From: Actinomycetota bacterium
GTDB lineage: Bacteria; Actinomycetota; Thermoleophilia; RBG-16-64-13
Direction: 5' to 3'
Assembly (NCBI GenBank): GCA_003157225.1
Contig: PMIZ01000151.1
Coordinates: 1-7,562 of the forward strand
DNA: 7,562 nucleotides
The notes beneath the pieces are model-generated. The model saw only the letters and a program-made list of their open reading frames with translations. It had not been told where the DNA came from and ran no database searches. Position 1 is the first letter of the stretch, and each line of letters opens with the position of its first letter. Of the stretch, positions 1-7,562 are shown one piece after another. A program made the translations under genes and the position numbers.

Positions 1-1
1 C

Positions 2-880
2 AACAACAAGGAGTGGATCAAGAAGTACTCCGGCTATGAGCTGGGGGTGGACGTCGTACCGATCGGGAACACGGGCAAGACCGGGGATGGCATCCGCATG
101 GCCTGGGAAGCCGGCGCGGCCGAGGAGGGAATCCGGCTGCTCGAGCTGTTCAGGGTGGCCGCGTTCGGGCCGGAATTCGCCACCTGGAACGACATCGAGA
201 TCGCCGGGGCGCAGCCCGATCTCTGGGTGACCGCCTCAGGGGAGAGGTTCTGCGACGAGACTATCGGCTTCTTCGACACCGAGGTGGGCAACGCCAACGC
301 CCGCTACGGCAAGAACGGCTATACGTGGTCTCTCATGGACGACTCCATGATCGCCCAGATGATGGAGCGTGGCATCGACAACAACGTGGGCGCCGAGTTC
401 ATGCCGGGCTACAGGCCGATGAACGTGCGCGAACAGATCCAGGTCGCGATGGATAATGGGACCACGGAGGTCGTGGCCGCCGGGTCCATCGAGGAGTTGG
501 CCGCAAAGATGGGCGCCGACCCACACGTGCTGAGAGCTGAAGTGGATGAGTACAACCGCTATTGCGCCCAGGGTCACGACGAGCTCTTCGCGAAGGAGCG
601 CCGCTTTCTTCGTCCCTTGCTTGGCCCCAGGTTCTACGCCGTGAGGGGTCGTACCGTATTCCTCGGTACGATGGGTGGCATCAAGGTCAATGAGAGGTTG
701 GAAGTTGTCGACAAGAACGAAGCCGGCGTTCCCGGACTCTACGCGGGTGGTTTTGACGCCGGTGGCATGTTCGGGGATAGCTACCCCATCAGGGGTTCGT
801 CCGGGCTCGCGTCGGCCTTTGCGTTCAACTCGGGGCGGATCGCGGGCAAGAGCGCACTGAAGTATCTGGGTAGCCAGTGA
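2..880 (+). CDS. FAD-dependent oxidoreductase, fumarate-reductase-like (FAD_binding_2), 5'-truncated by window
   Basis: C-terminal 292 residues of a flavoprotein; the reading frame is open from base 2 and the N-terminal dinucleotide-binding domain lies outside the window. Family marks that are visible are a GDGI(R)MA segment (about 86-106), SGERFCDE (about 236-259; the Arg is equivalent in pattern to the conserved Arg of GxRFxxE in fumarate reductases), the YNRYCAQGHD stretch, FYA followed by TMGGIKVN (668-691), and the C-terminal PGLYAGGFDAGGMFGDSYP...SGRIAG flavin-contact region (about 734-850). Such proteins reduce activated C=C bonds (fumarate, urocanate, cinnamates) or oxidise ketosteroids. 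In flavocytochrome c fumarate reductases two His precede TMGG; here Leu-Gly stand there, so fumarate itself is an unlikely substrate (inference). It ends 157 bases before the GRE gene, and a promoter lies between them, so it may belong to a separate transcript with a related role. Family call is firm, substrate unknown. Confidence 0.85.
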   Translation, partial: NNKEWIKKYSGYELGVDVVPIGNTGKTGDGIRMAWEAGAAEEGIRLLELFRVAAFGPEFATWNDIEIAGAQPDLWVTASGERFCDETIGFFDTEVGNANARYGKNGYTWSLMDDSMIAQMMERGIDNNVGAEFMPGYRPMNVREQIQVAMDNGTTEVVAAGSIEELAAKMGADPHVLRAEVDEYNRYCAQGHDELFAKERRFLRPLLGPRFYAVRGRTVFLGTMGGIKVNERLEVVDKNEAGVPGLYAGGFDAGGMFGDSYPIRGSSGLASAFAFNSGRIAGKSALKYLGSQ

Positions 881-918
881 GAAGACGTGAGGAAATGCGG
901 CTTTTGGCTGCTTCAAAC

Positions 919-947
919 TTGACAAAGGCGGCGATAGCGGCGAGAAT
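919..947 (+). promoter_or_regulatory. Predicted sigma-70-type promoter for the GRE operon
   Basis: TTGACA at 919-924 is a perfect -35 hexamer. After a 17-base spacer GAGAAT at 942-947 matches TATAAT at four of six positions, including the last A and T. Transcription would start near 954, giving a leader of about 84 bases before the GRE start codon. It is the best promoter-like match I noticed in the 881-1037 gap. The call rests on pattern only. Confidence 0.55.
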
Positions 948-971
948 AGGACCTGTAGGATACAGAACACT

Positions 972-987
972 GTTCCGTGTACGGAAC
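972..987 (+). promoter_or_regulatory. Perfect 16-base palindrome, candidate operator
   Basis: GTTCCGTGTACGGAAC has two exact 7-base arms (GTTCCGT / ACGGAAC) around a 2-base centre. It sits about 25 bases downstream of the predicted -10 element and about 50 bases upstream of the GRE start, a position where a bound dimeric repressor would block initiation or early elongation. A further half site GAAC at 965-968 forms a second, overlapping inverted repeat with GTTC at 972-975. The symmetry resembles operators of TetR-type repressors, but no regulator gene is in the window, so the binding protein is unknown. The arms could also form a weak RNA hairpin, but a 2-base loop makes a DNA site more likely. 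Confidence 0.55.
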
Positions 988-1037
988 CAGCCTAGATACT
1001 AAGCCGTAGCCGGGCCGCAGCCGCGAAGGGAGACAGA

Positions 1038-3593
1038 ATGACAGCCGATAACTCTAACGTTGTTCCCGTAATCACTGGCGCAATCGCGCCGGAGGCTGCC
1101 AAGGAGATCAAGTCCGCGGTCGTGATGACCGATCGCCTCAAGAAGCTGAAGAAGGAATGGGAAGATTCCTCGCCCCAGGTATATGTCGACGATACGCTGC
1201 TCTTCACCGAATCCTGGAAAGAGACCGAGGCGATGCCGGTCGACTATCGCTGGGCCAAGACATTCCAGAAGAGACTGGAGAATTGCCCCATCCTGATCCG
1301 CGACCCGGAGATCATCGTCGGCTCGTCGACCAAGTTCATCCGCGGTAACAACGTCACCTGCGCCATGAAGCCGCGCGAGATCCTCGCAATGTGTGAGAGC
1401 GGCAGCTTCGACCGCAAGCTGAGCGATATCTCCTCGACTGTGATCGATCCCGAAGACCTGGAGAAGCTCAAGGCGGACGCGGAGTACTGGGTCGAACACA
1501 TGAACCCGGTCAACTACGTGAACGTCGCTTTGGAAGAGGAGCTCGGCAAGGAGCACTTCGATCTGCTGTTCGACCACGGCATGGTCTTCGAAGGCCGTGC
1601 GGTGCGTGAGAACCCCGACCGCGGCCTATTCCAGGGCAACGGCGCCTTCGGCGGCGGTGTGGTCCAGCCCAGCGGCGAGGTCCTAAGGCATGGCTTCAAC
1701 TACGTCATCGGCTTGGCCAAGGCCGAGCTGGAGAAGATGAAGGCCGAGGGAGCGATGGAGCTCCGCGCGAGTTCGAGCGCCCTTCGGAAGTGGTACCTAC
1801 TCAAGTCCATCGTCGTCATGTTCGAAGCCGTTATCACCTTCGCGAACAGGCATGCCGCGCTTGCTCGCGAGCTGGCCGCCAAGACGACCGACCCCGTTCG
1901 CAAGGCCGAGCTCGAGAAGATCGCCAGCGTATGCGACCGTGTCCCGGCCGAACCCCCGCGCGACTTCTGGGAAGCTGTCCAGTCGGTGCGCTTCATGCAT
2001 CTCGCCGCCTGGAAAGAGAGCTCCGACCGCGCTGAAGTGCCGGTCGGCAGGATCGACCAGTTCTGGTATCCGTGGTACAAGCAGGACATCGAGAGCGGTA
2101 AACTCACCCGCCAGCAGGCGGCGGAGCTCGTCGGCGCGATGTGGTTGAAGATCCGCGAGGTCGAGAACCTGGTCACCATCAAGCGCGAGCATCGTGCAGC
2201 CCCCGGCAGTCAGCTGCCCAACGTGACCCTCTGCGGCCGCGACAAGGACGGCAACGATCTTACCAACGAGCTTTCGTGGTTGGTGCTCGAGGTCATGGCT
2301 CAGATCCATCTGTCCGAGCCGGCAGTCTACGTCCGCTACCACGAAGATCAGGACGAGAAATTCATCGTCCACGCGCTCGAGTGCAACCGGGAATTCGGCG
2401 GTGGGAACCCGGCGTTTCTCAACGACGAGCTCGGCACTCAGCGCTACCTCGATCGTGGCGTGCCCATCGAGGACGCCTGCAACTGGAACGCCAGTGGCTG
2501 CCTCGGCTATCACCTGGAATGCGCCGAGCACATGGCCGGTGCCTTCAACCTGGTACAGGCCAAGGTCATGGAGCTCACCCTGCATGACGGTTTCGACCCG
2601 CGCACGGGCAAGCAGCTAGGCCCGCACACCGGCGACGTGACGAAGTTCACCTCTATCGAGCAGTTCTATGACGCCTTCTTCAAGCAAGAGGACTACTTCG
2701 CGGACAAGATGCGGACCCACTACTTCATCTGGTGGACCACCGAGGCTGCGAACAGCCCCATGAGCGGATACCGTGCGGGCATGCTCTATCGCGACTGCAT
2801 CCCGGCGGGGCTCACCTCCCGTGAGGGCGGCGCCCGCTACCCGGTGTGCAAGGCTTCCTGGGTGGGCGACAAGGGTATCTGCGACTGCGCCGACTACCTT
2901 GCTGCGATCAAGTACCTGGTGCTCGAGCAGAAGAAGATCACCATGGCCCAGCTTCTCGAGGCGATGGATGCCAACTGGGAAGGCCATGAGGACATCCGCC
3001 AGATGTGCCTGAAGGTTTCCAAGTACGGCAACGACGACGACTACGTGGACGGCATTTTCAACTTCATCTCCCAGCGTACACAGGAGATCCTGCAGAGCCG
3101 GCCCGACCCCATCACGGGTGAGAAGCCGATGCTCTTCAAAGGGGCTGCTGCCGGCCATGTGACTCAGGGCAAAGCCGTGGGCGCGATGCCCACCGGCCGC
3201 TATGCCGGCACCCCGTTGTATGACGGCGGCACCTCGGCCATGCCCGGCGGCGACGTGAATGGTCCCACCGCCCTTATCATGTCGGCCACCAAGTGGATGC
3301 ATGCCAGGGAATTGGCGGGTCAGGCCCACAACATGAAGTTCTCCAAGGCCGTGCTCAACACGCCGGAGAAGCTGAGCAAGATGGGCGCGCTCATCAAGAC
3401 CTACATGAAGCGTGGTGGCTGGCACATCCAGTTCAATATCCACAGCGCCAAAGAACTGATGGCGGCCCGCAAGGAGCCCGCGGCTCACAAGGACTTGCTG
3501 GTCCGCGTGGGTGGCTACAGTGCCTACTTCGTCGACCTGCCGCCTGAACTGCAGGACGAGATCGTCCAGCGCACGATGCACGAAGTGGGCTGA
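1038..3593 (+). CDS. Glycyl radical enzyme (PFL-like family) with atypical cysteine loop, reaction unknown
   Basis: Complete 851-residue catalytic subunit of the pyruvate formate-lyase/glycerol dehydratase superfamily, within the usual size range. The PFL-like barrel fills roughly residues 20-700 and the glycyl radical domain the C-terminus. The radical motif reads RVGGYS at 823-828, so Gly826 carries the stable radical. The thiyl radical Cys is most likely Cys488 in the loop SGCLGYHLEC (486-495). In GRE dehydratases, TMA lyase and related lyases this loop reads GCVEP or GCxE, with a catalytic Glu two residues after Cys; here that position is Gly490. The preceding NW-x4-C spacing and the DELGT segment resemble benzylsuccinate synthase, but no Arg follows Cys488 where that enzyme binds fumarate. 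Start ATG at 1038 has AAGGGAG at 1026-1032, five bases upstream. It is the first gene of the operon, behind a promoter and palindrome, and its activase follows. The fold and radical mechanism are well supported. Substrate and reaction are not; lyase, decarboxylase or C-C bond-forming activity all remain possible. Confidence 0.95.
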   Translation: MTADNSNVVPVITGAIAPEAAKEIKSAVVMTDRLKKLKKEWEDSSPQVYVDDTLLFTESWKETEAMPVDYRWAKTFQKRLENCPILIRDPEIIVGSSTKFIRGNNVTCAMKPREILAMCESGSFDRKLSDISSTVIDPEDLEKLKADAEYWVEHMNPVNYVNVALEEELGKEHFDLLFDHGMVFEGRAVRENPDRGLFQGNGAFGGGVVQPSGEVLRHGFNYVIGLAKAELEKMKAEGAMELRASSSALRKWYLLKSIVVMFEAVITFANRHAALARELAAKTTDPVRKAELEKIASVCDRVPAEPPRDFWEAVQSVRFMHLAAWKESSDRAEVPVGRIDQFWYPWYKQDIESGKLTRQQAAELVGAMWLKIREVENLVTIKREHRAAPGSQLPNVTLCGRDKDGNDLTNELSWLVLEVMAQIHLSEPAVYVRYHEDQDEKFIVHALECNREFGGGNPAFLNDELGTQRYLDRGVPIEDACNWNASGCLGYHLECAEHMAGAFNLVQAKVMELTLHDGFDPRTGKQLGPHTGDVTKFTSIEQFYDAFFKQEDYFADKMRTHYFIWWTTEAANSPMSGYRAGMLYRDCIPAGLTSREGGARYPVCKASWVGDKGICDCADYLAAIKYLVLEQKKITMAQLLEAMDANWEGHEDIRQMCLKVSKYGNDDDYVDGIFNFISQRTQEILQSRPDPITGEKPMLFKGAAAGHVTQGKAVGAMPTGRYAGTPLYDGGTSAMPGGDVNGPTALIMSATKWMHARELAGQAHNMKFSKAVLNTPEKLSKMGALIKTYMKRGGWHIQFNIHSAKELMAARKEPAAHKDLLVRVGGYSAYFVDLPPELQDEIVQRTMHEVG

Positions 3594-3612
3594 TCGACAG
3601 ACCCCCCTTTGC

Positions 3613-3650
3613 CCGTAGCGCCGCCGCCGCCGGCGGCGCTACGGATTTTC
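3613..3650 (+). terminator. Strong intrinsic terminator or attenuator between GRE and activase genes
   Basis: A perfect 14-base-pair stem (3613-3626 with 3631-3644) closes a CCGC loop (3627-3630) and is followed by ATTTTCTT. It lies 19 bases after the GRE stop codon and ends about 28 bases before the activase start. No convincing promoter follows it, so the downstream genes probably depend on partial read-through. The hairpin could also protect the 3' end of a processed GRE mRNA. The U-tract is short and interrupted by C, which fits incomplete termination. Confidence 0.8.
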
Positions 3651-3663
3651 TTATCAGTTGAGT

Positions 3664-3669
3664 GAGGAG
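3664..3669 (+). promoter_or_regulatory. Ribosome binding site supporting the GTG start of the activase
   Basis: GAGGAG lies nine bases before the GTG at 3679. The encoded protein then begins with VKGTVFNIQRYSIDDGPG, which is the normal N-terminus of GRE activases, so the rare start codon is well supported. Confidence 0.7.
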
Positions 3670-3678
3670 TGATCGGCA

Positions 3679-4590
3679 GTGACGAGCGTCAAGGGCACGG
3701 TGTTCAACATCCAGAGGTACAGCATCGACGACGGTCCGGGTATCCGTACGACCGTCTTCTTCAAGGGCTGTCCGCTGAGTTGCGTGTGGTGTTCAAACCC
3801 GGAGTCCCAAAACCTTGACCCTGAGTTGATGCACCGGGGCTCCCTCTGCAAGCGCTGCTTCCGTTGCGTGGAGACATGCCCGGTGGGGGCCATCACGGTC
3901 GGGCCGGACGGCATCGTCATCGACCGCGACGCCTGTACGGTGTGCGGCGATTGCGTCGAGGCCTGTCCCCACGATGCTCTGCGGATCACAGGCAAGGAGA
4001 TGACCGTAGACGAGGTAGTCGCCATGGTCGAGCGCGACTCCGACTTCTACCGCGATTCAGGCGGAGGCCTCACCCTGTCCGGGGGTGAGGTACTGCTCCA
4101 GCCAGAGTTCGCGCGGGAACTGCTGAAGCGTTGCCAGGAGGCGGGCATCCATACCTGCCTGGACACCTCCGGGCAGGGAGACACCGAAGCCCTGTTGCGA
4201 CTTCTCCCGTACGTCGATCTCTGCTACTTCGATATCAAGCACCTCGACCCCAGAGCGCACCGAGCCGAGACCGGACGCTCCAACGAGAAGATACTTACCA
4301 ACTTCATCGAGGTCGCAAAGAGCGCCGTTCCGCTGGTGGTCCGCGTACCCGTGATCCCCGGCTTTAACGACACGAGCGACGCTATCGCCGACATCGCCGA
4401 GTTGGTGGCCGTCAACGCTCCGAGAGCAGCCGTGCACCTGCTACCGTATCATCGGTATGGACAGCAGAAGTACGCCATGCTCGGCCTGGACTACGAACTG
4501 TCGGCGGCCGAAACTCCCTCGCCGGAGTTCATGAACGCCGCTCGCAACATCGTGGAAGCTCGAGGACTGCACTGCGAGGTCGCCGTATAG
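3679..4590 (+). CDS. Glycyl radical enzyme activating enzyme (radical SAM, 8Fe ferredoxin insert)
   Basis: 303-residue activase that uses S-adenosylmethionine to abstract hydrogen from the Gly826 site of its partner GRE. The SAM-cluster motif is CPLSCVWC (Cys31, Cys35, Cys38; CX3CX2C). Two ferredoxin-type CX2CX2CX3C sets follow at Cys57-Cys67 and Cys86-Cys96, the insert typical of activases for non-PFL GREs such as glycerol dehydratase, benzylsuccinate synthase and arylacetate decarboxylase. SGGE at 134-137 is the glycine-rich SAM-contacting motif. The N-terminal IQRYSIDDGPGIRT is the family signature. The start is GTG at 3679 with GAGGAG upstream; the first in-frame ATG would remove the SAM cluster. 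Its position right behind the GRE makes the pairing safe. A strong hairpin lies between the two genes, so the activase is probably made in lower amount than its substrate protein. All iron-sulfur cysteines are intact. Confidence 0.95.
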   Translation: MTSVKGTVFNIQRYSIDDGPGIRTTVFFKGCPLSCVWCSNPESQNLDPELMHRGSLCKRCFRCVETCPVGAITVGPDGIVIDRDACTVCGDCVEACPHDALRITGKEMTVDEVVAMVERDSDFYRDSGGGLTLSGGEVLLQPEFARELLKRCQEAGIHTCLDTSGQGDTEALLRLLPYVDLCYFDIKHLDPRAHRAETGRSNEKILTNFIEVAKSAVPLVVRVPVIPGFNDTSDAIADIAELVAVNAPRAAVHLLPYHRYGQQKYAMLGLDYELSAAETPSPEFMNAARNIVEARGLHCEVAV

Positions 4591-4617
4591 CGCCGGTAGT
4601 GAACAATGGAAAAGCAA

Positions 4618-4623
4618 GAGAGG
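4618..4623 (+). promoter_or_regulatory. Ribosome binding site that selects the glmS start at 4629
   Basis: GAGAGG ends five bases before ATG 4629. The longer frame beginning with GTG at 4599 has no purine-rich site in front of it, lying only eight bases after the activase stop. Starting at 4629 also gives a protein (144 residues) close to known GlmS proteins in length. Confidence 0.6.
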
Positions 4624-4628
4624 TACTG

Positions 4629-5063
4629 ATGGAGGACCATCTAGGCTGTGTCATCACAGGGACCATCGGCGTCGACGCTCACGTCATCGGCACCAAGGTC
4701 ATTTCGCGGGCGCTCCGCGAGGCCGGCTTCAAGGTCGTCGAGCTCGGTGCTCAGACCCCGGCCGAGGAGTTCATCATGGCCGCACAGGAGACCGCGGCAG
4801 ACGCCATGATGATCAGCTCGCTGTACGGCATGGCCGAGTTGGACCTCGAGGGCTTTCGCGACAAATGCACGGAAGCAGGCCTGGAAGACATCGTTCTCTA
4901 CGTGGGGGGTATCCTCGGTGTGGCTCGTCGCAATTTCGCCGAGGACGAAGCGAAATTCAAGCAGATGGGTTTCGACCGAGTCTATCCGCCCGAGACCGAT
5001 ATCCGCCAGGGCATCAAGGACCTCAAGGCCGATCTCGCCCAGAAGCGGGCCGAGCGCCCGTAG
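4629..5063 (+). CDS. glmS: Cobalamin-binding subunit of a B12-dependent mutase, GlmS (methylaspartate mutase sigma) type
   Basis: 144-residue Rossmann-like B12-binding protein. The base-off/His-on signature is complete: DAHVIG (Asp16, His18, Gly21; DxHxxG), SSL at 63-65 and GG at 93-94. His18 would replace dimethylbenzimidazole as the lower cobalt ligand. Beyond these motifs, SSLYG, the KCxEAGL segment, LYVGG and KQMGFDRVY match the glutamate mutase small subunit closely, more so than the C-terminal domain of methylmalonyl-CoA mutase. GlmS binds adenosylcobalamin and pairs with a catalytic barrel subunit GlmE to interconvert glutamate and 3-methylaspartate. No GlmE is present in this window, so the partner, and therefore the substrate, is unproven. 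The start at ATG 4629 was chosen for its ribosome binding site; GTG 4599 would add ten residues. The gene lies between the GRE activase and glmL, in one apparent operon. Confidence 0.9.
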   Translation: MEDHLGCVITGTIGVDAHVIGTKVISRALREAGFKVVELGAQTPAEEFIMAAQETAADAMMISSLYGMAELDLEGFRDKCTEAGLEDIVLYVGGILGVARRNFAEDEAKFKQMGFDRVYPPETDIRQGIKDLKADLAQKRAERP

Positions 5064-5095
5064 AGTCGGCTCACACGCCTGATTGGGTCGATGCC

Positions 5096-6529
5096 GTGAG
5101 AAGCACCCGCCTCTTCGTCGATTTCGGTAGCACCTTCACGAAGCTGGTCGCCTTCGATCTCGAGGCCGAGGAGCTGCTCGCTAGGGTGCAGGTGCCCTCG
5201 ACCGTAGGGCAGGACATCACCATCGGCCTCGAGGAGGCCTTCTCACTCCTCTCGGAGACCGTCCCCATCGGGGAAGCCGAACGACATCAGACCGTCGCCT
5301 GCAGCAGTGCGGCCGGCGGCCTGAGGATAGTCTGCGTCGGACTGGTCCCGGAGTACACCACGGAAGCCGGCCGCAGGGCCGCGTTGGGAGCTGGGGCCAA
5401 GGTTGTCGGCTCCTACTCGTTCGAGCTCTCCGAGACCGAGCTCCGGGAGATAGAGGAGATCGCGCCGGACATCATCCTTCTCACCGGCGGCACCGACGGC
5501 GGCAATCGGAAGGTCATCATTCACAACGCCGCGATGCTCGCTCGGTGTCCCGGCGTCGGCAACGTCATCGTAGCGGGCAATAAGTCCGCCCGTGACGACG
5601 TCGACGCATTGTTCGCCGGCTCAGGCAAGAACGTCATCTATACCGGCAACGTGATGCCGGAGATCGGCGTGCTCGAGGTCGAGGCCGCCAACCACAAGAT
5701 CAGGGAGTTGTTCATCGCCCGCATCACCGAAGCAAAGGGCATCGGCCGGGCCCGGGGAATGATCGCCGACGTGATCATGCCCACGCCTGCGGCGGTGCTT
5801 GAGGCGGCGAAGCTTCTGGCCGACGGGACTGCTCGCGAGCCGGGCATCGGAGAGTTGCTGCTGGTCGACGTGGGAGGCGCGACTACCGATGTCTACTCAG
5901 TGGCCAAAGGAGCGCCGACGGCGGGCACGGTACGGTTTCTCGGCCTGCCCGAACCCTACGCGAAACGCACGGTCGAAGGCGACCTCGGGCTGTTCCACAA
6001 CCTCGGTACCTTGAAGGAGATCGCGGAGCAGGAAGATGTGCCGGACGGCTTCGACGAGGTCGTGGAGGCCATGTGCCGGGAGAACAGCGTCCCCACCGGG
6101 GAGGAGCAGACGGAATGCCACCTCCTGCTCTCCAAGGTCGCGGTGCGTTCGGCCGTCAATCGTCACGTCGGCACGCTGAAGACCATGGTCACGCCGAACG
6201 GAGAGGTCGTGGTGCAGCGGGGCAAGGACCTCACCGCGGTGCCGTGGGTGGTGGGAGCGGGTGGCCCGGTCTCCTTCTCGGCGGATCCTGCTCAGGTGCT
6301 GGAGGGGGCCTTGTTCGAGGAGGAGCTGCCGATGCTGCTCAAGCCGAAGGCCCCGCGCATGCTCCTAGACGAGCACTACATCCTATTCGCGCTGGGGCTG
6401 CTGGCACAAAGCGAGCCGGCCAAGGCGCTGAGACTCATGCGCAAGTACGTGGCGCCCCTGCCTGGCCCGGAACGGTGGGGGAGTCGGCCGTCGGAAAAGC
6501 CTATAGGGATCGGAGGACGAACGGCATGA
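5096..6529 (+). CDS. glmL: Glutamate mutase accessory protein GlmL/MutL-like, ASKHA ATPase fold
   Basis: 477-residue protein of the MutL/GlmL family, encoded beside glmS-type genes and thought to act as an ATP-dependent chaperone or reactivating factor for the B12 mutase. The N-terminus LFVDFGSTFTK (6-16) is the phosphate-1 motif of the actin/hexokinase/Hsp70 fold. LTGGTDGGN at 129-137, and DVGGATTD at 258-265 as the phosphate-2 motif, are also intact. The C-terminal segment LDEHYILFALGLL is typical of the family. The frame is open far upstream (to 4865), but that part overlaps glmS and has no family similarity. GTG at 5096 is the only usable start between the glmS stop and the ATPase motif, though no clear Shine-Dalgarno is in front of it, so it may depend on translation of glmS, which ends 32 bases earlier. 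Its stop overlaps the next start (ATGA). The length is near the usual 460-480 residues. Confidence 0.9.
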   Translation: MRSTRLFVDFGSTFTKLVAFDLEAEELLARVQVPSTVGQDITIGLEEAFSLLSETVPIGEAERHQTVACSSAAGGLRIVCVGLVPEYTTEAGRRAALGAGAKVVGSYSFELSETELREIEEIAPDIILLTGGTDGGNRKVIIHNAAMLARCPGVGNVIVAGNKSARDDVDALFAGSGKNVIYTGNVMPEIGVLEVEAANHKIRELFIARITEAKGIGRARGMIADVIMPTPAAVLEAAKLLADGTAREPGIGELLLVDVGGATTDVYSVAKGAPTAGTVRFLGLPEPYAKRTVEGDLGLFHNLGTLKEIAEQEDVPDGFDEVVEAMCRENSVPTGEEQTECHLLLSKVAVRSAVNRHVGTLKTMVTPNGEVVVQRGKDLTAVPWVVGAGGPVSFSADPAQVLEGALFEEELPMLLKPKAPRMLLDEHYILFALGLLAQSEPAKALRLMRKYVAPLPGPERWGSRPSEKPIGIGGRTA

Positions 6530-6987
6530 AGCCGACGTATGACGAGATCGTGCAGTGGATGAAGGAGTACTTCGCCACCTACAATCTCTACGCGCAAGAC
6601 GCGGCTACCGTGCACGAGATGGACAAGTACTTCGCTCCCGACCTGAGGTTCATGCCGTACATGTCGGTCTTCGGCGGGCCGGATGCCGGTCATACCTCCA
6701 GCGAGGATTTCTACCAGATGCTCACCGGCCATCCGGACGACTACGAGCAGTTCCAGTTGCTGGACGTCTTCGTGGATGACGAACGTCTGGTAGCGGTCGC
6801 CTTTCTCATCGCGACCATTTTCGACACGAAGACGAATGAAGTGCTCGTGAAGAAGCACTACCTGCCTCTCTACGAGTTGGTCATGGATGACAAGGGCACT
6901 CTCAAGATCAAGACAATCCGGTTCTTCTGGGAAGCTTCCCCGCCGGAGGTCGACGCAAGGTACTCCGGCGCCACAAAGGAGCGTTAA
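6526..6987 (+). CDS. Small NTF2/SnoaL-like protein, function unknown
   Basis: 153 residues starting at ATG 6526, with GGAGGA at 6512-6517 eight bases upstream. It overlaps the glmL stop by ATGA, so the two are translationally coupled. An N-terminal amphipathic helix (about 5-20) with a Tyr/Phe-rich continuation to about residue 45 is followed by alternating beta-like stretches (for example LLDVFVDDERLVAVAFLIATIFD and HYLPLYELVMDDKGTLKIKTIRFFWE), which is the arrangement of the NTF2 cone fold. Members of that fold include steroid isomerases, SnoaL polyketide cyclases and the bile-acid dehydratase BaiE, as well as non-catalytic binding proteins. I cannot assign a catalytic His/Asp/Tyr set. There is no signal peptide or membrane segment, so it is cytoplasmic. 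Its place between glmL and a flavin oxidoreductase suggests an isomerase, dehydratase or lactonase-like step on the pathway intermediate, or a binding subunit; this is inference. The fold call is by pattern, not by a clear motif. Confidence 0.6.
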   Translation: MKPTYDEIVQWMKEYFATYNLYAQDAATVHEMDKYFAPDLRFMPYMSVFGGPDAGHTSSEDFYQMLTGHPDDYEQFQLLDVFVDDERLVAVAFLIATIFDTKTNEVLVKKHYLPLYELVMDDKGTLKIKTIRFFWEASPPEVDARYSGATKER

Positions 6988-6993
6988 GGCACG

Positions 6994-7562
6994 ATGACTT
7001 CCGCATACGAAAAGCTGCTTTCACCCGGCAAGATCGGGAATGTGACCACGCGCAACCGCGTCATCAAGACCGGCGCGGGTGTGATGATGTGGCACGAAGA
7101 CGACACCGTCATGAGGGACGAAGTCCTGGCCTTCTATGAAGGCATGGCACGAGGCGGCACCGGCCTCATCATCGTCGAGTCGCCCACGGTCGACTATCCG
7201 GCGGGTTGTCGCTGGCGCGATCGCTACCGTCTCGACGACGACAAGTTCATCCCAGGGATGGCGCAGATCGCCGAGGTCATCCACAAGCACGGCTGCCCCA
7301 CCTTCATGCAGATGAACCACGACGGCACCTGGCAGGTGAACCTACCCTTCGTGCCTGACCCGCCGTACACGGGGCTGCCCTACGCCGCCTCGGAAGTGGT
7401 AGTTCCCTGTGACACGGACTTTCACAACGAGGTCCCCCATTCGCTCACTATCCCCGAGATCGAGGACGTGGTGCAGAAGTTCGCCCAGTGCGCCTTGCGG
7501 GCCAAGAAGGCGGGCTTCGACGGCGTCGACATCAACGCCTCGAGCAGCCACCTGCTGCACAA
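6994..7562 (+). CDS. Old Yellow Enzyme family NADH:flavin oxidoreductase, 3'-truncated by window
   Basis: First 189 residues of a TIM-barrel FMN enzyme; the rest lies beyond the window. The start is ATG 6994 with AAGGAG at 6976-6981 (12 bases away), six bases after the preceding stop. Family marks are LLSPGKIGNVTTRNRVIKT (8-26), GGTGLIIVES (54-63), QMNHDG (106-111; usually QLxHxG) and AGFDGVDIN (173-181). Family members include 2-enoate reductase, 2,4-dienoyl-CoA reductase, BaiCD/BaiH and trimethylamine dehydrogenase; whether this one also has the C-terminal iron-sulfur and FAD domains cannot be seen. The strand usually reading EIHxAHGYL reads DINASSSHL (179-187), so both substrate-anchoring His are replaced (Asn181, Ser184) and the catalytic Tyr position carries His186. 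The protein probably acts on an unusual substrate. It is the seventh gene in the row and likely co-transcribed with the NTF2-like gene. Confidence 0.85.
   Translation, partial: MTSAYEKLLSPGKIGNVTTRNRVIKTGAGVMMWHEDDTVMRDEVLAFYEGMARGGTGLIIVESPTVDYPAGCRWRDRYRLDDDKFIPGMAQIAEVIHKHGCPTFMQMNHDGTWQVNLPFVPDPPYTGLPYAASEVVVPCDTDFHNEVPHSLTIPEIEDVVQKFAQCALRAKKAGFDGVDINASSSHLLH

Follow-up and report, generated by a model that had tools for sequence, protein, structure and literature searches.

A glycyl radical enzyme subfamily lacking the usual active-site glutamate, and its possible partnership with a mutase of the glutamate-mutase type

The 7,562-nucleotide stretch of actinobacterial DNA analysed here (the window) encodes a glycyl radical enzyme (GRE) with an unusual thiyl-cysteine loop, which raises the question of what reaction such an enzyme could perform and with which partner. 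The gene (1038..3593, + strand) encodes 851 amino acids; its product would be sensitive to oxygen and belongs to an uncharacterised subfamily. The hallmarks of the superfamily are all present: the PFL-like domain (PF02901, 523.5 bits against a cutoff of 24.3) and the Gly-radical domain (PF01228, 92.5 bits against 22.2) score far over gathering, the radical-bearing glycine, Gly826, lies in RVGGY, a case of the RVxGY motif (3513..3515, + strand, from the translation and PF01228), the thiyl cysteine lies in a barrel loop, and an activase gene adjoins. The AlphaFold2 model was confident (pLDDT 87.7) and was found to fit GRE structures over nearly its full length, so that the structure prediction proposed in the first-pass annotation returned the GRE fold. 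The loop (residues 481–495; 2478..2522, + strand, from the translation and alignments) reads CNWNASGCLGYHLEC and lies exactly where that annotation had placed it, with Cys488 encoded at 2499–2501 and Gly490, at Cys+2, at 2505–2507. The W483-x4-C488 context and the lack of any arginine from Cys488 to the AKVMEL helix, both pointed out earlier, were confirmed in the sequence, and neither the sequence nor the alignment held an arginine between Cys488 and residue 508.

The glutamate at Cys+2 that the annotation had ascribed to eliminases and decarboxylases was borne out by a 42-row alignment, in which the HypD, CutC, PflD, YbiW, IslA and 4-hydroxyphenylacetate decarboxylase rows carry it. Its loss is not peculiar to the present subfamily, as had been supposed, since benzylsuccinate synthase (BSS) and MasD have Ser at this position, neighbouring unassigned GRE lineages have Gly, Tyr, Trp or Asp, and Val is found in a lineage resembling CutC (L089 and L043). 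With Gly490 in place of the glutamate, the enzyme falls outside the Glu-dependent eliminases (diol dehydratase, CutC, HypD and IslA). It passed none of the NCBIfam equivalog cutoffs, in a collection where some GRE eliminases have no model of their own; the best score was to NF048011 (474.8 against 1000). Close identity to a characterised GRE was ruled out on this ground and by identities of about 30% to the closest solved structures. In the tree, 14 sampled family members and the distant relative L111 formed a clade with support of 100/100, whose stem is long, at 0.69 changes per column. The identities, the equivalog scores and the separate clade uphold the earlier view of a distinct subfamily with an unassigned reaction; neither high identity to a characterised GRE nor a Glu aligned at Cys+2 was found.

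A homologue search returned 341 sequences, and residues were counted in the best 120 of these, the closest third, with the window's own protein included. In this set the closest full-length homologues were 82–91% identical to the window GRE and all names were generic or 'hypothetical protein'; records of the family are labelled Actinomycetota, Bacillota, Deltaproteobacteria, Acidobacteria, Bacteroides, Dehalococcoidales and Bathyarchaeota. Residue 490 was Gly in 115 of the best 120 and Ala in the other 5; with the glutamate missing throughout this set, its absence is neither chance nor a sequencing slip. Cys488, Leu489 and Trp483 were present in 120/120, as were Glu497, His498, Arg331 and Glu427, and Tyr491 in 119. 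The two acid/base groups suggested by the first-pass annotation fared differently among the best 120: His492 is plausible (116, with Asn in the other 4), and Glu494 was rejected, the position being Glu in only 19, Asp in 80 and Ser, Ala, Gly or Asn in 21. Judged by their invariance in the best 120 of the 341, Glu497 and His498, which follow the Cys loop (2526..2531, + strand), and Arg331 (2028..2030, + strand) would be better catalytic candidates than either. The Glu497-His498 pair is lost in the deep relatives L032 and L033, and the His alone is kept in L031 and L037. Alignments also delimited a family-specific insertion (residues 171–193; 1548..1616, + strand) with conserved Glu185 and Arg187, present in 119 of the best 120 and mostly gaps in the aligned GREs from outside the family, except for L111.

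A stronger clue than the Cys loop is given by the neighbouring GlmS and GlmL genes, which were absent from the earlier finding; both exceed curated cutoffs and resemble the corresponding parts of the glutamate (methylaspartate) mutase system GlmES-GlmL. The gene next to the GRE encodes its activase, a radical SAM protein with CxxxCxxC and two ferredoxin-type cysteine sets (3679..4590, + strand; TIGR02494, 362.7 bits against 174.35). After 38 bases follows GlmS/MutS, the cobalamin-binding subunit of the glutamate-mutase type (4629..5063, + strand; NF002612, 189.4 bits against 110; TIGR01501, 162.9 against 135.8), in which His18 of the DAHVIG motif is presumably the axial ligand. After a further 32 bases comes the accessory protein GlmL/MutL (5096..6529, + strand; PF13941; NF040745, 537.6 bits against 475). 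A 153-aa protein (6526..6987, + strand) overlaps GlmL by 4 bases and gave no Pfam or NCBIfam match; its relatives recur as tandem pairs. The window opens in a truncated FAD_binding_2 reductase resembling vinylphenol reductase (2..880, + strand; PF00890; NF053717, 159 bits, under the cutoff of 600) and closes in an equally truncated flavin oxidoreductase of the Old-yellow-enzyme (OYE) type (6994..7562, + strand; PF00724).

The same association was found in genomes of relatives, where the AdoCbl mutase is complete. Of 51 loci located in genome contigs, 48 were counted as family, several from one MAG, leaving out L043, L047 and L049 (31, 32 and 41% identical). GlmE, GlmS or GlmL occurred within the fetched stretch at 25 of the 48 loci, with GlmE at 18, often fused to GlmS in proteins of about 640 aa, and GlmS without GlmE, with or without GlmL, at 7 more; the other 23 stretches, nine of them under 8 kb and five 22 kb long, held no mutase gene. 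GlmE was identified by PF06368 and TIGR01503, the cutoff of the latter being exceeded by L004 (402.8 against 390.1) and narrowly missed by the fused L024 (382.7). Sporobacter termitidis DSM 10068 (L025) carries both GRE and mutase. GlmE was present in 13 of 15 genomes with GRE relatives and was not found in the remaining two, from Dehalococcoidales (G010) and Bathyarchaeota (G011). The GREs of G001 and G005 share 86% and 78% identity with that of the window, and in both genomes GlmE lies on the contig and strand of the GRE, 15–16 kb upstream.

Other genes at these loci were named at lower stringency. Around the G001 GlmE are an AOR, an SDR and an acetophenone-carboxylase/caprolactamase-like pair, and between GlmE and the GRE are a LigM-like O-demethylase and NuoF/NuoG-like genes, none of these matches reaching an equivalog cutoff; named by eye were a branched-chain-type ABC transporter and, where the G001 contig starts, an MmgE/PrpD-like ORF. 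Firmicutes loci have neighbouring Fe-ADH/ALDH pairs and TRAP-type transporter genes, the latter again named by eye. In the actinobacterial branch, the O-demethylase-like, ene-reductase and AOR neighbours are weak hints of aromatic acids from plants; the Fe-ADH/ALDH pairs of Firmicutes hint as faintly at organic acids or alcohols.

Co-occurrence was evaluated in two genome sets. The first comprised 150 genomes of the family of Sporobacter termitidis (G009), which we take to be Oscillospiraceae, with the GRE called at 59% identity or more. The GRE was present in 12, and one GlmE type, linked to it, in all 12 of these and in none of the other 138, of which 54 have other GREs, the 12 having been subtracted from the 66 genomes that gave any match at 1e-20; G354, G349, G417 and G384 hold relatives of 36–47% identity and lack the GRE-linked GlmE type. 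In the second set, 199 genomes of the actinobacterial class of G005, the GRE was found in 8 and the GRE-linked type in 7 of these and in 0 of 191 others, the GRE-bearing exception being G838. Fisher p values were 6e-18 and 4e-12, respectively, with kinship ignored. In several first-set genomes, GlmE lies on a contig other than that of the GRE. PF06368 was over its cutoff in 19 of the 150, namely the 12 GRE-bearing genomes (420–473 bits, with a fragment in G412 at 209), six high-scoring others (744–778 bits) and one with a fragment (G373). Score is insufficient for typing because L065, of yet another type, reaches 447 bits, inside the GRE-linked range, and types were called from residues after alignment to glutamate mutase 1cb7. 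They were so called in 11 of the 12 first-set genomes, the G412 fragment covering the last three of ten positions, with Gln291, and in the second set from full-length sequences in 5 of 7 and from pieces in G005 and G007. Six of the seven GlmEs over cutoff in GRE-less first-set genomes were read and all were canonical, the seventh, in G423, scoring 766 bits; among GRE-less second-set genomes, G790 has a canonical GlmE, G849 a third type and G848 another type.

The substrate site of the GRE-linked GlmE was read in relatives, on contigs other than the window's. Arg66, Arg100 and Arg149 were retained in 29/29 distinct full-length sequences, in all of which Glu171 was replaced by Pro, Tyr177 by Trp and His291 by Gln; Glu214 was replaced by Asp or Ala. 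These 29 represent one GlmE type and not all GlmEs, as five GRE-bearing genomes also hold the third type. The pieces from G005 and G007 agreed with the type over their reach, and six canonical GlmEs and 1cb7 retained all six residues, the G373 fragment those that it covered. In published work on the mutase site, the glycyl moiety is bound by Arg66 and Arg149 and its amine receives a partial hydrogen bond from Glu171, and Arg100 with Tyr177 holds the acrylate (PMC9545868). Retention of the claw arginines with loss of the amine contact suggests that the substrate of the GRE-linked mutase would have two carboxylates and no amine.

The preferred reading, given a probability of roughly 45%, is that a distinct, uncharacterised GRE and an adenosylcobalamin-dependent carbon-skeleton mutase of the glutamate-mutase type belong to a single catabolic module. 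The mutase would act on an amine-free dicarboxylate. With less certainty, the GRE would not perform a Glu-assisted 1,2-elimination, and more speculatively it might make, break or rearrange a C–C bond in a carboxylated compound, which the mutase would rearrange after, or before, the GRE step, for example by interconverting a 2-substituted glutarate and a 2-substituted 3-methylsuccinate. His498/Glu497, Arg331 and the 171–193 insertion may bind the carboxylates of the substrate and provide acid/base groups. It is a more tentative, indeed doubtful, proposal that the two radical enzymes form a pathway in which the GRE catalyses an undescribed dicarboxylate C–C reaction and the mutase, devoid of the amine-binding residue, rearranges the skeleton; the dicarboxylate possibly derives from plant-derived aromatic acids. 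A nicotinate-type route through 2-methyleneglutarate may be a further candidate. A phloroglucinol route was also considered; its cyclohydrolase is of a 'cyclase' family, and the term 'glycyl radical' is absent from the main text of the source (PMC10470551).

The preferred reading has to be weighed against an ordinary elimination of the dehydratase or lyase kind, in which Glu497, Glu427, His492 or His498 would replace the glutamate at Cys+2. The diol and glycerol dehydratases as nearest solved folds, the HypD-like length of the Cys loop, the Fe-ADH and ALDH neighbours in Firmicutes, which recall diol pathways, and the Val at +2 of the CutC-like lineage all speak for it, and glycerol dehydratase is also the top sequence match (372.6 bits). 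The fold comparison does not rank reaction types, its top rows being level with one another and many other GREs scoring just behind them. An ordinary elimination is considered unlikely. That GRE and mutase are mere fellow travellers in large catabolic islands, handling unrelated intermediates, is consistent with the roughly half of family loci that have no mutase gene nearby and with the unlinked GlmE of several genomes in the family of G009. Against this, co-occurrence is tight even without linkage, recurs in two phyla and involves one GlmE type only, making chance company a rather poor explanation.

A third course would resemble that of the X-succinate synthases, with a substrate radical added to fumarate or methylfumarate ahead of the mutase. 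In alkylsuccinate catabolism a mutase step follows that of the GRE, and the same order could apply here. The Cys+2 Glu is absent in both, W-x4-C is common to both, and the conserved Gly501 is close to where BSS has its glycines. A first tree put BSS, on a long branch, together with the family in a deep clade of 29 rows (99/98), but BSS and MasD grouped elsewhere in a second tree, to which MasD and HPAD had been added and from which PflB, Acinet_L098, L126, L123, L127, P0062 and P0088 had been removed. The BSS alpha chain encoded by L088 (1590 bits to 4pkc) has C-M-S-P at the Cys and an Arg 15 residues past it; one of the two carboxylates of fumarate is contacted by Arg508 in BSS and by Arg492 in MASS (PMC12358834), and a limonene GRE has been assigned to the X-succinate synthases (PMC12583861). 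Membership in this group was rejected, the window GRE having no counterpart of Arg508/Arg492; its Cys loop is five residues shorter than that of BSS, and no beta, gamma or other small accessory subunits were recognised among the seven window proteins scanned. Counted back from the next helix, the place of BSS Arg508 is taken by His498, which could stand in for it, or by Glu497 on a shift of one; this pairing was made by hand on the alignment rows and is uncertain by one residue. An anion site like the fumarate-binding Arg site may be present. Overall, an X-succinate-like reaction is regarded as improbable. Still less credence, as a highly improbable reading, is given to decarboxylation of arylacetates or related acids. 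The aromatic- or phenolic-looking neighbours (LigM-like O-demethylase, FAD and OYE reductases, AORs), under equivalog cutoffs, would suit it, but both 4-hydroxyphenylacetate decarboxylase rows retain the Glu at +2, which belongs to a proposed Cys-Glu1 dyad (PMC6181972). The window GRE lacks Glu1, and its curated scores are too low for the arylacetate decarboxylases HPAD and IAD (NF033715, 314 bits against 1150; NF033718, 390 against 1100).

Much of the most difficult chemistry in anaerobic carbon turnover is done by GREs, and every new subfamily whose reaction became known has opened a pathway. The mutase partner is more informative than the missing glutamate: its site, by suggesting an amine-free dicarboxylate, narrows the search for a substrate enough to be testable. 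The pair may point to an undescribed two-radical-enzyme route for the anoxic breakdown of organic acids or plant-derived compounds; if true, a radical route new to catabolism would operate in anaerobic digesters, guts and sediments. Among the papers listed by searches that left aside preprints and most subscription journals, none was found on the subfamily or on the GRE–mutase link.

Compared with known systems, the closest solved folds, the diol and glycerol dehydratases 1r8w and 5i2g, are about 32% identical to the window GRE, which differs in having Gly for the Cys+2 Glu and the 23-residue insertion 171–193. Arg331 lies at or beside the site of His281 of glycerol dehydratase, which presumably contacts glycerol; the pairing is from the HMMER alignment, and in the MAFFT alignment Arg331 falls one residue away, in an adjacent gap. 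HypD (6vxc; 362 bits) has an equally long Cys loop, with 21 residues from the Cys to the following Lys, but it has Glu at +2, and the window GRE scores 453 bits against the NF043068 cutoff of 1100. BSS and (1-methylalkyl)succinate synthase (4pkc and 9o8u), 27–28% identical, share the lack of Glu at +2, W-x4-C and a Gly after the Cys loop. As for the mutase, the arginine claw is common to canonical glutamate mutase and the GRE-linked GlmE, whereas E171P, Y177W and H291Q set the latter apart. On the full PF06368 model, the GlmEs of GRE-bearing genomes score 420–523 bits against 692–778 for full-length canonical proteins, and in many Firmicutes they are fused to GlmS, unlike canonical glutamate mutase.

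Small proteins recurred next to the window-type glycyl radical enzyme (GRE) in two of the fetched loci, L002 (6064-6549) and L001 (15459-15959), and the L002 protein gave a weak match to Cupin_2. Look-alike small proteins, recognized by eye, adjoined a distant GRE of the L111 type in locus L134 (3770-5940). The recurrent small proteins of L002, L001 and L134 are possibly a further enzyme of the pathway. Orphan proteins of 150-170 aa were found between GlmL and the OYE-type flavin oxidoreductase gene, in the window (6526-6987) as well as in L001 (16463-17430), and tandem pairs were frequent among the orphans of this interval. The two orphans scanned, the window copy and the first copy of L001, matched no Pfam or NCBIfam family.

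A block of MmgE/PrpD, HyuA and HyuB, accompanied by an acetone-carboxylase-gamma-like part and an SDR, was observed close to GRE or mutase genes in loci L004, L040, L072, L077 and L079, and this proximity suggests an ATP-dependent carboxylase or lactamase step. A third type of GlmE, with Gln/Arg/Asn at the arginine-claw positions, was encoded in loci L063, L066-L069 and L160, and in L063 and L066 a GlmS and a GlmL of its own came after it. The genomes with this type were five GRE-bearing ones (G005, G001, G004, G002 and G009, Sporobacter termitidis) and G849, which lacks a window-type GRE.

Other GRE lineages without Glu at Cys+2 were found in Sporobacter-related genomes, with Gly (L112-L114), Asp (L115 and L117; L121 and L122) and Tyr or Trp (L116, L118 and L120) at this position. 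Two proteins of the L112-L114 lineage, L129 and L130, passed no cutoff in the NCBIfam scan. PDB 8iof, which presents the GCVE motif, lists its molecule as benzylsuccinate synthase alpha subunit under the entry title N-methyl-cis-4-hydroxy-D-proline dehydratase; the molecule name could mislead name-based annotation. In the CutC-like GREs of Peptoclostridium acidaminophilum (L089) and Sedimentibacter hydroxybenzoicus (L043), Val replaces the catalytic Glu of choline lyase (GCVVP), and L089 scored 782 bits against the CutC model, under the cutoff of 1050. Choline cleavage is perhaps not the reaction of these two enzymes.
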